A DNA stretch of 64,000 bases from Cyanobacterium aponinum PCC 10605 (GTDB taxonomy: Bacteria; Cyanobacteriota; Cyanobacteriia; Cyanobacteriales; Cyanobacteriaceae), in contig NC_019776.1 in NCBI RefSeq assembly GCF_000317675.1, positions 4,030,001 to 4,094,000 of the forward strand, read 5' to 3'. The translations under genes and the position numbers were made by a program. Numbering within the stretch: the first letter of the stretch is position 1; each line of letters starts with the position of its first letter. The notes beneath the pieces are model-generated. The model ran no database searches, was not told where the DNA came from, and worked only from the letters and a program-made list of their open reading frames with translations. Positions 1-64,000 of the stretch are shown piece by piece.

Positions 1-62
1 GAAAAACTAAAAGTTTATAAATTATTATTTAATAGTCGCCTATTGCCTATTGGCACATAGAA

Positions 63-318
63 TAACCTCAGTTCGGTTTAAGAATATCGGATAAGGGTAG
101 GTGTCAGGTTTCAGGTTGCAGGTTGCAGGTTTAGGGGAGTAGTGAGTAATTATCAACTATCAACTATTCACCCCAACACCCCAACACCCCAACACTATTT
201 ACCTTTGCCCTTTGCCCCTTGCCCCTTGCCCTTTTATTGCCTTTTGCCCTTTTATTGCCTTTTGCCTTTTTTTCTCCATCATTCATAGATGAAAATTTAT
301 CCCGAACTCAGGTTAAGA
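63..318 (-). repeat. Composite interspersed repeat, reverse orientation
   Basis: Positions 63-97 are the reverse complement of a unit of about 34 bp (repeat B) that also occurs at 33375-33408 and 51701-51733. It is followed by tandem CAGGTTG-type units, CAACACCC-type units and runs of TTGCCC. Near 300-318 lies a CCGAACTCAGGTT end resembling the end of repeat A. The same order (A, low-complexity tandem, B) is seen on the other strand at 33.1-33.4 and 51.5-51.7 kb. No gene is visible between 1 and 296. Positions 5-56 also resemble the reverse complement of about 37108-37163. Confidence 0.6.
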
Positions 319-590
319 TAGCCTAATCGTCCTACAATCATCAAATGAGTTTCTAATTCTTTGAGTGAGCCATTTGCCATAGAAAGATGACGAATATAAT
401 CACCCAAATGATTTCTCCCTTTTCCTTCTGCGATGTTGGCAGGAATTGAAACTGCGGCTCTTTGTATTTGACTACTTAAACCATAAATTTCTGTTTTGGG
501 AAATTGAGAAGTTAATTGATAACATATTAATACCAAATCCATTGATTTTTGTCAAACCGTTAAATCTCGATAACTTTTTAGTTCAATCAT
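297..590 (-). pseudogene. Four-helix-bundle (S23/avd-like) protein, broken by a nonsense codon
   Basis: Reading from an ATG at 588-590 gives MIELKSYRDLTV, then TGA (552-554), then QKSMDLVLICYQ and the family core SIPANIAEGKGR. Members of this small four-helix-bundle family carry a Trp before the QK (compare IIWQKGME in the intact copy at 61885-62205), so the TGA looks like a TGG-to-TGA mutation. The 3' end runs into repeat DNA near 300-318, so the C-terminal helix is probably lost too. An internal ATG at 540-542 could still give 81 residues. The family is often found inside 23S rRNA intervening sequences or beside diversity-generating retroelements; neither is seen here. Confidence 0.7.
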
Positions 591-716
591 TTTTATTATT
601 TCCTGAAACCTGAAACCTGAAACCTCCCTTAACTTAACACATCAATAAGTGCGTAACGTCAGTTAATAATTTACACGACGAGAAGTGATAGAGCCAAATA
701 GTGTCACCAATTATGT

Positions 717-2174
717 CTAAAATTTTTCTTGAATAAGATTCAAAACCTTATGAGCTTCATCGGCATTTTTTGCTAATTTCGCAAACTCAATTAATCGTCC
801 TAATTCTTTTTTCATCAAACTTTTTTCCACTTGCCAAATATCTCTTTCTAAAATAGGGGGAATTACAATCATGTCAAATAAATTAGCCTCTTTTTTTCCC
901 TTATAAGGACGTAAAATTCTTCCCCTTCTTTGAATGAATTGTCGAGGATTACTACTACTAGCTAAAATCACTGCATTATTTATCATCGGTATATCTATTC
1001 CCTCATCAAGACAACGAATCGCAACAATTCCCTGCAATTCCCCTGTAATCAGTTGTTGTTTAATCGTTTCTCTTTCCTCTATAGGTGTTTCTGCAGTATA
1101 GGTATTAACTCGATAATTTAATTCTTTTCCCAAAATACGTGTCACTGCGGCTAATTGTTTTTCATTATTATTCATACTGCCATCTCCGCAATAAAACAAA
1201 GTTGCTTTCATATTTTGATGATTTTGCATTAATTCTTTGAGGGCAACTAATTTATTTTCAGCAGTAGCAACTAAGCGAGATCTCTGTAATAATAATGATT
1301 TTAATTGGGGGTTATCTTCCAAATTATTATTCTCTGATAATATCCAACCAATTCTTTTTGTTAATTTAGCATATTTTAACGCTTCATACTGATTTAATTC
1401 TACTAAAATAGGATAATAATTATATTTAACTAATGCTTGTTTTTTTAATGCTTTTGCTAAAGTAAATTCAGGCTGTAAAACTGCTCCAAAATAATCAATT
1501 AATAAATCAGTACCATCGTTATCAAAATGTCTTTCTGGAGTTGCAGATAGAGCAAGTCTTAAACTGATGTTTTTAGGCAAACAAGAAACAAATCGAGGCG
1601 AACCTAAATTATGGGCTTCATCACCAACTATAAGAGTTTTTTGAGGAAAAAAAGGTAATTGAGATTGAAATCTTTCACTAATAAAGGTTGAATTAGTTGT
1701 AATTATAGTCAAGAAATTTTGTTTTTTTTGGTGAATTTGATAGAGTTGTTGTGATAAATCACTTTGCCAATTATAAACGCTTTGAAAAGCCAATAGGGGA
1801 GATAAATTAAATTTTTTTGCTTCTTTTTCCCACTGTAAAACTAGGTGACGATAAGGACAAATCACCAGTAAAACTTCTAAGTTTATATATTGATATAATT
1901 CAGTCGCAATGGCTAAAGCAGTGATTGTTTTTCCACTACCTGTTGCCATTTTTAATGTGCCTCTCCCTTGATTTTTCATCCAGTTAATAACTGCTTGATT
2001 TTGATAATCTCTTAAAATTAATTCTGAAGGGTATTGAGGATATTTATTAAGGGGATAAACGCTATATTTATTTCTTTTTTCAGCTACTTTATGTCTCTGT
2101 TTTGCTGAAAATATCTGAATTAATTTTTGCCAATTAATTAATTCCCGTTGATAAGTATTTTGCTCGGTTTTCAT
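717..2174 (-). CDS. SF2 DEAD/DEAH-box helicase, restriction-type
   Basis: A 485-residue superfamily 2 helicase. An N-terminal LRDYQNQAV Q-motif region precedes motif I (MATGSGKT), motif II (GDEAHNLG), motif III (LALSATPE), motif V (CLDEGIDIP) and motif VI (QRRGRILRP), so both RecA-like domains are complete. It resembles the XPB/type III restriction-subunit group but has no visible nuclease domain. Some cyanobacterial helicases of this size are annotated as DNA phosphorothioation-dependent restriction enzymes. That would fit the sulfur-modification locus starting 3.6 kb away, but the link is inference from proximity. It is transcribed away from that locus, divergently from the gene at 2263. 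Confidence 0.8.
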   Translation of the reverse strand: MKTEQNTYQRELINWQKLIQIFSAKQRHKVAEKRNKYSVYPLNKYPQYPSELILRDYQNQAVINWMKNQGRGTLKMATGSGKTITALAIATELYQYINLEVLLVICPYRHLVLQWEKEAKKFNLSPLLAFQSVYNWQSDLSQQLYQIHQKKQNFLTIITTNSTFISERFQSQLPFFPQKTLIVGDEAHNLGSPRFVSCLPKNISLRLALSATPERHFDNDGTDLLIDYFGAVLQPEFTLAKALKKQALVKYNYYPILVELNQYEALKYAKLTKRIGWILSENNNLEDNPQLKSLLLQRSRLVATAENKLVALKELMQNHQNMKATLFYCGDGSMNNNEKQLAAVTRILGKELNYRVNTYTAETPIEERETIKQQLITGELQGIVAIRCLDEGIDIPMINNAVILASSSNPRQFIQRRGRILRPYKGKKEANLFDMIVIPPILERDIWQVEKSLMKKELGRLIEFAKLAKNADEAHKVLNLIQEKF

Positions 2175-2262
2175 TTATCTGTAGTTTTTTTGAATATAAA
2201 TTTTAATTCCTTATGATACAATTTGGTGAGAATATAGTTGCAACCAAAAGTATAGAATAAAA

Positions 2263-3123
2263 ATGTCTCAATTTCCCCATGATGAATTTGTCAAAGAAAT
2301 TTTGCCCGAACTATATCAAAATTATGGTCAGGTGATTCCATCGGCAGATGTAAGTAGTGAAAGAAGAGAAGTTGACATTCTTTTTATTCCTGATAAGCCA
2401 GTGCCTACAACTGCTGACACCCTAGGATTATTAGGTAAAATAGCTCAAAATACTTGTTTGATAGAAGTTTATCGCAATCCCGTTAAAATCAATCAAATTC
2501 TTGATTGCATTGGTAAATTAATCAGTATTAAAAACAATCGTTTAAAAGAGCAAAAAAGTCAAATTAACTTATGGATTATCACTCCTACTATTTCCAAAAG
2601 AATCCTAAATCAGTTTGAAGCAAAATTCCAAGAAAATTGGAATAATGGAATCTATTTTTTAGCACCAGCACTTAATACTGGTATTATTGCGGTACACCAA
2701 TTGCCTAAAATACGGGAAACATTATGGTTGAGGTTATTCGGTAGAGAACAAATACAACTAAATGCTATGGCAGAATTAGAATCTTTACCAGAAAATTATC
2801 CGAATAAAAAAAATATATTAAAATCGGTATATGGATTATTAAAAGCCATCGAAGCAAATCAGAATAAATTGTCCATTGTTGATCAAAAAAGGCAGGTATT
2901 GATTATGAGTTTAAGAGCTATAGTTGAAGAAGAATTAGCCCAAAGAGAGAAAAAAGCGATACAGAGGGGCATACAACAAGGCATACAACAAGGGGAAATA
3001 AGTGGTAAATTGGAAACCGTACCACTTTTAGTTCAATTGGGTATGGGCGTAGATGAAATTTCTACCCGTCTAAATTTGCCCTTAGAAATGGTAAAAAAAG
3101 CAGTTAACTATCAAGTTGATTAA
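2263..3123 (+). CDS. PD-(D/E)XK-like protein of unknown role (Rpn/transposase-like)
   Basis: A 286-residue protein. The N-terminal half holds REVDILFIPD followed about 40 residues later by CLIEVYRN, a spacing like the D...E-x-K core of PD-(D/E)XK nucleases, although the final Lys is replaced. The C-terminus ends RGIQQGIQQGE, GKLETVPLLVQLGM and ISTRLNLPLEMVKK, a tail common in Rpn/PDDEXK-family cyanobacterial proteins. The GIQQ doublet comes from a tandem 12-bp DNA repeat near 2970-2993. The last 20 bases overlap the 3' end of convergent lpxD. The function is not known; the nuclease assignment is tentative. Confidence 0.65.
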   Translation: MSQFPHDEFVKEILPELYQNYGQVIPSADVSSERREVDILFIPDKPVPTTADTLGLLGKIAQNTCLIEVYRNPVKINQILDCIGKLISIKNNRLKEQKSQINLWIITPTISKRILNQFEAKFQENWNNGIYFLAPALNTGIIAVHQLPKIRETLWLRLFGREQIQLNAMAELESLPENYPNKKNILKSVYGLLKAIEANQNKLSIVDQKRQVLIMSLRAIVEEELAQREKKAIQRGIQQGIQQGEISGKLETVPLLVQLGMGVDEISTRLNLPLEMVKKAVNYQVD

Positions 3124-4150
3124 ATTTTTTCTGCAATTCTTTTACGTTTTTATAAATTTCAGGTAGTTTTTTGTAAATAGCAGATACTTTTAAATATAGT
3201 TTATTACTCACGGCTGGTGAGCCTGAAACTGTTTCTCCTGCTTTAACATTATGATGTATTCCCGTTTGAGCAGATGCGATCGCATTATCTTCTATTTGTA
3301 CCTGATTGGCAACACCAACTTGACCAGCTAAAATAACCCGATTACCAATTTTAACGCCTCCTGCCAAACCTACTTGAGCGGCAAAAGCACAATTTTCTCC
3401 TATATCCCCATTATGTCCGATGTGGACAAGATTATCTAATTTTGTATTCTTGCCAATTTTTGTAACACCCACCGCAGGTCGATCAATAGTACTGTTACAA
3501 CCGATTTCCACTCCATCTTCAAGAATGACATAGCCTGACTGTTGCATTTTATACCAACCTTCTTGGGTTGGCACGAAACCAAATCCTTCGCCACCAATTA
3601 CCGCGCCACTATGGATAACACAGTCTTTCCCGATGTGGGTTCTCTCTTCGATGGTACAATTAGCATGAAGTAAAGTGCGATCGCCTATAGTAACATCAGG
3701 ATAAACAACTACATTAGGAAAGATACATACATCATCACCAATTTTACATCCCTTTTCGATGACTACATGGGCGCCAATAGAGACATTTTCCCCTAACTGC
3801 ACATCATCAGCAATTACCGCCGTAGAGTGAATTTGAGCCGAAGGCTTATAAGGTTTATAAAATATATCAATAGCTTGGGCAAAAGTAAGACGGGGATAAG
3901 GAGAAGCTAACCAAGCAATTCCTTTTTCTGTAGCTTGAGTTTGTAGTGCAGAATCTAGTGGTAGAATAAGAGCAGAAGCCTTTGTAATGGCTATCATATT
4001 CGCAAACTTATCACCCTCAATATAACTGAGACTATTTACGTCCGCTTGATCGATGGGAGCGATATTTGTTAACTCAGGATTAAGATGGGGATGAGAGTCA
4101 AAACTATGATATTGAGGGGATAATCGATGAATAAGATCACTAAATTTCAT
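3104..4150 (-). CDS. lpxD: UDP-3-O-acylglucosamine N-acyltransferase LpxD
   Basis: A 348-residue acyltransferase that adds the second (N-linked) hydroxyacyl chain to UDP-3-O-acyl-glucosamine in lipid A synthesis. An N-terminal uridine-binding domain (about 1-100) precedes a left-handed beta helix of hexapeptide repeats (about 105-315) such as IGENVSIGAHVVI and IGDRTLLHANCTI. The catalytic His is in LVHIGHNGDIG, around H246. Length matches the family. Its 3' end overlaps the convergent gene at 2263-3123 by 20 bases, and its start lies 11 bases from the divergent TerD gene, so both promoters must overlap the neighbouring coding sequence or be leaderless. Confidence 0.95.
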   Translation of the reverse strand: MKFSDLIHRLSPQYHSFDSHPHLNPELTNIAPIDQADVNSLSYIEGDKFANMIAITKASALILPLDSALQTQATEKGIAWLASPYPRLTFAQAIDIFYKPYKPSAQIHSTAVIADDVQLGENVSIGAHVVIEKGCKIGDDVCIFPNVVVYPDVTIGDRTLLHANCTIEERTHIGKDCVIHSGAVIGGEGFGFVPTQEGWYKMQQSGYVILEDGVEIGCNSTIDRPAVGVTKIGKNTKLDNLVHIGHNGDIGENCAFAAQVGLAGGVKIGNRVILAGQVGVANQVQIEDNAIASAQTGIHHNVKAGETVSGSPAVSNKLYLKVSAIYKKLPEIYKNVKELQKKFNQLDS

Positions 4151-4161
4151 AAAATTAAAGT

Positions 4162-4737
4162 ATGACTATTTCACTAAAAAAAGGCGAAAGAATTTCCTTA
4201 GCTAAAGTTGCCCCTAGCCTAGTTGCAGGATTTATCGGTTTGGGTTGGGATGTCAATGTTACAGATACTGGCGGTGATTTTGATTTAGATGTATCTGTTT
4301 TTCTATTAGGAGACAATGACAAATTAGTTTCCGATAAACACTTCATTTTTTACAATAACCTAGTTAGTCCCGATTCTGATCAATCTGTTAAACTTTTAGG
4401 AGATAACCGCACTGGTGAAGGAGAGGGAGACGATGAAGGTTTAATTGTCGATTTACGTAAAGTTCCCGTAGATGTAGCTAAAATAGTGGTAACGGTGACA
4501 ATTTACGAAGCTGACAAGAGAAAACAAAATTTTGGTCAAGTTAGTAATGCTTATATCCGTCTAGTGGATGTACAAACGAAAGAAGAAGTTTTGCGCTACG
4601 ATTTGACAGAAGACTTCTCCGTAGAAACTGCAGTAATTATGGCAGAATTGTACAGAAAAGACGGGGAATGGCGACTTAATGCAGTTGGTTCTGGTTTTCA
4701 AGGGGGATTACAAGCCCTTTTAGATAGATACAATTAA
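4162..4737 (+). CDS. TerD-family stress protein
   Basis: A 191-residue TerD-domain protein, linked in other bacteria to tellurite resistance and general stress, with a calcium-binding fold. Typical sequence includes MTISLKKGERISL, the GLGWD segment, DLDVSVFLL, FYNNLVSPD and the acidic GEGEGDDEGLIVDL loop expected to bind Ca2+, followed by RKVP and VTIYEADKR. No other ter genes are nearby. It is divergent from lpxD with only 11 bases between the start codons. Confidence 0.9.
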   Translation: MTISLKKGERISLAKVAPSLVAGFIGLGWDVNVTDTGGDFDLDVSVFLLGDNDKLVSDKHFIFYNNLVSPDSDQSVKLLGDNRTGEGEGDDEGLIVDLRKVPVDVAKIVVTVTIYEADKRKQNFGQVSNAYIRLVDVQTKEEVLRYDLTEDFSVETAVIMAELYRKDGEWRLNAVGSGFQGGLQALLDRYN

Positions 4738-4811
4738 TTTTAGTTCGGGGTTAGGAGTTATTAATTGTTAATTATTCACTATCAACTATTTATTATTGCC
4801 CTTTTTTAATC

Positions 4812-4853
4812 TATTCACTATTCACTATTCACTATTCACTATTCATTATTCAC
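4812..4853 (+). repeat. Heptanucleotide tandem repeat (TATTCAC x6)
   Basis: Six consecutive 7-bp units, five TATTCAC and one TATTCAT, end two bases before the ATG at 4856 of the DedA gene. The array occupies the place where a ribosome-binding site would lie. It resembles the short tandemly repeated repetitive sequences with heptamer units known from cyanobacteria. Confidence 0.9.
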
Positions 4854-4855
4854 TA

Positions 4856-5488
4856 ATGGAATTTTTATCCTTAGAACAAATTAAAGAATTAGCCCACCTT
4901 TATGGTTATTGGGCTGTGTTTGCAGGAATTGCGATCGAAAATACTGGTATTCCTATCCCGGGTGAAACTATTACCATTGTGGGCGGTTTTTTAGCGGGTA
5001 GTGGAGAGTTAAATTATTGGTTGGTATTATTAACTGCGATCGCAGGTGCGGTTACGGGGGATAATTGTGGTTATTGGATTGGTAGAATAGGAGGATGGCA
5101 GTTTTTACTGAAACTAGCTCGTTTTTTCCGTTTGCCAGAAACAGAGGTAGAAAAGGCGAAAAGTAAATTTGTCGATAATGCCGCAAAAGCAGTCTTTTTT
5201 GGACGTTTTATCACTCTTCTCAGGATTTTTGCCGGACCTATTGCTGGTATTGTAGAAATGCCTTATCCTAAGTTCCTATTTTACAACTTTATGGGAGCAA
5301 CAGTTTGGGGGGCAATTATCGTTACTCTAGCTTATTTTGTGGGTAGAATTGTTCCCCTTGCCCAATTAGTTAGCTATTTAGCACAGTTTGGCATTGTGGC
5401 TTTATTAGCTGTAATTGCCTGGGTAGTTATTCCTTTATGGTTTAAGTCTTATAATGCACAAAAAAGAGTCAAAGGATTAGGGGATTAA
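4856..5488 (+). CDS. DedA-family membrane protein
   Basis: A 210-residue polytopic inner-membrane protein of the DedA/VTT family, implicated in undecaprenyl-phosphate or other lipid scrambling and in membrane homeostasis. Characteristic segments are FAGIAIENTGIPIPGE near the N-terminus, then GAVTGDNCGYWIGR, FVDNAAKAVFFGRF and LRIFAGPIAGIVEMP, with the conserved E of IENTG and the R of FGRF. I chose ATG 4856 (MEFLSLEQIKE). The longer frame from 4796 only translates the heptamer repeat just upstream (LFTIHYS units). Nothing nearby suggests an operon. Confidence 0.9.
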   Translation: MEFLSLEQIKELAHLYGYWAVFAGIAIENTGIPIPGETITIVGGFLAGSGELNYWLVLLTAIAGAVTGDNCGYWIGRIGGWQFLLKLARFFRLPETEVEKAKSKFVDNAAKAVFFGRFITLLRIFAGPIAGIVEMPYPKFLFYNFMGATVWGAIIVTLAYFVGRIVPLAQLVSYLAQFGIVALLAVIAWVVIPLWFKSYNAQKRVKGLGD

Positions 5489-5792
5489 TAAAACTTCTTG
5501 CAGAAGTTAGAGAAAGGGGAATAGTAATATAGTGAGCCTAAATGATTTATGCAATTGCTGTGAAGGGAGTAGGGAGAATTATGAATTATCAAATTCTCTC
5601 AAACTTGACACCTTTTCTTAACCAATAATTTAATCAAATTAAAAAACTATCTCTATTTAGTTTTGTGCTACAGGATGATTTTTGAGAAGATAGTGACTTA
5701 GATTTTTGGCGTTGCATCATTGAATCTTGAAGGGAAAAAGCATAATATTATTTTAATAGAAATATAAAAACATACCAAAATAATATTTAATT
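5489..5792. other. Intergenic region before the defence island
   Basis: About 300 bases without a recognisable gene, becoming very AT-rich towards 5740-5792. It presumably holds the promoter of the DUF4007 gene at 5793, but I see no clear consensus boxes and no strong hairpin. Confidence 0.5.
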
Positions 5793-6707
5793 ATGCAGAC
5801 TAATTTGGAGTTGAATCTTTTAGAAAAAGCTGTAACTCCTACTTTTGCCCGTCATGAGACTTTTCATCCCCGTTGGGGTTGGTTAAAGAAGGGTTTTGAT
5901 ATGGCTTCGATTGACGGTAAAATTTTTAATGGGGAAGATGCACCAGTTAAATTGGGAGTGGGGAAAAATATGGTGCGATCGCTCCGTTATTGGTGTTATA
6001 CTTTTAAGATTATTGATGAGGATAATACCCCCTCGGCTTTTGGTAATAATCTTTTAGGGGTGAATGGTTGGGATAGGTATTTAGAAAATCCAGCTTCTTT
6101 ATGGTTATTACACTGGAGTTTGCTTAAACCAACTTGTAATGCTGGTGCGTGGTATTATGTCTTTAATCTTTTCAATCAAAATGAGTTCACAAAAGAAGAT
6201 TTACTCAAAGGTTTGATGGATTATCTGCAGGGATTGAATAAAACTGTCGCTGAATCCTCCCTCGTTAAAGATATTAATTGTATTTTGAGAATGTATGTAG
6301 AATCAGACAATAACAATAGTAATTTTGTGGAAGATTCGATCGACTGTCCCTTTACTGAGTTAGGATTAATTTATCAGCCAAAAAATAGCAATTATTACCG
6401 TTTCCGCTTTGGTAGTAAGGCGAATTTACCATCAGCGATAATCGTAGCCACTTGTTTAGAATACGCTAGTTGGGTGAGTCAAAATCAATCCACTATTACC
6501 ATCTCTCGTTTACTTTATGACAAAGGAAGCCCCGGCACTGTATTCAAACTATCAGAAGAAGCTATTTATTCGGCGATTGAAGCAGTATGCCGTCAAGAAT
6601 CATCTTTATTTTTAGCGGATACGGCAGGTTTAGTGCAACTCTCCTTTGAGGAAAATCCCCTTGATTTAGCCTATCAAATTCTTAATAATTATTATGGTAG
6701 GATTTAA
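5793..6707 (+). CDS. sspB: DUF4007 protein, SspB-like (phosphorothioation system)
   Basis: A 304-residue protein of the DUF4007 type: the N-terminus reads FARHETFHPRWGWLKKGFDM, followed by LGVGKNMVRSLRYWC and later LLGVNGWDRYLENP and LWLLHWSLLKP. DUF4007 proteins occur in phage-defence islands, and to my knowledge SspB, the DNA-nicking partner of the SspABCD single-strand phosphorothioation machinery, belongs to this group. The gene opens a same-strand series containing an ATPase, a PP-loop enzyme, DptFGH-like genes and a cysteine desulfurase, which supports the SspB role. A toxin-antitoxin pair now separates it from the ATPase gene. The DUF call is firm; the nickase function is inferred. Confidence 0.8.
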   Translation: MQTNLELNLLEKAVTPTFARHETFHPRWGWLKKGFDMASIDGKIFNGEDAPVKLGVGKNMVRSLRYWCYTFKIIDEDNTPSAFGNNLLGVNGWDRYLENPASLWLLHWSLLKPTCNAGAWYYVFNLFNQNEFTKEDLLKGLMDYLQGLNKTVAESSLVKDINCILRMYVESDNNNSNFVEDSIDCPFTELGLIYQPKNSNYYRFRFGSKANLPSAIIVATCLEYASWVSQNQSTITISRLLYDKGSPGTVFKLSEEAIYSAIEAVCRQESSLFLADTAGLVQLSFEENPLDLAYQILNNYYGRI

Positions 6708-6859
6708 GTTAATTCTCAAAGTCTCTCCTCGTTGAATTTCCATTAAATTAATTCTTCCCCCAAAGATTCACTATTAATAAAATATTTGATTATCCAATTT
6801 TAATCATTTTTATAATTTCTGTAAAAATAAAATACTAACTATAATAACTTAAAAATATT

Positions 6860-7036
6860 ATGAAAAAACAGAAGCTAATTAATGAAGCGATGAAAATTAC
6901 TGGCTTAAAAACCGAAGCAGAAGTAATTGAATTAAGTTTAAAAACCTTGATTAATTTAAAGAAACAAGAAGAAATTAAACACTTCAAAGGGAAATTAAAA
7001 TGGGAAGGAAATCTTGAAGAAATGAGGTTAGATTAA
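6860..7036 (+). CDS. VapB-type antitoxin (DUF2191-like)
   Basis: A 58-residue protein starting MKKQKLINEAMKITGLKTE and continuing with AEVIELSLKTLINLKKQEE, the short pattern of VapB/DUF2191 antitoxins that pair with PIN-domain RNases. Its stop codon overlaps the start of the PIN gene by one base (TAATG), as in translationally coupled toxin-antitoxin operons. It sits between sspB and sspC. The gene looks intact although its toxin is frameshifted. Confidence 0.8.
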   Translation: MKKQKLINEAMKITGLKTEAEVIELSLKTLINLKKQEEIKHFKGKLKWEGNLEEMRLD

Positions 7037-7426
7037 TGATTTTAGTTGATTCGGGTGTGTGGATTGATTATTTTAATGGTAATGATACAGATGAGGTTAA
7101 AAAATTAGATTTATATTTAGGCAATTATTCTATCGCTATAGGTGATATTATTTTAACTGAAGTATTACAAGGTTTTAAAAATGATCGAGATTATCAAACC
7201 GCAAAAATGTTGTTAACCTCTTTGAGAGTTTATTCTTTATTGGGGGTTAATTTGGCAATTATAAAGTGCAGAAAATTATCGATTTTTAAGAAAAAAGGGT
7301 ATTACAACTAGGAAAACTAACGATGTAATTATTGCCACTTTTTGCATTGAAAATAATATTGCCTTACTGTTTTCAGATAAAGATTTTAAGCCTTTTGTAA
7401 CTCACTTAAATTTAATTTCAGCTTGA
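7036..7426 (+). pseudogene. VapC-type PIN toxin, frameshifted
   Basis: The first frame gives 91 residues (MILVDSGVWIDYFNG, IILTEVLQGFKND) with the first PIN aspartate and the conserved Glu, then stops at 7309-7311. The rest of the family continues in another frame: AENYRFLRKKGITTR, NDVIIATFCIENNIALL and SDKDFKPF, ending at 7424-7426. Joining the frames near 7262-7272 (ATTATAAAG, apparently one extra base) gives about 129 residues, the normal VapC length. As it stands the C-terminal acidic residues are lost, so the toxin should be inactive. It overlaps its antitoxin gene by one base. Confidence 0.85.
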
Positions 7427-7448
7427 TATTTATTATTAAATTTATCCC

Positions 7449-10004
7449 ATGAATAATCCTAAATTAGCTAATTATTTTACCCTAGAAAGACGTTATACTC
7501 GCTCAATCAACTTAGAAAGAGATTTTGATGATCAAGAAGCATTAAAAGGCTATATTTTAACCGATAAAGCTATTGATGTTTTAGGGCGAATTTTACAGGG
7601 TTTAACTAAGGAAAGTAATAGTAATTGTTGGACTTTAACGGGAGTTTATGGTACTGGAAAATCGGCTTTTTGTCATTATTTAGGTTGTTTATTATCTCCT
7701 AAAAAGAGTAATATATATAAATCAAGTTTTTCTATTATTGAATCAATTTCCAAGGTCAATAATGAGTTAATTAAAGACTATGAGCAGTTAATAAATAATC
7801 TACCAAGACAAGGATTTATAAGGGCGATCGCAGTTAGTCAAAGAGAATCTATTACTAATACTATTATTCGGGCTTTATCCATAGGATTAAAAAATTTTAA
7901 ACTAAAAAATAATAGTCATTTTCAAGAACAATTAGAGAGTTTTAATGAATTAATAAAACAAGGGAAAAATGTTAAAAATAGTGCAATTATTTCCTTGATA
8001 AAAGAGATAATTAGTCAAGCTAAAACAGACTTAATTTTTATTATTGACGAGTTAGGAAAAAATTTAGAATATGCCGTTTACAATCAAGGTGCAGAAGATG
8101 TATATTTATTACAACAATTAGCGGAATTAGAGCCAATTAACGGCAATCGAGTCTATATTTTAGGGATTCTTCATCAAGCCTTTACCGAATATGGGCAAAG
8201 ATTAGGTAAAATACAACGCAATGAATGGGCAAAAATTCAAGGTAGGTTTGAGGATATTCCCTTTACTGAATCGGTAGCACAAATGATGCGGTTAATGGGG
8301 GAGGCGATTAATATTGGTAAAGAAATAAAAAATGTCGATGGAGATAGGCAAGAGGTAAGAGGCAAAAGGCAAGAGGGATTTTTTCAAGACTCAAGTTATA
8401 GTCTTTTTAATTACGATAGGATTGTAGATTATAGTCAACAATGGTTTGATAGTCTTTATCAGACTTTATCAGTAGAAAAAATTGATAAGTCAATCTTAGA
8501 AAATATTTACCCTTTGCATCCTCTGACAGCTTTGGTTTTACCAACTCTGTGTATGCGTTATGCTCAAAACGATCGCACCTTATTTACTTTTATCACATCT
8601 GATGAGCCTTTTTCCTTAAAAAATTTTCTCACAGAAACGGTTATATTGAGTGAGGGAATCAAAGATACTGGTGAAGGTAGGCAACAGGCAACAGGCAATA
8701 GGCAACAGGAATTTTTGAAAGACTCAAATTGTGATTTTGTTGAGTATAGCTTACCGACATTAAAACTTGATCGAGTCTATGATTATTTTATCGAATCAGC
8801 AGGAATGGGGTTAACATCGCGCCCCAATTTGCAAAGATGGATAGAAATTCACGACTTAATCGCCGATAGTAAAAGTTTGGATGAGGATAGTTTACGGGTA
8901 TTAAAAGTAATTGGTATCCTCAACTTGGTGACGATTACGGGAATAACAAAAGCAACTCGTCAACTGGTGGCTTATGGGTTATGTGATTTACCCCAAGAAG
9001 AAGAGGTTAACTATTGGCAGGAAAAAATAGATGGTTTATTAAAAGGGGGAATTATTACCTATCGCCGTCAGATAGATGAATTAAGAATTTGGCAAGGTTC
9101 GGATTTTAATGTCGATCAGGAGTTAGAATCTTATCAGGATTCAGAGAGTTTAGTGAAATTATTGTCAGAGTTACGCCCATTAAAACCAATGGTAGCTCAA
9201 AGACACAGTTATCAAACAGGTACTTTACGTTACTTTGAAAGACATTATCTTGATTCTTTCTCTCTGTTAGACAACAAGGGGTTTAAACCCCTTGTCAAAT
9301 GCGATAGCAATACCGCCGATGGTTATTTAGGTTATTGGTTAGATGACGACATCCCCTCCTCTTTCCCTTCATCTACCGTTGACGGATTACCAGTAATTAT
9401 TATTACCGCTAGTAATTTACCCATTTTACGATTACGGGTGAGGGAATTTTCGGCTTTAAATTGGTTGGATAAAACAGCGAAGGAATTACAGGCGGATGGA
9501 GTTGCCAGAAAAGAAGTGCGTTATCGCCTTGCAGAAGCGGAAAGATTTTTAGATGACACTTTAGCTAATGTGTTTGATGTGAGAGAAGAAAATAATCAAT
9601 GTTGGATTCAAGGGGAGTTAGTTAATATCTCTAGTATTAGTCAGCTAAATTTCCGAATTTCTCGTATTTGTGAGCAAGTATATCCTAAAAGCCCTATTTT
9701 GTGGAATGAATTGATAAATCGCCGTAATTTAACTGCACAAGGCATGATGGCTAGACGACAGTTAATCTCTGCTATGGTGAATAATTCTACCATGCCCAAG
9801 TTAGGATTAACGGGTTATGGGCCAGAAGTGACTATGTATTTTTCTCTTTTGCAAGAAACGGGGATTCATAGAATAAGTGAGGGATTAAAAGATATTGGTG
9901 AGGGTAGGCAACAGTTATTCTCTCTTAATACATCTTTAGTAAGCGGGGAAAATAAGACTTCTGAAGACAGCCAGATTACCCCCCCCCGACACACGTATTA
10001 CTAA
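7449..10004 (+). CDS. sspC: SspC-like P-loop ATPase, N-terminal part (interrupted)
   Basis: An 851-residue frame with Walker A GVYGTGKS at residues 65-72 and Walker B LIFIIDE (D200, E201), so an intact AAA-type ATPase core. By position between a DUF4007 gene and a PP-loop enzyme it corresponds to SspC, the ATPase partner of SspB and SspD. The frame ends in a run of nine C (9979-9987) with an aberrant tail PRHTYY. Removing one C joins it to the frame that continues to 11217, giving about 1255 residues. Repeat-derived peptides (DRQEVRGKRQE near residue 299, GEGRQQATGNRQQE near 405, GEGRQQ near the end) are inserted in frame. BREX/Pgl-type ATPases are an alternative, but no BREX partners are present. 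Confidence 0.7.
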   Translation: MNNPKLANYFTLERRYTRSINLERDFDDQEALKGYILTDKAIDVLGRILQGLTKESNSNCWTLTGVYGTGKSAFCHYLGCLLSPKKSNIYKSSFSIIESISKVNNELIKDYEQLINNLPRQGFIRAIAVSQRESITNTIIRALSIGLKNFKLKNNSHFQEQLESFNELIKQGKNVKNSAIISLIKEIISQAKTDLIFIIDELGKNLEYAVYNQGAEDVYLLQQLAELEPINGNRVYILGILHQAFTEYGQRLGKIQRNEWAKIQGRFEDIPFTESVAQMMRLMGEAINIGKEIKNVDGDRQEVRGKRQEGFFQDSSYSLFNYDRIVDYSQQWFDSLYQTLSVEKIDKSILENIYPLHPLTALVLPTLCMRYAQNDRTLFTFITSDEPFSLKNFLTETVILSEGIKDTGEGRQQATGNRQQEFLKDSNCDFVEYSLPTLKLDRVYDYFIESAGMGLTSRPNLQRWIEIHDLIADSKSLDEDSLRVLKVIGILNLVTITGITKATRQLVAYGLCDLPQEEEVNYWQEKIDGLLKGGIITYRRQIDELRIWQGSDFNVDQELESYQDSESLVKLLSELRPLKPMVAQRHSYQTGTLRYFERHYLDSFSLLDNKGFKPLVKCDSNTADGYLGYWLDDDIPSSFPSSTVDGLPVIIITASNLPILRLRVREFSALNWLDKTAKELQADGVARKEVRYRLAEAERFLDDTLANVFDVREENNQCWIQGELVNISSISQLNFRISRICEQVYPKSPILWNELINRRNLTAQGMMARRQLISAMVNNSTMPKLGLTGYGPEVTMYFSLLQETGIHRISEGLKDIGEGRQQLFSLNTSLVSGENKTSEDSQITPPRHTYY
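8335..8380 (+). repeat. In-frame GGCAARAGGC-type repeat inside sspC
   Basis: A segment with AGGCAAGAGGTAAGAGGC followed by AAAAGGCAAGAGG encodes DRQEVRGKRQE. The same low-complexity repeat is common between genes (for example 37106-37125 and 61819-61848). Related insertions occur at about 8676-8710 and 9901-9912 in the same gene, and the coding frame is kept at the first two. Confidence 0.75.
9274..9295. repeat. 22-bp perfect palindrome inside sspC
   Basis: ACAAGGGGTTT followed directly by its reverse complement AAACCCCTTGT forms a perfect 22-bp palindrome within the coding frame (peptide NKGFKPLVK). It looks like another small inserted element rather than protein-driven sequence. Confidence 0.8.
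9979..9987 (+). repeat. Poly-C tract (C9) at the sspC frameshift
   Basis: Nine consecutive C residues. The upstream frame reads ACC CCC CCC CGA and stops at 10002-10004. With eight C the frame reads GAC ACA CGT ATT ACT AAA and stays open to 11217. Homopolymer tracts of this length are classic slippage sites, so this is either a phase-variable switch, a site of transcriptional slippage or a sequencing error. Confidence 0.85.
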
Positions 10005-11217
10005 ATTAACAGAAAACAATGAAGAAGAATGGGGTTTTTATCCCCCTATAAGTAGGGATAATCCTAATGTAACGGATATTTGGAGTGCGATCGCATCTTT
10101 TTGCACATCAGCTACAGAAAAACCAGAAAACATCTCTAAGTTATATCAACTATTGTCAAAACCGCCTTATGGAGTGAAAGAGGGAATCATTCCCGTTATC
10201 CTTGCTTCTGTGTTGTTATATTATCGAGAAGAAGTAGGGGTTTACCAAGATGGTACTTTCGTACCAGTTTTAGGAGAAGAACATTTTGAGCTATTGGTTA
10301 AAAATCCTGAACGCTATGGAGTAAAATATTTTGCTATTGAGGGTTTGAGGGGAGAAATATTTAAGGAATTAGAAACAATTTTAAGCAACTCTCAACTTAA
10401 GGATAATTCCCAAGTGAGAAACGCAACCCTTTTAAGTGTGGTTACTCCTCTTTATCAATTTGTGAAGAAGTTACCCCGTTATACTCAACAAACCAAAAAT
10501 TTAAGTAAGACTGCTCTTCAGATTTTACATTCTTTACAGCAAACGGTTGAGCCTGATGAGTTACTTTTCTCTGCTTTACCTTCTGCCTGTGGTTTGTCTT
10601 CCATTTCTTTCACGTCTCCCCCCAGTCAAGAAGTTACCCAAATTTTTAAAACTACTTTAATCAAGGGTTTACGAGAAATTAATCAAGCCTACGATACTTT
10701 ACTCAATCACTGTCAATCCTTGTTAAATACCGCTTTTGGGGTAGAGGGGGATAAGTTAAGGGCAAATTTGCGTATTCGGGGTTACAATATCAAGGATAAA
10801 TGTGTTGAGCGCAGTTTGAAACGTTTTACTCAAGCCATTATTGATGACTCACAGAATGATAGTCAGTGGTTGTCGGCGGTTGTGATGGTGATTGCGGATA
10901 AACCTGCGGAATCCTGGAGTGATGAAGATGCGATCGCATTTGAGGTAAAATTAGCGGATATAGTGCGTAAATTTGAGAATTTAGAGGCTATCCAAACAGA
11001 AGTTAATAGTCAAGGTATTCAAGAGGGAGTAACTGCTAGAAGAATTACTGTCACCCGTGATGACGGGAAGGAAACTTTAAGGATGGTATGGATAGATGAC
11101 ACCAGAGAAAAAGAGGCGGAGGAGTTGGTTAATCAAATTCTAACTCAATTAAAAGGGTGCGATCGAAAACTCAGAGAAGCGGTATTAGCAAAACTCACCG
11201 AAAAAATCTTAAACTAG
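10005..11217 (+). CDS. sspC: SspC-like ATPase, C-terminal part (separate frame)
   Basis: This is the continuation of the gene at 7449 in the +1 frame. It is open from the poly-C tract with coding-quality sequence (TKLTENNEEEWGFYPPI, NVTDIWSAIASFC, then LSKPPYGVKEGIIPVIL). A TTG at 10153 could start a 354-residue product, but homology-like sequence begins well before it, so independent initiation is unlikely to give a natural N-terminus. Segments such as LRIRGYNIKDKCVERSLKRF and ITVTRDDGKETLRMVWIDD look like a regulatory or oligomerisation region. No catalytic motif is recognised. The frame ends about 220 bases before the next toxin-antitoxin pair. Confidence 0.65.
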
Positions 11218-11326
11218 ACAATTTCAATAACTTTAAAATCAATTATTATCGCTTTTTCCTTTTACCTCCCTAAGCAAAGTTGATTATGATTCATGGTTAA
11301 TTATTCTATTTAGATTAACTTATAGG

Positions 11327-11354
11327 CTGGGTTAGTGACAACATAACCCAACAA
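11327..11354. terminator. Hairpin GGGTTA/TAACCC downstream of sspC
   Basis: GGGTTA, a nine-base loop, then TAACCC, lying about 110 bases after the sspC stop. It could end the sspBC transcript or be a short interspersed repeat; there is no clean T-tract. Confidence 0.35.
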
Positions 11355-11438
11355 ATTCTCATTTCCTTTACTAAATGGAAAGAAATTTTCTTGAGATATA
11401 ATCAGGATAATATAGATAAATGTATCAAGGAGTTAATA

Positions 11439-11657
11439 ATGGAAACCATAACAATTAAAGTTGACTCAGAAATAGCTAAAGCCTATCAACAAGCTGATGC
11501 GACTAAACAAGAAAATGCAATTCAAATTTGTAATTTAGTTTTAAAACAATTATTAAAACCTGACAGTTTTGAGGAAATAGTAACTCAAATTAGAGAGGAA
11601 GCAAAAGTGAATGGTTTAACTCCCGAAATATTAACACAATTATTAGAAGATGAATAA
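11439..11657 (+). CDS. Antitoxin of a PIN toxin-antitoxin pair
   Basis: A 72-residue protein (METITIKVDSEIAKAYQQAD, then ICNLVLKQLLK and a Glu-rich tail). It starts at ATG 11439 because AAGGAG lies 6 bases upstream; the frame can be extended to 11391 but without a good site. It overlaps the following PIN gene by 8 bases. Small acidic proteins of this shape next to COG1569-type PIN genes act as antitoxins. This is the second toxin-antitoxin pair inside the sulfur-modification locus. Confidence 0.8.
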   Translation: METITIKVDSEIAKAYQQADATKQENAIQICNLVLKQLLKPDSFEEIVTQIREEAKVNGLTPEILTQLLEDE

Positions 11658-12063
11658 GCTGAGAATTATTTTAGATACCAATATTTTAATCAGTGGTTTA
11701 TTACTATCATCTTCAAGAGTAGGTGAGGTTTTTGATATTGTGACACAAAATCACATCTTGCTAATATCTGAAAACACCTTTACTGAATTTTATCTAACAA
11801 TTACTAAGCGAAAATTTGATAAATATTTATCTTTTGAAAAAAGAATACAATTTTTAGGGCAACTAAAAGCTAAGGCATTATTAATTAATGTTATCGAAAT
11901 AATTGATATTTGTCGGGATTCTAAAGATAATAAGTTTTTAGAATTAGCCGTCAGTGGTAAAGCTGATTTTATTGTTACTGGTGATAATGATTTATTAGTA
12001 TTAAATCCCTTTAGAGATATTGAAATTATTACAGTTAGTGACTTTTTAAATAGATTTACTTAA
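11650..12063 (+). CDS. PIN-domain toxin, COG1569 type
   Basis: A 137-residue protein with a complete PIN fold signature: RIILDTNILISGLL at the start (first Asp), SENTFTEFYLTI in the middle (conserved Glu), then CRDSKDNKFLELAVSGKAD and FIVTGDNDLLVL carrying the later acidic residues. Such proteins are RNases held in check by the upstream-encoded antitoxin, which overlaps it by 8 bases. It appears intact, unlike the PIN gene at 7036. Confidence 0.88.
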   Translation: MNKLRIILDTNILISGLLLSSSRVGEVFDIVTQNHILLISENTFTEFYLTITKRKFDKYLSFEKRIQFLGQLKAKALLINVIEIIDICRDSKDNKFLELAVSGKADFIVTGDNDLLVLNPFRDIEIITVSDFLNRFT

Positions 12064-12120
12064 TTCCATATTATTATTCAAAACAATTGAAGCCTTTTTC
12101 CGATTTTAATTTATGATCAA

Positions 12121-13263
12121 ATGAATCACAATTATCACAATTTACCACTATCTAATCATCTAAATATATTAGCATTTTCTCAATTATTTCGGTCAACTAC
12201 TAATTCTTATAAATACCTTTTTTTTTACTCTATTTTAGATATTTTATCCCAGAGATTATTTGATGATTCAGAGTCAATTAGTTTCCAAGAACTGATGATA
12301 GAAATGTTAGCTAATGCTTGGTATCCTCATACCTTTTTTCGTTTATCTTTTGGAAAACAAGATAGAATTGCTAACAAGTTAGACTCCCTTGATTTGAGGG
12401 TAAATACTACCGTTTTAAAATTTAATAGTAGTGATAAAATAGCCTTGAAAGAAATTATTAGTCAAAACAATTTAACTGCTATTATTACTGATTTTAAAAA
12501 GAATGTACCCTTTCGATTATTACGCCCTTTTTTGTTAGAAAAATTACGAGATTTTGATGTTAACTATGAAGTAGTCAAAAAAACCCCAGAAATAGCCAGT
12601 CAATATTTTTCTATTCTTAAACCTTTATATCGTTTTAATGCTAATACTTATCAAGATTCAACGGCGATTCTTTTACATCCTGATTGGGTAGAATATTTCA
12701 AACAAAATTTTATAATTATTAAGGGTTGGGTAACTTGGGAATGGTTACAATATATGCAGAAAAATAATCAAAATGTACCTAATTTAGTTAATAAATTATT
12801 TGCCCCTGAGAAGAGAAACTCTTTAACTAACCAAGCTAATTATTGGAGGTTTATACTAGAAAAACAACCTATTAAGTGTATTTATTCTGGGCAAATTTTG
12901 AACAAAAATAGTATTTCTATTGACCATTATTTACCCTGGTCATTTGTTGCTCATGATCATCTCTGGAATTTAATACCAACTATGAATAATATTAATAGTT
13001 CTAAATCAAATAATATACCATCTTCTCAATATTTGGCCAAATTTATTCAATTACAACATCAAGGCTTAACTATTTCTCATCAATATTTACCTCGAAAAGA
13101 CTGGTTAAAATACACGGAAAATTATCTGCTAGATCTAAAAATTAGTCATACAGAAGATTTACTAAATTTTGAGTTATTAACTAATATTTATAAACGTCAT
13201 TTTCAGCCTTTGATTTCTATTGCAAAGATATATGGCTTTAATGATAATTGGACTTATTCTTAA
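12121..13263 (+). CDS. HNH endonuclease-domain protein within the Ssp locus
   Basis: A 380-residue protein. The C-terminal half carries an HNH-type motif: CIYSGQILNKNSISIDHYLP, then HDHLWNLIPTMNNINSSKSN, with the D-H pair, central N and final N in the expected order. The N-terminal 200 residues (FSQLFRSTTNSYKYLFFYSI, MLANAWYPHTFFRLSFGKQD) are a separate all-alpha-looking domain I cannot name. It lies between the second toxin-antitoxin pair and the PP-loop gene, on the same strand as the sulfur genes. It may be an accessory restriction nuclease of the system or simply cargo; the SspE effector (DUF262 plus HNH) is not present. Confidence 0.8.
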   Translation: MNHNYHNLPLSNHLNILAFSQLFRSTTNSYKYLFFYSILDILSQRLFDDSESISFQELMIEMLANAWYPHTFFRLSFGKQDRIANKLDSLDLRVNTTVLKFNSSDKIALKEIISQNNLTAIITDFKKNVPFRLLRPFLLEKLRDFDVNYEVVKKTPEIASQYFSILKPLYRFNANTYQDSTAILLHPDWVEYFKQNFIIIKGWVTWEWLQYMQKNNQNVPNLVNKLFAPEKRNSLTNQANYWRFILEKQPIKCIYSGQILNKNSISIDHYLPWSFVAHDHLWNLIPTMNNINSSKSNNIPSSQYLAKFIQLQHQGLTISHQYLPRKDWLKYTENYLLDLKISHTEDLLNFELLTNIYKRHFQPLISIAKIYGFNDNWTYS

Positions 13264-13461
13264 CACTTATAAAATACTTAATCAGTTAAGATTTATTATC
13301 TCACTTCACATATAATGAAATTGTTAAAATTACAAGACTTTCGTAATATTTTGTTATCAAAATAGAAATTGAAAAATATTATTTTTATCCCCAACTGGAT
13401 TTCTCTCACCTCTGCTAGGATTATTAATATGTGAAATCAGTAATCAATTCAAGTATCTTTC

Positions 13462-14262
13462 ATGACTGAGAAAAAAGTCAGACACGTTTTAGGATTAAGC
13501 GGTGGCAAGGATTCTACCGCCTTAGCAGTTTTGCTACATAAAGAAGTACCTGAGATGGAGTATTTTTTTTGTGATACGCATAAGGAACTACAGGAAACCT
13601 ACGATTATCTCGATCGCATTCAAGCCCGTTTAGGCATTAAAATACATTATCTTAGCGAAAATAGGGGTTTTGATCATTGGTTGGCGATTCATGATGGTTT
13701 ATTGCCTTCTGTGCAGATGCGTTGGTGTACGGTTAAAATGAAGATTAAGCCTTTTGAGGAGTTTGTCGGTGATGATGAGGCTATCAGCTATATTGGCATT
13801 CGTGCCGATGAGAATAGGGAGGGTTATATCTCTACAAAACCGAATATTAAACCCGTTTTTCCCTTCAAAGAGAGAGGTTTAGTTAAAGCTGATATTCTCC
13901 GACTTTTAGAGGAAAGTGGTATTGGTTTACCTGAATATTATAAATGGCGTAGTCGCTCTGGTTGTTTTTTCTGTTTCTTTCAGCGTAAATACGAATGGGT
14001 GATGTTGGCACAAAATCATCCTGATTTGTTTGCAAAAGCCGTGGAATACGAGTCTAATCATCAAGATGGGCGTACCTATACATGGAATCAGGGAGAAACC
14101 TTACTAGAGTTATTAGAGCGTAAAGATGAAATTATAGCAAATCATGAAAAGGCGATCGCACGAGAGCAGAAAAAAGCACCGAATCGCCCTCTAGCAGAGG
14201 CTTTAGAGTCTGTGTTGGATGATGATGATTCAACTTTGCCTTGTTTAGTTTGTAATTTATAA
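13462..14262 (+). CDS. sspD: PAPS-reductase-like PP-loop enzyme, SspD/DndC-like
   Basis: A 266-residue ATP-pyrophosphatase of the phosphoadenosine-phosphosulfate reductase fold. The PP-loop LSGGKDS is at residues 12-18, followed by YFFCDTHKELQETYDYLD. RWCTVKMKIKPFEEFVG carries the Cys typical of sulfur transferases, and SGCFFCFFQRKYEW has a CxxC near residue 175. In DNA phosphorothioation it would adenylate the DNA backbone for sulfur insertion, taking sulfur from the cysteine desulfurase. It is 15 bases upstream of the sspF-like gene and probably co-transcribed with it. It is shorter than canonical DndC (about 500 residues), which argues for SspD. Confidence 0.85.
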   Translation: MTEKKVRHVLGLSGGKDSTALAVLLHKEVPEMEYFFCDTHKELQETYDYLDRIQARLGIKIHYLSENRGFDHWLAIHDGLLPSVQMRWCTVKMKIKPFEEFVGDDEAISYIGIRADENREGYISTKPNIKPVFPFKERGLVKADILRLLEESGIGLPEYYKWRSRSGCFFCFFQRKYEWVMLAQNHPDLFAKAVEYESNHQDGRTYTWNQGETLLELLERKDEIIANHEKAIAREQKKAPNRPLAEALESVLDDDDSTLPCLVCNL

Positions 14263-14277
14263 ATAAAGAAAAATTTT

Positions 14278-16167
14278 ATGGTTGTTTCACAAATAGAATC
14301 TAATTTAGAACGAACTTTTCATAAATCAAAATGGGTTGATTTCTTAAGACAGTATGGACCAATCCCTCGAAATGACAACATGTATGATGAAGTAATTCAG
14401 CGTAATTTAAAAACGAAAAAAATTGAGCCAATTATTTTTGAAACCGAATATCTTGATGAATTAATTAACAACTTTAAATCAACTTCTCCAAAATCAGTAA
14501 TTCTAACAGGCACTGCGGGAGACGGCAAAACATTTTGTTGTAGAGAAGTTTGGGAAGCACTAGGTGGTGCGAGAGAAATTTGGGAACAAGATATAACAAT
14601 TCGTCAATTAAACTTAGATAATCATAAATTGTATATTGTTAAGGATTTAAGTGAATTAAATAATGAAGATAAAATTAGAATACTGACTTTAATGGCAGAT
14701 TCAATTATTAATTTTTCATCTGATCAAATATATTTAATTGCCGCTAATGATGGACAATTAATTGAAGCATGGGAACAAGCAGAAAATACAGATAATGTAA
14801 TCAAAGTTCGCAAAATAATTGAAGAGTTATTGGTTAATGATCAACAAGAAGATTTGAATTATAATCTACGTTTTTACAATTTAAGTCGTTTAAATACAGC
14901 TAGAATGTTTACGAAAATTTTAGATGCTGTTATTAATCATTCTGGATGGCAAGAATGTCAAAAATGCTATTATCATAATCCTCCAAATTTAAATGAAAAA
15001 TGTCCTATTTGGGAAAACAAAAAAAGACTAGAAGAAAAACATTGGAATAATATCTTGCGAGAAAGAATCATTGATTTATTACAATTAGTAGAATTAAATG
15101 GAATACACCTGCCTATTAGACAATTACTATTACTAATATCTAATATGTTATTAGGTCATCCAGAGGGAAAAGATAAGTTACTCAACTGTAAAATAGTACC
15201 TTTTATTGTTGATAATGATAAAAGTTATTTATCCAGTATTTATCATAATATTTTCGGTTTTAATTTATCCGAACGTAAAATAAATTCGATAGAAGTATTT
15301 AAAGTTTTAAATAGTTTTGGTATTGGTAAAGAAACAAGTAATCAAATAGATAATATTCTTATTTTTGGAAAGGATGATCCAGAAATTTCTCATTATTATC
15401 ATAAATTTTTGAAAAATGATTCCTTTTATGGAACTTCAAAAAATTTTATAATAGGACAAAAAAGTTATTTAGAAGGAGACTTAATAGAAGAAAAAAATAA
15501 CTTTTTAAAAATACTTATTTCTCAGAGACAAAGGCTATTTTTTATTATTGCTAAAGATGAAGAAGAAAACTTGAATTTTTGGAATTTAACTATTTTTCAA
15601 TTTGCTGGAGAATATCTTAATAAAGTTTATAAAAAGTTAAAAAATAACGAAAAAGTTTCTCAAAATATTATTGGACGTTTAGCAAAAGGAATTAATAGAA
15701 TTTTTACGGGAATGCTAGTCAATAATTTTAACGAAATAATTATAGCTACATCAGGAAGTTATTCTCAAGCTAAAATAAGCCAAGTTTATGAGGAATCTAT
15801 CCCCGTAAGAAAAAATAGAGGTGAAGAAGTAACTATTGAGTTAGAAGAAAATCATAATATACCAACTTTAATTGTTTATTTATCGGTAATTCAAAATGAT
15901 ATTTATCCAATCAAATTAACGTTAAATTTAGCTAGATATGAATATTTAAGTAGGGTGGCTGAGGGGACTTTACCTAGTAGCTTTTCTCAAGAATATTATG
16001 AGGATATATTAGCTTTTAAAACTCAAATTTTACAAAAAGTTAAACTACGAAAAAAATGGGAAGGAGAAGAATTAGAAACAGATAATTCTCTTTTAATTAA
16101 TTTATTAGAAATGAAAGATGATGGTAAAGCCCATCCTATTAATATGGAGGTTATGATATGTCGATAA
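14278..16167 (+). CDS. sspF: DptF/SspF-like P-loop protein
   Basis: A 629-residue protein with Walker A GTAGDGKT at residues 78-85 and an ATPase-like segment KLYIVKDLSELNNEDK. A cysteine cluster (ECQKCYYHN, NEKCPIWEN) near residues 228-246 could bind a metal. Size, motif and position directly after the PP-loop gene match DptF, the first gene of the restriction half of phosphorothioation systems, or its SspF counterpart. It overlaps the next gene by 10 bases. SspFGH is reported to damage unmodified DNA and block phage replication; the role here is by analogy. Confidence 0.75.
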   Translation: MVVSQIESNLERTFHKSKWVDFLRQYGPIPRNDNMYDEVIQRNLKTKKIEPIIFETEYLDELINNFKSTSPKSVILTGTAGDGKTFCCREVWEALGGAREIWEQDITIRQLNLDNHKLYIVKDLSELNNEDKIRILTLMADSIINFSSDQIYLIAANDGQLIEAWEQAENTDNVIKVRKIIEELLVNDQQEDLNYNLRFYNLSRLNTARMFTKILDAVINHSGWQECQKCYYHNPPNLNEKCPIWENKKRLEEKHWNNILRERIIDLLQLVELNGIHLPIRQLLLLISNMLLGHPEGKDKLLNCKIVPFIVDNDKSYLSSIYHNIFGFNLSERKINSIEVFKVLNSFGIGKETSNQIDNILIFGKDDPEISHYYHKFLKNDSFYGTSKNFIIGQKSYLEGDLIEEKNNFLKILISQRQRLFFIIAKDEEENLNFWNLTIFQFAGEYLNKVYKKLKNNEKVSQNIIGRLAKGINRIFTGMLVNNFNEIIIATSGSYSQAKISQVYEESIPVRKNRGEEVTIELEENHNIPTLIVYLSVIQNDIYPIKLTLNLARYEYLSRVAEGTLPSSFSQEYYEDILAFKTQILQKVKLRKKWEGEELETDNSLLINLLEMKDDGKAHPINMEVMICR

Positions 16168-17867
16168 AAATTTTACCTCGTCCTGATAAAAAACAGTTAG
16201 AACAATTCAAAATGTGGGTTGATGAAGCAATATGGGGACATCGACTTTATGATGAACAAACTCCTTGTTTGACTTTATTAGAATTTTTCGGGATTCTTCA
16301 ATCTCAGTTAGAGTCGAATCAAGCTTTTCAAGAATCAGATCAGCAAAGAAATAAATTAAAATACTACTATTATCCACGTCTTTATATTCGTAATATTTTA
16401 TTCAATAATCCTCATTTAGAAACGATCGCCTCTAACCCCATATTCAATGATAAAGAACGTTGGCAAGAATGGGAAAAAATAATAAAAGAAACAGCCGGGG
16501 GAATTGAAAATCCTGATTTTAGTTATTTACAAGAAAGATTCTCCTGTTTTTCTGATTTTGTCAGAATAGTTAATTTTTTTCAGGCAAATGCTATTGAAGG
16601 AGATAGTAATAAACGCTGGACTTCTAAATTTGTATTTCCGTATGGTCCAGACTCTTTATTTCCAGATCTTAGAGTGCAAGTAACAAAAGAAAAAACTAAC
16701 GTATCTGTAGATAGACGTTTTTTCGGACGAACAGGAGAATTATTATATTTAATGTTATGTCGTAGTCATAAAGGAAAAGAACTTTTGACGGGACTGAAAA
16801 AGTTAGGAATAATTGCAGATTCAGAAGATAAAACACATCTTTCTAAATGGAATCATCTGATAAAAGCACTTCAAAATAAAGAAGATATAGAAAAGCATAA
16901 AGAAAGCGGTTCTCCTCCTTATCTTCCCTATTTACAACTACCTGAATATGAAGCTCTCGCAGATGATTGGTTAACAATTTTAAAATATGATTTACCTGAC
17001 TACGATGCTATTCCTCATTTAGTTACTTTAACCGGACTTCATTTAATTATTTATCTTTTAACTAGGGCAAAAACAGTATTAGAAATTAAACAGATTTTTG
17101 AATTAAATAATGATTTTTTTCCGGATCAATCTACAAAATTAGATAATGAAAATCCTGAAAATATAGACATTAACTTTGATATAAATAAAAATTTTAAACT
17201 TAATCATCCTGTTACCTTTATCTTAGAAATAGTAGCTCCTAAAAAAACTGTTGTTCGAGATTTAGCTTCAGCTTCTTTTTTAGAAAATAATAATTTATCA
17301 ATCACTGCTGTAGAAACTTATGTTCATAGCGTTAAAAATTCCGATGAGTGGCAAAAATATATTACTTCTAATAATGATTATGAAGGTGCTAAAGAATTTT
17401 TAGAAAATAAATTTCAAACATCGATTAATACCAATAAAGGTATCAGTATTAAATCTCAAATTCCCGATGAAATGCTTGAAGAATTTTGCGAAGAAGCTGT
17501 TAATCAACATAAGCAACACGTTGCTAATTGTCATCGAGTTTGGGGCAAAGAGATTGGTTTTATTTCTAGCCGTAGTAGTCGTAGAAATCGATATGCTCCT
17601 AATGATGCTTTTCTCAAAACTTTAGTTTTAGCAAATGTAGAACATCGTTTAGAATTTCAACAATTTTTAACTAAGTTATATGAAAAATATGGATTTATTA
17701 TTGGAGATAAACAAGCTAAAAAATTTATTGAAAATGGAGAAGCTGATCAAGAAGCGTTTGCCTCTAATGCTGAACGTCTGGAACAACGTTTATCAAGTTT
17801 AGGCTTATTAAAAAGACTTAGTGATGCTTGTGCTTATGTTCAAAATCCTTTTGCAGTAAATTTGTGA
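16158..17867 (+). CDS. sspG: DptG/SspG-like protein
   Basis: A 569-residue protein without an obvious catalytic motif, starting MSIKILPRPDKKQLEQF. It overlaps the sspF-like gene by 10 bases and precedes the very large ATPase, the exact place of DptG/SspG in phosphorothioation-linked restriction operons. Visible segments include WTSKFVFPYGPDSLFPDL and KEIGFISSRSSRRNRYAPND near the C-terminus, a family-like basic stretch. I assign it by gene order and neighbours rather than by a motif. It would form a complex with the F and H proteins. Confidence 0.65.
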   Translation: MSIKILPRPDKKQLEQFKMWVDEAIWGHRLYDEQTPCLTLLEFFGILQSQLESNQAFQESDQQRNKLKYYYYPRLYIRNILFNNPHLETIASNPIFNDKERWQEWEKIIKETAGGIENPDFSYLQERFSCFSDFVRIVNFFQANAIEGDSNKRWTSKFVFPYGPDSLFPDLRVQVTKEKTNVSVDRRFFGRTGELLYLMLCRSHKGKELLTGLKKLGIIADSEDKTHLSKWNHLIKALQNKEDIEKHKESGSPPYLPYLQLPEYEALADDWLTILKYDLPDYDAIPHLVTLTGLHLIIYLLTRAKTVLEIKQIFELNNDFFPDQSTKLDNENPENIDINFDINKNFKLNHPVTFILEIVAPKKTVVRDLASASFLENNNLSITAVETYVHSVKNSDEWQKYITSNNDYEGAKEFLENKFQTSINTNKGISIKSQIPDEMLEEFCEEAVNQHKQHVANCHRVWGKEIGFISSRSSRRNRYAPNDAFLKTLVLANVEHRLEFQQFLTKLYEKYGFIIGDKQAKKFIENGEADQEAFASNAERLEQRLSSLGLLKRLSDACAYVQNPFAVNL

Positions 17868-17983
17868 ATTTAAAGTTATAATTTTAAAATTTTTAACATT
17901 AGTTAATATTAAATTATCAAATTATTAATTTTGATTTTTGTACATAAATCTAAAAATTTATCAAATCTAAAAATTAACAGTAA

Positions 17984-20900
17984 ATGAAAACATCAGAATT
18001 AATTGGAAAAGTTACTAATCAATTTTTAAAAAATTTTCTCCGAGAAGAAGAACAATCAGATGGGATTGCTCGTTTTTTATTGGATCGTTTAACATCAGAG
18101 CAAGTTGCTGAAATTTGCCGTGAAATACTGGCAGATCCTTATTCATCTACTCAAGTAGAAATCAAAATTCCAGAAACTTTAGTTGCTGATTTCTCTTTAC
18201 CCCCAGAAATTATGACGAATGAAAGAACAGTTCATTTACGTCATGCTACTTGTGAAAAACCAGTTTTACTATTGGCGAACACTAACGATGATCAAGGTCA
18301 ATCATTGCAAGATATTACTCGTATTGGTGCAATTGAATTAAAAGCTGAAAGTAATATTTGGACAGATGTAATTAGTCGTGATTTACCTATCTCTGAGACT
18401 CATTTAAAACACTTGGAAAAGGCTTTAAAAGGATTACAAAAAGCTATAAATTTAAGTTTAGAACAATTTGCAAAATATATAGCAGATACTCATTATCGAA
18501 TTAGCCAAGAAAGTGAACCGTTAATTAATGCTTTAGGATGGGCGTTACCAGCACTAAAAATTCCTCGTGATTCTAATTATTTTGAAGCAATTCCTGAAAA
18601 AAATAGAGGACAGGCTAAATACTGGGAAAATTTATTTAAACAAGGTATTTCTAAGCGTGGTTGTTTTTTATTAAAACAAACATCTACATCTAAATCCATT
18701 GAAAAAAATGATTTACAAAATGCTTTTGAAAAAGTCAAAGATCAAATTCCGATTTCCGCTCATCAAATAATTGAGGAATTTATTAACAGTCCTTCAGAAT
18801 GGGATGAAAAAAGTTTCGCCCTTGCTCAATGGGAATGGGAAAAAGATAATATTGATTCTTTATTTAATGGACTAAAAAAACAAAAAACGGATTTAGCTTC
18901 TTTGACAATACAATTTTTTGAAGATGAATATCCTGATGTTTTAACAGAAGCTGATGAAGATTATTTAAAAGCATTAAAAAAACGTTCTCAAACAAAAAAC
19001 CCTAATGAAAGTGATGTAGAATTTTATGAAAATTATCGTCAAGAACTAGAAAAAAATCGTCAATTAAAATCTAAATGGGATAAATTTGTTTATGGGCAAC
19101 CAGTAGAGTGTACTGATTTTTTAGTTGGTTTAATTCAAGCCTTTGAAAGATTATTTTGTCAATCAGAAATAAAAAGTAAACAGGAAAAATTAATTATTAC
19201 TACTCAATATGGAAAAACAAAAAGTAAATGGTTAGGAATAAATACAGAGGTAGGATTATATTTTTGCACAAAATATCGGGGTATAGAACAATTGACAACC
19301 CCTAATATTATTTGGGAAACCGGTTGGTTATTTAACTATGATCAATTAATTGAAGAAACTAAACAAAAAGGTAAATATAAAGAAAATCAATCAATCGCTA
19401 AAACTGCGATAGAAATAAAGTTTTATGTCGAACTGGAATCTAATATTTCTGCAGGTAAGCCTAAAATTCAATTAATTTGGAAAGCGAATCCTAACGCTAT
19501 TGGCATGGAATTAAGAAATGATTTAGAAAGATTAGGAGATGATAATAAATCGGCTTTTATTTTATCAGAAATTAGACAAGAATTAGTCAATAAAAAAGGT
19601 CGTTTACAAGGTATTTCTCTTTATGATATGGGGACAATAATGGCGGCTTTTGGACAAGATAGAGGTTCTTTAATTCCTAAATATCACACTAAATATGATT
19701 TAGCAAAAAACTTTATCAAAGAATTAAAAAAAGCCATTAAAGAAAATAGATTATCCTCAGATTCAGGCGACAAAATTAAACAAGCATGGGAACTTTTTAG
19801 TCAAACTTATAAACAAGCATTAAAACAATTAATTACACAAGAAGGTTTTGCTAGTCCTTTACTATTAGAACAGGCTTATAAATATCAACAATTATTGGAA
19901 ATATTATTAAAATATGCAAAAGGAGATCAGAATAGAATAAATCTTTATCAACCTTTATTAAGGTTAGGTTCTATTACTGTTACTGGTAAAAATCCTGCGG
20001 TAATTGTTGCTCCTTGGCATCCTCTTAGGTTAGGTGCGATCGCCGTAAAATTCCGTCAAGTATCAGGTTTATTAAAGTATATTTTAGATAATGAACAAGT
20101 CCAATTTGGTGATTCTCGTCTTTTCTTTGCAGATATAATCAAAGAATTAAATCATCCTTATTACCCAGAAGTGGCTATTGGTTATAAAGGTTCACAACCG
20201 GTGTTACTAAATCTTACGGATACCGCTAACGATTATAGTTTATTAGAACAGCCTATATGGGAAACAAAAAACCAAACAACGAATGAAGATCCTTTAGAAG
20301 CAGCGACAAAATTAGTTAAATTAGTGCAAAGATATGTAGAATTATTACCCCATGAAAAAACAAATCTTACCCTAATTCTTTATCAATGCGACTCTATTAA
20401 ACTACCATTAGCAGTAATTAATCAATTAGCTAAATTACAAGAAGATCAAGAAGAATACCGTTGTCATGTAATTCTTCGACATCAGGAATCAAAAAAACTA
20501 AATCGCCTGTATGAACAAATGATTGAAAATACAGACGCAGATCCTGATGCTTTTATTGCCAGTGAGGTTTCACAAGATTTTATGGCTAAACTTCGTATTA
20601 GTGTCACCTCTGATTCTATTCCTGTTCAAAGTCAAAAAGAAGGAAAGTATGCAGACATAGTATTTTTACAAGATGTAATTTCTCGACAAGCAGAAATTGT
20701 CTGGGAATCTTCTCCTGACGAACAAATAACTGATGAGTTACTCTATCATGTTCCTCCTCGGTGGTCTCGAAAACGTCCTGCGGCTAAAGATGAATTAAAA
20801 TCTACAGTATATTTAGTTAGCCCTAATCAGCCCGAAGTAGGTAAAATTTATCTAAACATGATTTATAGCATTATCAAGGCTAAAGATTTAGGGAGTAATG

Positions 20901-23431
20901 AATATTTCCTTCCGGCAAGACAAATATCTTTTCAAAATAACACTACTCAGACAATTTTTGCAGATATTCATCGGTTAGGGGAATGGGTGGTAAATTATGA
21001 TGATTTATTAGATCGGAGACAGTTACTTAATCAGGGAGTTCAAGTCATTCGTTATCAACAACATCGCACAGATGAACGTAATTTTTTAGTGTCTTCTCAG
21101 GCTTCCTTAAATTTATTACAAGTATTAGTCAAACGCCGTTTAGAATCATTAAATTTAGAACTTAGTGAGGAAGAATTAAAATCACTATCTCAACGGTTGA
21201 TTGATGATGCTAATGGAATCTCAGGAGATATTGTTTTAAGGGCGGCTAAATGTGGTATTTTTGCTAGTGAACTTATCGGGGTTGTTTTAAGTAAAGCCTT
21301 GATTCGTTCTCAATTACCTCAAAATGAACCAATAGGATGGTATTTTTTAGATGATTATGCTAATTGGCTTGGACAAAAGGAAGGATCGATCGCTGATATT
21401 TTAGTTATTTCTCCTCAAATAATCAATGGTCAACCTATCTTAAAATTAATTATTTCGGAAGCTAAATATGTTAAAGCCAATGGAGTTAGTGAAGCAAGAA
21501 AAACATCACAAAAACAACTTAGAGAAACCGTAGAAAGAATTAGTAGTGCATTATTTATTAATCCTAGTCGATTGGACAGAGATTTATGGTTATCTCGTTT
21601 AGGTGATTTGTTACTTGAGGGAATAGAATTTAGTCCTAATGCAGAAATTTCTCTGGAAAAATGGCGAGATAGCATTCGTTTTGGTAGAGTACAAATTGAT
21701 TTATTAGGTTACTCTCACGTTTTTGCTTCCAGTTCTAGTGACAATGACAGTCATGAACAAATTATTATTCCTAAAGTAAACAATTGTTTTCAGGAAGTTT
21801 TTAATCATGATGATGTCCGTCAATTAATTCTGGCATATCAGCGTGGAGAATCATTTTTAAATATCAGAGAAAAATTGGGAGATGAAAAGCCTTGGTTTGT
21901 ATCGAGTCCTCAATTTCCAGCCCCTCGAATTATTTGGGTAAATCATTTTTCTCAAGAATTTCATAAAGATAATTTTTCAAATAGCATAAATAATACTGAC
22001 TATCAAATAGAAACAAAAGATGAAAATAGTTTAAGTGAAAATAATAGTTATTCTTCAGAATTACAAAAAAACACATATTCAAAAAATAATAATTCTTTCT
22101 CCCATCAAATTGACGATAATCTTATTAAAGAAAATAATAATATCACTTTAACTAAAACATCAAATAATAATGAAATTAAGGAAATTTATCCTAATCAAAT
22201 TGACAAACAAATTAATAAACAGGTCATTGATTTAGCGTCATCTAATAGTAATTGGAGAAAACCAAACTTAAACAATTGGTTAAATCAAAATCAAAAATCT
22301 CAAACTTTGAATAACGAAGAACAAGAATGGTTAAATCAAGTAGTTAATTCTCTCCGTCAAGCCTTATTAAGTTATGATTTACAAGCCAAAGTTTTAGAAC
22401 AAAGGTTAACTCCTAATGCCGCATTAATTCAATTTCAAGGCTCAGATCGTCTTAATATTTCTGATATTGAACGTCGTCGCTCTCAATTACTTACTACTCA
22501 TGGTTTAAATGTTATTAACGTTTCTGCACAACCTAGTAAAATTGTTGTAGAGATCGCCCGTCCTCAAAGACAGATTATTTCTTTACAAGAAGTTTGGCAA
22601 AAAAGAAAAATCAATTATAAATATCCTCAAGTTAATTTAAGTTTAATTATTGGAGTTAAAGAAATTGATGGGGAAATACTTTATCTCAATCTAGCCAGTG
22701 AATTTGAAAACTTACAACATCATGCACCACACACTCTAATTGCTGGAACAACTGGAAGTGGAAAGTCGGTTTTGTTAAGGAATTTATTAGTGGATGTTTG
22801 TGCAACTAATTCCCCTAAATTTTTGCATATTTATCTGATTGATGCTAAACAAGGTACAGATTATTTTCCCTTAGAAAACTTACCACATTTACAACAAGGA
22901 CTTATTGTTGAACAGAATCATGCGATCGAGGTTTTTGAAGAAATAGTATCAGAAATGGAAAAAAGATATGTTCTTTTTAGACAAGAAAAAGTTAATAATT
23001 TATTTGCTTATAACCAAAAAGTAATAAAAGAAAAACAATTACCAGTTTTATTAGTTGTCCATGATGAATTTGCTGATTGGATGTTAGTAGATGAATATAA
23101 AGATGCTGTTTCGAGTGCTGTGCAACGTCTAGGAGTAAAAGCAAGGGCTGCGGGAATTCATCTAATTTTTGCAGCACAACGTCCCGATAATCAGGTATTT
23201 CCAATGCAATTACGAGATAATTTAGGTAATCGTTTAATTTTAAGAGTTGAAAGTCAAGGAACTTCTGAATTTTCTTTAGGACAAAAAGGAGCAGAAAATT
23301 TATTAGGAAAAGGACATCTAGTTGGTAGATTATCAGGAGAAATGGATTTAATTTATGCTCAAGTTCCTTTTTTATCAGAAGATGATTTTGCCATTGTTTG
23401 TGAAACGATTGCTAAAGATTGTGAGGTCTAA
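17984..23431 (+). CDS. sspH: DptH/SspH-like giant FtsK/HerA-type ATPase with nuclease-like motif
   Basis: An 1815-residue protein. The C-terminal third is a FtsK/HerA-type motor: Walker A GTTGSGKS at 1588-1595, Walker B VLLVVHDEF (D1694, E1695) and LIFAAQRPDNQVFP. A candidate PD-(D/E)XK core occurs at D1138 (SIADILVI) and E1159-x-K1161 (LIISEAKYVK). Residues about 1330-1435 form an Asn/Ser/Lys-rich low-complexity linker between the two. The N-terminal 1100 residues lack a motif I recognise. Length, motor domain and position match DptH/SspH. A 116-base AT-rich gap separates it from the sspG-like gene, and the desulfurase fragment starts three bases after its stop. Confidence 0.82.
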   Translation: MKTSELIGKVTNQFLKNFLREEEQSDGIARFLLDRLTSEQVAEICREILADPYSSTQVEIKIPETLVADFSLPPEIMTNERTVHLRHATCEKPVLLLANTNDDQGQSLQDITRIGAIELKAESNIWTDVISRDLPISETHLKHLEKALKGLQKAINLSLEQFAKYIADTHYRISQESEPLINALGWALPALKIPRDSNYFEAIPEKNRGQAKYWENLFKQGISKRGCFLLKQTSTSKSIEKNDLQNAFEKVKDQIPISAHQIIEEFINSPSEWDEKSFALAQWEWEKDNIDSLFNGLKKQKTDLASLTIQFFEDEYPDVLTEADEDYLKALKKRSQTKNPNESDVEFYENYRQELEKNRQLKSKWDKFVYGQPVECTDFLVGLIQAFERLFCQSEIKSKQEKLIITTQYGKTKSKWLGINTEVGLYFCTKYRGIEQLTTPNIIWETGWLFNYDQLIEETKQKGKYKENQSIAKTAIEIKFYVELESNISAGKPKIQLIWKANPNAIGMELRNDLERLGDDNKSAFILSEIRQELVNKKGRLQGISLYDMGTIMAAFGQDRGSLIPKYHTKYDLAKNFIKELKKAIKENRLSSDSGDKIKQAWELFSQTYKQALKQLITQEGFASPLLLEQAYKYQQLLEILLKYAKGDQNRINLYQPLLRLGSITVTGKNPAVIVAPWHPLRLGAIAVKFRQVSGLLKYILDNEQVQFGDSRLFFADIIKELNHPYYPEVAIGYKGSQPVLLNLTDTANDYSLLEQPIWETKNQTTNEDPLEAATKLVKLVQRYVELLPHEKTNLTLILYQCDSIKLPLAVINQLAKLQEDQEEYRCHVILRHQESKKLNRLYEQMIENTDADPDAFIASEVSQDFMAKLRISVTSDSIPVQSQKEGKYADIVFLQDVISRQAEIVWESSPDEQITDELLYHVPPRWSRKRPAAKDELKSTVYLVSPNQPEVGKIYLNMIYSIIKAKDLGSNEYFLPARQISFQNNTTQTIFADIHRLGEWVVNYDDLLDRRQLLNQGVQVIRYQQHRTDERNFLVSSQASLNLLQVLVKRRLESLNLELSEEELKSLSQRLIDDANGISGDIVLRAAKCGIFASELIGVVLSKALIRSQLPQNEPIGWYFLDDYANWLGQKEGSIADILVISPQIINGQPILKLIISEAKYVKANGVSEARKTSQKQLRETVERISSALFINPSRLDRDLWLSRLGDLLLEGIEFSPNAEISLEKWRDSIRFGRVQIDLLGYSHVFASSSSDNDSHEQIIIPKVNNCFQEVFNHDDVRQLILAYQRGESFLNIREKLGDEKPWFVSSPQFPAPRIIWVNHFSQEFHKDNFSNSINNTDYQIETKDENSLSENNSYSSELQKNTYSKNNNSFSHQIDDNLIKENNNITLTKTSNNNEIKEIYPNQIDKQINKQVIDLASSNSNWRKPNLNNWLNQNQKSQTLNNEEQEWLNQVVNSLRQALLSYDLQAKVLEQRLTPNAALIQFQGSDRLNISDIERRRSQLLTTHGLNVINVSAQPSKIVVEIARPQRQIISLQEVWQKRKINYKYPQVNLSLIIGVKEIDGEILYLNLASEFENLQHHAPHTLIAGTTGSGKSVLLRNLLVDVCATNSPKFLHIYLIDAKQGTDYFPLENLPHLQQGLIVEQNHAIEVFEEIVSEMEKRYVLFRQEKVNNLFAYNQKVIKEKQLPVLLVVHDEFADWMLVDEYKDAVSSAVQRLGVKARAAGIHLIFAAQRPDNQVFPMQLRDNLGNRLILRVESQGTSEFSLGQKGAENLLGKGHLVGRLSGEMDLIYAQVPFLSEDDFAIVCETIAKDCEV

Positions 23432-23434
23432 AAA

Positions 23435-23668
23435 ATGACGTTTTCCAATACGATATTATCTGAATCTATCTACCTAGATTATCACGCTACTACCCCCGTC
23501 GATCGACGTGTTGCGGAAAAAGTGTATGATTATATGGTGAATAACTTTGGCAACAGTAGCAGTATAGATCATATTTTTGACAATCAAGCCACTAAAAAAA
23601 TTAAGCAATCTTTAGTTAATTTCATTTTTCATCTTAATTTCTTGTTAAGAAAAAATAATTGTTTGTAA
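23435..23668 (+). pseudogene. 5' fragment of a cysteine desulfurase gene
   Basis: The frame begins MTFSNTILSES and then matches the intact desulfurase at 24293 over about 45 residues (IYLDYHATTPVDRRVA, KVYDYMVNNFGNSSSIDHIF), degenerating after ATKKIKQSLVNF. Pyridoxal lysine and catalytic cysteine regions are absent, so it cannot be an enzyme. It starts 3 bases after the sspH-like stop, where a functional sspA/dndA gene would be expected. A PIN toxin-antitoxin pair on the other strand follows at once, overlapping its 3' end by 24 bases. It is a diverged duplicate of the 5' end of the next gene, not an identical copy. Confidence 0.85.
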
Positions 23669-24040
23669 ATCCCTTACTTTTTTAATAGTTTCAAAGTCTT
23701 TATCATTATGAATTAAAATTAAATTATAACTGATAGCTAGTTGAGCAATGCAACAATCAATGGTACTTCTAACTGTTAAACCCTTACGTCTTAAATCATA
23801 GAAAATACGAGCAGATTTAATCAATATAGAACTATTTTCTGTCAGATAATCTTGATCATCCAAATAAATTTCCAATAGTTGCCATTCTTTTTCATCTTTA
23901 GCACCCTGTAATAATTCCATTTGGATAAAATGACTCAAAAAGAAAGGATTATCTTGAATAATATTTTCTAAATTTTTTCTTTTAATTCCCGTTTTATCTC
24001 GAAAAATATTAACCAAAACAGAAGTATCAATTAGATACAT
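23645..24040 (-). CDS. VapC-type PIN-domain toxin
   Basis: A 131-residue PIN RNase: MYLIDTSVLVNIFRD (first Asp), FIQMELLQGAKDEKEW (conserved Glu), then RSTIDCCIAQLAISYNLILI and HNDKDFETI with the remaining acidic residues, so it looks complete. It is encoded after, and overlaps by 14 bases, its antitoxin. It is the third toxin-antitoxin pair in the sulfur locus and the only one on the opposite strand, lying between two copies of the desulfurase 5' end. Confidence 0.9.
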   Translation of the reverse strand: MYLIDTSVLVNIFRDKTGIKRKNLENIIQDNPFFLSHFIQMELLQGAKDEKEWQLLEIYLDDQDYLTENSSILIKSARIFYDLRRKGLTVRSTIDCCIAQLAISYNLILIHNDKDFETIKKVRDLQTIIFS

Positions 24041-24239
24041 TTTTGTTATTTCTTAACTCCTTATAATTATAGTCTTCTCTAAATTCAATTTTTCCACTTA
24101 AATCTAATAAATTCAGTTTTTTTCGACTACGAATTAACTCTTTTAAAGCCATATTTACTAATTCTTTTTTTGTTCTCACATTAGTTAAACGGAAGGCTTC
24201 CTCTAGTAAACTATCATCAAGATCAATATTTGTTCTCAT
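24027..24239 (-). CDS. VapB-type antitoxin (DUF2191)
   Basis: A 70-residue antitoxin, MRTNIDLDDSLLEEAFRLTN followed by KKELVNMALKELIRSRKKLN, the standard DUF2191/VapB pattern of a beta strand plus a ribbon-helix-helix-like part. I chose ATG at 24239 because this is the universal start of the family; the frame extends to 24272 without homology-like sequence. It overlaps the toxin gene by 14 bases. Its promoter must lie in the 53 bases before the divergent desulfurase gene. Confidence 0.88.
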   Translation of the reverse strand: MRTNIDLDDSLLEEAFRLTNVRTKKELVNMALKELIRSRKKLNLLDLSGKIEFREDYNYKELRNNKNVSN

Positions 24240-24292
24240 TTTCTTGTGTAAAATGTGTAAATACAGAAACATTATACACTCAATAATTTTTA

Positions 24293-25459
24293 ATGTCTAA
24301 TCCCATCTACCTAGATTATCACTCCACAACCCCCGTCGATCGCCGTGTTGCCCAAAAAGTGTATGATTATATGGTGCATAATTTTGGCAATAGTAGCAGT
24401 ATAGATCATATTTTTGGCGATCGCACCCAAGAAGCCATCAAAAAAGCAAAACGACAGATAGCTGATTTAATTAATTCATCTCCCCAAGAAATTATTTTCA
24501 CATCAGGCACAACAGAAAGCATTAACCTAGTGATTCAAGGTTTACAACCATCTCGCATTATCATTTCACCAGTAGAGCATAAAGCGGTTATTGATACCTG
24601 TCAAGCAATGGCAAAGAAGGGATTAGCCGAAATTATCTGGTTAAAGGTGGATAAAAAAGCTCGAATTGACTTCAATCATCTGGAAAAAGTATGTAGTCAG
24701 GGGGCGGATTTACTGTGTATCATGGGTGCGAATAATGAGGTTGGGAATATCTATCCCATTGAAGAAATCGGTAAAATCGCTCAAAAATATCATATACCCT
24801 TTCTTTGCGATGGTTCTCAGGCGGTGGGCAAAATTCCCGTTAATTTTGAAGATTGGGGTATCACTTTTTTAACTATCTCTGGTCATAAATTATACGCCCC
24901 AAAGGGTATCGGTGCATTAGTTATCAGAAAAGGTTATCGTTTACAACCCCTCATTTATGGCGGTGGACATCAAAACGGCATTAGATCAGGTACATTAAAT
25001 GTATCAGGGATAGTGGGATTGGGAGAGGCTTGTTATTTACGACAGTTAGAAATGCAAGAAGATGAAAGCGCGATCGCTCTTAAACGAAATCATCTACAAT
25101 CATTATTACAAAGTAAAATCCCTCAATTAGTCGTCAACGGAGACACAGAAAATCGACTAGCGGGGAATCTACATATATCTATTCCTAATGTGCCAAATAG
25201 TGCCATTATTGCTCGAATCAGGCATCAATTAGCCATTTCTACTGGCTCGGCTTGTAGTAGTGCCACCGTTTCCCCTTCTCACGTTTTAAGAGCGATGAAT
25301 TTATCTGATGATTTAATCGAAGGTGCGTTGAGAATCGGAGTAGGAAAATTCACTAGGGATATAGAAATAGAAAAAAGCGCAGACATTATAACCAATGCCG
25401 TCGAAAAAATTTTCCAGTTAACAAGCATCTATGATGCGGATAAATTTACTCGCATTTAA
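24293..25459 (+). CDS. sspA: Cysteine desulfurase, SspA/DndA-like
   Basis: A 388-residue class V aminotransferase-fold enzyme that takes sulfur from L-cysteine as a persulfide. YLDYHSTTPVDRRV begins the fold, SGTTESINLV and VEHKAVIDTC follow, the pyridoxal lysine is K199 in SGHKLYAPKG, and the catalytic cysteine is C321 in STGSACSSATVSP. In phosphorothioation systems this enzyme charges the PP-loop protein with sulfur. It lies downstream of the sspH-like gene, but a truncated copy and a toxin-antitoxin pair now separate them, so it probably has its own promoter. A housekeeping IscS/NifS role cannot be excluded from sequence alone. Confidence 0.9.
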   Translation: MSNPIYLDYHSTTPVDRRVAQKVYDYMVHNFGNSSSIDHIFGDRTQEAIKKAKRQIADLINSSPQEIIFTSGTTESINLVIQGLQPSRIIISPVEHKAVIDTCQAMAKKGLAEIIWLKVDKKARIDFNHLEKVCSQGADLLCIMGANNEVGNIYPIEEIGKIAQKYHIPFLCDGSQAVGKIPVNFEDWGITFLTISGHKLYAPKGIGALVIRKGYRLQPLIYGGGHQNGIRSGTLNVSGIVGLGEACYLRQLEMQEDESAIALKRNHLQSLLQSKIPQLVVNGDTENRLAGNLHISIPNVPNSAIIARIRHQLAISTGSACSSATVSPSHVLRAMNLSDDLIEGALRIGVGKFTRDIEIEKSADIITNAVEKIFQLTSIYDADKFTRI

Positions 25460-25497
25460 CAAAAATAGAAAGTACCGAGAAATAGTGGAGGATAACT

Positions 25498-25557
25498 ATG
25501 AGATTAGCCCCCAAATTGTCGTGTTTACGGTGTGGGGCTTTTGCCCGAAGAAGCTAA
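25498..25557 (+). CDS. Possible 19-residue ORF with a strong ribosome-binding site
   Basis: GGAGG lies 7 bases before ATG 25498, followed by MRLAPKLSCLRCGAFARRS and a stop. The CxxC is suggestive. Other frames here also read plausibly (SPQIVVFTVWG, LLPEEAKALFRQ), so this may be the remnant of a longer broken gene rather than a true small protein. Confidence 0.25.
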   Translation: MRLAPKLSCLRCGAFARRS

Positions 25558-25576
25558 AGCACTTTTTCGGCAAACT

Positions 25577-26905
25577 CTAATTAAATATTTCTTTCAAAGT
25601 ATCAACAAAAGTAGGATAAGAAATTGAGATTGCTTCAGCACGATTAATAGTTGTATTTCCTTTTGCATTCAAAGCGGCGATCGCAAGACTCATAGCAATA
25701 CGATGATCAGTATAACTGTCAACTTCCGCTCCTCGTAAAGGATTTCCCCCCGTAATTTCTAAACCGTCGGGTAATTCGGTGATTTTTGCCCCCATTTTAC
25801 CCAATTCTAACGCCATTACTGCAAGGCGATCGCTCTCTTTTACCCTCAATTCTTCTGCATCTTTAATAATAGTTGTGCCTTCTGCAAAACAAGCCGCTAC
25901 CGCAAGAATAGGAATTTCATCGATTAAGCGGGGAATAATCGCCCCTGAAAGGGTACAGGCTTTTAATTGGCTCGTTTTTACTTGTAAATCAGCCACCGGC
26001 TCACCGGCGGTCTCTCTTTCGTTGATAATGGTAATATCCGCCCCCATCATCTCCAAGGCTTCTAATATACCCGTACGAGTGGGATTAATGCCCACATTAG
26101 TAATGGTTAATTCCGAATCAGGGGTAATCGCCCCAGCTACTAACCAAAATGCGGCAGAACTAATATCTCCCGGTACTATAACTGTTTGTCCTTGTAAGGG
26201 TGTACCCCCCTCAATGGTAACGCTATTGGTATCTTGATCAATCTCCAATTTACCGCCAAAAGCGTGTAACATTCTTTCACTATGATCTCTTGATAAAGCA
26301 GGTTCTGTGACGGTGGTTTTGCCTTCACTCATCAACCCTGCTAACAGAATACAGGATTTAACTTGAGCCGAAGCAATAGGGGAATGGTAGTGAATGGGTT
26401 TTAAATTTTGCCCAACCACTGCTAAAGGGGCGTTTTGATGATTATTTCTACCGTAAATGATTGCTCCCATTTCTTGCAAAGGCTTGATTACTCTTGACAT
26501 GGGGCGAGTTTTGAGAGAATCATCCCCCGTCACACTAAAAAACTTTCCAGATTGGGCGGCTAATAATCCCAACATTAAACGCATGGTAGTGCCTGAGTTT
26601 CCAGCGTCTAAAACATCGAAAGGCTCTTGTAATCCTTTTTCTCCTACTCCGATAACTCTTACTTCTTCGCTATTTAATTCTGATATTTTTGCCCCCATTG
26701 CTTGAAAACATTTGGCTGTACTACGGGGATCTTCTCCTAATAACAATCCTTTAATTATGGTTTCTCCAGATGCGATCGCACCTAGCATTAAAGCCCGATG
26801 AGAAATAGACTTATCTCCGGGGATAGTAATATTACCTTGTAGAGATTGAGCTTGATGAGAAATTACTAACTGACTTGAATTTTGGTTATGAGTAAGGTTA
26901 ATCAC
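25577..26905 (-). CDS. aroA: 3-phosphoshikimate 1-carboxyvinyltransferase (EPSP synthase)
   Basis: A 442-residue enzyme that joins phosphoenolpyruvate to shikimate-3-phosphate, the sixth step of aromatic amino-acid synthesis. Both substrate-binding signatures are present: [18 protein letters not shown] near the N-terminus and [20 protein letters not shown], followed by [15 protein letters not shown]. The C-terminal [16 protein letters not shown] signature and [20 protein letters not shown] are intact. The two-domain length is normal. It is the first gene of a minus-strand housekeeping block and is convergent with the desulfurase gene. Confidence 0.97.
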
Positions 26906-26977
26906 AAGTTATAAGAGAAAATAGCCATTCAACAGAAAGTTATCTTATCACATTTCTACAACAAAAATTTCTAGGTT

Positions 26978-27145
26978 TTAGGTATCAAGTAGCAAGTTTG
27001 ATGGTTTAATTTTTTGAACATTTAAGGGAATATTTGAGTCTGATTCCGATGTATTTTGACTAGAAGAGGGAGTAACAAAAAAACCCATAAACAGGAAATT
27101 AATAACTATTAACGGAAAAATTCGACTGCATCTTATCTTATTCAT
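26978..27145 (-). CDS. Possible small secreted or membrane peptide
   Basis: A 55-residue frame in the 320-base gap between aroA and frr. It begins MNKIRCSRIFPLIVINFLFM, a basic start plus hydrophobic stretch like a signal peptide, followed by a Ser/Asn-rich tail ending LLLDT. There is no clear ribosome-binding site and I know no homologue. It could be chance coding in AT-rich DNA. Confidence 0.3.
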   Translation of the reverse strand: MNKIRCSRIFPLIVINFLFMGFFVTPSSSQNTSESDSNIPLNVQKIKPSNLLLDT

Positions 27146-27225
27146 AATCTGATAGAAATATAATTCAAAAGGCTTTCCCCGCTCCCCTCCTTTTAAAAAC
27201 TCCGAACTCCGAACTCCGAACTGGT

Positions 27226-27777
27226 TTAAATATTAGTTAGCTCTTTCTCTTTAACTTTTAATATATCATCAATTTTTGCGGTATATTTGTCAGTAACTTT
27301 TTGAATTTCGTCTTGTAAATCTCTCGATTCATCCTCAGAAATTTCACTAGCTTTTTCTTGTTTTCTGACTTTATCGATCGCATCTCGGCGAATATTACGA
27401 ATAGCTACTTTACCTTCTTCTGCGTACTTAGAAGCTATTTTAACAAACTCCTGACGACGCTCTGCGGTTAAAGGGGGAATATTCAAGCGAATAATTTGCC
27501 CGTCATTATTGGGAGTTAAACCAATATCAGACATAGAAATAGCTTTTTCTAACAGAGAAATACTACCCTTATCAAAAGGTTGAATCATTAAAGTGGTAGC
27601 ATCAGGGGTACTAATATTTGCCAGAGATTTTAAGGGAGTTTCCGCCCCATAATAATCCACCATAATTTTATCCAACAAACTGGCATTAGCACGACCAGTA
27701 CGGATAGTATTTAAGTCTTGCTGTGTTTTTTCAACACTTTTGAGCATTAAATTTTGAATTTCATCAATTAACGTCAC
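27226..27777 (-). CDS. frr: Ribosome recycling factor
   Basis: A 183-residue protein that, with EF-G, splits the post-termination ribosome. The family pattern is complete: [73 protein letters not shown] and the C-terminal [18 protein letters not shown]. Its start overlaps the end of pyrH by 14 bases, the conserved pyrH-frr order, so translation is probably coupled. Confidence 0.97.
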
Positions 27778-28486
27778 AGAAACCTCCTACAATAGTTCCT
27801 ACTTTTTCTCCTTTTACTGCACGGATTATATTACCACGCTCGAAAAGATTAAAAACAACAATGGGAATATTATTTTCTTTACAAAGTGCGATCGCAGTTC
27901 CATCCATAACTCGTAAATCGTTGGTTAAAACATGATTATAGTTTAAACTTTCATAACGACGAGCATTAGGATTAGTTACAGGATCACTGTCATAAACTCC
28001 ATCAACTTTAGTGGCTTTGAAAATGACTTGAGCATCAATTTCCGCCGCCCGAAGTGCCGCAGTGGTGTCAGTGGTAAAAAAAGGATTACCCGAACCTGCA
28101 CCGAAAATAACCACCCTACCTAATTCTAAATGACGAATGGCTCTTCTCCTAATATAAGGTTCAGCAACCTCCTGCATGGCGATCGCAGTTTGTACCCTAG
28201 TAGGAACATTCATTCTTTCTAAAGCATCCTGCAAAGTCATCGCATTCATTACGGTGGCAATCATACCTACATAATCGGCTGTGGCACGATCCATACCCTT
28301 AGCAGAAGCCTGAACTCCCCTAAAAATATTACCACCCCCAACTACGATCGCCACTTGGACATTTTGAGCCACAACTTGAGCAATATCCTCAGCGATTTCG
28401 GCAACAACTTTGGGATCGATGCCGTAGCCTAAATTTCCCATTAAGGCTTCACCGCTTAATTTTAATAAAATCCGTTGGTAAGTCAT
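27764..28486 (-). CDS. pyrH: UMP kinase
   Basis: A 240-residue hexameric bacterial UMP kinase, converting UMP to UDP. Visible signatures are [11 protein letters not shown] at the start, [49 protein letters not shown] and [15 protein letters not shown]. It is followed by frr with a 14-base overlap. The 306 bases upstream to dapB are repeat-rich, so the promoter probably lies close to the gene. Confidence 0.97.
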
Positions 28487-28792
28487 TCCTCGGTTGCCTT
28501 CATATTCGATAAATTTTCTTCAGTTAAGATACCAGTTTTTGACTACCATAAATTAGTTTTTTTTATTAACTGATGTTACGCAAAAAGATAATTAGTTGTT
28601 GTTTTTAGGTGTCAGGTGTCGGGTGTCAGGTGTCAGGTCTAAAATCAAAAAAATTCACCCTTTTTTCTTTTGACTTAGTTTTTCTATTGTTTTCTGAAAC
28701 CTCTTTAACTTAACACATGAACAAGTGCGTAAGGTCAGTTATTAACTATGGCTTACGGGAATTCAATACTATAATTAATTCACTATGGGTAA
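28487..28792. repeat. Intergenic repeat cluster between pyrH and dapB
   Basis: Holds tandem GTGTCAGG units at about 28604-28638 and a segment AACTTAACACATGAACAAGT followed by GCGTAAGGTCAGTTA (about 28689-28742), nearly the same as 631-667. No gene is seen. Confidence 0.6.
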
Positions 28793-29620
28793 CTACAGAA
28801 TTTTCTCTAAACCATAAACAAGGGTTTTTAACTCAACGATTTTGCGAATAGATAGTAAAACCCCCGGCATATAACAGGAGCGATCGCTTGTATCATGACG
28901 TAAGGTATAAATTTGTCCTTGAGCACCAAAGATAATTTCCTGATGGGCAATTAAACCGGGTAGGCGCACACTATGGATACGAATATTATCACCGCAAATA
29001 CTACCTCTAGCCCCTTTTAGGTTTTCTGTTTCTTCCACTAACTGAGGATTATAGGTTTTACCTAAATCAGATAACATTTCTGCGGTTTTTATGGCTGTGC
29101 CACTGGGAGCATCTGCTTTTTGGTTGTGATGCAGTTCAATGATTTCTACATGGTCAAAATATTGGGCGGCTTGGATGGCGGCTTGTTGCATCAACACGAT
29201 ACCAATGGAAAAATTGGGAATGATTAAAACTCCTGTGGATGCTTTTTCGGCAAATTCTGCTAAGTCTTTAATTTGCTCAGGGGATAAACCCGTAGTACCC
29301 ACTACAGGACGTATGCCATATGCGATCGCACTTCTAATGTTGTCATAAATACAATCGGGGTGAGTAAAATCCACCATTACCCCTTGAATTTTGTGCTGAG
29401 TAGCTAAAACTAAGACACTTTCCAAGTCATCAACGATAGGAACTTCTAAAGCACCACAACCAGCTACTTCTCCCACATCTTTACCAATAACAGCTTGATT
29501 GCGATCAATTGCACCTACTAACATCATATCAGGAGCATTCTTCACGGCTTTGATAACTTCTTTTCCCATTTTTCCTGCTGCACCATTTACTACTACAGGA
29601 ATTAAATTTTCTTGATTCAT
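28793..29620 (-). CDS. dapB: 4-hydroxy-tetrahydrodipicolinate reductase
   Basis: A 275-residue NAD(P)H-dependent reductase of the diaminopimelate/lysine pathway, needed for cell-wall synthesis. [18 protein letters not shown] is the dinucleotide-binding loop; [19 protein letters not shown] and [17 protein letters not shown] follow. The catalytic signature is [20 protein letters not shown], which includes the His pair and Lys of the active site. Length is typical. The start is placed at the ATG just before [10 protein letters not shown]. Confidence 0.97.
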
Positions 29621-29688
29621 CGTGAAATAAAATAAGTAATCAGTAACTAAAATAATGCGAAGGCAAAGGGCAAAACCCCCTTTATCCT

Positions 29689-29852
29689 CAGGGCTGTTTC
29701 ATTTTCGAGAAAGAAAAAAGAGCGAGAGATAGGGGGAGAGGGAGATGGGGGGATTTTTGTTCATAAAGTTTTAACTAATAGAAAAAAATCCTTGTATCTC
29801 TTACTCTTACTTAATCTCAGTTAACCTAATTTTTTACTTTGAAACAGCCCTG
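29689..29852. mobile_element. 164-bp MITE-like element with 13-bp TIRs
   Basis: The ends CAGGGCTGTTTCA (29689-29701) and TGAAACAGCCCTG (29840-29852) are perfect inverted repeats. CCCTTTATCCT occurs directly before the element (29678-29688) and directly after it (29853-29863), an 11-bp target duplication. The interior encodes nothing. The disrupted target, a palindromic CCCTCGAGAGGGGG-containing repeat, is present uninterrupted in the other orientation at about 34384-34437. Mobilisation would need a transposase elsewhere in the genome. Confidence 0.88.
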
Positions 29853-29942
29853 CCCTTTATCCTCCCTCGAGAGGGGGGAGGGCAAAAGTCTTTAATTAAT
29901 ACTAACCCTAACAGCCCAATACCCGAACTCCTAACTCCTAAC

Positions 29943-31445
29943 TCATTTCCCCTCATCCTCCACAACTTCTTCTTTATGGCGAATTTTGTCATAGAGGTCA
30001 ATATATTCTTGTCCAGAGCGTTTCCAAGAATAATCATATTTCATCCCTTGCTTTTGCAGTTTTTGGAACTCTAAGGGATAATGATGCCACAAACCGATCG
30101 CTCTTTCTAGGGCGGATTCTAAGGCCGGACGGTCATTTTGATAAAATACATAACCGTTTCTTTCTTCTTCTTCATGAAATTGATCGTAGTCCTTATCAAA
30201 AACGGTATCGACTAAACCACCCACTCCACGCACCACAGGCACAGTACCATATCTTAGCCCAATCATTTGAGTTAAGCCACAAGGCTCAAAACTACTGGGG
30301 ACAACAATCATATCAGCACCAGCATAGATTAAGTGGGCTAAATCTTCATCAAAACCTAACTCTAGGTGACAGTCAGGGCTATCATTTAGATTATGTTTTT
30401 CTCGCCAAAAATGTTCGTTGATTTCTCTCCCCGTGGGTGAACCAAGGAGAACAAACTGAGCATTATTGCGCAGGCAGTAGTAAATGGAATGATGTACTAA
30501 TTCTACCCCTTTTTGTTGGTCTAATCTTCCGATAAAGGCAACTATGGGCTTTTTCTCATCTCTGAGTAAGAGGCGATCGCGCAGAGCCTTTTTATTTTTT
30601 AATTTGCCACTGAGGTCATCAATACTAAAATGATGAGGAACATGAGTGTCTTCTTCTGGATTCCATGTTTTATAGTCAATGCCGTTTAGGATGCCATTAA
30701 ATTTACTCTGATGAACATCTAATGTATGACCCAAACCATAACTTACGTCAGTATATCTAGCTTCCCAAGCATGGTGAGGAGAAACCGTATTGACGTGATT
30801 AGAATAAACTATTCCCCCTTTCATCAAATTGAGTCCAAAAGGATTAAAATTATCACGGAGGCGATCGTAACTAAAGAAATGAGGTTCATTATTAAGACGA
30901 GTTGCCCATAAAATATCTTTTCCAGCAACCCCTTGATGTTTGAAATTATGAATAGTGAAGCAAACCCTTACATCGCCCATTCCCAACCAGCTATATTGTT
31001 CAAATAGCATTACAGGCACTAAACCCGTTTGCCAATCGTGACAGTGAATGATGTCTGGACGTTTACCAGTGGCTAACAAAAACTCTAAAGCCGCTTTTGA
31101 GAAGAAGGTAAAGCGCATATAATCATCATTGTTGCCATAATAACAACCTCGATTGAAAAAATTGTCATTAGAGTGAGGTTGAATAAAGAAACACTGCAAC
31201 CCATCAACCCAGCCACAATAAACAGAAGTATGTATTGTACCACCATACCAGGGTACATTCAAATGTTCATAGGCAATGTGTAAATTCCAAATCTTATCAT
31301 ATTTCAAGCAGTCATACATAGGTAATATAACCTCTAATGTATGATTACGCCTTTCAATATCTCGACTCAAGCCATAAACGACATCACCAAGCCCTCCTGC
31401 TTTGATTACAGGTGCGCATTCTGAAGCAATTTGAACAATATACAT
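29943..31445 (-). CDS. glgA: Glycogen synthase (ADP-glucose, GT5)
   Basis: A 500-residue glycosyltransferase family 5 enzyme that extends alpha-1,4-glucan from ADP-glucose. The N-terminal ADP-glucose loop KAGGLGDV is at residues 16-23. DIIHCHDWQTGLVPVMLF and CFTIHNFKHQGVAG are typical of the N-terminal domain. FIGRLDQQKGVELV and VPSSFEPCGLTQMIGLRYG with the catalytic Glu form the C-terminal domain. The tail KEEVVEDEGK is acidic. The 314 bases upstream contain no recognisable gene. Confidence 0.96.
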   Translation of the reverse strand: MYIVQIASECAPVIKAGGLGDVVYGLSRDIERRNHTLEVILPMYDCLKYDKIWNLHIAYEHLNVPWYGGTIHTSVYCGWVDGLQCFFIQPHSNDNFFNRGCYYGNNDDYMRFTFFSKAALEFLLATGKRPDIIHCHDWQTGLVPVMLFEQYSWLGMGDVRVCFTIHNFKHQGVAGKDILWATRLNNEPHFFSYDRLRDNFNPFGLNLMKGGIVYSNHVNTVSPHHAWEARYTDVSYGLGHTLDVHQSKFNGILNGIDYKTWNPEEDTHVPHHFSIDDLSGKLKNKKALRDRLLLRDEKKPIVAFIGRLDQQKGVELVHHSIYYCLRNNAQFVLLGSPTGREINEHFWREKHNLNDSPDCHLELGFDEDLAHLIYAGADMIVVPSSFEPCGLTQMIGLRYGTVPVVRGVGGLVDTVFDKDYDQFHEEEERNGYVFYQNDRPALESALERAIGLWHHYPLEFQKLQKQGMKYDYSWKRSGQEYIDLYDKIRHKEEVVEDEGK

Positions 31446-31759
31446 AGAAAGCTGTTACCCTTCTTCGTTGTCTTTAGATTGATTCTTGTTATATCAGAAC
31501 TTCGTAACTTTGTAAATTAAAAGATTAGTCATGACAAGGAATTAACGCTAACAGATTAAGGATGAATCGTTATTTAGATAAAAATATATTTAACTTAATG
31601 TCGAAAGAAGTCCCACGCCTAGTTTTCTAAGCAAAAAGACAACTAAACAGGCGATGGGAGTAAGTCACGAGTCATCTATGAGAAAATTTCATGTTTATAA
31701 TTAAGTGAGCATATTCGCAAAAATTTTAGCTTGAGGAAAAATAGGACTTGATAAAATAA
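31446..31759. other. Intergenic region between divergent glgA and 31760
   Basis: This 314-base AT-rich region must hold the promoters for glgA (minus strand) and the 31760 gene (plus strand). I see no clear hairpin, RNA gene or repeat in it. Confidence 0.5.
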
Positions 31760-32359
31760 ATGAAATTAAAATACAGTTTTCTTCTTAAATTCATCTTTAT
31801 ATTCATTAGTGGAATATGGTTTTATACTCCCCAGATATTAGCCACAGAAGATAAAGAAATAAAATCTTATAGTGTATTGGAGAAGTGTAATAATAACTGG
31901 GAAAATTTAACAAAGTCTTTAACAAAAGATGTTGCTGATTATGGTAATAGGATTATTCAAAGCTCAAGAATTTATCCTAATTTAGATAATTTTTTGCCCA
32001 CCTATATTGTGACTGCTAGTATTCCTGATACTCAATCTTTACCTTTAAATAATTTTGCTAGTGAAGATTTTTATATGTCAGAAAATCAGGAGACAAAACA
32101 ATTATTTTTTACCACTTTGGAAAGACAATATTCTAGTAATAATCGCATTATTGAAGCTCAAAATTTCCATTGGCTAATTTTCACATTTACTCCCCAAGGA
32201 TGGCAATTAGTCAAGGCGATAACGAGATTTGGCTACCCTCAACCGGAAGGAGATTTTTCTGTTTCCCCTCCCCGTGATACAACTAACGGTATAATTGGAC
32301 AGGCTGTGAATTTATGGTTAAGAGATTGTCAACATTTAAGATTAATAGATTATGAGTAG
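31760..32359 (+). CDS. Secreted protein of unknown function
   Basis: A 199-residue protein with a signal peptide: MKLKYSFLLKFIFIFISGIW followed by FYTPQILATEDKE, giving a likely cleavage after LA-T. The mature part contains TKDVADYGNRIIQSSRIYP, FHWLIFTFTPQGWQLVK and the end IGQAVNLWLRDCQHLRL. I cannot assign a family name. It overlaps the next gene by 8 bases, so the two are almost certainly co-translated and functionally linked. Two cysteines (around positions 43 and 191) could form a disulfide outside the cytoplasm. Confidence 0.75.
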   Translation: MKLKYSFLLKFIFIFISGIWFYTPQILATEDKEIKSYSVLEKCNNNWENLTKSLTKDVADYGNRIIQSSRIYPNLDNFLPTYIVTASIPDTQSLPLNNFASEDFYMSENQETKQLFFTTLERQYSSNNRIIEAQNFHWLIFTFTPQGWQLVKAITRFGYPQPEGDFSVSPPRDTTNGIIGQAVNLWLRDCQHLRLIDYE

Positions 32360-33020
32360 TTCGATCGAGCGTCAGTATATGTCTCCTAATTGTGTTTTAT
32401 CTTTACAAGGTTTCAGTGAGGAGAGTGATAATCAAGAAGCAATATCAGTAATGTCGGTGCTAACTCTGGCGAAATGTCAAATTATAGGTAATTCAACGAC
32501 TTTACAAGGAGGATTAACTTTTTTAGAACATTTGCTTCACGCAGTTAGTAGTTATACTCATGATTTATTAAGTGGTTTAAATCATCCTGTTGAGTCTAAA
32601 GATAAAAATGATTATATCTATTTAACCAACCTTGAGGACAAAAAGCGCCATTTATTGATATGGCAGAAAGAAAAAGGTCAGACAGATGATCAACTAGAAT
32701 TAGAATTAACAACTGTACAACTTTTTGATTTGTTAGATGCTTTGGATCAACTCTATCAAGACCCTTTAACTTTACCCCAGTTAAAAGATGAAATAAAACC
32801 CTTATCTCGTCGTCACCGTCAAGCAGAGGTTTCTTTTGTGGAACAATCTACCCCCGCAACCCTTGGCTTTGTTGGTTTTACCTTAGCTGCGATCGCACTT
32901 TTCTTCATTCCTAATCCCAATAATATAAAAGACCCTAATCAAGAACCTCAACCTGCAAGAGAAACAAATCAACAAGTAATTCCCGTGGAAACCCCCTCTA
33001 AACCGAATGAAAATGAGTAA
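32352..33020 (+). CDS. DUF4335 domain protein, membrane-anchored
   Basis: A 222-residue cyanobacterial DUF4335-type protein: SIERQYMSPNCVLSLQGFSE, MSVLTLAKCQIIG, GGLTFLEHLLHAVSSYTHDL and LTTVQLFDLLDALDQL. A single membrane segment (ATLGFVGFTLAAIALFFIP) lies near residues 168-187, followed by a Pro/Glu/Asn-rich tail. Its function is unknown. It overlaps the secreted protein gene by 8 bases; the pair may work together at the membrane. Confidence 0.8.
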   Translation: MSSSIERQYMSPNCVLSLQGFSEESDNQEAISVMSVLTLAKCQIIGNSTTLQGGLTFLEHLLHAVSSYTHDLLSGLNHPVESKDKNDYIYLTNLEDKKRHLLIWQKEKGQTDDQLELELTTVQLFDLLDALDQLYQDPLTLPQLKDEIKPLSRRHRQAEVSFVEQSTPATLGFVGFTLAAIALFFIPNPNNIKDPNQEPQPARETNQQVIPVETPSKPNENE

Positions 33021-33064
33021 CAAATAATTTAGAGAGATGAGAGTTAGAGGTTAAGAGGAGGAGG

Positions 33065-33090
33065 TAGGGGCGAATGGCCATTCGCCCCTA
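33065..33090. repeat. 26-bp perfect palindrome, repeat family D
   Basis: A perfect palindrome with core GGCGAATGGCCATTCGCC. Close copies occur at 34297-34318 (one arm diverged) and 57884-57905. All lie in intergenic low-complexity repeat clusters downstream of genes, where they could act as bidirectional terminators or be a small mobile repeat. Confidence 0.85.
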
Positions 33091-33115
33091 AAGGCGTTCG
33101 GAGTTTTTAATTTTT

Positions 33116-33218
33116 AACCTGAGTTTTGGATAAGCTGAAAGCATCCCAACTCGTAGTCAGAAAACCTTATAGCTTCTTAGAAATAACGATAAAATTGCCT
33201 TAATCCGAACTGACGTTA
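33116..33218 (+). repeat. Interspersed repeat A, copy 1
   Basis: About 100 bp from AACCTGAGTTTTGGATAAGC to CCGAACTGACGTTA. Copies at 40000-40103 and 51513-51613 share the internal ACCTTATAGCTT-TTAGAAATAA segment. The two ends, CCTGAGTT and CCGAACTGA, are imperfectly related as inverted repeats, like a small non-coding mobile repeat. Confidence 0.8.
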
Positions 33219-33374
33219 AATAGTTAAAAATTAAGAATTAAGAATTAAGAATTAAGAATGAAAAACCACGAATACTTACTACTTATTTATTACTTGTTTC
33301 CCCCTTTCCCCTCATCACCTCATCCCCTCATCCCCCCATCCCCTAACACCTGCAACCTGCAACCTGACACCTAA

Positions 33375-33408
33375 CCTTATCGGATATTCTTAAACCGAAC
33401 TGGGGTTA
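33375..33408 (+). repeat. Interspersed repeat B, copy overlapping the tatC stop
   Basis: Runs from CCTTATCGGATATTC to CGAACTGGGGTTA; its last three bases TTA are the complement of the tatC stop codon. Other copies are at 63-97 (reverse) and 51701-51733. The unit follows repeat A after a stretch of tandem heptamers (AATTAAG) and CAACCTG-type repeats, the same arrangement as at 51.5-51.7 kb. Confidence 0.75.
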
Positions 33409-34173
33409 TTTCCCAATCAACTTAACCATACCAATACCACCAAAATATAACATTAAAACTGCACCACCAAGGAGAGATTGAGTTAAAGGGTCTGTAGAAG
33501 GAGTTATAACTGCTCCTAAAATCAACGAAGCCAAAATCACAATTCTCCAACCTGATAGCATTTGTTGAGAGGATACTATACCTAGCATACCCAAGAGTAG
33601 TTGTATGACTGGTATTTGAAAAGCTAAACCAGTGGAAAACATCAATAGTAAAATAAACTTAAAATACTTATCAATTGACCATAATTGTTCCACCACATCA
33701 CCACCGTAACCAATAAAAAATTTCAAAGCGGCGGGAATTAAAACATAATAAGCAAAGGCTAAACCAGCGAAAAACAGAATACTTGAACCGAATACCACTG
33801 GAGCTAAAAATCTTCTTTCTTTTCTAGTTAATCCGGGTAAAACAAATTGAACTATTTGATAGAGAATCACAGGGGCGGCGAGAATAATTCCTGTATAACC
33901 TGCTACTTGAATAGAAACAAAGAAAAACTCTCCGGGTGCTAACTGTAGAAATTTAACTCCTTGGGCTGGAACTTCTAACCAAGCTACGATAGTTTTAACA
34001 AAAGCAAAACAGGCGATCGCACTTAATAGTACAGCAATTAAACTAACAAAAATCCTTTGTCTTAATTCTTCAAGATGATCAAAAAAAGACATTTCCGCAG
34101 GATTAGGAACTTCATCCCAATATTCAGGAGAATTTTTATCCTGAACCGAATTTTCTAATTGCTGAGTGGTCAT
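33406..34173 (-). CDS. tatC: Twin-arginine translocase subunit TatC
   Basis: A 255-residue six-helix membrane protein that binds twin-arginine signal peptides with Tat[21 protein letters not shown] at the cytoplasmic N-terminus carries the conserved F-x-H-L-x-E-L-R motif. [20 protein letters not shown] and [14 protein letters not shown] follow, then [17 protein letters not shown] and [17 protein letters not shown]. Length and topology are normal. No tatA gene is adjacent. Confidence 0.96.
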
Positions 34174-34445
34174 AAGTATTGGTAAAGATATTGATCAACT
34201 AGGATAAATTAAGCAAACTTGATTTTATCATATTAGCATGATGATAGGGGTTCAGGATTGAGAGTTCAGAGGAGAGGGATATGAGGTGATGAGGTGAGGG
34301 GCGAATGGCCATTCTCCCGTACAGGTATTCAGGGTTTTTAATTCTTAATTCTTCATTCTTAATTCTCAACTATCTGCCTTTGCCCATTGCTTTCCCCCCT
34401 CTCGAGGGGGGATAAAGGGGGGTTTGCCCTTTTGTAATGGAAGAA
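34174..34445. repeat. Repeat cluster with unoccupied MITE target
   Basis: Contains a diverged repeat D palindrome (34297-34318), AATTCTTAATTC tandem sequence and the palindromic CCCCCTCTCGAGGGGGG element at about 34384-34437. The reverse complement of the last matches the sequence interrupted by the MITE at 29689-29852. No gene is seen. Confidence 0.7.
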
Positions 34446-34949
34446 TTATTGATTTTCCTGCCAGTAATAGTACAGTAAATAATAAAGTTTTACGACCTCT
34501 TCGGCTGATACACTGTTATAAGTGATGTTGGTAAGAAAAGCCTCCATAAAAGAAATAATCCAAGATAATTCGGTTTCAGGCAGAGTATCTTTGGCTTGAT
34601 AAACGGCACTCCTAGCTTCATCAAAAATATCCTTCTTATCTTCTTCGATAATAGGAGTTGAACGTCTGAGAGGGTCTCTTTCTACGGCGGCAAAGGCTTG
34701 GGATACGACAAAAGATATTTTCTGTTTTAACTCTCTTTTTTCTTTTATTCTTCTTCTTTGTCTCTCTATCCCCTCTATGGATGAAGCATAATAGCAAGGG
34801 AGTCGATTAAGGGCAAAAGTGGCAACCTCCAATAAATTGATATAGTCTGCACTTCTACTCAAAGCCTTATTATTTTGCAGTTGAAATTCAATCTCTTCTT
34901 GCACAAAGGCTTCCATCACATTTTTATAAGTTTGCGGTTCAGATACCAT
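34446..34949 (-). CDS. ComFB-family protein
   Basis: A 167-residue protein containing the late-competence ComFB-type pattern: TYKNVMEAFVQEEIEFQL, then DYINLLEVATFALNRLPCYY, followed by a coiled basic region (RQRRRIKEKRELKQKI) and FVVSQAFAAVERDPLRR. Cyanobacterial ComFB-like proteins have been linked to natural competence and, more recently, to cyclic-di-nucleotide binding. I chose the ATG at 34949; a TTG at 34970 would add seven residues. It lies 50 bases downstream of nothing else on its strand but proS precedes it, so the two may share a transcript. Confidence 0.78.
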   Translation of the reverse strand: MVSEPQTYKNVMEAFVQEEIEFQLQNNKALSRSADYINLLEVATFALNRLPCYYASSIEGIERQRRRIKEKRELKQKISFVVSQAFAAVERDPLRRSTPIIEEDKKDIFDEARSAVYQAKDTLPETELSWIISFMEAFLTNITYNSVSAEEVVKLYYLLYYYWQENQ

Positions 34950-35020
34950 GATTTTTCTGATTGAGGACAAATAGTATTTGACACGGATAGAGAAGGGGAT
35001 TTTGTCTTTCCCCTTTTTTA

Positions 35021-36823
35021 TTATGAGTTATTGTTGATCATTTCTGATACTATTTTGACGATTTCTTCCACGGGAATATCTTGAGAGTTTTTCGTGCTTC
35101 TTTCCACTAACTCGACTTTTCCATCTTTGAGAGATCTTCCTGTTACGATACGATAGGGAATACCAATTAAATCTGCGTCTTTGAATTTTACCCCTGCCCG
35201 TTCGTCTCTGTCATCTAAGAGAGTTTCTACCCCTGCTTGATTGAGGTTGTGATAGATTTCCTCGGCAACTTTTACCTGTTGTTCATCAGTAATATTAGGA
35301 ATAACAACTATAGCATGATAAGGGGCGATCGCAACTGGCCAGATTATACCGTCTTTATCGTGGGACTGTTCAACGGCAGACTGTGCCAAACGAGATACCC
35401 CAATACCATAGCAACCCATGACAAAAGGCTTTTCTGTGCCATCTTCGGCGGTGTAGGTTGCACCCATTGCCTGAGAATATTTTGTGCCGAGTTGGAAAAT
35501 ATGCCCTACTTCGATACCTCTAGCGGTTTGTAAAGTTTGTTCCTGATTATGTAAAGCGCGATCGCCTACTTTGGCTTTACGAACATCAACGGTTAACTTA
35601 GGTAAGGTAAATTGTTGTCCCCAATTAGCCCCCACAACGTGATACCCTGTTTCATTACTACCAGTGACAAAGTTTTCTAAATTCACTACCGTTTCATCTG
35701 CTAATCGTAAAAATTCCCCTGCAACCTCTTTATTTTGAGCAATATAATCGTCACTTAAATCAGGAGCAATATAGCCTAAAGGTAAGGGTTTTTCTGCCCA
35801 TTTTTGTTGAGCATTCTCATCGGGAACTGTTAAACTAAGCACGGTATTAGCATTATAATTAGAAGCTAATTTTACTAATTCATTAGTTAATTTAACTTCA
35901 TTGACATCTTGATCTCCTCTAATATGTATTAAAACTAAGACTATTTTTCCTGAATCGTAAACAGCTTGATAAAGAACATTTTTAACAATATTTGTCGCAG
36001 AACATCCCAAAAATTGACAAACTTTTTCGATGGTTTCCGTGTTAGGAGTGGCTTTTTTCTCGTAGCTAGTAAAAGGAGATGCAACTTTATCCGCAGGTAA
36101 AGAAACGGCTTTTTCCACATTTGCAGAGTATAAACCATCTTCGGTATAGAGAATTTCATCTTCTCCCGCTTCTGCTAATACCATAAACTCCTGAGAACCA
36201 GAACCGCCGATCGCACCTGAATCAGCTTCTACGGGGCGAAAACTCAAGCCACAACGAGTAAAAATATTTTTATAGGCTTGATCCATATCATTATAGGTAT
36301 TTTTCAGGCATTCTGGAGAAGTATGGAAAGAATAACCATCTTTCATGATAAATTCTCTACCACGCATCAACCCGAAACGGGGGCGAATTTCATCTCTAAA
36401 TTTCGTCTGAATTTGATACAAATGGACAGGTAATTGGCGATAAGATTTGATCATATCACGTGCGATCGCAGTTATAACTTCCTCATGGGTAGGCCCCAAA
36501 GCTAATTGACGATTTTGTCTATCTGTTAGGGAAAACATAATACCTTCCGCTTTTGTATAAGTATCCCAACGCCCTGACTCTTGCCATAAATCCGCAGGTT
36601 GCATTTGGGGTAATAAACATTCTTGCGCCCCTGTAGCGTTCATTTCCTCGCGCACAATCTGACTCACCTTTTGCAAAACTCGCCACATCAAAGGTAAATA
36701 ACTATAAACACCGCTACCAATACGACGAATATAACCCGCCCTCAATAATAACTTATGACTTTTAATTTCTGCCTCCGCAGGATCTTCGCGCAGAGTGGCA
36801 AATAACATAGAAGATAAACGCAT
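35021..36823 (-). CDS. proS: Prolyl-tRNA synthetase (bacterial type)
   Basis: A 600-residue class II synthetase of the bacterial ProRS type. [20 protein letters not shown] starts the protein and [16 protein letters not shown] follows. [17 protein letters not shown], then [20 protein letters not shown] (motif 2), lies in the catalytic core. The editing insertion (about residues 240-380) precedes [20 protein letters not shown] (motif 3). The C-terminal anticodon domain [18 protein letters not shown] is complete. Confidence 0.97.
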
Positions 36824-37362
36824 AACTATAATAATTTAGCTTATAAACAAGCTCTTATTATACCCAAGTTCGATACTAGAATATTCGATTTGGCTAGGTT
36901 TCAGCTATCTGGCAGTTTAAGGGCAGATTTTAAGTTTAATTTTCTGAATATTGATACCCGATTTAGACACTAAATATCAGGGTTTAGCTAATTAATTAGA
37001 CTTCTTCAATGATAATGTTTTAAGGGCTAAAGTCTTTACTACGACGCAAAAAAAAATAATGACTCTATCACTTCTCGTCGTGTAAATTATTAATTAGGGT
37101 AGGCAAGAGGCAATAGGCAGTAGGGGATTATTAAATAATAACTTATAAACTTTCAGTTTTTATTTTACTATAAACACTATTCAATAAAGGTCATGGAAGT
37201 CCTGTTTCTATTAATTTATCAGAACCACAGCCTAAAGAGCCAAAATAATTTATGGAGATATTTACTGAAAAAACTCTTGAAAAATAATAAAATTGAGACT
37301 TATTTAATTAATCTAACAATTTGTTAATGTACAGGATAAATAGTATTATAACTTTTTAAATA
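36824..37362. repeat. Repeat-rich intergenic region upstream of tRNA-Val
   Basis: Around 540 bases without a gene. It holds AAGGGCTAAAGTCTTTACTA (37021-37045, a relative is at 47251-47276), CTCTATCACTTCTCGTCGTG (37064-37083, also at 51373-51392 and in reverse near 671-691) and GGCAAGAGGC-type units, followed by a segment like the reverse complement of 5-56. The right 200 bases are plain AT-rich sequence. Confidence 0.6.
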
Positions 37363-37434
37363 TGGGCGATACTGGATTTGAACCAGTGGCATCCTGCTTG
37401 TAAGGCAGGCGCTCTACCGCTGAGCTAATCGCCC
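37363..37434 (-). tRNA. tRNA-Val (anticodon UAC)
   Basis: The reverse complement begins GGGCGATTAGCTCAGCGGTA and ends with the TTCAAATCC T-loop, ATCGCCC and discriminator A. The acceptor stem GGGCGAT/ATCGCCC pairs perfectly, the anticodon arm CCTGC-CTTACAA-GCAGG gives UAC, and the T arm is CTGGTTCAAATCCAG. No CCA is encoded, as in most cyanobacterial tRNAs. Confidence 0.96.
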
Positions 37435-37479
37435 TCAACTCACATTTATATATTATAGCTAGTCTTTAAAAAAAATGCA

Positions 37480-38046
37480 ATGCCTTCGGGAAAAATTCAC
37501 GATCAAATTACTTGGTTTTGTTTACCTCTTGTTATCATTCTCTTTTTTATTGTAACTAAATCCTTATTATTAACTGCTTTGGGGGGTTTTGGATTTATTT
37601 TTAGTGGTTTGATGTTTGGCCCTGATTTGGATATTTATTCGATACAATTTCAACGTTGGCGTTTTTTTCGCTTTATTTGGCTACCTTATCAAAAAACTTT
37701 AAAGCATCGTTCTATTTTTTCTCATGGTTTCTTATTGGGTACTCTTATTCGAGTAATTTATTTGAGCTTGATATTATTCATACTAGCAATTTTAGGAGTT
37801 GCGATCGCACAGTTAATATTTGGTTTTGGATGGCATTGGCAAAAATTCATATTTAACAGCTATGGAGTGTTGAAAAATAACTATTGGCAAGAAGTATTAT
37901 CATTATTTATAGGTTTAGAGTTAGGAGCGATGAGTCATTACTTAGCCGATGACATTGGTAGTAGATGGAAATCTCATCAAAAGAAAAAGCCAGTTTCTCG
38001 GAAAAAAAACAAAAAAGTCGTCAAGAAGACTTCTCGTAACAAATAG
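37480..38046 (+). CDS. DUF2227-type membrane metal-binding protein
   Basis: A 188-residue protein with MPSGKIHDQITW at the start, SGLMFGPDLDIYSIQFQRW, RTLKHRS-like KTLKHRSIFSHGFLLGTL and GAMSHYLADDIGS. The His and Asp residues in these motifs recall the YdjM/DUF2227 hydrolase-like proteins of cyanobacteria. Three or four hydrophobic segments indicate the inner membrane. The C-terminal 30 residues are a very basic Lys/Arg tail. Its function is unknown. Confidence 0.8.
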   Translation: MPSGKIHDQITWFCLPLVIILFFIVTKSLLLTALGGFGFIFSGLMFGPDLDIYSIQFQRWRFFRFIWLPYQKTLKHRSIFSHGFLLGTLIRVIYLSLILFILAILGVAIAQLIFGFGWHWQKFIFNSYGVLKNNYWQEVLSLFIGLELGAMSHYLADDIGSRWKSHQKKKPVSRKKNKKVVKKTSRNK

Positions 38047-38131
38047 TAGGGAATGGGGAGTAGGGAGAATTAAGAAATCTTTTAAAACCTGACACCTCTC
38101 AATTGTACATTATTAATCATTAATTGTTTTT

Positions 38132-39967
38132 ATGTCTTGTCATTCTGCTACCACGAAAGTTTTACCAAATTCTCAAAAGCGTATTGCCGTAATTGGACAA
38201 CCGAATACTGGAAAATCAACCTTTTTTAATCGTTTAACTGGGAGTAATGCTTCTGTAGGCAATTGGTCTGGTATAACTGTGGATTTACTACAGGCAGAAA
38301 TTAATCTGAATAATGAAGTGGTGGAAGTGGTAGATTTACCCGGTATTTATGATTTTAATGGCTTTTCTGATGATGAAAAGGTGGTGCAGAGGTTTTTGGA
38401 AACTTTTCCCCTCGATTTAGCTATTATTATTATCAACGCTACTCAAATTGATCGCACCTTAAGATTAATATTAGAGATGAAAAGGTTAGGATTACCTTGC
38501 GTCGTAATGTTAAATATGGCAGATGAAGCCAAACGCTATGGAGTAGAAATAAATCACTATCAACTGCAAGAGATTTTAGGGATACCTTGTTTTTCAATTA
38601 GTGCCAAATATGGTAAAGGTTTTACCCAAGCTGTTAGGGGCATAGAAAAGGCACTATCCACCCAAGAGGATTCTTTCATTCTTAAAGATATTCATGATTT
38701 TCTCTCCACGAATCCTGTAACAGAGACAGAAATTAACTCAATTTTGGAGAAAACCGTCAAAGTACCCCCTGAAGAAATTAAAACGATTACGGATAAACTC
38801 GATCGCATTTTACTTCATCCTATTTTCGGAATACCACTTTTTTTTATTTCCATGTTAGGAATATTCTTTCTAATTTGGTATCTCGGTTTACCCTCTCAAG
38901 ACATTATGGGAAATATCACCGATTGGATTAGTGGGCAAATTATCGAGCCAACTATTCAACCACTGCCCGAAATAGTGCAAAATTTTCTCCTCAATGGAGT
39001 TTGGTTAGGTGTAGCAACTGTAGCTTCTTTTGTACCTTTAATCGTTCTCTTTTTCTTTGTAATGGCGGCGGTAGAAGATAGTGGTTATCTAGCTCGATCA
39101 GCTTACCTCATGGATGCTTTAATGGAAAAATTAGGGCTAGATGGTAGGGCTTTTGTCATGCAAATGATGGGATTTGGCTGTAATGTTCCTGCTTTAATGG
39201 GTACAAGAGTAATTCGATCGCAACCTATGCGTTGGTTATCAATGTTAATTATACCTTTTGCCCTTTGTTCTGCAAGACTAGCAGTATTTGTTTTTATTAT
39301 TGCCGCTATTTTCCCTTCCAATTTAGGACCGATTATTCTTTTTTCTCTCTATTTACTAAGTTTTATTGCTAGTTTTTTTGTTGCTTTTGTATTTAGTAAA
39401 ACTAAAGAATTTCAAAGTCAAGAACCTTTTATTATTGAACTTCCTCCCTATAGATTACCCACTTTAAGACAAGTGCTATTAAGGGGATGGGGGGAAGTAA
39501 AAGAATTTTTGCGAAGGGCAACTAACTTTATTATCATCGGGTGTGTAGCAGTATGGTTTTTAACTTATTTTCCTGAAAACAGCATAGGATTAGAGACATG
39601 GGGAGGACAACTAGGAATTTTATTACAACCTATTATGCAACCGATTGGCATTGATCCCTATTTAACTTTATCTTTAATTTTTGGCTTTATTGCTAAAGAA
39701 ATTGTTGTGGGTTCATTTGCCACGATTTATGGTTTAAGTTCATCGGCATTAACTCAACATATTGCCCTAACTATAACTCCTGCGGCGGCAGTTTCTTTTT
39801 GTGTCTTTTGCTTATTATATACTCCTTGTTTATCCACCGTTGCCACCATTAAAGCAGAGTCCAAATCGACAATTTTTACTTTATTTTCTTTGCTTTTTTC
39901 TCTAGTTTATGCTTGGATATGTGCTTTTATTTTCTATCATCTGGCACTAACATTATTTCCTATTTAA
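38132..39967 (+). CDS. feoB: Ferrous iron transporter FeoB
   Basis: A 611-residue Fe(II) uptake protein. The cytoplasmic G domain has G1 GQPNTGKS (residues 22-29), the DLPG G3 motif in VVDLPGIYDF and the G4 motif NMAD. The membrane domain carries the two Gate-type signatures: AYLMDALMEKLGLDGRAFVM and GFGCNVPALMGTR, followed by FGFIAKEIVVGSFATIYG. The N-terminus is short and no feoA is adjacent, so FeoA would have to be encoded elsewhere. The 86-base gap after the DUF2227 gene carries low-complexity repeat. Confidence 0.95.
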   Translation: MSCHSATTKVLPNSQKRIAVIGQPNTGKSTFFNRLTGSNASVGNWSGITVDLLQAEINLNNEVVEVVDLPGIYDFNGFSDDEKVVQRFLETFPLDLAIIIINATQIDRTLRLILEMKRLGLPCVVMLNMADEAKRYGVEINHYQLQEILGIPCFSISAKYGKGFTQAVRGIEKALSTQEDSFILKDIHDFLSTNPVTETEINSILEKTVKVPPEEIKTITDKLDRILLHPIFGIPLFFISMLGIFFLIWYLGLPSQDIMGNITDWISGQIIEPTIQPLPEIVQNFLLNGVWLGVATVASFVPLIVLFFFVMAAVEDSGYLARSAYLMDALMEKLGLDGRAFVMQMMGFGCNVPALMGTRVIRSQPMRWLSMLIIPFALCSARLAVFVFIIAAIFPSNLGPIILFSLYLLSFIASFFVAFVFSKTKEFQSQEPFIIELPPYRLPTLRQVLLRGWGEVKEFLRRATNFIIIGCVAVWFLTYFPENSIGLETWGGQLGILLQPIMQPIGIDPYLTLSLIFGFIAKEIVVGSFATIYGLSSSALTQHIALTITPAAAVSFCVFCLLYTPCLSTVATIKAESKSTIFTLFSLLFSLVYAWICAFIFYHLALTLFPI

Positions 39968-39999
39968 CAATAAATTTAATGTAAATGGTAGAACTATTT

Positions 40000-40103
40000 A
40001 ACCTGAGTTTTGGATAAGCTGAAAGCATTATTTTCTCCTAGTCGGAAAACCTTATAGCTTCTTAGAAGTAACAATAAAATTGCCTTAACCCGAACTGAAG
40101 TCA
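40000..40103 (+). repeat. Interspersed repeat A, copy 2
   Basis: Same unit as 33116-33218, from AACCTGAGTTTTGGATAAGC to AACCCGAACTGAAGTCA, directly downstream of feoB. No repeat B partner follows here. Confidence 0.8.
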
Positions 40104-40217
40104 GTTTAGGTTTATTAAACCAAATATAACTCCTTTCGCACCTAAGATAATTAAAATAATAACTCAACTATCTTGAGATAAAATTATTAGTTATTAGTTA
40201 AAGCAAAAGATAAAGTC

Positions 40218-40553
40218 ATGTATTCGAGTGCATTTATTTTTGAACCGGGAGAATATGATGAGCAGTTTTATTTTTTGGACAATCAAATACATGAAGCCGC
40301 CGCATCAGTAAATGGGTTTCTTGGGAGAGAATCATGGGAATCAATAGATGGAAAAAGAAAGAATGCCATCTATTATTGGGAAAGTATGGACGCACTAAAA
40401 GAATTTTCCAGACATCCAAAACATATTGAGGCTAAACGTCAATATACTAAATGGTATAAAGGGTTTCATGTTGTCATCTCTGAGGTTAAGCACTCCTATG
40501 GAGATGGTAAATTAGAACATATTACCCCCAATGATAGAGCAAAGAATAGTTAA
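40218..40553 (+). CDS. Antibiotic-biosynthesis-monooxygenase-fold protein
   Basis: A 111-residue dimeric alpha/beta-barrel-type protein: SAFIFEPGEYDEQFYFLDNQ, then GFLGRESWESIDGKRKNAI, YYWESMDALKEFSRHPKHIE and WYKGFHVVISEVKHSYG. Such ABM-fold proteins are cofactor-free monooxygenases or haem/aromatic-compound binding proteins. It is convergent with azoR, 88 bases apart, and near a LysR regulator and cupin gene, suggesting a small redox or aromatic-stress cluster. Confidence 0.82.
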   Translation: MYSSAFIFEPGEYDEQFYFLDNQIHEAAASVNGFLGRESWESIDGKRKNAIYYWESMDALKEFSRHPKHIEAKRQYTKWYKGFHVVISEVKHSYGDGKLEHITPNDRAKNS

Positions 40554-40641
40554 CAGAAAATGGGGAATTTCAGCTTCTAGCAAAACTGCTCGACATAGAA
40601 ATCAACAATGAGATCAATTATCTTGTCTGCTAATATTTTGA

Positions 40642-41298
40642 TTATTGATCTCCAATTTTTTGAATTAACTGTTGTACAAGTTTTGGGATTTTGCCATGAG
40701 CATCTTCTACAGATTTTTGGTGTCGGGCATCTCCAAACTCTTGATATTCAACACGAATAACATAATGCTCTGTAACGCCCATTAATTTTGAGGCTGTGAT
40801 GATAGCTGTATCCAGATGATTCTGAGAAGCATTAGCCTCCCCAAACCCAAATCCTCCTTCTCCACAAGAAGCTAAAATCACCAGAATTTTATCAGTTAGA
40901 ATCGGCTCAATAGGTTGTTCTCCTCTGGCAAGATCAAATGAAAAAGTGCGTCCAATGCGAATCACTTGATCAATCCAAGCCTTGAGCGAGGATGGCATTC
41001 CGTAATTATACATAGGCGTACCAATTACAATAATATCTGCGGGTTCTAATTCTTCCAATAATTCATCTGACTCTCGTAGAATAGCCACTTGTTCAGGTGT
41101 TCTTTTATCCAATGGTGTAAAAGCTGAAGCAATCCATTCCTCACTGATGGCAGATGGTGGATTAAGTCCTACATCACGTTTAATCCAAATATCATTAGGA
41201 CGAGACGCTGACCAGTTTTGGTAAAAAGCATTAGTTAATCCTCTACTCAAAGAACGAGTAACCCTAGCACTTGCGTCAATCTGTAGAATTTTTGTCAT
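40642..41298 (-). CDS. azoR: FMN-dependent NADH-azoreductase
   Basis: A 218-residue flavodoxin-like quinone/azo reductase. KILQIDASARVTRSLSRGL is the phosphate-binding start; DIIVIGTPMYNYGMPSSLKA and WIDQVIRIGRTFSF form the FMN-binding and dimer region, and VILASCGEGGFGFGEANASQ follows. AzoR enzymes reduce quinones by two electrons and protect against thiol and aromatic stress. It is divergent from the LysR-type gene at 41639 with a 340-base gap, the usual layout for a regulator and its target. Confidence 0.92.
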   Translation of the reverse strand: MTKILQIDASARVTRSLSRGLTNAFYQNWSASRPNDIWIKRDVGLNPPSAISEEWIASAFTPLDKRTPEQVAILRESDELLEELEPADIIVIGTPMYNYGMPSSLKAWIDQVIRIGRTFSFDLARGEQPIEPILTDKILVILASCGEGGFGFGEANASQNHLDTAIITASKLMGVTEHYVIRVEYQEFGDARHQKSVEDAHGKIPKLVQQLIQKIGDQ

Positions 41299-41638
41299 AG
41301 TTGTTTCCTCAAAATAAAGAATACGATCAAAAACAAAGTAAAAAATTGCACTCCAGTTAGAAGTGACAAGATATAAACACTATTTATCTAAGCCAATAAA
41401 AATTGCATAGATATTCCCATTCAGTGATGACCGCACCACCACTTTTATGACTGCTTATTCTGAAAGACGAGATGAAATCAGAATGATTTTCTTGGTTTAA
41501 AAAAGTTTATTACTGTAAATGTTTTTGATACCTTTTTTTGTCTTAATTAACAGAATAGTGTAATTTTCAGAGATATGCAAAGTTAATTTACTCAGGTTAA
41601 GATGAAAAAAATTCATCTACATTAAATACACACAGAAA
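41299..41638. promoter_or_regulatory. Divergent azoR/lysR control region
   Basis: A 340-base AT-rich region between divergent genes. GATGAA-N5-TTCATC at 41601-41617 is an inverted repeat 21 bases before the LysR start codon, a candidate operator for autoregulation. No T-N11-A box in good position near azoR was certain. Confidence 0.45.
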
Positions 41639-42541
41639 ATGCTTAGGCGACAACTTTATTCTCTCAATGGGTTGCAATCATTTGAGGCTGTTGCAAGACA
41701 TCTAAGTTTTCAAAAAGCGGCAGAGGAATTAGATGTTACCTCCACTGCAGTAAGTCACCAAATCAAAAAGTTAGAAAAGGAGCTAGGTTTGTTACTATTT
41801 CGACGACGTCCGCGTCCCTTGACTTTAACACCTGCAGGAGAATTACTTTTTCCTAGAGTTCAGAAAAGTTTAGATGTGTTGGATAATGCTATTCTCGAAC
41901 TTAGACAGATTAATAATCCCACAGAGTTAACGGTAAGTGTCTTGAATGTTTTTGCGTCTAAGTGGCTTGTTCCTCGTCTCAACGATTTTCAAAGGCGACA
42001 TCCAGATATTGATGTCCGATTGCAAACATCTAATACTGTAGTTGATTTACAAGCTCGTACTGTTGACATCGCCATTCGTTATGGTCAAGGCAATTATTCT
42101 GGATTAGAAGTTCATCATTTAATACAGGATCAGTTCACTCCAGTTTGCAGTCCAAAACTATTTGCCCATAAACAAAATTCTATTACACCAAAAGAAATCT
42201 CTCAGCATACGTTAATTCATTTTGACTGGTTAAACTACGGTTCAGAAGCTCCTAGCTGGAAAAACTGGTTGGCAAAAGCAGAACTTAGTGAAATTAATGC
42301 TGATAAAGGATTAAAATTTGATGACGAAAATTTAGCAATTCAAGCTGCGATCGCAGGTCAAGGTATAGCATTATGCAGTAGTATTCATGTTCAAGACGAT
42401 GTCAAAATGGGTTTTTTAATCCAACCCTTTGATATTACGTTACCCGGATTCATTTACTCAGTTGTTTATCTCAAAAACCATCCAAAAAAGGCTTTTATTC
42501 TCCAATTTGTGAGTTGGTTAGAAGAACAAACGTATATTTGA
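41639..42541 (+). CDS. LysR-family transcriptional regulator (GcvA-like)
   Basis: A 300-residue regulator with an N-terminal winged HTH: LNGLQSFEAVARHLSFQKAA, then LDVTSTAVSHQIKKLEKELG and LLLFRRRPRPLTLTPAGELL. The C-terminal periplasmic-binding-like effector domain contains WLVPRLNDFQRRHPDIDVRL and DIAIRYGQGNYSGLEVHHLI, the sequence style of the GcvA/AmpR subgroup. It probably controls the divergent azoR gene; the effector is unknown. Confidence 0.92.
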   Translation: MLRRQLYSLNGLQSFEAVARHLSFQKAAEELDVTSTAVSHQIKKLEKELGLLLFRRRPRPLTLTPAGELLFPRVQKSLDVLDNAILELRQINNPTELTVSVLNVFASKWLVPRLNDFQRRHPDIDVRLQTSNTVVDLQARTVDIAIRYGQGNYSGLEVHHLIQDQFTPVCSPKLFAHKQNSITPKEISQHTLIHFDWLNYGSEAPSWKNWLAKAELSEINADKGLKFDDENLAIQAAIAGQGIALCSSIHVQDDVKMGFLIQPFDITLPGFIYSVVYLKNHPKKAFILQFVSWLEEQTYI

Positions 42542-42703
42542 GTAGCCGTAATTTCTTTTGAGAAAAAAATACGAGCCTGACTTTCTTTATACAAAGAGCC
42601 GTACCCGAATAAATTTCCGATCAAAAAGTGGTGTTAGTTGTCAAGTTATGAGTTGATGCCTACTATTAAACTAAGAAACAAGAGTCAAAAACCTTAGAAC
42701 ATT

Positions 42704-43186
42704 ATGGAAGGCAAAAAAACTTTTATTTTAAGGGCGGCAGAAATTGCAGACAGTATCCAAACTTTTTCTCACCCTTGGAACTCAAAATCTGAAATATCTG
42801 GAGTCTATCTTGGACGTACAGTTGGGTTAAAGCGTACTGGAGTTAATTTTGCGAGGATTGCCCCAGGTAAGGAGTCTTTTGTTTATCATTCCCACTATCG
42901 GGAGGAAGAATGGATTTATATTTTATCAGGTAGGGGTATTGCAGAAATTGACGGCGAGGAATTTGAGGTGGGTTCAGGAGATTTTATGGGATTTCCGACT
43001 CCTTCAGTCCCTCATCATCTCAGAAATATAGGGGATGAAGATTTAGTGTATTTAGTGGGGGGAGAAAATCTGGAAGTGGAAGTTGCTGATTTTCCACGTC
43101 TGAAAAAACGGATGCTCCGTCGTGGAGATTCAGTGGAGATTTATGATACTTCTGATGCTAAACCTTTTGGGGTATTAGATGAATAG
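42704..43186 (+). CDS. Cupin-domain protein
   Basis: A 160-residue single-domain cupin. VNFARIAPGKESFVYHSHYR followed by EEEWIYILSGRGIAEIDGEE gives the first cupin motif with H-x-H and Glu; VGSGDFMGFPTPSVPHHLRN gives the second with its His, so the metal site is complete. Cupins of this type are often sugar isomerases or small-molecule dioxygenases. It follows the LysR gene by 162 bases on the same strand. Confidence 0.88.
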   Translation: MEGKKTFILRAAEIADSIQTFSHPWNSKSEISGVYLGRTVGLKRTGVNFARIAPGKESFVYHSHYREEEWIYILSGRGIAEIDGEEFEVGSGDFMGFPTPSVPHHLRNIGDEDLVYLVGGENLEVEVADFPRLKKRMLRRGDSVEIYDTSDAKPFGVLDE

Positions 43187-43212
43187 GTGTGTATTGAAAC
43201 TGCTAAGGTTAA

Positions 43213-43243
43213 CCTAAGCAAAAGGGTAAAGGCTTTGTTTAGG
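43213..43243 (+). terminator. Hairpin after the cupin gene
   Basis: CCTAAGCAAA and TTTGTTTAGG pair over ten positions with one G-T, about 25 bases after the cupin stop. The following run is T-poor, so an intrinsic terminator is likely but not textbook. Confidence 0.4.
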
Positions 43244-43261
43244 AATAAATTGCGATCGCAC

Positions 43262-43411
43262 TTAATGTAATAAATGATTTTCTGTAATGTTGTGACTAAA
43301 TTGATTATCTTCGGCAAAAGCTACTAACCATTCTTTTAAATTGCTATATCGCAACTTATCTTTTACTTGTTGTCTTACCGCAATGGCTTGTTCCTGTCCA
43401 ATAATAATTGA
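43262..43411 (-). pseudogene. C-terminal gene fragment without a start
   Basis: An open stretch of about 49 codons on the minus strand with no start: SIIIGQEQAIAVRQQVKDKL, RYSNLKEWLVAFAEDNQFSH and the end ITENHLLH, preceded in frame by TAG. The amino-acid quality suggests the tail of a broken gene, which I cannot name. Confidence 0.4.
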
Positions 43412-43709
43412 CTATATCCTGAAAGAATAAAATTAGTAGTTTATTTGTTGTAAAGAAAAGTAACAAGGGGTTGTAAAAATGTCGCAGTTAGTAAATAATA
43501 GTTAGAGTTAGATTTTAAGGTTAATAAGTAAATAACTGAGTGTTAATGCTTAACTTCACTTTTTAATTGTGCTTATTGCCGAATAAACGTCTAAAACAAG
43601 TTTTTTTACCTTGATAATTTAATATCATTAAGAAATGTAAAGAACTACTTTGTAGTTTTTCGCAGACAGTTTGTAAAAGCTATGTCTGACAAGGTTTCTA
43701 ACGGCTAGG
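43412..43709 (+). promoter_or_regulatory. Presumed CRISPR leader
   Basis: An AT-rich, non-coding stretch directly before the first repeat. If the array is read from left to right, as the repeat end GGAAAC suggests, its promoter and leader lie here. AACTAC-TTT-GTAGTT near 43644 is a small hairpin, and GCAGACAG and TGTCTGAC just before the array form an inverted pair. Confidence 0.5.
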
Positions 43710-44460
43710 GTTCGATTCCACATTTACCCCGTAAGGGGACGGAAACTTTACTTAAGTTTGCGGAATCTCCTTATATTGGTGGGGTTCGATTCCACATTTA
43801 CCCCGTAAGGGGACGGAAACACTAGTTCCTTAGCTTCCGTTTGTTTTGCATCGACGTTCGATTCCACATTTACCCCGTAAGGGGACGGAAACCTTTCGCT
43901 TGAAATCCCAAGAACTCTGCACACCCTGCAAAGGTTCGATTCCACATTTACCCCGTAAGGGGACGGAAACTTTCACCTGTCCTTTGATGCCAGAAAATAC
44001 ATAGTAGCGCGTTCGATTCCACATTTACCCCGTAAGGGGACGGAAACAAGTAGTAGCAAAATTGTAGAAAAATTTTCACTCAATGGGAGTGAAAATATCA
44101 CTGTGTTCGATTCCACATTTACCCCGTAAGGGGACGGAAACTTCGACACTAATAGTTCTGTTTAATTCAACAGGGGAAGAGTTCGATTCCACATTTACCC
44201 CGTAAGGGGACGGAAACAAATCTAAGATAATGAGCAAAACCGTAATCAAAAGAGATGGCAGAAAGTTCGATTCCACATTTACCCCGTAAGGGGACGGAAA
44301 CCCAACTACCGCTCAGTAATATGAAACTTAATCATAACTTCGTTCGATTCCACATTTACCCCGTAAGGGGACGGAAACTTCCCCAACGATTTTATCTACG
44401 GCTGCTTTAAGACGTGCAACGCGGTTCGATTCCACATTTACCCCGTAAGGGGACGGAAAC
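43710..44460 (+). CRISPR. CRISPR array, 10 identical 37-bp repeats, 9 spacers
   Basis: The repeat starts GTTCGATTCCACATTTACC and ends CCGTAAGGGGACGGAAAC. Copies start at 43710, 43784, 43856, 43934, 44011, 44105, 44181, 44265, 44342 and 44424, all identical, including the last. Spacer lengths are 37, 35, 41, 40, 57, 39, 47, 40 and 45. The CCCC/GGGG stem and GGAAAC end resemble type III-associated cyanobacterial repeats. No cas gene lies in this window, so the effector must be elsewhere or missing. The lack of a degenerate terminal repeat leaves the direction uncertain. Confidence 0.97.
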
Positions 44461-44509
44461 GGCTCAGAAAAAAAAGCCCTACAATAGATACAGAATTAGA
44501 GATGATAAG

Positions 44510-44767
44510 ATGAGCAGATATAGCAAAGATTGGAATAAGATTGCGTGTGCCATCAAACAAAAAGCCGATTGGAAGTGTAGTCAATGTGGTGCTGACTTCA
44601 AAAATAAATCAAGTAGAGGTAGTTGTCTGCAAGTCCATCACTGGAACCGAATACCAGAAGATAACAGACCAGAGAATTTAGTAGCCTTATGCAATATATG
44701 TCATTTAAAATATCATCGTGGCGGTAAAAGTAATATTCTTATCGGTCAATTATCCCTCAATCTATGA
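44510..44767 (+). CDS. Small HNH endonuclease-like protein
   Basis: An 85-residue protein: MSRYSKDWNKIACAIKQKAD, WKCSQCGADF, CLQVHHWNRIPEDNRPENLV and ALCNICHLKYH. Two CxxC pairs and the H-H...N...H pattern give a compact HNH/zinc finger. I chose ATG 44510 because the upstream frame runs into the last CRISPR repeat. It lies 50 bases after the array and its stop overlaps the next start by four bases (ATGA). It could be a homing-type or phage-derived nuclease. Confidence 0.8.
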   Translation: MSRYSKDWNKIACAIKQKADWKCSQCGADFKNKSSRGSCLQVHHWNRIPEDNRPENLVALCNICHLKYHRGGKSNILIGQLSLNL

Positions 44768-45093
44768 CTTATCCTACTTGGTATCAAGAAGCGATCGCGC
44801 GAGGTATTGATTTTATTGTAATTGTTTACGAGAAAGCAGAAGGCTTCGTATTTTGTCCGAGCAACCTAGAAACAACTTTCCGTGTTGGCGGGGACTATGA
44901 TGGTTCTTTTTATACTAATGGAGAAGGAGCATTAAGACATTATTATAATTGTCTAAATCCTGCATTTGAAGAAAAAATTGCTTGGTTTATTCCATTTGTT
45001 AATAAAATAGTTAATAAAGAAGATTTTTCCCTAGATGATTTAGAGTTAAATCATCACCCTATTAGAATAATTAAAGGTCGTTGGCCTTGGTAA
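44764..45093 (+). CDS. Protein of unknown function, coupled to HNH gene
   Basis: A 109-residue protein starting MTYPTWYQEAIARGIDFIVI and ending NHHPIRIIKGRWPW. It overlaps the HNH gene by four bases (ATGA), so the two are translationally coupled. I see no known motif; FCPSNLETTFRVGGDYDG is distinctive. Three TAA codons in a row (45091-45099) end it, and the same frame then stays open to 45198 (YEDTLEDLEVDIAQYLEENK), which may be a lost extension. Confidence 0.6.
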   Translation: MTYPTWYQEAIARGIDFIVIVYEKAEGFVFCPSNLETTFRVGGDYDGSFYTNGEGALRHYYNCLNPAFEEKIAWFIPFVNKIVNKEDFSLDDLELNHHPIRIIKGRWPW

Positions 45094-45099
45094 TAATAA

Positions 45100-45198
45100 C
45101 ATTTTCAACCAATATTTATATACGAGGACACTTTAGAAGATTTAGAAGTGGATATTGCCCAATATTTAGAAGAAAACAAAATTGATTGGAAAACATAA
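45100..45198 (+). pseudogene. Possible coding remnant after triple stop
   Basis: In frame with the previous gene and directly after TAATAATAA, the sequence encodes HFQPIFIYEDTLEDLEVDIA and QYLEENKIDWKT before TAA at 45196-45198. There is no start codon. It overlaps nothing else until the HU-like gene at 45200. Confidence 0.3.
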
Positions 45199-45199
45199 A

Positions 45200-45457
45200 A
45201 TGTCAATTAATCAGAAAGAATTAGTAAAGCGTATTGCTAAAAAAATTAATCAAAAAGATGAAGTTATCGAAGAAATTGTTAATGCTACCTTAGACGAAAT
45301 ATATGATTGTTTAAAAGCTCAAGAAAGTGTCAATTTTAGGAATTTTGGAACATTTTATATTCAAAGAAAAAGAGATAGTACAGTGTTTAAATTTAATCCT
45401 TCTCAAAGATTGCGCAAGCTATTTGGTTGGTCTTCTACGTATAGAGGAGATATTTAA
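45200..45457 (+). CDS. HU/IHF-family DNA-binding protein
   Basis: An 85-residue histone-like protein: MSINQKELVKRIAKKINQKD, EEIVNATLDEIYDCLKAQES, VNFRNFGTFYIQRKRDS and FNPSQRLRKLFGWSS. The NFGTF turn and the arm region are typical of HU, but FKFNPSQRLRKLFGW differs from the usual RNPxTG, so it is a divergent, probably element-borne member. I start at ATG 45200; the longer frame from 45182 has no support. It lies between the unknown protein and the truncated alkA gene. Confidence 0.78.
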   Translation: MSINQKELVKRIAKKINQKDEVIEEIVNATLDEIYDCLKAQESVNFRNFGTFYIQRKRDSTVFKFNPSQRLRKLFGWSSTYRGDI

Positions 45458-45459
45458 TT

Positions 45460-45618
45460 GTGACTCCTCCCTACTGGCAAGAAGCTGTTATTTTTCTCCA
45501 TCAGCAAGATAAAATTATTAGTCAATTAGTAACCTCATATCCTCAACAACCTCTGAAGAATAATCATAATAATCCTTTTGAGACTCTAGTTAAAGCAGTC
45601 ATCGGACAGCAAATATAA
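45460..45618 (+). pseudogene. Truncated DNA-3-methyladenine glycosylase (alkA-like)
   Basis: From GTG 45460, three bases after the HU stop, a 52-residue frame reads TPPYWQEAVIFLHQQDKIIS and ends NPFETLVKAVIGQQI. That last part is the conserved FxxLVxxIxGQQIS segment at the start of AlkA-type glycosylases, just before the helix-hairpin-helix. The gene stops there and the remaining two thirds, including the catalytic Asp, are missing. IS DNA begins shortly after. I found no C-terminal half to the right of the IS. Confidence 0.75.
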
Positions 45619-47000
45619 GATAGATGAAATATTAACCCGGGGATAGGGGTTTGCTATCGGGGCGAATTCACTTCGTCCCACAGCCCCTCATGTAAACGAA
45701 CCAATAAAGAAAATCTAGCGATAGCGAGTCCTTAACAAAATAGACAATCTATGCTAAGATAAGGTAGTAGTAGTTAAATTAAAGTGTTAAATGTTAAAAG
45801 CATACAAATATAGAATCTATCCTACTGATGAGCAAAAGGTCTTACTGGCTAAGACTTTTGGTTGCTGTCGGTGGTTCTATAACTTTGCTTTAGATTTAAC
45901 TAACGAAACTTACAAAGCGACAGGAAAAGGTTTAAGCCGTGATGAAATAATCAATAAACTACCACAATTAAAGAAAGAGAAGGAATGGTTAAGTGAAGTT
46001 CCATCTCAGGCTTTACAACAAGTAGCTTTAGACTTAAGTAGTGCTTTTCTTAACTTCTTTGAGAAACGGGCTAAATTTCCTAAATTCAAAAAGAAAGGAA
46101 ATAAACAATCAGTACGATTCCCACAAGGAATTAAACTTGACGGTGATTACTTGACTTTACCTAAATTAAAAAAAGTTTACTGTAAGGTATCTCGTTTACC
46201 AGAGGGTAAGCTGAAATCGGTTACGATATCGATGACTTCATCGGGCAAGTATTTTGCTTCTTGTCTCTATGATGACGGGCAAGACTTACCAGAGCAAAAC
46301 TCAGAAGGTAAAGCAGTGGGTATTGATTTGGGAGTAAAAGATTTTGCCATTACCAGTGATGGTAGTAAATATGGTAATCTTAATTATTATCGTAAGTATG
46401 AGCAAAAGTTAGCTAAGAAACAGAAACGTTTAGCTAAGAAGCAGAAAGGCTCAAATAACCGTCATAAAGCAAGAAAAGCCGTTGCTAAAGTACATGAAAA
46501 AATAACTAGATGTAGAGAAGATTTTTTACACAAGCTAAGTCGTAAATTAGTGGACGAAAACCAAGTCATAGTAGTAGAAAATCTAGCAGTAAAAAACATG
46601 GTAAGAAACCACAAATTAGCCAAATCAATTAATGATTGTGGTTGGGGACAATTCTGCACCATGCTCAAATATAAAGCAGAATGGGAAGGAAAAACTTACA
46701 TTGAGGTGGATAGATTTTTCCCTATTTCTAAAACGTGTAATCACTGTTTATATCAAGTAGATAGCTTAACTTTAGATATTCGTCGTTGGCAATGTCCTAA
46801 ATGCGAAACAATACATGACAGGGATGTAAATGCAGCGAAAAATATCAGAGATGAAGGTTTACGAATTTTGGCGGTAGGGCATATCGCATCAGCTTCTGGA
46901 GAAAGAGTAAGACCAAGTAAAGGCACCGCTTTTGTAAGGCATCTTTCTGTGAAGGAAGAATCCCCCGTTACACCGCAAGGTTAACGGTGGGAGTTGTCAA
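45619..47000 (+). mobile_element. Solitary tnpB insertion element (IS605/IS1341-like)
   Basis: The element contains the tnpB gene at 45791 and no transposase gene tnpA. The right end is placed at about 47000, where the tail of the gene forms a stem (CACCG...CGGTG) followed by GGGAGTTGTCAA, the usual IS605-type end. The left end is less certain, between 45619 and about 45650; AACCCGGGGATAGGGGTT and TGCTATCGGGG there can form a hairpin. Confidence 0.65.
45791..46984 (+). CDS. tnpB: RNA-guided endonuclease TnpB
   Basis: A 397-residue TnpB of the OrfB/IS605 family. YRIYPTDEQKVLLAKTFGCC is the typical start. The RuvC aspartate D179 lies in AVGIDLGVKDF, E263 in VIVVENLAVKN and the third acidic site in HDRDVNAAKNI (D343/D345). 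The zinc finger has C316, C319, C335 and C338. All catalytic residues are present, so the nuclease may be active. TnpB proteins cut DNA guided by an RNA from the element's right end; that RNA would span the last part of this gene to about 47000, with the guide in the next 16-20 bases. Confidence 0.95.
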   Translation: MLKAYKYRIYPTDEQKVLLAKTFGCCRWFYNFALDLTNETYKATGKGLSRDEIINKLPQLKKEKEWLSEVPSQALQQVALDLSSAFLNFFEKRAKFPKFKKKGNKQSVRFPQGIKLDGDYLTLPKLKKVYCKVSRLPEGKLKSVTISMTSSGKYFASCLYDDGQDLPEQNSEGKAVGIDLGVKDFAITSDGSKYGNLNYYRKYEQKLAKKQKRLAKKQKGSNNRHKARKAVAKVHEKITRCREDFLHKLSRKLVDENQVIVVENLAVKNMVRNHKLAKSINDCGWGQFCTMLKYKAEWEGKTYIEVDRFFPISKTCNHCLYQVDSLTLDIRRWQCPKCETIHDRDVNAAKNIRDEGLRILAVGHIASASGERVRPSKGTAFVRHLSVKEESPVTPQG

Positions 47001-47020
47001 TTGTTAATAGAACAATATAT
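46880..47020 (+). ncRNA. Predicted omega RNA of TnpB with guide
   Basis: In TnpB elements the guide RNA scaffold overlaps the 3' end of tnpB and reaches the right end. Here the hairpin around TTACACCGCAAGGTTAACGG and GGGAGTTGTCAA mark the end at about 47000. The guide would then be the sequence starting TTGTTAATAGAACAAT at 47001. The 5' limit is a guess. Confidence 0.45.
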
Positions 47021-47029
47021 TGAAGAACC

Positions 47030-47230
47030 CTATCTCGTAGAAGGATAGCGATTCTGAACTGCAATTACTTGTAATTCCCTCCACTATACACGAGGGTTGC
47101 TAGGCTGACTGGTACTTACCTTACTAGGTCATACATCCATCTAGGAAACCTAGACACCATGCCAATTCATGGTTAGCCGTGACTTTCGAGGAGACCCCCC
47201 GTAGATACCCGTTAACGGTATACTTTAGAC
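47030..47230. ncRNA. Dense run of stem-loops, unidentified structured RNA candidate
   Basis: At least six short hairpins follow one another: CTATC/GATAG (47030-47049), AATTAC/GTAATT (47064-47077), CCCTC/GAGGG (47078-47097), TCTAGG/CCTAGA (47140-47154), CCATG/CATGG (47157-47172) and ATACC/GGTAT near 47205-47221. It is more GC-rich than its surroundings and has no coding frame. It may be part of a group II intron or another catalytic or guide RNA; the strand is unknown. Confidence 0.4.
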
Positions 47231-47344
47231 ATCTCCAATAATAGACATTTTAAGGGCTGAAGCCCTTACTACGAGCCAACGAAAAATAATTTATGGAGAG
47301 GTCTCTTGATTTTACCAAATAGGAATTGCTACTGCAATATTTTT

Positions 47345-47436
47345 TTGTTGGAGCGGGTAAGGTTTGAGAGTCACCTCTCTCCCCTCCCCTAAGAACCGTG
47401 CGTGACTGTTACCAATCACACGGCTCAAGCCTTACT
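47345..47436 (-). ncRNA. 3' end of a group II intron (domain IV to VI region)
   Basis: On the minus strand, right after the maturase fragment, GAGCCGTGTGATTGG and CAGTCACGCACGGTTCT form the long stem typical of the segment after group II intron reading frames. Then come GGGGAGGGGAGAGAGGTGAC and CTCTCAAACCTTACCCGCTC, resembling the intron 3' end. The exact splice site is not certain. Confidence 0.65.
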
Positions 47437-47832
47437 TCAAGCCTTTGACTTGGATTTTGAATGTACCTGTTTATGACAAGCCTTGTGTAAATGTACAAGA
47501 TTATCAGTGGAGTCTTCACCACCATACTTAACGGGTACTATATGATGGGTTTCTATTATTTGTTCTCCGTTGAATAAGTTTTCACCACATACAGGACATT
47601 TCCATTCCTGATTTTTAGCTATTAGGTAGTATTTACTCCCTTTTGCCCAATAGTTTTTACCCTGTTTAAGTTTGCGGTTATTCCAATATTCACGGAGTGA
47701 GGAATCATCTGGACTGGCATTGCCCTTAACTTTAATGTGTCTGATTATAGGTGTACTAGCAATGTTGTAAAGAATAAGATTTAATTCTTTTCCTTTTCTA
47801 CAATTTTTGTGAACGGTACAAGGCTGTACCAA
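47437..47832 (-). pseudogene. C-terminal fragment of a group II intron reverse transcriptase/maturase
   Basis: A 131-residue frame carrying the end of a group II intron-encoded protein: PIIRHIKVKGNASPDDSSLR, EYWNNRKLKQGKNYWAKGS and the HNH domain WKCPVCGENLFNGEQIIETH, HIVPVKYGGEDSTDNLVHLH, KACHKQVH. The reverse transcriptase domain, about 400 residues, is missing. The first 25 residues look unrelated. Just upstream at about 47858 (minus strand) GTGCGACCTGAACTGG resembles an intron 5' end, so an internal deletion of the intron is possible. The protein is unlikely to support splicing. Confidence 0.75.
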
Positions 47833-47943
47833 TTCAAATGACCAGTTCAGGTCGCACGTCGCAATTCATCCCTACCTTAAAGAAGGATAGGGTATTCTTG
47901 CTCCCATTTAGATAAATTCTTTGAATTTTGGTGTGGGAGTATG

Positions 47944-48972
47944 TCACTTCATTTTACTGGCTCTTAATTGCCCACAAGCGGCATCGGCATCCAAACCACG
48001 AGAATAACGCACACTGACGGCGATTTTTTCCTGTTGTAATAACTTTTTGAACTGACTTACCCTTTCGGGAGAAGGACGTTGATAATCGGCTTCTGAGATG
48101 GGATTATAGGGAATGAGATTAACGTGAGTCTGAAAACCATGAAGATGTTGAGCCAATTCTTGGGCGTGTTGGGGTAAGTCATTAACTCCAGAAAGCAAAA
48201 TATACTCAAAAGTTACCCTTCTACCTGTCATTTTGACATACTCTCGACAATCGGCTAAAAGTTGCTCTAGGGGGTAATGATTGGCACTGGGAATCAGTTT
48301 TTCTCTCACTGCCTGATTAGAGGCGTGGAGACTAACCGCAAAGGTAATTTGTAATTTATGTTGAGCTAATTCGAGGATTTTATTCGGCAAACCCACAGTA
48401 GATATTGTAAGCGATCGCGCCCCGATTCCTACGTCTTCATTGATAGATTTTATGGCTTTCACCACTTGGGGTAAATTAAGTAAAGGTTCACCCATACCCA
48501 TAAATACCACATTAGAGACTCTTTCACCAAAATCATTTTGTACTGTCAAAATTTGATCAATAATTTCATGGGCGTAAAGATTGCGAGTAAAACCTCCTTT
48601 TCCTGTGGCACAAAAATCACAAGCCATGATGCACCCCACCTGAGAGGAAACACACACCGTTAATCTTTTGTCTGTGGGAATCCCTACGGTTTCAATAATT
48701 AAACCATCTGCTAATTTTAATAAATATTTACAAGTGCGATCGCTTGCTGTGCTACAATAATGAACTTGTGAACGTCCGATGATATTTTCTGCTTGATTTT
48801 CTCGCCACTGTTTCGGAAAAACGGTTATATCCATTAAAGATGTTGCACCTTTTTCATATAGCCATTGATAGAGTTGTTTGCCACGATAGGCGGGTTGCCC
48901 CTGATTTTCCACCCATGTAGTTAATTCTGATAAAGATTTTCCTAATAAAACTTCCTTTTCTTTTATTGCCAT
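47944..48972 (-). CDS. rlmN: 23S rRNA (adenine-2503-C2)-methyltransferase RlmN
   Basis: A 342-residue radical SAM enzyme that methylates A2503 of 23S rRNA and A37 of some tRNAs. The CxxxCxxC cluster is in [39 protein letters not shown] and [16 protein letters not shown] are standard, and the C-terminal Cys that resolves the methyl adduct lies in [14 protein letters not shown]. Length is normal. It is next to the group II intron remnant but undamaged. Confidence 0.96.
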
Positions 48973-49209
48973 TTTCTCAATTATGAATAAAATTATAGAT
49001 AGAAACTAAAATAGTGTTTTGATTTGTAGATAAAAACCCAGTGCTTTCTCGCAAATAGTTGTTTTTGATTTCGGACATCATCCCACTTAACTTTTTCAAT
49101 CACTACATCTTTTCGACTATCCCCGACTTTTTTACAAGAAATAGTAACTTTATGTTATTTGTGATCAAAGTATAGAATATTATTTTAACCTGAGAAGAAA
49201 AAATCAACT

Positions 49210-50199
49210 ATGCAAGGAATGGAATTCAAAGATTATTATTCAGTGTTAGGAGTAGATAAAAAAGCCTCTGGAGAGGAGATAAAAAAAGCATTTCGTAAAT
49301 TAGCCGTTAAATATCACCCTGACAGAAATCCTGATAACAAAGCGGCAGAGGAAAAATTTAAGGAAATTAGCGAGGCTTATGAGGTTTTAGGAGATACGGA
49401 AAAGCGGAAAAAATATGACCAATTTATCCGTTATGGCAGACCCATGGGACAAAGAACTACAAGCAGAAATACAACGACTTGGGGCAATACCTATCAAACA
49501 CGAAGTTCTAATGATATGGATTTTGATTTTGGTAAGTATAATAGCTTTGACGAGTTTATTGCTGATTTACTAGGAAGACCTTTTGGTAATACACGCACTC
49601 AAACTACTGGTTTTAGTGATTTTGGCGGTTTTAACACTGGTACAACTGCTAGTCAAGGGAGGGGAAATGATATTGAAAAAAGCATTACTCTTACCTATTA
49701 TCAAGCCTATCATGGGGTACAGACAAAATTAGATTTAGGTTCAGAAATCGTTACTGTTAAAATTCCTGCGGGGGCAAAAAATGGCACAAAAGTCAGATTG
49801 AAAGGAAAAGGGCAAATTAACCCTATCAGTAATCATAAAGGAGATTTATATTTAAAGGTTGAATTAAAGCCTCATGATTTTTTCTCTTTTGAGGATGATA
49901 AGTTAGTGTGTGAAGTGCCAATTACTCCTTATGAGGCTGTTTTGGGAGGAGAAGTTAATGTGCCAACTCCTGAAGGGGAAGTTATGGTTAAAATTCCTGC
50001 GGGTATTCGTCACGGGCAGTCTTTACGTCTTAAAGGCAAGGGCTGGAGTAATCCAAAAGGGGGTAATGGTGATTTATTAGTGAAAATTGCGATCGCAACT
50101 CCTAAAAATATTTCTGATCAGGAAAAAGAATATTATGAAAAAATTCGCTCAATTAGTCAAGATGATCCTCGTTTGTCATTGAAAAATATCAAATTGTAA
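49210..50199 (+). CDS. DnaJ-like co-chaperone without zinc finger (CbpA type)
   Basis: A 329-residue type II J-protein. The J domain at the N-terminus contains [10 protein letters not shown] with the HPD motif that stimulates DnaK. A Gly/Thr/Asn-rich linker follows ([40 protein letters not shown]). The two C-terminal beta domains carry [20 protein letters not shown] and [20 protein letters not shown]. No CxxCxGxG zinc repeats are present, so it is not canonical DnaJ. The start may be either ATG 49210 or ATG 49219 ([11 protein letters not shown]); the second fits the family better. Confidence 0.93.
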
Positions 50200-50412
50200 T
50201 TAAAAGTTACGGAAAAGGGCAAAGGTAAATAGTTGATAATTAAGAATTAAGAATTAAAAATTAAAAACCCCTAACTCCTAAATCCTAACTCATTACTTGT
50301 TTCCTCCCAACAACCTCACACCTGCCACCTGAAACTTTTTTGAGAAATATTATTGATCATAACTACTGTAAAATAACTTCATTTATTAATAATTAATGTT
50401 TAATAAAAATAT

Positions 50413-50667
50413 ATGGAATGGATAACAATTATAGGTTTGATGGCTGGTAGTTTGACCACTATTTCTTTTTTGCCCCAAGCGATTAAAACTTGGAGAAGTA
50501 AATCCGCAAAAGATATATCTTTAGCAATGTTTCTTTGCTTTTGTTTAGGGGTTGTTTTATGGATTATTTATGGATTATTTATCATGGATATTCCTGTCCT
50601 AGTTACGAATATTGTTACCTTAATTTTAGCAGGTACAATTTTATTTTTTAAACTTAAATATAAGTAG
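50413..50667 (+). CDS. SemiSWEET sugar transporter
   Basis: An 84-residue protein with three membrane helices. The PQ-loop signature SFLPQAIKTWRSKSAKDIS is in the first helix-loop, followed by LAMFLCFCLGVVLWIIYGLF and PVLVTNIVTLILAGTILFF. Homodimers of SemiSWEET move sugars such as sucrose across the membrane. Length and motif are complete. The next gene starts three bases after its stop, so they probably form a short operon. Confidence 0.9.
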   Translation: MEWITIIGLMAGSLTTISFLPQAIKTWRSKSAKDISLAMFLCFCLGVVLWIIYGLFIMDIPVLVTNIVTLILAGTILFFKLKYK

Positions 50668-50670
50668 TTG

Positions 50671-50967
50671 ATGTCTTTAATTTTTATACTATCTTTTAAT
50701 ATATTTATTTGTGTAATTAATTTTTATTTATTATGGCAACTCATCAGAATCAAAAAATATTTAAAGACTCTGAATACTAGGCTAATTTATATCAATAAAA
50801 ACTTACCTTTAATTATCAAAGAGGTTTCCTTATCTATTCTAACAACAGCTTTAGAAATCAAAAAAATTAAAGAAAAATATCGACGATTGAAAAATAATAT
50901 TAGTAATGTTCAAAAAATACTAACTATCAGCAGAATTATTTATAAAATAGTTTATCAAACTAACTAA
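50671..50967 (+). CDS. Small membrane-anchored protein of unknown function
   Basis: A 98-residue protein. MSLIFILSFNIFICVINFYL and LLWQLIRIKKYL form an N-terminal membrane segment. A long Lys-rich helical region follows (KTLNTRLIYINKNLPLIIK, ALEIKKIKEKYRRLKNNISN). I prefer ATG 50671 over the TTG three bases before it. It begins 3 bases after semiSWEET. No family is recognised. Confidence 0.7.
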   Translation: MSLIFILSFNIFICVINFYLLWQLIRIKKYLKTLNTRLIYINKNLPLIIKEVSLSILTTALEIKKIKEKYRRLKNNISNVQKILTISRIIYKIVYQTN

Positions 50968-51000
50968 TATATAGAAGTATTAAATATCAAAAAAAAATCC

Positions 51001-51366
51001 ATGATTGAACCTAAATTTAAAAACGCCCAAGAATATGAATTAGCACAAGTATTAATGCAACCCATTTTTATTCGTCTCTTGGATAATATTCGTAAGGAGT
51101 CAGAATTATCTAATTATGATGTTAGTTATGAAGAAATTAATGAACCTTTTCCCAGTTATATTGTTGCTATTAAAAAGGAAAATAAAACAGAAAAAAATAA
51201 TGTTTGGGAGTTATGTTTTCAAGTTTGTTTCAATAACTATTCAGAAAGCACTACTCAACCTGTAACAACTGATAAAACTCTTTTTGAAGAGGATGGACAG
51301 TTAAACTGGCAGACTTTAGACGAAAAAACTAAAACATTAGTTAAATCCCTCTTTAGTTCTAACTAA
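51001..51366 (+). CDS. Conserved-looking cytoplasmic protein, function unknown
   Basis: A 121-residue soluble protein: MIEPKFKNAQEYELAQVLMQ, PIFIRLLDNIRKESELSNYD, PSYIVAIKKENKTEKNNVWE and LCFQVCFNNY. The coding quality is good and it follows the previous gene by 33 bases on the same strand. I recall proteins of this shape as hypothetical in cyanobacteria but cannot name a domain. Confidence 0.7.
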   Translation: MIEPKFKNAQEYELAQVLMQPIFIRLLDNIRKESELSNYDVSYEEINEPFPSYIVAIKKENKTEKNNVWELCFQVCFNNYSESTTQPVTTDKTLFEEDGQLNWQTLDEKTKTLVKSLFSSN

Positions 51367-51815
51367 TTAATTTGGCTCTATCACTTCTCGTCGTGATAAA
51401 TTGTTCGTTGAAAAAGGGAAAAGGGGAAACCCCTCTGTGTCTCCCCTTAAAAGGGGAGAAAGGGAATAGGGAAGAGGGGATTTTAAAACTTAAATTTTAT
51501 AAATTTTTATTTAACCTGAGTTTTGGATAAGCTGAAAGCATTATCCCGTAGTTAAAAAACCTTATAGCTTTTTAGAAATAAGAATAAAATTGCCTTAACC
51601 CGAACTGACGTTACACCCCAAAACCCCAAGCCCCTACTTCCCCTCTCATCCTCTCATCACTTTAACACCTGCAACCTGAAACCTGACACCTGACACCTAT
51701 CCTTTTCCGATATTCTTAAACCGAACTGAGGTTATTTAACCTGACACCTGCTACCTGCCACCTGAAACCTTTTTAAGACATAATTTATCATAACCACACT
51801 CTGAAGAACCATTAA
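51367..51815. repeat. Repeat cluster: palindrome, A and B units
   Basis: Holds the CTCTATCACTTCTCGTCGTG motif (51373-51392), an 18-bp palindrome CTCCCCTTAAAAGGGGAG (51441-51458), repeat A (51513-51613), CAACCTGAAACCTGACACC tandem units and repeat B (51701-51733). The order A, tandem, B is the same as at 33116-33408. No gene is seen. Confidence 0.75.
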
Positions 51816-54215
51816 CTAAATATGTTTCTGAAAATCTAAATATTCCTTTATTTTTTCTACTTTAACTTTATAAAAATACTCTTTTTGTAAATATTCTTGA
51901 CTAATTATATCTTGAAAATTCTGCTTTGCTTCTAAATAATTTTCTGGAGGAAAAGTCTCCCATATTTTACTGAATATAATTTCTTCCGGCTGAATCCGAA
52001 AACTAACACCAATTAAAGGCAAAATATGACAAATTTTATTTAAGGATAAATCACTGATACATAATGTCTCTAATAAAGACTCTTTGTTAACGCTTTTTTT
52101 CCCTTGTAGGGATAGTTTAATAATGGTTAGAAATTGATGCCATAATTCTTCTAACTCTTTTTCTGATGGATGATTATAAGCTAGGATTAAACTACTTTTG
52201 TAAGGCTTAGGTGAAGCTGTAGATTCTGCGTTCGACGTAGCCCCACCTTCGGCGATCGCATCCTGATAACTACGATTAATTTCTGACCATTTAAGAGGGC
52301 ATTTATCTATAATTTTACCATTAATATTTGCTAATTCATCTGTTTTTTTTGCTCGTCTATAATCAAGAATAGAAATGTAATTATTTTTTACATAAAATCT
52401 ATTACTAGAATTACTTGGTTTTAAATCAATCACTCTTAAATAATAGATTTTCTCAGTACTTTTGAAGTGATATTGATACTCAATAGTGCCGATAATATCA
52501 TAAGTTTTATCTTTTTCAAGATTATCTTTTTTTGCTCCCCACCAAATGGCTTTGAACGGAATATCACAACTATCATCTTCTATCCAAAACTCTAAAGTTA
52601 AATCTCTAGTGTAATTCTGATTTTTTCCTTTAAATTTATCATATTTTTTCTCAAATAAGTTATTAACATTACAGTTTTTAAGCATTATATTTACAGGAGG
52701 ATTATTTATCGAATAAGGCTCAATAATTCCTATTTGTTGAAAGAGAATATTATTCAAATCAAATATAGTTAAAACTAGGTCTATATTAATGGTTTGCGAA
52801 TTATGATAAATATTATTGTTAATTTTTTGACTAATCAATTCGGTTAAAATTGTAATATTTTCTTCTAATATAAAAAAACTGAAACCATCTGAAGATAATT
52901 TATAGTCAATAATCCAATCTTTTTGACTAAATACTTGTTCCCAATACTCAGAAAAAAAGCCATAAATAAAACCATAAAAAATATTATCTTGATCGTAATT
53001 AGATAAAATGATGACAGGTAATTTATATAAATTATAAGTATTTTTTGCAACTAGATTGATAATATTTACATTCCATTTGTTACCTTTAAAAATTAAATAC
53101 TTGTGATTACTTAGATCCAGTAAATTAACCTGCTTATGTATATACTGTAAATATGTATAATTTAAGTCTTGATAACTAAAGTATGCTTTCTCGATTTTAT
53201 TTATATAGGCGGAATTTTTATTTTTATCTTCATTAGTAATAATATTAATTATATTTTCAGGATTACTATACATTCCTATTAAAGTATTAAATTTCTCACT
53301 GATTCCCTGATAAGTATTTAAAGGATGATAACCATTTCTTTTGCATACCTCTATTAAAAGTTGTGTCCCAAAATTATGCTCTTTTTTTAACAAATTTATT
53401 CCTTTTAGAAGTAAGTATCGATTATTTCCCCATAAATCATATTTTCCTTGTAGCAAGTCTAAAGCGATTAACAATAATAAATTATTTAAGTTAATATTTT
53501 CAGACAAACGAGAAAATAACTTTTTAATAAGAAAAAATGCGATCACCGAAGGTGTGACTACGCCGAATGCGCCTCCAGATAAAGAATAATCAGGATGATG
53601 TTTTGGTAAAAAATGAGGATTAAGCCATGCACAAACCGGAGGTTTATCTACAGATAAAAAAGTATTGTCAACTATAATAATATCTAAGCCTAAACTATTA
53701 GCATAATTAATTTCTTGATAATTATTACTTCCCATTCCAGCACAAATAATTAATTTATAACCTTTATCTGCTAAGTTTTTAATTTCTGAAGAATTTAATC
53801 CAAATTTAGGATAATTTCTAGGAGAAAAATAATAGGATAATTGATTATCTTCTGCCCTAAAAATATTCTTTAATCCAGTAAATAGGATGGTAGTTGTAAT
53901 AATACTATCGCAAGAATAATCTCCCCAAATAATAATTTTTTCTTGTTTCTCACTTCCTTTAATTAATCTAGCAACAGCAACATCAATTTCCTGCTCAAAG
54001 ATAGAGTTATTATCGTGAATATATTGAGGGTTAAAAAAATGTTCTAAATCTTGTTTAGTACGAACATTTCTTTTCCATAATAATAAAGCTAAATATTTAA
54101 TATCTTTTAGTTGATTTTGTTGTCGATTATTAACAATATTATTTACTTGAATAAAAAAGTCGTCTGGTATATTTTCATCAGGATTAAAACACCATAAAAT
54201 ACTACTTTTATACAT
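51816..54215 (-). CDS. RecJ-like protein with degenerate catalytic motifs
   Basis: A 799-residue protein with the overall plan of RecJ 5'-3' single-strand exonuclease. An N-terminal segment LLLWKRNVRTKQDLEHFFNP and IIIWGDYSCDSIITTTILF (residues about 93-111) correspond to RecJ motif I, normally GDYDVDG. The DHH motif position reads IIIVDNTFL (about 180-187) instead of V-x-D-H-H. SGGAFGVVTPSVIAFFL matches the GAGVAFKL region. Loss of these metal ligands suggests no nuclease activity. The C-terminal half is long and divergent, and two repeat-derived insertions lie at about 52228-52262 and 53540-53575. Confidence 0.75.
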   Translation of the reverse strand: MYKSSILWCFNPDENIPDDFFIQVNNIVNNRQQNQLKDIKYLALLLWKRNVRTKQDLEHFFNPQYIHDNNSIFEQEIDVAVARLIKGSEKQEKIIIWGDYSCDSIITTTILFTGLKNIFRAEDNQLSYYFSPRNYPKFGLNSSEIKNLADKGYKLIICAGMGSNNYQEINYANSLGLDIIIVDNTFLSVDKPPVCAWLNPHFLPKHHPDYSLSGGAFGVVTPSVIAFFLIKKLFSRLSENINLNNLLLLIALDLLQGKYDLWGNNRYLLLKGINLLKKEHNFGTQLLIEVCKRNGYHPLNTYQGISEKFNTLIGMYSNPENIINIITNEDKNKNSAYINKIEKAYFSYQDLNYTYLQYIHKQVNLLDLSNHKYLIFKGNKWNVNIINLVAKNTYNLYKLPVIILSNYDQDNIFYGFIYGFFSEYWEQVFSQKDWIIDYKLSSDGFSFFILEENITILTELISQKINNNIYHNSQTINIDLVLTIFDLNNILFQQIGIIEPYSINNPPVNIMLKNCNVNNLFEKKYDKFKGKNQNYTRDLTLEFWIEDDSCDIPFKAIWWGAKKDNLEKDKTYDIIGTIEYQYHFKSTEKIYYLRVIDLKPSNSSNRFYVKNNYISILDYRRAKKTDELANINGKIIDKCPLKWSEINRSYQDAIAEGGATSNAESTASPKPYKSSLILAYNHPSEKELEELWHQFLTIIKLSLQGKKSVNKESLLETLCISDLSLNKICHILPLIGVSFRIQPEEIIFSKIWETFPPENYLEAKQNFQDIISQEYLQKEYFYKVKVEKIKEYLDFQKHI
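52226..52262 (-). repeat. In-frame palindromic HIP1-linked insert in the recJ-like gene
   Basis: The sequence GCGTTCGACGTAGCCCCACC followed by TTCGGCGATCGC encodes the peptide DAIAEGGATSNAEST on the minus strand. The GCGATCGC-plus-CTACG unit recalls interspersed palindromic repeats that invade cyanobacterial genes in frame. A relative (GCGATCACCGAAGGTG, GACTACGCC) lies at 53540-53570 in the same gene. Confidence 0.7.
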
Positions 54216-54320
54216 GACTTATATTTCCACAATAATAATGAAGAATAAAAAACTTCTGATTTCAACTCATTACTCATTACTATTACTTCTTAACTTCTAA
54301 GATTACTCCCCAAACAGAAG

Positions 54321-55490
54321 TTAATTGACACCATCCTGAGAAATAAAAGTTGTCGATGAAGGTAAAGGAGAAACTGCTTCAGTCAAAGTAAATTTACCAT
54401 CCAAAATCCACTGTTTTAAGGTTTCTGCTACCTGACGAGAAAGATAAAGACTAGCAACGGAAGCTACTTTAACTATTTGTCCTTCAATTTTGATTTTACC
54501 CTGTTTAAGTTGAGCATAATTGACTAAACCAAAACTAGGACGCACTCGGCGAGGAATAGAAAAGTCCATCACGGGAGCATAAATATCTTTATCTTCCACC
54601 GCACAATTTTCAACGATTTTTTCATTTAACACGGGGAAAGGAATCCCCACCCCTAACATTAAAGATGCTCCATAATTTTTAAAGTAGCAACCCCTCACCC
54701 ATTTACGATCCATTTTTTTTGCATCTCCTACTAATGCTAAAGTGGAAGCAGGCCCAATAGGAGTACCATTAGTGCTTCTTTTTTGTAAGGGAAAATGTTG
54801 AGTACCCTCCCAGGTTATCATACCCTCTGCACCCCCTAAGAATATTTTTGTACCAATACCGATCGCTTCTAGGTAAGGATCATTTAAAAGAGGTGATAAA
54901 GCCCCGATATTAGAATAAACCGCATTACCTAAACGAGGCAACAAAGGTCCTAAATAAGTATATAAGATGCGATCGCCTCCATTCACCCCCACAATAAAAT
55001 TTTGATACAAATTACGAGGATTATATAAGTAAAACTGATTTATGGAGTTAATATTAATCGTTGCATCGAAAGAAGCACGGGGATAACAATCAGTAACTTG
55101 TCCGATGGCTTTAACGGAAACAGAATTTCCCGCAATGAGACTTTCAATCACATGAGCCCCTCCCTTTTCAGGAATAACCGTATTTTCTGCATCATTGACA
55201 TCAGGCAAAGCCGTTGCCCCCAAATAAAGATCCACAGCTCCAAAACCAGCATAGGCAGGAACACCATCTAACCAACAATGACGTATTTTCATGGGGGGAT
55301 CGGTATGACCAAGATTTAAAATTGCCCCTGAAGACTCCATGGGTTCAAAAGTACCAGCACAAATTACATCGACTTTTTCATAAGTTTTCTTTATGCCTAT
55401 TTTCTTTACTTTCGCTTTTAATTCTTCGATGGTGCAAACCCTTGCTTTTTTCTGTAGTATTTTTTCGTTAATTTCGTTAATAGTACGCAT
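54321..55490 (-). CDS. Homocysteine biosynthesis protein (DUF39/COG1900)
   Basis: A 389-residue protein matching the DUF39 family linked to homocysteine formation from aspartate semialdehyde and sulfide: AGTFEPMESSGAILNLGHTD, GAVDLYLGATALPDVND and GGAHVIESLIAGNSVSVKA. The Cys in VTDCYPRASF may be the catalytic one. GGDRILYTYLGPLLPRLGNA and FLGGAEGMITWEGTQHFP follow. The C-terminal CBS-type domain of some members is absent. It is divergent from the patA-like gene (129 bases between them). Confidence 0.88.
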   Translation of the reverse strand: MRTINEINEKILQKKARVCTIEELKAKVKKIGIKKTYEKVDVICAGTFEPMESSGAILNLGHTDPPMKIRHCWLDGVPAYAGFGAVDLYLGATALPDVNDAENTVIPEKGGAHVIESLIAGNSVSVKAIGQVTDCYPRASFDATININSINQFYLYNPRNLYQNFIVGVNGGDRILYTYLGPLLPRLGNAVYSNIGALSPLLNDPYLEAIGIGTKIFLGGAEGMITWEGTQHFPLQKRSTNGTPIGPASTLALVGDAKKMDRKWVRGCYFKNYGASLMLGVGIPFPVLNEKIVENCAVEDKDIYAPVMDFSIPRRVRPSFGLVNYAQLKQGKIKIEGQIVKVASVASLYLSRQVAETLKQWILDGKFTLTEAVSPLPSSTTFISQDGVN

Positions 55491-55619
55491 TATTTAGGTG
55501 TAGAGCTTTTGGTTTCGGATTGTAGGTATTGGATTTTAGATGATAATTACTAATTCCTAATTGAAATATTATACTAAGATCAACATAATTAAAGCTCGAA
55601 TAGATTTGATATACCACTA

Positions 55620-56810
55620 ATGGAAACGCCAAACCAAGAAAATCATAGTAGTATTCCCATTAAAGGTTTTGTGGCATCAAAACAAAGTTATCTGTTTAAT
55701 GTTTTGAAAAAGCATCAGTTTAGTGGTGAATTACAGTTAGTACATCCGGGAAAAGAACAATGGCGATTTTATCTTTATATGGGTAGATTGATTTGTGCTA
55801 CAGGAGGGAATCATTCTGTCAGGCGTTGGCGTCGTAATTTAGCGGCTTTTCTTCCAGAAGTGGCATCAGATCAAGTTTTTTTAGAGCAGGAAATAAAATC
55901 TATCTCTTCGGACAAGATTAAGTTTTGTTGGGAATATGAGTTGGTGCGTCATTGGCTTTTAGAAGGCAAAGTTGGTAGAGATGGCGTTATCAAAATGGTG
56001 AATAATATCTTTATCGAGATTTTTTTTGATCTCAATCAAACTCTGGAAATCAGTTTTTTTCTTAATAGTAAGGTACATATTCCCCTTGAGGAGCAAATTT
56101 GTCTTCTTGACGCAAGTCAAGTTATCGTACCCGCATGGCAACAATGGCAACAATGGGTTAACTTAAGATTAGGTGATCGCAGTCCTAACAAAGCCCCTGT
56201 AATACGCTCTGCAAAACAATTACAAGCAAAAACATCACCGAAAACCTATGAAATTTTCCAAAAATTATTCAATGGTAGGAACACTCTAAGAGATTTAGCG
56301 GTACAATTTAAACGGGATTTACCCCAGTTTAGTAGTTCTTTACTCCCCTATATTCAACAAGGTTACATTGATTTAGTTTCTGTGGCTGATTTACCTGCAC
56401 CCATTTCCCCAGTTACAGAAGTCCAAGAAGCGGAAACAGCAACACCATTGATTGCTTGTATCGATGATAGCCCTCTAATTTGCGAAACCATGAATATTAT
56501 TCTTAAAAAAGCTGGATACAGATTTTTAGGTATTACAGAACCCCTAAAGGCGATCGCCAAAATTTTAGCCTCAAAACCAGATATGATTTTTTTAGACTTA
56601 GTAATGCCAGATACTAACGGTTATGAGATTTGTGCCAGTTTACGCAAATTATCTCTTTTCCGCAATACTCCGATCATCATTTTAACTTCTAATGACGGCA
56701 TGATTGAAAGAGTGAGGAGTAAAATAATTGGTGCTTCAGATTTTATGGCAAAACCAATTAATCCCGAAGAAGTATTAGTCATCGTCAATAAACATTTATC
56801 GCCCCTTTAA
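55620..56810 (+). CDS. PatA/PixG-type response regulator
   Basis: A 396-residue regulator. The N-terminal PATAN/DUF4388 domain includes FNVLKKHQFSGELQLVHPGK, WRFYLYMGRLICATGGNHS and RRWRRNLAAFLPEV. A central region (FLNSKVHIPLEEQICLL, KTYEIFQKLFNGRNTLRDLA) links to a C-terminal receiver domain, LIACIDDSPLICETM, with the phospho-acceptor D in MIFLDLVMPDTNGYE. Proteins of this type act in phototaxis or heterocyst patterning via partner binding, not DNA binding. The GGDEF gene follows 16 bases downstream, probably in one operon. Confidence 0.9.
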   Translation: METPNQENHSSIPIKGFVASKQSYLFNVLKKHQFSGELQLVHPGKEQWRFYLYMGRLICATGGNHSVRRWRRNLAAFLPEVASDQVFLEQEIKSISSDKIKFCWEYELVRHWLLEGKVGRDGVIKMVNNIFIEIFFDLNQTLEISFFLNSKVHIPLEEQICLLDASQVIVPAWQQWQQWVNLRLGDRSPNKAPVIRSAKQLQAKTSPKTYEIFQKLFNGRNTLRDLAVQFKRDLPQFSSSLLPYIQQGYIDLVSVADLPAPISPVTEVQEAETATPLIACIDDSPLICETMNIILKKAGYRFLGITEPLKAIAKILASKPDMIFLDLVMPDTNGYEICASLRKLSLFRNTPIIILTSNDGMIERVRSKIIGASDFMAKPINPEEVLVIVNKHLSPL

Positions 56811-56826
56811 AACTAATGGTAAAAAT

Positions 56827-57813
56827 ATGAATTATGATGTTTTGATAGTTGATGATATTGTCAATAATATTCAGTTGTTAAAAAAGATTTTTGCCACTCA
56901 AGGTTATCATGTCCGTCAAGCTAATAACGGTTCTCATGCCCTAGAAGAAATCGCCAAAAAAAAACCAGATTTGATTCTTTTAGATATAAATATGCCCGGA
57001 ATTAATGGCTATCAAGTTTGTGAAATTATTAAGTCTAATTCCATCACCCAAGAAATTCCCATTATTTTTCTTAGTGGGTGCGATCGTTCAGATGATAAAA
57101 TCAGAGCCTTTAACTTAGGTGGAGCGGACTACATTACAAAACCATTTTACCCCGAAGAAGTTTTAATTAGAACTAAAAATCAGTTAACAATTCAAGAACA
57201 AAAAAAACAACTAATTAATCAAAATCTTTCCCTCCAAAAAGAAATAGAAAAAAGAAAAAAAGCAGAGGCATCCCTACGCCAAGCAAATAAAAAATTAGAA
57301 GAATTAGCAATCATTGACGATCTAACAAAAGTTTCTAACCGCCGTCATTTCAATCAATATTTATCTCAACAATGGCAACAAATGAAAAGAGAACAAAAAC
57401 CCCTTTCTCTCCTAATTTGTGATATAGATCACTTTAAACTCTATAACGACACCTATGGTCATCAAAAAGGAGATGAATGTTTACGTTGCGTTGCTCAAAT
57501 ACTATCATCTAGTACCAAAAGAAAAACAGACTTACTCGCCCGTTATGGCGGAGAAGAATTTGCCATGATTCTACCCTACTCTTCTTGGCAAGGGGCATTA
57601 CATTTAGGAAAATTGATTTGTGACCAAGTTTTAGGGGCAAAAATTCCTCACGAAACCTCAAATACATCTGAATATGTAACCCTAAGTGTTGGGGCTAGTT
57701 GCACTATTCCTGACCAAAAAAATAACCCTGATGATTTATTAAAAAATGCAGATAAAGCCTTATATCAGTCAAAAACAAAGGGAAGAAACCAAGTTAATGT
57801 TCTTTTAGGATAA
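56827..57813 (+). CDS. Response regulator with GGDEF diguanylate cyclase domain
   Basis: A 328-residue protein. The receiver domain (VLIVDDIVNNIQLLKK, phospho-Asp in LILLDINMPGINGYQ) is joined by a coiled coil (about residues 125-160: KQLINQNLSLQKEIEKRKK) to a GGDEF domain. RYGGEEFAMIL is intact and RxxD (RKTD) lies five residues before it, an inhibitory I-site, so it should make c-di-GMP with product feedback. It follows the PatA-like gene and likely relays the same signal. Confidence 0.93.
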   Translation: MNYDVLIVDDIVNNIQLLKKIFATQGYHVRQANNGSHALEEIAKKKPDLILLDINMPGINGYQVCEIIKSNSITQEIPIIFLSGCDRSDDKIRAFNLGGADYITKPFYPEEVLIRTKNQLTIQEQKKQLINQNLSLQKEIEKRKKAEASLRQANKKLEELAIIDDLTKVSNRRHFNQYLSQQWQQMKREQKPLSLLICDIDHFKLYNDTYGHQKGDECLRCVAQILSSSTKRKTDLLARYGGEEFAMILPYSSWQGALHLGKLICDQVLGAKIPHETSNTSEYVTLSVGASCTIPDQKNNPDDLLKNADKALYQSKTKGRNQVNVLLG

Positions 57814-57883
57814 CTCCATTGAAGGAGAAAAGGGCAAAGTGAATAGTTGATAATTAAAAATTAAGAATTAAAAACCCTTGTAC

Positions 57884-57905
57884 GGGCGAATGGCCATTCG
57901 CCCCT
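57884..57905. repeat. Repeat family D palindrome, third copy
   Basis: GGGCGAATGGCCATTCGCCC is a perfect palindrome, close to 33065-33090. It lies between the convergent GGDEF and gghA genes next to AATTAAGAATTAA units, where it could serve as a shared terminator. Confidence 0.8.
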
Positions 57906-57910
57906 ACTTA

Positions 57911-60451
57911 TTACTTATTACTTATTTCTTGTTTCTTGCTTTTGAGCAAAAATCCCTGACTTTGTGCCAGAGGAAAACAGTTTAAATCTTTGATGTCATC
58001 TGGGGGTGATAAATTCGGAGTTGTAAAAACAATCTCCCATTCATCTACATCTAGTTGTAACCAGTCTAAAAGATTGATTTCTCTTGATTTTCCTTCTAGG
58101 TTTACTACTAATGCCAATTTTTCATCTGTATTATCGGGATTATTCCGAATGCCATAAAAGATTGTTGCACCATCTTCACTAATACGATTGAAGCGATCGC
58201 TTCCTTGTATATTATTGTGTAGCCAATTATGTTGAGAGCGAAAATGTCGCAGAGACAAATTAAATTGGGTGTAGGCAGGATCTACTTTTTCAAAATAATG
58301 AGATACATTACACACTTGATAACAGTCTTCCATAAACATATTAGCCCATTGTTTGAGGCGATCGCTGTCTAAACTTTGGAGAAAATCAATCATTTCTGCT
58401 TGTTTGAGAAATTTAAGGGTTTCTAAGTCGCAATAAGCACCATCAACTTCTTTAAAACAACTCTGACAGGCTAAAATAACTTCTTCTAAGTCATAATCTT
58501 TAGCAATCATCGTCGAGTTGAGAGTGTGGGTAAATTCCTTCAACTGATGCAATTCTCTAAATCCCCAAGACTTCATACGGGTAAAGACATCATCTCTTTG
58601 ATATAACTGCTCAGTAATGCGCCAATCAAGAAAACCCACCTCCTCACAAACCACTTTTACCCCATATTCTTCATCGGTATTACGGAAAAACATCCAAGGG
58701 GTGTGCATCAAAACATTGATAAAATCCATAGGTAAACCCGGACTAAAACCATATACCCACAAAGCCACTGCTGGATTATCATAGGCATTATAAATAATTT
58801 CATTTAAAGAGTCTCCTAAGTACTCATTGACATCGGAATCCAAAGGTATTTGGTTTCCTCTCCTAAAAGTGTCATGATTACCACATCCAGTAATCCAATT
58901 TTGACCCTGAGTCATTACCTCACAAACCCGACTCCACTTTCTATCCCAAAAACCTTTTAAAGCAGGGGTATTATGGGCAAAAATTAAAGGACCCCATTGA
59001 TAGGATTCTGATTTAAGTTTAATTAAGTCCAGATAGGTTGATTTTTCTTCCCAACCCTCTTCAGGCCAAGGCCTTCCGTCTTCAAAAATAGTAAATAATC
59101 GTCTTTTATAACCTTCTACTTCCTGAACCACGTCACTCATTGCCAGTAGATATTGATCATCATATTCCACTCGACCACTAAGAGGATTAAAAAAGCGAAA
59201 ATCTTGTCCCCCATCGATTCTGATACCATCTGCCCCCGTATTGATTTTTCTTCTTTGCATTTCCAGTAGTAACGCCCTTACCATCGGCGATTGATGGTTT
59301 AAATCTTGTCCATACATATTCGGACCTTTGAAAAAGAGACGGTTTACCAGTAATTCCCCTTGGTTATCGGCATGACCATAGACTAAATCATAAATTAATT
59401 TAATCGGCTTTTCCGGAAAATTGTGTAAAACACCAATAAAATCAAATAACTCATCTGGGCGTAAAGTTCCCAAAAAACTAGGGTTAGTCGCATTTGAACC
59501 AAGAATAGGAACATCATAACCCCAATTTTGAGTATTCGGTTTCGATAGTTTTACTACAATAGGCTCATGAGACAAATCGCGATCGAGTCCATTAACATCA
59601 GTGGTAATATGAAACATGGTGCTATGATTGCTGAAATCTCGTCGATATTCAATGGTTGGTTCAACGGGTAATAATTGAATGGCATCATAACCCACATAAT
59701 TTTGCTCATAGGGAGAAAGGGTTTGATTTTTACGAATTTTATCGCCAATGGTGCGGTAAAGGTGAGTTAATCCTTCAAAAGTTCCCTCCTGAGTAGCAGT
59801 GCCTACATGAAGTTGTAGAATATGTCTTGGATCTGACACCCTAGGTATTTTCTTATCCCTAATGGTACCTGTATGCTTAAAATAGTCTATGTCCGCCCTT
59901 TCCTTTTGTAAACTGTCAATATCATAAAGCTCGGCAGGGGCAAAGATACCATAAGGCAGGGAATAAGCCATAACATCCCTGATAATCTCAACTTTTCCCG
60001 AAGGAGTAACGTATCTTAACCAATAAAAAGATCCTGCATTATCTCTTGTTCCAGCTTGTAATCCTGCAATTACTCCCCAAAAGTAAATATCATATCTCTC
60101 CAAACAGACGCAATCTCTCCTAAATTTAATATTTTGAGAAGGTTTACGCCAATCAATTTTTTCAAGGGGAGTAAAAATTTCTAAGTAAATATCTTTGGGG
60201 TGAAGCACTTCCCTCATTAACTTGGGAGTCCAAAAACCTATTTCTGTTAAACCATCACTACGATAATGCGTCCCTAAACGGGTAACAATCTCTTGATTTT
60301 TCTCAAATATGGTTAAATCATCGGATTTTTCAATATTTTTAACCCATTTTATCAGTTTCTGAGTTTCTTCCTCTACTAAATAAACTAATTTGTTTTCTTC
60401 TTTTTTGTCTTCTATACCCATAGTTTTTATTTCTGGATGTATCTCGATCAT
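57911..60451 (-). CDS. gghA: Probable glucosylglycerol hydrolase (GH13-related)
   Basis: An 846-residue protein with the conserved GH13-like regions: DLVYGHADNQG (region I), GADGIRIDGGQDFRF (region II, nucleophile Asp), FTIFEDGRPWP (region III, acid/base Glu) and WITGCGNHDTFRRGN (region IV, His-Asp). Size and motifs match GghA, the cyanobacterial glucosylglycerol hydrolase that degrades the osmolyte glucosylglycerol when salt drops. No ggpS or ggt genes are in this window. A related GH13 glucosidase with another substrate is the alternative. Confidence 0.72.
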   Translation of the reverse strand: MIEIHPEIKTMGIEDKKEENKLVYLVEEETQKLIKWVKNIEKSDDLTIFEKNQEIVTRLGTHYRSDGLTEIGFWTPKLMREVLHPKDIYLEIFTPLEKIDWRKPSQNIKFRRDCVCLERYDIYFWGVIAGLQAGTRDNAGSFYWLRYVTPSGKVEIIRDVMAYSLPYGIFAPAELYDIDSLQKERADIDYFKHTGTIRDKKIPRVSDPRHILQLHVGTATQEGTFEGLTHLYRTIGDKIRKNQTLSPYEQNYVGYDAIQLLPVEPTIEYRRDFSNHSTMFHITTDVNGLDRDLSHEPIVVKLSKPNTQNWGYDVPILGSNATNPSFLGTLRPDELFDFIGVLHNFPEKPIKLIYDLVYGHADNQGELLVNRLFFKGPNMYGQDLNHQSPMVRALLLEMQRRKINTGADGIRIDGGQDFRFFNPLSGRVEYDDQYLLAMSDVVQEVEGYKRRLFTIFEDGRPWPEEGWEEKSTYLDLIKLKSESYQWGPLIFAHNTPALKGFWDRKWSRVCEVMTQGQNWITGCGNHDTFRRGNQIPLDSDVNEYLGDSLNEIIYNAYDNPAVALWVYGFSPGLPMDFINVLMHTPWMFFRNTDEEYGVKVVCEEVGFLDWRITEQLYQRDDVFTRMKSWGFRELHQLKEFTHTLNSTMIAKDYDLEEVILACQSCFKEVDGAYCDLETLKFLKQAEMIDFLQSLDSDRLKQWANMFMEDCYQVCNVSHYFEKVDPAYTQFNLSLRHFRSQHNWLHNNIQGSDRFNRISEDGATIFYGIRNNPDNTDEKLALVVNLEGKSREINLLDWLQLDVDEWEIVFTTPNLSPPDDIKDLNCFPLAQSQGFLLKSKKQEISNK

Positions 60452-60466
60452 CTTATAATAAACCGT

Positions 60467-61264
60467 TCACACAATCTGTAGAAAATTGAGATTGTGTGTT
60501 CGTAACGGATCATACGTTACTGGCATAAACGGCAATGCCATTAAGTCATGGCTATGAAAAGCATTTGACTTTACTTTTTCTTGTTGAAGATGTTTCCTGA
60601 TGCAGTTGTAACTCCCGTTAACATCGGCATTAATCAATTTCCCTGTTGATGTTTTATACAATCCTCGCTTGATTCTTTTACCTGAGAATTTAGGTTTTTT
60701 CTCACCATAAGACGGTAATGTATCAAAGTCCAAAAAGGAAGATTGGCTAGTGTAACTTTCTTCTGTTACCACCACTTTGATTCCCATTAGTTCGCCTTTG
60801 TAGCAAAGCATTTCAATCAAACGAGCATGGGGAATGCTGACAAATTGCTGATTATTTTTTTTGCCTATGTTTATAGATTGTTTCCAATGATCATTTTTCC
60901 CAATTACTAAAGTACCAATGCTATTTAACAAGCACCAATCAATAACACGGCGAGACACTGTATGAAGATAATTATCAACTCTACTCCAGTCTTTGTGTGC
61001 CTGAAAATATCCCTTCCATGACTGATCGATACGTCTAATAATTTGCTTTGCGACTTTGGTATTTGGTAAAGCATAGTAAGCTGAGGTTTTAGATACTTGA
61101 TGGTATAAATCATTGAATGACAACTTTTGTCCTGTTTGAAAGAAATGCTGTCTATAACGATAAGTGGAGAGATTATAAAGATTTTTGGACAAGTAGCATT
61201 GCTGATCAAAATACTGGTAGTATTTATGGTCAGGTCTGATGATATGTCTTTGGACTAATCTCAA
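60467..61264 (-). pseudogene. TnpB of an IS607-type element with internal deletion
   Basis: A 265-residue frame. The first 95 residues (YYQYFDQQCYLSKNLYNLST, VAKQIIRRIDQSWKGYFQAH) are a normal TnpB N-terminus. The sequence then jumps to DNYLHTVSRRVIDWCLLNSI, TLVIGKNDHWKQSINIG and TEESYTSQSSFLDFDTLPSY near the C-terminus. The middle, about 130-150 residues with the first RuvC aspartate, is missing, so it is inactive. Its TTG start overlaps the recombinase stop (TTGA). Confidence 0.85.
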
Positions 61265-61512
61265 GATTCACCTCCAGATACCACCGAAAGATGAGATTTT
61301 TTCTTTCTATTCTCACTGGCTCGTTTCCCGTATATCTTAGCACTCATAGAAGCCATCAAAGAAATAATATCTTCTACCAATTCAGCTTCATAACTTTTGG
61401 GTAATACTTCATCTAATACTTCTATAACTACACCATGACTGCTAAAAAAACTTTCTAAGAAAGAATAATTAAAACGGGTTAGCCTATCTCGGTAAATCAG
61501 TAATGTTGCACA
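61261..61512 (-). pseudogene. C-terminal fragment of an IS607-type serine recombinase
   Basis: A frame without a start codon reading LLIYRDRLTRFNYSFLESFF, SSHGVVIEVLDEVLPKSYEA, ELVEDIISLMASMSAKIYGK and RASENRKKKSH. This is the end of the catalytic domain of IS607 TnpA; the N-terminal MerR-like domain and catalytic Ser are lost. The fragment starts with the codon right after the hypC stop, in the same frame. It overlaps the tnpB remnant by four bases, the IS607 arrangement. Confidence 0.85.
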
Positions 61513-61767
61513 TTACAATTTAGCAACCCCTTCATCAAAATTCTTGATCGTAGCTAAATCATCTAGGGTTTGTTTGGCTTCTTGCTCATCTATAATACTC
61601 AATGCAAAACCCGCATGAACGATTACATAATCATTGATTTTTACTTCTGGAACATAAGCTAGACATACTTCTTTTATAATCCCTGCAAAACTTATTTTTC
61701 CCTTTAAATCTAAGAGATTATCACTAGATATTATCTCAATTACTTTTCCCGGAACTGCTAAACACAT
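61513..61767 (-). CDS. hypC: Hydrogenase maturation chaperone HypC
   Basis: An 84-residue HypC/HybG-type chaperone that, with HypD, carries the iron for the [NiFe] centre. The N-terminal MCLAVPGKVIEI with its essential Cys2 is intact, as are VCLAYVPEVKINDYVIVHAG and FALSIIDEQEAKQTLDDL. Length is normal, so the adjoining IS607 remnant has not removed needed residues. It lies 0.8 kb upstream of, and divergent from, the hox genes it serves. Confidence 0.95.
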   Translation of the reverse strand: MCLAVPGKVIEIISSDNLLDLKGKISFAGIIKEVCLAYVPEVKINDYVIVHAGFALSIIDEQEAKQTLDDLATIKNFDEGVAKL

Positions 61768-61884
61768 AGGTAAAAATTAAGGTTCTATTACTTTGAGTAT
61801 GTAAATTATTGGTCTTTGGTAGGCAAGAGGCAAGAGGCAAAAGGCAAAAGTGTTAAAATATTTTTTGATATTAAAGACTTCAAG

Positions 61885-62205
61885 ATGTCAGAGATAAAAG
61901 ACTTTAAAGATTTAATAATTTGGCAAAAAGGGATGGAAATTGCTGAACAATGTTATTTTGTGACCAAAAAATTTCCAAAAGAAGAATTATACGGGATGGT
62001 TTTACAAATTAGAAAATCATCATCATCTATACCAGCAAATATATCTGAAGGTTATGGAAGAAAATCTTCGAGAGATTATAAGCGTTTTTTAAGCATAGCT
62101 CAGGGTTCTGTAAATGAAACAGAAACTCATCTTCTTTTATCCGCAAGAGTAGGCTTATGTACACTTAAAGATATAGAAACAATTATTAACAACTTGAAAG
62201 AATAA
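61885..62205 (+). CDS. Four-helix-bundle protein (S23/avd-like), intact
   Basis: A 106-residue protein: MSEIKDFKDLIIWQKGMEIA, CYFVTKKFPKEELYGMVLQI, SSSSIPANISEGYGRKSSRD and YKRFLSIAQGSVNETETHLL. It is the complete version of the gene broken at 297-590. I start at ATG 61885; the longer frame from 61816 includes GGCAAGAGGC repeat DNA. Its role is unknown; members form pentamers that may bind nucleic acid. Confidence 0.88.
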   Translation: MSEIKDFKDLIIWQKGMEIAEQCYFVTKKFPKEELYGMVLQIRKSSSSIPANISEGYGRKSSRDYKRFLSIAQGSVNETETHLLLSARVGLCTLKDIETIINNLKE

Positions 62206-62586
62206 ACTAGAATGATTTCTACTCTTATCAAAAAATTAAATTATTAAATACTCTTGCCTCCTGCCTTTTGCCTTTTGCCTCAATTTTAACTATTAATTTA
62301 CTTGTCGTTAACTTAGTATATTTCTTGTCAGAATTTTATATCATAATTATTAAAAAACAAAAGCTAAATAGATTTATTCTCAATAACAAACTTGTGAAAA
62401 AAATTTAGTAAATGTTATTTTTAGTTAAGAATATTATCACTAAGTTAACAAAGAGATTTGAGCTTTTATATTCGTGTTAAATTGAAATTGGAAAACTAAG
62501 AAAAATTGCCTGAATTTCAATCGTAGCAAAGGTTTGACTTGTTCAAGGTTGGTTTTTCTTGGGGGCTTATTTTACTCAGAGGAATC
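62206..62586 (+). promoter_or_regulatory. hox operon upstream region
   Basis: The 380 bases before hoxE. ATTGAAATT (62481-62489) and AATTTCAAT (62513-62521) form a perfect 9-bp inverted repeat 65 bases before the ATG, a possible regulator site or hairpin. CCTTTTGCCTTTTGCC repeat units lie at about 62260-62280. No gene is seen. Confidence 0.45.
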
Positions 62587-63093
62587 ATGACTACAACGAT
62601 CGAATCTCCTGCGGAAAATACACAGGTGAAAGATAAACGATTCAAAATTTTAGATGTAGTTATCAAAAAAAATCACAGCAGACAAGATGCTTTAATTCAA
62701 GTTTTGCATAAAGCCCAATCAACTTTTGGTTATCTTGAAGATGATGTTTTAATCTATGTTGCTCGACAGTTAAAACTACCTCTTAGTGAAGTGTTTGGGG
62801 TGGCTACTTTTTACCATCTTTTTTCTTTAAAGCCTTCAGGTGCTCATAATTGCGTTGTTTGTTTGGGTACTGCCTGTTATGTAAAAGGTTCATCGGAATT
62901 ACTGGAAAAACTGGCGGAGGCTACTGGGTTACAACAAGGGGAAACTTCTGCTGATGGCAAGGTATCTTTGCTTACTGCTCGTTGTATTGGGGCCTGTGGT
63001 TTAGCTCCTTCTGTGGTTTATGACGGTAAGGTATGCGGAAAACAAACCGCCGATGAGGTTGTCAAAAAAGTCACTAGCTGGTTACAGGAGTAA
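62587..63093 (+). CDS. hoxE: Bidirectional [NiFe] hydrogenase diaphorase subunit HoxE
   Basis: A 168-residue homologue of NuoE carrying one [2Fe-2S] cluster. FGVATFYHLFSLKPSGAHN is the family signature, and the cluster ligands lie in CLGTACYVKG and ARCIGACGLAPSVV. I chose ATG 62587, preceded by AGAGG; a frame from 62539 lacks this site. HoxE with HoxF and HoxU forms the NAD(P)H/ferredoxin module of the HoxEFUYH hydrogenase. hoxF begins 6 bases after its stop. Confidence 0.95.
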   Translation: MTTTIESPAENTQVKDKRFKILDVVIKKNHSRQDALIQVLHKAQSTFGYLEDDVLIYVARQLKLPLSEVFGVATFYHLFSLKPSGAHNCVVCLGTACYVKGSSELLEKLAEATGLQQGETSADGKVSLLTARCIGACGLAPSVVYDGKVCGKQTADEVVKKVTSWLQE

Positions 63094-63099
63094 ATAATA

Positions 63100-64000
63100 A
63101 TGGAATTGCATGAACTACAGGCGATCGCACTTGAAACCGTTAACTCTCGTAAACCGATTCGGGTTTTATATTGTAATGCCGCAGGTTGTCAATCTTCAGG
63201 GGCGGCGGAAGTAGCTAAGGCTTTGGAAGATGCGATCGTATCTCAGAGATTAAAGGAAAAAGTTGATTTATGTGCCGTGGGTTGTATGCGTTTTTGCGGT
63301 AGAGGTTGCTTAGTAGATGTCAATGGAAAACTCTACGAAAATGTGCGACCAGAAGATGCTTATCTTATGATTCTAGCCCTACAAAATTCTCAAGTAAACC
63401 CCACTGCCCCAGAAGGAGACTATAATCATCCTTTCTTTGCCTTACAAATGCCCGTTGTCTTAGAAAATAGTGGCAAAATTGACCCTGAGAAAATCGAAGA
63501 TTACATCGCTGTTGGTGGTTATCAACAGTTATATCATGTTCTTCATGAAATGACCCCCGAAGAAGTCGTCAAAGAAATTACCATCAGTGGATTAAGAGGC
63601 AGAGGTGGAGGAGGTTATCCTACTGGCTTAAAATGGGCAACCGTGGCGAAAATGCCTAATGAGCAGAAATATGTAGTTTGTAATGCGGATGAAGGTGATC
63701 CCGGTGCATTTATGGATCGTAGTGTCTTAGAAAGTGATCCTCATCGTATTATTGAAGGAATGGCGATCGCCGCTTATGCGGTGGGAGCAAATGAAGGATA
63801 TATTTATGTTCGGGCAGAATATCCTCTAGCCATAGCCCGATTACAAAAAGCCATTCAACAGGCAAAACGCAAAGACTTGCTAGGGACACAGATATTTGAT
63901 AGTCTCTTTGACTTTAAAGTAGAAATTCGAGTTGGAGCAGGGGCATTCGTTTGTGGCGAAGAAACAGCCCTTATCGCCTCCATCGAAGGGAAAAGAGGAA
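63100..64000 (+). CDS. hoxF: Bidirectional hydrogenase diaphorase subunit HoxF (partial)
   Basis: The start of HoxF, running off the right edge after 300 codons (usual length about 530). The N-terminal thioredoxin-like [2Fe-2S] domain has YCNAAGCQSSG and CAVGCMRFCGRGC. LRGRGGGGYPTGLKWA is the NAD-binding glycine loop, VVCNADEGDPGAFMDR the FMN region and GAGAFVCGEETALIASIEG follows. The remaining 4Fe-4S ligands lie outside the window. The gene follows hoxE by 6 bases. Confidence 0.96.
   Translation, partial: MELHELQAIALETVNSRKPIRVLYCNAAGCQSSGAAEVAKALEDAIVSQRLKEKVDLCAVGCMRFCGRGCLVDVNGKLYENVRPEDAYLMILALQNSQVNPTAPEGDYNHPFFALQMPVVLENSGKIDPEKIEDYIAVGGYQQLYHVLHEMTPEEVVKEITISGLRGRGGGGYPTGLKWATVAKMPNEQKYVVCNADEGDPGAFMDRSVLESDPHRIIEGMAIAAYAVGANEGYIYVRAEYPLAIARLQKAIQQAKRKDLLGTQIFDSLFDFKVEIRVGAGAFVCGEETALIASIEGKRG

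Follow-up and report, generated by a model that had tools for sequence, protein, structure and literature searches.

A poly-C tract at the frame break of sspC as a candidate phase-variation site in a cyanobacterial DNA phosphorothioation cluster

The window, i.e., the whole analysed stretch of 64,000 nucleotides of the Cyanobacterium aponinum PCC 10605 genome, contains a cluster of ssp genes, in which sspC is broken into two frames (Table 1). Both sspC pieces match PADLOC SspC models, in agreement with the earlier note, which had called the gene sspC-like, and the neighbouring genes match sspB, sspD, sspF, sspG, sspH, and sspA. According to PADLOC, sspB, sspC (in two frames), sspD, and a cysteine desulfurase gene lie in one cluster, and full-length matches to sspF, sspG, and sspH are located beside sspBCD. 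The same gene set (sspBCD, cysteine desulfurase, and sspFGH) constitutes the SspABCD–SspFGH system of Vibrio anguillarum FF-93, for which the excerpted text of PMC8092258 describes no tract or phase variation. A further mark of this defence system is single-stranded phosphorothioation of DNA (CpsCA). Unlike that of FF-93, the cluster described here includes an HNH gene and toxin–antitoxin-like ORFs, and its sspC is out of frame.

Several minor features of the cluster can be noted. The HNH gene product shows weak similarity to Cas9 HNH domains. An ORF encoding a PIN-domain (VapC-like) protein at 7036–7440, just 5' of sspC, has an apparent continuation in another frame and may be broken too. A short copy of the start of the cysteine desulfurase gene (23435–23668) is followed by an opposite-strand vapBC-like pair, the whole arrangement occupying 23435–24272, and then by the full gene, which begins at 24293. 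The output of a promoter and terminator scan was at about chance level.

Table 1. Features of the ssp cluster and of the sspC frame break (positions are those of the window)
Feature	Position	Strand	Basis or remark
sspB (DUF4007)	5793..6707	+	
sspC upstream frame, 851 aa: predicted AAA+ ATPase part, first wHTH, alpha+beta region, start of second wHTH	7449..10004	+	PADLOC SspC; Anabaena homologue model; BrxC architecture (PMC12839542)
AGGCAAG heptamer array within sspC, in frame	8346..8376	+	
AGGCAAC heptamer array within sspC, in frame	8679..8709	+	
Linker with the tract, lineage-specific	9873..10020	+	148 nt here, 97–312 nt in relatives
C9 homopolymer, sspC frame break	9979..9987	+	orthologous C8/C9 in five relatives
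sspC downstream frame, 409 aa, C-terminal half, out of frame	9988..11217	+	85% identical to in-frame G008 copy; PADLOC SspC for 10153–11217
HNH endonuclease gene	12121..13263	+	between sspC and sspD in 5/6 loci (here and four relatives)
sspD (PAPS-reductase-like)	13462..14262	+	
sspF, full length vs. its model	14278..16167	+	PADLOC
sspG, full length vs. its model	16158..17867	+	PADLOC
sspH (FtsK/HerA-like), full length	17984..23431	+	PADLOC; absent from other searched family members
Cysteine desulfurase, sspA/dndA-like	24293..25459	+	PADLOC

The frame of sspC changes exactly at the run of nine C, as the earlier note had claimed. The upstream frame extends from the ATG at 7449 to the TAA at 10002–10004. 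From the tract onwards, the downstream frame contains no further lesion and stays open as far as the stop at 11217. Removal of one C gives 3768 nt, i.e., 1255 aa and a stop codon, which is the size of about 1255 residues proposed in the note for eight C. The note had also described coding-quality sequence on both sides of a lesion confined to the tract; the second part of this statement holds, but the flanking sequence is a fast-evolving lineage-specific linker rather than conserved coding sequence. Translation of the second half could start at the TTG at 10153 at the earliest, 55 codons beyond the tract. Within sspC, the gain or loss of a single unit in either of the two heptamer arrays would be another cause of a frame shift.

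No other C or G run in the 64 kb window reaches seven bases, against 47 such runs of A and 29 of T. Across the 4.18 Mb genome, eight separate C or G runs of at least nine bases were found. C8 8-mers are rare (0.0035–0.019 per kb per strand). In the window, CCC accounts for 24.5% of proline codons and ACC for 20% of threonine codons; thus, an uninterrupted C run is not a mere result of codon preference. A search for the tract motif in this genome gave one match only, and its origin from a dispersed repeat was rejected for this reason. A search of the same genome for a second intact sspC likewise gave a single match, with no further copy.

The comparison set comprised 100 related genomes and the family of the host, with one genome per species. 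Six sspC copies with both halves, belonging to three genera, were found in the family; two of them are plasmid-borne (pGM3709_04 of Geminocystis sp. NIES-3709 and pCHL69-2 of Cyanobacterium sp. HL-69). An uninterrupted C8 or C9 is present at the orthologous site in all six, while the surrounding linker is largely unalignable. The copies of the genome under study (G000) and of the relatives G003 and G005 have C9, read as CCC-CGA or CCC-CTA, and are out of frame; those of G008 and G011 have C8 and are in frame. The G009 copy has C8 and is nevertheless out of frame, via a one-nucleotide difference upstream of the tract. As relatives have both lengths at the same site, the suggestion of the earlier note that slippage at the tract may act as a switch is plausible. 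Each of the six upstream halves forms a single open frame. Outside the family, a single frame spans the gene in 40 of the 41 sspC copies with full-length downstream halves, against two of the six inside it (Fisher value 0.0004, a guide only, as relatedness is ignored). Since the family members are related and each species is represented by one genome, the six copies cannot be counted as independent events. Scanning of genome contigs revealed no further family members, and viral contigs yielded no extra sspC alleles.

Other disturbances of the gene were also observed. In its downstream half, the sspC of Nostoc sp. XA010 changes frame close to an A8 run (L048:11110–11570). The G001 genome, from the same genus as the host, contains only an sspC remnant without sspD (L072, about 9850–10284, reverse strand). 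In G009, sspB–sspC and sspD are on separate contigs (C2 and C17), which indicates that the cluster is split or rearranged.

The tract-bearing linker evolves fast and is otherwise hard to align between the relatives. Among the linkers checked in other families, nearly every copy has either none or a very short one, and one long linker has no long C run. In the AlphaFold model of the Anabaena sp. 4-3 homologue, the linker site is located between two strands, after three helices; this position fits the wing of a second winged helix, with a mean pLDDT of 73.9 for the model and low confidence (about 40–75) in the linker region. SspC has been called homologous to the BrxC/PglY ATPases of BREX, including type 4, and the BrxC order of ATPase, wHTH, alpha+beta, wHTH, and C-terminal coiled coil is consistent with the predicted model of the SspC homologue; phase variation or frameshift is unmentioned in that paper (PMC12839542). 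No sequence match to solved structures was found for either sspC half.

The G005 copy is of mosaic composition, with 89% identity to the genome under study in the upstream half and 65% in the downstream half; the latter is 77% identical to the G003/G011/G009 group. The DNA identity of this copy falls across the linker, which therefore also serves as a joint between exchangeable halves. For pairs of an off and an on copy, the dN/dS values of the downstream half are 0.157 (G000–G008), 0.109 (G003–G011), and 0.059 (G009–G011), and those of the upstream half are 0.207, 0.143, and 0.134, respectively. Across genera, dS is about 1.2–2.3, which means nearly saturated synonymous sites. Purifying selection on the downstream half is no weaker than on the upstream half, off copies included. 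The out-of-frame state must therefore be recent or reversible, or block translation incompletely.

The sspC gene thus combines a simple repeat whose unit change alters the frame (C9 at the frame break), repeats of differing length and state at the orthologous position in relatives (C8/C9 in six copies), and an otherwise intact reading frame under purifying selection. Judging from these comparisons of sequences, sspC, which encodes the ATPase of the SspABCD DNA-phosphorothioation module, probably carries a contingency (phase-variation) tract in the form of the poly-C run. By replication slippage, the run would alternate between C8 and C9 and so toggle the sspC frame: C8 would give one full-length SspC, and C9 a product of about 850 aa ending inside the second winged-helix domain. 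This short product would keep the first part of the protein, lose the C-terminal half, and presumably be unable to support modification. Cells may flip between the two states within one culture, and mixed populations might hedge phage protection against the burden of the system. In the sequenced genome, the tract is in the C9 (off) state; the off state of G009 is not a matter of tract length alone. If phase variation does occur here, phosphorothioate marks would vary from cell to cell within one culture of these strains, annotations as two "hypothetical proteins" would conceal one switchable gene, and how modification loss can occur without self-damage would become testable in a natural setting.

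Similar switches are known in other defence systems. In Streptomyces coelicolor, the Pgl system is switched by a pglX tract of eight or seven G (PMC4365076), and a brxX tract was reported for BREX (PMC6326788). As in the case of sspC, the Pgl homopolymer of 7–8 bases is located in a gene of modification-based phage defence; a change in its length switches the system, and toxicity is tied to the balance of the components (PMC4365076). The Pgl tract lies in the methyltransferase PglX and affects methylation, whereas the tract described here lies in an ATPase gene of phosphorothioation; in addition, Pgl switching was measured (PMC4365076), whereas that of sspC is proposed from sequence comparison. 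Phase-variable type I and III methyltransferases (phasevarions, PMC12707154) likewise represent slipped-strand switching of a DNA-modification gene, but the modification here is backbone sulfur introduced by another enzyme class, and any regulatory role would be hypothetical here. In a full-text literature search of open-licence papers, no report of phase variation in phosphorothioation systems was found, and one query on phase-variable homopolymers in cyanobacteria yielded incidental matches only.

The effector genes next to sspC differ between the relatives. Among the family members searched, SspH is found in this genome only. The ssp genes of G008 adjoin genes of a DndB-like protein and BrxL; those of G005 adjoin genes of a DndB-annotated protein and PbeA-like, MzaB-like, and phospholipase-D-like proteins; in G003, there is a protein comparable in size and start, and in G011, an SspB-like protein and a 1566-aa protein. 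Since out-of-frame copies adjoin differing effector modules, the tract is associated with the modification module and its ATPase. A toxic-versus-safe balance, one of the ideas that the earlier note had raised in view of SspFGH, is therefore not supported as an SspFGH-specific reason for the tract, as the other family members have no SspH.

Wang et al. observed impaired growth and DNA damage in E. coli when SspFGH was present in the absence of modification (PMC8092258). Since SspFGH is intact here, a fully off state should be costly. Within the family, the presumed danger of modification loss applies to this genome only and would need a putative escape, perhaps leaky frameshifting; possible answers to how this genome tolerates C9 are a leak, silent SspFGH, or a working short SspC. 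A more inclusive reading is rather doubtful as a whole: a phosphorothioation ATPase would be phase-variable via poly-C in a hypervariable wing insertion, the tract would be kept across genera despite differing effectors and an exchanged C-terminal half, and the off state would be survivable beside SspFGH through a slight leak of full-length protein.

A less likely explanation than phase variation, though one deserving attention, is a mutational hotspot without a selected switch, in which an accidental weak C run in a tolerant linker has led to repeated loss of the system, e.g., in phage-free culture. Four of the six family copies are off, which would also be consistent with repeated loss in culture, and the same-genus G001 retains an sspC remnant only. 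Homopolymer runs are, moreover, able to renew themselves by slippage. However, the uninterrupted run persists across genera in which synonymous sites are near saturation, and there is no relaxed selection on the downstream half.

Leaky or programmed recoding is improbable. According to it, the C9 copies would yield some full-length SspC via +1 ribosomal slippage on CCC-C or via RNA polymerase slippage, the tract setting a level rather than an on/off state. CCC-C is a +1-prone site, with slippage of up to 1% in E. coli when it is the second codon that is affected (PMC4519876), and it occurs in the reading of all C9 copies; recoding would also explain both the tolerance of SspFGH in this genome and the selection maintained on both halves. 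Nevertheless, a conserved recoding site should hold one frame relation, whereas two copies are in frame unaided, three are shifted by +1, and one has another offset.

The assembly of SspC from two separately made polypeptides is very unlikely: the G009 upstream stop does overlap a downstream ATG (TAATG), and annotations of the NIES-3709 and HL-69 copies show two genes that adjoin or overlap each other, but the earliest usable start of the second half in this window lies 55 codons beyond the tract, and the gene is fused in nearly all copies outside the family. It is just as hard to credit a wrong count of a C8 tract, even though homopolymers are a classic error class, as nine C were found at the site in three separate assemblies, in which about 20 of the 22 other C9/G9 runs are in frame (nearly all in G003 and G005, and in G000 those within genes such as the hisF-like and ffh-like ones), against none of the three in sspC.

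Two other runs can be mentioned in their own right. In G003, a nine-base run (G003:C1:2461226–2461234, L101) is located a few codons from the end of a 505-aa frame and may be either a second switch or a natural end. A C11 run is flanked by CRISPR-like repeats at the end of the chromosome contig (L008:1501–1511).
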